Of a DNA stretch of 5,150 bases, positions 1 to 5,150 are shown in pieces. Each line of letters begins with the position of its first letter. Position 1 is the first letter of the stretch. This stretch comes from Deltaproteobacteria bacterium (GTDB lineage: Bacteria > Desulfobacterota > DSM-4660 > Desulfatiglandales > Desulfatiglandaceae): the NCBI GenBank assembly GCA_019307645.1, contig JAFDJF010000244.1, positions 1 through 5,150 on the forward strand, read 5' to 3'. Position numbers and translations under genes: made by a program. The notes under the pieces are model-generated. The model was given only the letters and a program-made list of their open reading frames with translations. It was not told the DNA's origin and did not search any database.

Positions 1-122
1 AAAACGATGAAGATATCCTCCCGAATCCTCAGAATATCATCCACCTCAAAAACCTTTGATATGTCTGACGTATTCCAGCATCAAATTCACAGGATGAATG
101 CCATTTAATCGGACAGATCCAT
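1..122. other. left-edge stretch without a supported gene
   Basis: I see no gene here that I can name. On the plus strand, frame 1 is open from the edge for 35 codons to a TAA at 106-108, but its composition does not look protein-like. On the minus strand, the frame open from about position 80 to the left edge reads like real protein near the edge (VDDILRIREDIFIV). It has no ATG; a GTG at 42-44 is possible. It could be the start or remnant of a gene lying mostly outside the window, downstream of the IHF/HU remnant. It is too short to identify. Confidence 0.3.
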
Positions 123-323
123 TCAATCTCGCCCATTCAAACTATCCTTCAACTGCTCGGAACACTGAAATGATACCACCTTCGTGGCTTCCAAATATAG
201 ATCTTCCCCTGAGGCAGGATTTCTGCCTTTACGTCCGAGCTTGTCTTTTACGCAGAACTTGTCGAACCGGAGATGAGGACATCCTCTTCTGATTCAACAG
301 ATTTCTTCATAAATTTCAAATAG
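123..323 (-). pseudogene. frameshifted IHF/HU-family DNA-binding protein remnant
   Basis: Three consecutive minus-strand frames together give most of an integration host factor/HU subunit. Positions 323 to about 303 read LFEIYEE. Positions 301-266 continue as SVESEEDVLISG. Positions 266-123 give a 47-residue uninterrupted C-terminus starting FDKFCVKDKLGRKGRNP, then ASGEDLYLEATKVVSFQC, and ending at a TGA at 123-125. The GFxxF...GRNPxTGE signature of the DNA-wrapping beta-arm is clear (here GRNPASGED). The order and spacing match the family once one extra base near 300-303 and one missing T near 266-268 are corrected. Further upstream, a minus-strand reading at 331-426 with TLT..KAYL and an AAAGGA before it may be the decayed N-terminus; that span would fit the usual length of about 95-100 residues. 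Family members bend or wrap DNA in the nucleoid. The variant resembles IHF-alpha proteins annotated in Desulfobacterota. Two frameshifts argue for a pseudogene, though sequencing errors in an intact gene cannot be excluded. It points away from the cluster at 505. Confidence 0.82.
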
Positions 324-504
324 TATGTTAAGAACAAATTTTATCGCAACCTCTCACAGCTTCTCTGATACTGGCTCTTTCCAAGTAGTTCTCAAGTAAT
401 AAATAAGCCTTGTTTTCTGTCAGCGTTCCTTTAAGATTGATCCGAAATGAACACTATTTTTGTCATCTCGATTTAAGTACATTGAATGAGGAGGTCTTTA
501 AATA
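324..504. other. AT-rich upstream region of the operon
   Basis: The stretch lies between the recognisable part of the IHF/HU remnant and the first intact gene. It is AT-rich, and its left half may hold the decayed N-terminus of that remnant on the minus strand (about 331-426). A transcript for the downstream genes should start here, but I found no -35/-10 pair with good matches at 16-18 bases. TTGATC at 437-442 and TTGTCA at 460-465 have no matching -10 box. The only firm signal is the ribosome binding site GAGGAGGT at 488-495, nine bases before the ATG at 505. Confidence 0.5.
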
Positions 505-1260
505 ATGGCGTATGATACGATATTGTATGAAAATGAGGACGGCGCCGGCATTATTACCATGAACCGTCCAGAACGTCGGAATGCATTGAGCCCTGCACTT
601 GTAAGAGAAATGACGGATGTATTGGAAAAAATCAGGGATGATGAGACAATCAAGGCGGTCATAATCAGCGGCGGAGAAAAGTTCTTTTGCTCCGGTATGG
701 ATTTAAAGGAGCCATCTGAAAATCTGCTCGATGAAATAAGAAAATTTTATAAACTGATCGAAAACGCTGACATGCCGGTAATTGCTGCCATAAATGGCCA
801 TTGTCTGGCTGGTGGTTTAGAAATGGCCATTTCCTGCGATCTCAGAATAGCGGCAGAGGATGCGACCTTTGGGCTACCGGAAATACAATTTGGCGCACTC
901 GCGATCGGGGGTGCAACACAAAGATTGCCACGGCTTATTGGCATGGGAAAGGCAAAGGAGTTGCATTTTATGGGAGAGCCGATCGATGCCCAAGAGGCAT
1001 ACAGAATTGGGCTGGTCAACAAAATTGTGCCTGCTGCATCGGTTATGGACGAAGCCAAAAAAATGGCAGGCACGCTTGCCCTGAGGTCGCGATCTGCCCT
1101 CAAAATGGCAAAATTCCTGATTAACACAGGGATGAGAACAGATCTCAACACCGGCATGGAGATTGAAACCGAGGTTTCCAAAGGGCTCTTCCATTCAGTT
1201 CCTGAAGAGATGAAAAAGGCGGCTGAGAGAGAAGGGGTCTATAAGAAGATATTTGAGTAG
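505..1260 (+). CDS. enoyl-CoA hydratase/isomerase family protein (crotonase fold)
   Basis: This 251-residue protein is close to the usual 255-260 of single-domain crotonases. Family members add water across the double bond of a 2-enoyl-CoA, giving a 3-hydroxyacyl-CoA in the cytoplasm; some are isomerases or C-C hydrolases. Features seen: an N-terminal strand with MNRPERRNALS (19-29), the oxyanion-hole segment FCSGMDL (61-67), the second oxyanion segment NGHCLAGGLE (97-106), and CDLRIAAEDATFGLPE (111-126). E106 and E126 are 20 residues apart, like Glu144 and Glu164 of rat mitochondrial hydratase, so both catalytic acids appear present and hydratase activity is the best guess. GGATQRLPRLIG (135-146) and the C-terminal helices for trimer formation follow. 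The ATG is preceded by a near-perfect ribosome binding site (488-495). It is the first gene of the cluster, and the next gene starts 104 bases on. Its exact substrate cannot be read from sequence. Context suggests it supplies a 3-hydroxyacyl-CoA to the thiolase-fold proteins downstream. Confidence 0.93.
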   Translation: MAYDTILYENEDGAGIITMNRPERRNALSPALVREMTDVLEKIRDDETIKAVIISGGEKFFCSGMDLKEPSENLLDEIRKFYKLIENADMPVIAAINGHCLAGGLEMAISCDLRIAAEDATFGLPEIQFGALAIGGATQRLPRLIGMGKAKELHFMGEPIDAQEAYRIGLVNKIVPAASVMDEAKKMAGTLALRSRSALKMAKFLINTGMRTDLNTGMEIETEVSKGLFHSVPEEMKKAAEREGVYKKIFE

Positions 1261-1282
1261 GAGTAGGCGCTCACAGGTTTAA

Positions 1283-1315
1283 AGGTTTCCCCCCGATCGT
1301 ATCGAGGGGAGACTT
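1283..1315 (+). repeat. strong intra-operon hairpin (inverted repeat)
   Basis: Arms at 1283-1297 and 1301-1315 pair over 14 of 15 positions, including two G-U wobbles, around a three-base loop (CGT). The core is TCCCC with GGGGA and CGAT with ATCG, separated by a single C-A mismatch (1293/1305). No T-run follows, so it does not look like an intrinsic terminator. It sits in the only long gap of the cluster, about 50 bases before the next start. It may be a processing or mRNA-stability element that sets different levels for the hydratase and the downstream genes, or a protein-binding site. The pairing is seen in the sequence; the role is inferred. Confidence 0.6.
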
Positions 1316-1354
1316 CTGAACCCGTGAACGGTTGCGGCAGGCAAAGCTCGGATC

Positions 1355-1360
1355 AGGAGG
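1355..1360 (+). promoter_or_regulatory. ribosome binding site fixing the thiolase-fold gene start
   Basis: AGGAGG lies four bases before the ATG at 1365. The reading frame extends upstream to a TTG at 1332, but that codon has no ribosome binding site and would add 11 residues before the conserved MKKKVGIIGI start. The ATG at 1365 is therefore preferred. Confidence 0.85.
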
Positions 1361-1364
1361 AACC

Positions 1365-2507
1365 ATGAAAAAAAAGGTCGGTATAATTGGAATAAACCAA
1401 ACAAGGCATGAGTCGGCGAAGCGCGATACTGAACTTGCCGAAATGATCTTTGAAGTAACAAGCGGCGCCCTTGAAGATGCCCGGCTTACGATAAAGGATA
1501 TCGACAGCGTCGTATTGGCAGCGCATGATTTAATAGACGGCAGGAGTATCACCAGCATGCTGACGGCTCCCCCTGCCGGCTGCCACCTAAAAGATGAAAT
1601 CAGACTTGGTGACGATGGGGCATTTGCGGTTGCTCTGGCCTGGATGCGACTTCTGTCCGGTGAATTCAATACGTCTCTGGTCGTGAGCTGGAGCAAACTT
1701 TCAGAAGGTGATTTTGATGCCATCACCAGTCTTAACTTTGATCCGATGCTCTACCGGCCTTTGGGCTTTAATTATGTAACAGCCCATGCGCTTCAGGCCA
1801 TGAGGTTCATGTCTCGATCGGAAGTAACCGAGGCCCAGGCAGCAAAAGTCACGGTAAAAAATCGCTCAAATGCCCTGAATAACCCTCTGGCGCACTTGAA
1901 AGAAAGCGTTGGCCTTGATGATGTTCTAACATCAAAGTTATTGGCATGGCCTCTAAAAGAACTTGACTTGCCGCCTGCCACAGACGGCGCCTGTGCGATG
2001 GTACTGACAACGGAGGAGAATGTTCAGCGGAGTGACAATAATGTGGCTTGGATAAAGGGAGCCGGCTGGGCAAATGATACTTACTACTTAGGGGACAAAG
2101 AGTTGGGTGAGCTTTCATCGCTTGCCACAGCAGCACAGACGGCATACCGGATGGCCGGCATCGAGGATCCGCTGGAGCAACTTGACGTGGCAGAGGTCCA
2201 CGATCTGACATCGTTCCACGAGTTGATGGCATATGAAGCGCTTGGATTCTGCAGACAAGGAGAGGCCGGAATGCTGATTGACCAAGAAATGACTTCCATG
2301 GAAGGGACGCTGCCTGTTAACCCCTCAGGAGGCGCTTTGTCTTCACACCCGTATACAGCCGTTGGGTTAATCAGGGTGGCAGAGGCAGCCATGCAGGTTA
2401 CGGGCGGCGCAGAAGGGCATCAGGTGCCCGGGGTTGAAAACGCCCTGGCACACGGAGCAAGCGGCATGTGCGGACAGACCAATTGTGTGCTAATCCTAGG
2501 CAAATAG
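1365..2507 (+). CDS. thiolase-fold protein A, SCP2-thiolase-like, lacking the nucleophilic Cys
   Basis: This 380-residue protein has the two-domain thiolase fold throughout: VGIIGINQT at the N-terminus, ALEDARLTIKDIDSVV (35-50), SNALNNPLAH (168-177), DGACAMVL (207-214), EVHD (277-280), VNPSGGALSSHP (318-329) and a Gly-rich C-terminus. Thiolases cleave or form C-C bonds of 3-oxoacyl-CoA, using a cysteine in a C-A-S/T-G motif. The matching segment here reads RLGDDGAFAVALAWM (80-94) and has no cysteine; the nearest is C73. The two histidines of the family appear kept: H279 (EVHD) and H328 (SHP, where GHP is usual). Loss of the nucleophile suggests it is not a classical thiolase. The steroid-side-chain aldolase Ltp2 is a thiolase-fold enzyme repurposed for retro-aldol cleavage and active with a DUF35 partner, and two DUF35 genes lie downstream. 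An alternative is a non-catalytic or complementary subunit. It lies 13 bases before its paralog and shares motifs such as NALNNPxAH, LDDVL/IDDVL and SDGACA/TDGACA with it. Confidence 0.9.
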   Translation: MKKKVGIIGINQTRHESAKRDTELAEMIFEVTSGALEDARLTIKDIDSVVLAAHDLIDGRSITSMLTAPPAGCHLKDEIRLGDDGAFAVALAWMRLLSGEFNTSLVVSWSKLSEGDFDAITSLNFDPMLYRPLGFNYVTAHALQAMRFMSRSEVTEAQAAKVTVKNRSNALNNPLAHLKESVGLDDVLTSKLLAWPLKELDLPPATDGACAMVLTTEENVQRSDNNVAWIKGAGWANDTYYLGDKELGELSSLATAAQTAYRMAGIEDPLEQLDVAEVHDLTSFHELMAYEALGFCRQGEAGMLIDQEMTSMEGTLPVNPSGGALSSHPYTAVGLIRVAEAAMQVTGGAEGHQVPGVENALAHGASGMCGQTNCVLILGK

Positions 2508-2520
2508 AAAAGGAGGTGCC

Positions 2521-3702
2521 ATGGGTCGTAGAGTAGCAATTGTGGGCACAGGGCAAACACCCTATACGAAAAGACGGAAAGACGTTTCGATGCCCGAGTT
2601 GGTTCATGAAGCGGCAAAGAAAGCGCTTGAGGACGCGGAACTGACCATAGAAGATATCGATGCGGTGGTCTTCGGCACTGCGCCCGAGGCATTTGAGGGG
2701 GTCAATTGTCCTGATAAGTGGGCCGCCGATGGTGTGGGAGCCCTGAACAAGCCGTTTATGCGGATCAATACTGGCGGGGCAACCGGAGGGTCTGCGGCCC
2801 TTGCCGGAGTAACCCACGTTTCGAGCGGTCAGTTTGACAAAGTTCTGGTCGTGGCTTCCCAAAGGGTGGGGCAGACACCCAATGCGCAAAAAATATTGGG
2901 GCTTATCTGGGATCCTGTTTTTGCGACAGGCCTATCCCTAAACCTTATTACGACCGTTGCCATGGCAACCGCCGCCCTCATGGAAGGTTATGGCTTGAGT
3001 GAAAGGCATATGGCAAAGATCTCGGTCAAGGATCATCTTAATGCCCTGAACAATCCTTACGCTCATGTACGCAAACAAGTTGACATTGATGATGTACTTG
3101 ATTCCATGACCCTGATCTGGCCCATTAAACTATTTGACTGCTGCCCCAGCTCGGACGGGGCTTGTGCGGTTATCTTCGCTGCCGGGGAAGAAGCAACAAA
3201 GATCACCCCCACGCCTGCCTGGGTCATTGGAACCGGGGCAACGAGCCTTGTTTCCAGCCAGGGAGAAGTCTCCGCTGATACGGGCGGTATAGGGCAGCTC
3301 GCATTTGAACGGGCATACAAAATGGCAGGTATTGATAACCCGAAAAAGCAGATAGATGTGGTTGAAAGTTATTCCCCCTTTTCCACTGCAGAAATTAGTA
3401 ATTACGTGGAGATGGGCTTCGCAGAAACCATGACAGATGCAATAAAGCTGGTAGAAGAAGGCTTTGGAGAAATGACAGGGGAGGTTCCCTTTAACCCTTC
3501 CGGCGGCGTGCTTTGCGCTAATCCCATTGGCGCCACAGCCCTGGTCAGGGTGGCGGAAACCGCACTCCAGGTGATGGGAAAGGCAGAAAAGCGTCAGGTC
3601 CCGGATGTCAAAGTGGCCCTGGCCCAGGGACTGGGAGGATCGCCTGGTCCCGGATCAGCGACATTTACCAATTGCATGGTCTTATCAAAAAAACCGCTCT
3701 AG
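2521..3702 (+). CDS. thiolase-fold protein B, lacking the Cys and both His of the thiolase site
   Basis: This is a 393-residue thiolase-superfamily protein, the usual length for the family. It starts MGRRVAIVGTGQTPYTK with AGGAGGT (2511-2517) just upstream. Landmarks: ALEDAELTIEDIDAVVFG (36-52), RINTGGATGGSAAL (81-94), VKDHLNALNNPYAHV (169-183), PSSDGACAV (209-217), ESYSPFSTAE (282-291), FNPSGGVLCANPIGAT (324-339) and a Gly-rich GLGGSPGPG near the end. Aligned on these motifs, the nucleophile position of the C-A-T-G signature is G86 (GATG), the first histidine (VHD) is Y284, and the GHP histidine is N334 (ANP). All three classical residues are thus changed while the scaffold is well kept, so the protein is not simply decaying. 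It may be a partner subunit to protein A, or a retro-aldolase using tyrosines, as proposed for the Ltp2 aldolase. The next gene begins 10 bases on, with its ribosome binding site overlapping this stop. Substrate unknown. Confidence 0.9.
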   Translation: MGRRVAIVGTGQTPYTKRRKDVSMPELVHEAAKKALEDAELTIEDIDAVVFGTAPEAFEGVNCPDKWAADGVGALNKPFMRINTGGATGGSAALAGVTHVSSGQFDKVLVVASQRVGQTPNAQKILGLIWDPVFATGLSLNLITTVAMATAALMEGYGLSERHMAKISVKDHLNALNNPYAHVRKQVDIDDVLDSMTLIWPIKLFDCCPSSDGACAVIFAAGEEATKITPTPAWVIGTGATSLVSSQGEVSADTGGIGQLAFERAYKMAGIDNPKKQIDVVESYSPFSTAEISNYVEMGFAETMTDAIKLVEEGFGEMTGEVPFNPSGGVLCANPIGATALVRVAETALQVMGKAEKRQVPDVKVALAQGLGGSPGPGSATFTNCMVLSKKPL

Positions 3703-3705
3703 GAG
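3701..3705 (+). promoter_or_regulatory. ribosome binding site fixing the first DUF35 gene start
   Basis: AGGAG overlaps the stop codon of the preceding gene (TAG 3700-3702) and lies seven bases before the ATG at 3713. The frame is open back to 3605, but that part lies wholly within the thiolase-fold gene, so the long form is not used. An ATG at 3731 is a weaker alternative. The arrangement suggests translational coupling. Confidence 0.8.
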
Positions 3706-3712
3706 TCAAAAA

Positions 3713-4192
3713 ATGCAGGGGAAAAAAGAAATGCAGCAGGAGCTTCTGGAAATGCCGGGCAAGTGGGATCTTCCCTGGCTGTATGCTGCGGGCAAGGTCG
3801 GAAGCAAGTATATCACCGCATTAAGAGACGAGGCCCGCATACTGGCAACAAAATGTCCGGATTGCGGGCGTGTGCTTTTACCACCCAAAGCATATTGTGA
3901 ACGGTGTTTCGTATCGTGCAGGGACAACTGGGTAGAGCTGGAGCCGAAAGGAACTTTAGTATCTTATGCCATTATTACGCTTCCTTTTCCGGGAGAACGG
4001 GAACCGCCGTTCATTGTGGGGTATTTCAATATTAACGGCGCAACAACAAATATCCCTCAATTCCTGGAAGGAGTGGATTTATCTGACGTGGAAAAAGCCA
4101 GAAAGGAAATTCAAGTGGGGATGCCGGTTAAAGTGGTGTTCAACGAAAAGAGAGAAGGCAGACTAAGTGACTTTCATATGGAGCCAATTTAA
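3713..4192 (+). CDS. DUF35 zinc-ribbon/OB-fold protein A, thiolase partner subunit
   Basis: This 159-residue protein has the DUF35 architecture: an N-terminal helical segment with KWDLPWLY (17-24), a rubredoxin-like zinc ribbon with C48, C51, C62 and C65 (CPDC and CERC), then an OB-fold from about 73 with NWVELEPKGTLVSY, PPFIVGYFNI (98-107) and VGMPVKVVF (135-143). The family has no catalysis of its own known to me. Its members bind thiolase-fold partners and help hold the acyl-CoA, as BbsA does with thiolase BbsB, the ChsH2 DUF35 domain with aldolase Ltp2, and archaeal DUF35 proteins between thiolase and HMG-CoA synthase. All four cysteines are present, so a structural zinc is likely. The gene follows thiolase-fold protein B by 10 bases and precedes a paralog by 25, which supports a complex with one or both thiolase-fold proteins. 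Which pairs with which cannot be read from sequence. Confidence 0.92.
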   Translation: MQGKKEMQQELLEMPGKWDLPWLYAAGKVGSKYITALRDEARILATKCPDCGRVLLPPKAYCERCFVSCRDNWVELEPKGTLVSYAIITLPFPGEREPPFIVGYFNINGATTNIPQFLEGVDLSDVEKARKEIQVGMPVKVVFNEKREGRLSDFHMEPI

Positions 4193-4217
4193 ATGATGCG
4201 GCAGGGGGAAAAAGGAA

Positions 4218-4691
4218 ATGATAGAAGCGGTTGATACCATCGAAGTGCCTGCAAAATGGGAAGTCCCTTATAATTATGATATCGGGGAGACCGGAAGCAG
4301 GTTTTTTGTGGAGTTGCGGGACAATGCACGCCTTCTGGCAACGCGGTGCCCCGAGTGTGGTCGAGTGCTTTTTCCGCCGCGCTCTTTTTGTGAACGATGC
4401 TTTGTCTCTTTAAAGAAAAATTGGGTTGAACTCAAACCCGAGGGGACATTGGAGGCCTTCACCCTTGTCACCGAAGATTATTATTTTCCCGGCATGCCTG
4501 AAACGCCATACGTGATTTGCCTGGTCAAGTTCGGAGAAGCTTCCACGTCCATCCCGCAAATCCTTAGAGGGGTGGATCTTTCCGATCCGAGAAAAACAGT
4601 GCAAGAGTTAGCGGTGGGTATGCAAGTCAGGGCTGTTTTCAAAGACAGACGTGAGGGCCGAATAGAGGACTTCCACGTTGAGCCTGTCTGA
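4218..4691 (+). CDS. DUF35 zinc-ribbon/OB-fold protein B, paralog of the preceding gene
   Basis: This 157-residue protein has the same layout as its neighbour: KWEVPYNY (13-20), a zinc ribbon with C44, C47, C58 and C61 (CPEC and CERC), then an OB-fold with NWVELKPEGTLEAF (68-81), TPYVICLVKF (96-105) and VGMQVRAVF (133-141). It ends in EDFHVEPV where its neighbour ends in SDFHMEPI. By eye about half of the residues are identical, highest around the ribbon, so the pair comes from a tandem duplication followed by divergence. The loop after the first OB strands is longer here (TEDYYFPGMPE, 85-95) and differs from the neighbour's LPFPGEREP; in this family that region may face the partner or the acyl group. 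A purine-rich stretch GGGGGAAAAAGGA (4204-4216) serves as ribosome binding site. Likely role: the second DUF35 subunit for a thiolase-fold partner encoded upstream. Confidence 0.92.
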   Translation: MIEAVDTIEVPAKWEVPYNYDIGETGSRFFVELRDNARLLATRCPECGRVLFPPRSFCERCFVSLKKNWVELKPEGTLEAFTLVTEDYYFPGMPETPYVICLVKFGEASTSIPQILRGVDLSDPRKTVQELAVGMQVRAVFKDRREGRIEDFHVEPV

Positions 4692-4759
4692 CAGGGTATT
4701 TGAAAGCCTTTTTATGGTGACTGCAAAGGATATACAATAGGCAAGAATGGAGTAGCGTC
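4692..4759. other. 68-base gap before the CoA-transferase gene
   Basis: The gap holds a ribosome binding site GGAG (4749-4752) seven bases before the ATG at 4760. A small inverted repeat, CCTGT at 4683-4687 with ACAGG at 4691-4695, straddles the stop codon of the DUF35 gene. Its stem is only five pairs and the T-run (4709-4713) is too far away, so it is not a convincing terminator. TACAAT at 4733-4738 resembles a -10 box, but no good -35 box stands 16-18 bases upstream. Read-through from the upstream genes seems most likely. Confidence 0.45.
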
Positions 4760-5150
4760 ATGAAAGAAACGGCACTGGAAGGGCTCATGGTGCTCGATCT
4801 CACCAAGTTGGCTTCAGGTCCTTATTGCACAATGCTCCTGGGGGACATGGGTGCGGAAATAATCAAGGTAGAGGCGGGTGGGGGTCGGGCAGGAGAAGCA
4901 TTCCTGCCCGGCATCGCCGAAGACGAGGAAGATCAAAGCGTAGTGAATGCTGCGGCCCGAAATAAGAGAAGCCTGGTTCTCAATCTAAAAACAGAAGAAG
5001 CCCGGAAGATTTTCTATCAACTGGCCAAAGAAGCGGATGTCATTGTGGAAGAGTTCAGGCCGGGCGTTGTAAAACGCCTCGGGGTCGATTACGAAACCAT
5101 AAGAAAAATAAATCCAGGGATTATTTATTGTTCGATCACCGCTTTTGGCC
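4760..5150 (+). CDS. class III (CaiB/BaiF) CoA-transferase, N-terminal part, cut by window edge
   Basis: The first 130 codons of a family III acyl-CoA transferase are present; the reading frame stays open to the right edge, and full family members are about 380-430 residues. Motifs seen: VLDLTKLASGPYCTMLLGDM (11-30), GAEIIKVE (31-38), ARNKRSLVLNLK (66-77), ADVIVEEFRPG (92-102), LGVDY and INPGIIYCSITAFG (117-130). These enzymes move CoA from a donor such as succinyl-CoA to a carboxylic acid through an aspartyl-CoA intermediate; the catalytic Asp (near residue 169 in formyl-CoA transferase) lies beyond the window. A few members are instead racemases such as alpha-methylacyl-CoA racemase. Residues 44-65 carry an acidic insert-like stretch (EDEEDQ). 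The position at the end of the cluster fits activation of the pathway's acid substrate, as BbsEF does in anaerobic toluene degradation. Start chosen from GGAG at 4749-4752 and the conserved N-terminus. Confidence 0.9.
   Translation, partial: MKETALEGLMVLDLTKLASGPYCTMLLGDMGAEIIKVEAGGGRAGEAFLPGIAEDEEDQSVVNAAARNKRSLVLNLKTEEARKIFYQLAKEADVIVEEFRPGVVKRLGVDYETIRKINPGIIYCSITAFG

What the first reader, a model, noticed from the sequence alone, without database searches (positions are those of the whole stretch)
1365..4691. Two Cys-less thiolase-fold proteins beside two DUF35 proteins: candidate heteromeric retro-aldolase
Both thiolase-fold genes keep the scaffold but lack the nucleophilic cysteine of the C-A-S/T-G motif (RLGDDGAFAV in A, GATG in B). 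Two DUF35 zinc-ribbon genes follow directly. Established knowledge: the steroid side-chain aldolase Ltp2 is a thiolase-superfamily enzyme with a repurposed site that works with a DUF35 domain of ChsH2; BbsAB is a DUF35-dependent thiolase. Inference: this cluster encodes a DUF35-dependent C-C lyase acting on a 3-hydroxyacyl-CoA, or another non-thiolase reaction, possibly in an anaerobe and not on steroids.
Basis: partly seen in the sequence, partly recalled or inferred. Interest (0 to 1): 0.75.

Follow-up and report, generated by a model that had tools for sequence, protein, structure and literature searches.

The report
Paired Cys-less thiolase-fold aldolase operon
Two linked genes encode related proteins that look like fat-splitting thiolases but lack the reactive cysteine; with two small zinc proteins they most likely form a carbon-carbon cleaving aldolase, perhaps for branched molecules in oxygen-free microbes, and they are related to a gene pair known from sterol-degrading bacteria.

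Summary
A (1365-2507) and B (2521-3702) are thiolase-fold proteins without the nucleophilic cysteine, followed by two zinc-ribbon/OB DUF35 genes. The loss is family-wide: Gly at the position in 163 of 163 B rows; in A the turn that would carry it is three residues shorter. A and B are two old paralogous lines inherited together: side by side in all 40 loci examined (39 by script, one by eye), distances correlated (r 0.80, 0 of 2000 permutations as high). Both lines contain actinobacterial PRK07937/PRK08313 proteins, which by size and gene order are Ltp4/Ltp3, described as aldol lyases of C24-branched sterols. B keeps Tyr284 (158 of 163) where Ltp2 and Sal have their catalytic base. Hydratase genes lie in 18 of 40 loci, 0 of 20 control stretches. 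Best reading: an A-B-DUF35 retro-aldolase for 3-hydroxyacyl-CoA, B catalytic, in the wider Ltp3/Ltp4 family. Not shown: activity, complex, substrate, direction. The proton donor matches neither Ltp2 nor Sal, and one paper found ltp3 or ltp4 dispensable for a phytosterol conversion. New variant of a known kind.

The parts
505..1260 (+). enoyl-CoA hydratase/isomerase family protein (251 aa), possible source of the 3-hydroxyacyl-CoA
   Evidence: ECH_1 4.8e-64; same order ECH-A-B-DUF35-DUF35-CaiB in L088
1365..2507 (+). A: Cys-less thiolase-fold subunit (380 aa), Ltp4/PRK07937 side of the family; probably the non-catalytic partner (inference)
   Evidence: Thiolase_C_1; tree; model pLDDT 87.6; residue counts
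1605..1619 (+). A residues 81-85 (LGDDG), three-residue-shorter stretch where the nucleophile would sit
2521..3702 (+). B: Cys-less thiolase-fold subunit (393 aa), Ltp3/PRK08313 side of the family; proposed catalytic subunit (inference)
   Evidence: Thiolase_N and Thiolase_C_1; tree; model pLDDT 86.6
2776..2778 (+). Gly86 of B at the nucleophilic Cys position
   Evidence: Gly in 163 of 163 rows; alignment
3370..3372 (+). Tyr284 of B (Y-S-P-F) at the Ltp2 Tyr294 / Sal Tyr302 position; proposed base
   Evidence: Tyr in 158 of 163 rows; literature; Ltp2 numbering counted
3520..3522 (+). Asn334 of B at the thiolase GHP His / Ltp2 Tyr344 / Sal Gln352 position
   Evidence: Asn in 159 of 163 rows
3713..4192 (+). 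DUF35 protein 1 (zinc ribbon plus OB fold, 159 aa)
   Evidence: zf-ChsH2 and OB_ChsH2_C; C-x2-C-x10-C-x2-C at 3854-3907, read from the translation
4218..4691 (+). DUF35 protein 2 (157 aa), sister of DUF35 protein 1, 50% identical
   Evidence: (sister rows, 100/96 support); C-x2-C-x10-C-x2-C at 4347-4400; DUF35 chains of Ltp2 (6ok1_B) and Sal (9myr_B) are weak matches
4760..5150 (+). CoA-transferase family III (CaiB/BaiF), start only, runs off the window
   Evidence: CoA_transf_3 1.1e-43

Best explanation
A, B and the DUF35 proteins form one obligate heteromeric enzyme that cleaves a CoA-bound 3-hydroxyacyl (aldol) substrate into a ketone or aldehyde plus a shorter acyl-CoA, without thiolysis. 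A hydratase (here perhaps the ECH at 505-1260, in some relatives MaoC) makes the 3-hydroxyacyl-CoA. Tyr284 of B takes the proton from the 3-hydroxyl group; the backbone at Gly86 (where thiolases have their Cys) helps hold that oxygen, and Asn334 (where thiolases have His) helps hold the enolate. A completes the thiolase-fold dimer and shapes the pocket; the DUF35 proteins dock on the thiolase folds and bound the substrate cleft. Shown here: the gene set, family-wide loss of the Cys, conservation of Tyr284, co-inheritance of A and B, kinship with the PRK07937/PRK08313 pair. Inferred: the reaction, its direction, B as the active subunit, the complex, the roles of Gly86 and Asn334, the substrate (beta-branched acids favoured, whose tertiary alcohols cannot be oxidised for thiolysis).
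For: Gly at the nucleophile position of B in 163 of 163 rows and a shortened stretch in A. Sal has Gly there, an equivalent Gly is named for Ltp2, and both have a catalytic Tyr at the position of B Tyr284 (columns); Tyr in 158 of 163 B rows. Tsukamurella and S. clavuligerus pairs score over the PRK07937 and PRK08313 cut-offs (593 and 734, 550 and 713 bits) and fall in the A and B groups of the tree; ltp3/ltp4 are described as aldol-lyase genes for C24-branched sterols (passages). A-B pairs co-inherit: r 0.80 over 45 pairs, 0 of 2000 permutations as high, same nearest neighbour in 33 of 45; adjacent in 39 of 40 loci by script, the other (L053) by eye. A DUF35 gene lies within 400 bases of the pair in 36 of those 39; MaoC or ECH in 18 of 40 against 0 of 20 controls, with MaoC directly beside DUF35 in 8 and beside A in 1 of 9 loci and confirmed by Pfam in 3 of 3 tested.
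Confidence: 0.62

Rival explanations
1. Aldol enzyme running in the synthetic direction: condenses a ketone or aldehyde with an acyl-CoA to a 3-hydroxyacyl-CoA, which the ECH then dehydrates.
For: Aldol reactions and enoyl-CoA hydration are reversible (established). A DUF35 protein is detected only with acetone and isopropanol in a Desulfotomaculum ketone cluster (passages).
Against: Neighbours look catabolic (acyl-CoA dehydrogenase 23 of 40, AMP ligase 5 of 40); the ketone paper proposes a TDP/B12 route and I did not compare its proteins with A and B.
Confidence: 0.13
2. Cys-less decarboxylase or other enolate-forming enzyme on malonyl- or 3-oxoacyl-CoA, with no aldol step.
For: The relative TbSLP slowly decarboxylates malonyl-CoA; BKACE genes lie in 6 of 40 loci, so beta-keto acids may be near.
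Against: That activity is very slow and Sal does not show it; hydratase neighbours point to 3-hydroxyacyl-CoA.
Confidence: 0.09
3. Acyltransferase or thiolase-type Claisen enzyme in which a cysteine from elsewhere (A C369, or C82 in some A proteins) serves as nucleophile.
For: C369 of A is Cys in 128 of 161 rows and 8 of 161 A rows have Cys at position 82; the multi-component acyltransferases PhlABC and MucABC are among the structural matches.
Against: Position 82 is Ala, Glu, Gly, Thr or Ser in most rows; in B the most conserved Cys (C208, 160 of 163) aligns by eye with a Cys also present in Ltp2.
Confidence: 0.09
4. A and B are non-catalytic scaffolds or acyl-CoA carriers for the neighbouring hydratase or dehydrogenase.
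For: Both lack the thiolase nucleophile.
Against: Gly86 and Glu282 (163 of 163), Asn334 (159) and Tyr284 (158) of B are kept in rows from bacteria and archaea, more than a mere scaffold would need.
Confidence: 0.07

Closest known systems
Ltp4/Ltp3 with an OB-fold/DUF35 neighbour (actinobacterial PRK07937/PRK08313 pair; described as aldol lyases of C24-branched sterol side chains, Wilbrink 2012, seen only as cited)
   Same: Adjacent pair of paralogues with an OB-fold gene beside it; A groups with PRK07937, B with PRK08313 rows; no Cys, Asn at GHP His in 3 of the 4 actinobacterial rows and 119 of 119 A relatives, Y-x-P-F in both B
   Different: Window proteins are far below the NCBIfam cut-offs (A 177 of 419 bits, B 342 of 514); two small stand-alone DUF35 proteins instead of one 309-339 aa protein; ECH and CaiB neighbours; relatives named from Chloroflexota, Thermodesulfobacteriota and Asgard-type archaea
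Ltp2-ChsH2(DUF35) steroid aldolase (6ok1)
   Same: Thiolase fold, no Cys nucleophile, Tyr at the HDCF His position, DUF35 partner
   Different: One kind of thiolase-like chain (recalled); His296 and Tyr344 are Pro286 and Asn334 in B; separate clade for its relatives
Sal-Shy(DUF35) bile acid aldolase (9myr)
   Same: Gly for Cys, catalytic Tyr302 at B Tyr284, an amide (Gln352) at the GHP His position where B has Asn
   Different: Essential Cys304 is Pro286 in B; a central dimer of one thiolase-like chain flanked by DUF35 (abstract), not two chains
[quoted passage not shown]
   Same: Members of the same fold group with DUF35 partners (DUF35 chain of 6esq)
   Different: 6esq keeps Cys, HDCF and the GH motif (alignments); A and B do not. 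The Cys of BbsB is recalled, not checked

Membership tests
Ltp3/Ltp4-type aldol lyase pair (PRK08313/PRK07937 lines) | two adjacent thiolase-fold paralogues, one in each line | tested here: met
   A groups with the Tsukamurella and S. clavuligerus PRK07937 rows, B with their PRK08313 rows; the full A and B sets each need 2 changes because the two haloarchaeal pairs are loosely placed (82/86)
Ltp3/Ltp4-type aldol lyase pair (PRK08313/PRK07937 lines) | score over the NCBIfam cut-offs | tested here: not met
   A 177.4 of 419 (PRK07937) and 277.7 of 514 (PRK08313); B 342.5 of 514: wider family, not the subfamily
Ltp3/Ltp4-type aldol lyase pair (PRK08313/PRK07937 lines) | sequence comparison with named Ltp3 and Ltp4 proteins | not tested
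   no named Ltp3/Ltp4 sequence was obtained; link by NCBIfam family, size and gene order only
Ltp3/Ltp4-type aldol lyase pair (PRK08313/PRK07937 lines) | aldol cleavage of 3-hydroxyacyl-CoA | not testable with these tools
   needs enzyme assay
Ltp2/Sal aldolases | Gly instead of nucleophilic Cys and Tyr at HDCF His position | tested here: met
   B Gly86 163 of 163, Tyr284 158 of 163
Ltp2/Sal aldolases | known proton donor (Tyr344 of Ltp2 or Cys304 of Sal) | tested here: not met
   B Asn334 and Pro286
Ltp2/Sal aldolases | DUF35 partner | tested here: inconclusive
   two DUF35 genes directly downstream; binding itself not testable here
DUF35-dependent thiolases (BbsAB, archaeal AACT) | nucleophilic Cys in C-A-S/T-G | tested here: not met
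Thiolase superfamily fold | thiolase fold over the whole chain | tested here: met

The most novel reading that the evidence does not exclude
A large, ancient family of obligate two-chain thiolase-fold aldolases, of which the sterol enzymes Ltp3/Ltp4 are only one aerobic branch, serves anaerobic bacteria and archaea to cut beta-branched (tertiary-alcohol) acyl-CoAs, using a third catalytic layout (Gly, Tyr in a Y-x-P-F motif, Asn) distinct from Ltp2 and Sal, with the A chain as an essential pseudoenzyme and DUF35 partners duplicated more than once on their own.
Probability: 0.42. Interest if true: 0.72.

Novelty: new variant of a known kind. Interest (0 to 1): 0.57.

Why it matters
Where a source names these proteins it mostly says acetyl-CoA C-acetyltransferase or thiolase; on this reading they cannot do classical thiolysis. 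If it is right, many genomes (49 of 294 in one Chloroflexota class with profile hits at 1e-80, A and B proteins counted together) hold aldol-type steps for branched or polycyclic acids that pathway predictions miss, and Ltp3/Ltp4, known to me only from genetics, could be studied through their relatives.

Tried and rejected
Rejected: recent decay of a thiolase (family-wide conservation); C73 of A as nucleophile (Cys in 36 of 161); membership in the BbsAB models (NCBIfam BbsA/BbsB hits far below cut-off); one common duplication for all DUF35 pairs: most Chloroflexota pairs fall in two old lines, whereas the window's two are each other's sisters. CaiB is not enriched near A-B (5 of 40 against 4 of 20 controls), so nothing is built on it.

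Led nowhere: the single genome-contig scan gave one thiolase-like locus, L001; a phylum-wide sample with the single A sequence at 1e-60 gave 3 of 201 genomes; a plasmid search with the short Rhodococcus A-like protein found only itself; literature searches for anaerobic DUF35 aldolases and for Ltp3-Ltp4 biochemistry listed no paper that I could recognise from titles and abstracts as describing this family outside sterol degraders; this covers only the open-licence library and, where more than shown, only the listed part.

Dropped rows and limits: alignments left out homologues under 365 aa, that those under 340; searches list the best 120 of 2262, 3814 and 8000 hits. One search left out A44 (I gave a wrong start, out of frame), the 304-aa Rhodococcus A, and X_L066 and X_L068 (a longest frame that was not the matched protein). 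One search used 38 pairs from 36 of 40 loci plus 7 others, some of them near copies. The 40 case loci come from 29 genomes of one class and several are cut by contig ends; the 20 control stretches come from only two of these genomes; neighbour labels are phmmer hits to seed proteins, of which three MaoC, two BKACE and one each of five other kinds were checked by Pfam.

Full report
What is there. The window holds, on one strand, an enoyl-CoA hydratase family gene (505-1260), thiolase-fold genes A (1365-2507) and B (2521-3702), two DUF35 genes (3713-4192 and 4218-4691) and the start of a family III CoA-transferase (4760 to the end). Gaps from A to the second DUF35 gene are 10 to 25 bases, each gene with a purine-rich stretch in front, so these four read as one operon. 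No genome is held for the window; the nearest named protein is a 99% identical B from a Deltaproteobacteria MAG.

The missing cysteine. In the archaeal and SCP2-type thiolases shown the motif is C-A-S-G or C-S-T-G. B has G-A-T-G, with Gly86 at the Cys place in 163 of 163 rows. A is three residues shorter here; phmmer leaves the Cys-bearing tripeptide of 6esq unmatched, and the models show helix 85-101 in B against 85-98 in A. Which A residue stands there depends on the alignment: Gly85 (Gly 153, Ser 5, Ala 3 of 161) or Gly82 (Cys in 8 of 161). Neither reading gives A a conserved nucleophile. The GHP histidine is Asn in 159 of 163 B rows; in A it is Asn in 108 and His in 33 of 161, the window's own A being one of those with His.

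What B keeps. Ltp2 uses Tyr294 (YDHF) as base and Tyr344 as acid; Sal uses Tyr302 and Cys304 (YDCY) and has Gly at the nucleophile position (PMC12329534; abstract, sections 8 and 9 and part 1 of 2 of the discussion read). A Simplicispira Ltp2-like protein aligned to 6ok1 fixes the columns: counted on that alignment, Tyr294 starts YDHF, and Tyr344 stands, by eye, where thiolases have the GHP His. B has Tyr284-Ser-Pro-Phe there: Tyr in 158 of 163, Pro in 138 and Ala in 25 at the third place, Asn334 at the Tyr344 place. So B shares the base and the Gly with the aldolases and lacks both known acids. A at the Tyr place is His 75, Tyr 50, Ser 21 of 161, variable for a catalytic base, though it is His in 118 of 119 close relatives of the Tsukamurella A protein. 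I therefore propose B as the active chain; this is inference, and A also keeps conserved polar residues (Asp84 150, Glu286 159, Gln371 153, Cys369 128 of 161) that I cannot explain.

Two lines, one unit. In a tree of 77 rows all A and B rows separate from eight outgroup rows (thiolases and Ltp2-like proteins; 100/98), 31 of 33 A rows form one group (99/99) and 34 of 36 B rows another (97/98); the two haloarchaeal pairs sit together and loosely near B (82/86, 80/78). The actinobacterial trio of an OB-fold protein (309-339 aa), a 354-359 aa and a 388-390 aa thiolase-fold protein (Tsukamurella, S. clavuligerus) matches PRK07937 and PRK08313 over cut-off and falls inside the A and B groups. Its order and sizes are those I recall for Rv3521, Rv3522 (ltp4) and Rv3523 (ltp3); the gene names for the Rv numbers are in PMC6429209 (passages). 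ltp3 and ltp4 have neighbouring locus tags and equal induction by phytosterol (96.89 and 96.38 fold; PMC6593523 passages) and are described as aldol lyases for C24-branched sterols (passages); the 2012 study itself was seen only as a citation. Against this, in M. neoaurum WIII the ltp3 and ltp4 deletions still turned phytosterols into 4-HBC (PMC10398937 section 5). Distances within A and within B correlate at 0.80 over 45 pairs (highest of 2000 permutations 0.33) and 33 of 45 have the same nearest neighbour. Much of this is shared descent of an operon; it shows that the pair is inherited as a unit, not that the chains touch.

Neighbourhoods. With profile A2, 49 of 294 genomes of one Chloroflexota class (phylum known from L001's title, class unnamed) had matches at 1e-80, A and B proteins together and at most six candidates scored per genome; a phylum-wide sample with A alone at 1e-60 gave 3 of 201. 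I fetched 40 loci from 29 of these genomes and 20 control stretches from two of them. B lay beside A on the same strand in 39 of 40 by script; in the fortieth, L053, the stop-to-stop frames overlap by 11 bases more than the script allowed and the genes are adjacent. A DUF35 gene was in the stretch in 38 of 40 and within 400 bases of the pair in 36 of the 39; acyl-CoA dehydrogenase in 23 (controls 2 of 20), ECH 14 (0), MaoC 9 (0), either hydratase 18 (0), family I CoA-transferase 8 (0), BKACE 6 (0), AMP ligase 5 (1), 3-hydroxyacyl-CoA dehydrogenase 5 (0), CaiB 5 (4). MaoC lies 1 to 30 bases from a DUF35 gene in 8 and beside A in 1 of 9 loci, which recalls the hydratase-aldolase pairing of Shy-Sal and of ChsH1-ChsH2-Ltp2. 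One locus, L088, repeats the window's order ECH-A-B-DUF35-DUF35-CaiB at 33, 42, 42, 35, 35 (both window DUF35 proteins to the same L088 gene) and 41% identity. A-B-DUF35 units also occur on plasmids of Cupriavidus (two DUF35), Simplicispira (beside an Ltp2-like gene with an OB-fold gene of its own) and Natrinema, and with the DUF35 gene in front in Haloterrigena.

DUF35 genes. Both in the window keep four cysteines; 68 of 70 DUF35 rows do, the exceptions being the Simplicispira and Tsukamurella proteins. In most two-gene Chloroflexota clusters the first and second DUF35 genes fall in two old lines, four clusters (L073, L074, L076, L080) lie elsewhere on long branches, and the window's two are sisters at 50% identity, so a second DUF35 seems to have been gained more than once. 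That would fit one DUF35 for each of two different thiolase-like chains; this is conjecture.

Verdict. The substrate is unknown; beta-branched acids are favoured because aldol cleavage serves when a tertiary alcohol blocks thiolysis (as at C17 for Ltp2; inferred here). It is not categorically new, but I recognised no paper describing this wide family with its own catalytic layout in the listings of my searches.

Noticed in passing
L003:8680-9870: Ltp2-like protein (401 bits to PRK07855, under its cut-off of 469; YDHF motif) with an OB-fold gene behind it, directly after an A-B-DUF35 unit on a Simplicispira plasmid: two aldolase-like modules side by side.
   Followed up: partly
L001:4579-5721: Thiolase-like protein of an Anaerolineae MAG with Thr at the nucleophile column (T-T-A-S-G) but HDAF and GHP kept: another Cys-less layout.
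   Followed up: no
L049:1488-2429, L056:3684-4604: Beta-keto acid cleavage enzyme (BKACE) genes next to MaoC and the A-B unit; BKACE in 6 of 40 loci, a possible hint to the pathway.
   Followed up: partly
PDB 4yzo (ST0096, Sulfolobus), alignment: Solved archaeal thiolase-like protein with Ser where the aligned thiolase has Cys (D-N-T-S-G-S-G), yet a GHP motif.
   Followed up: no
L006:5090-6004: Rhodococcus plasmid A-like protein is only 304 aa and lacks the middle of A, while its B and DUF35 are full length; two acyl-CoA dehydrogenase and two MaoC genes precede it.
   Followed up: partly
A residues Asp84, Glu286, Cys369, Gln371 (window 1614-2477): Strongly conserved residues in the A chain (150, 159, 128 and 153 of 161 rows) whose role is not explained by calling A a non-catalytic partner.
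   Followed up: no
window 1-500: No convincing gene upstream of the ECH; the 64-aa ORF at 98-292 was not tested.
   Followed up: no
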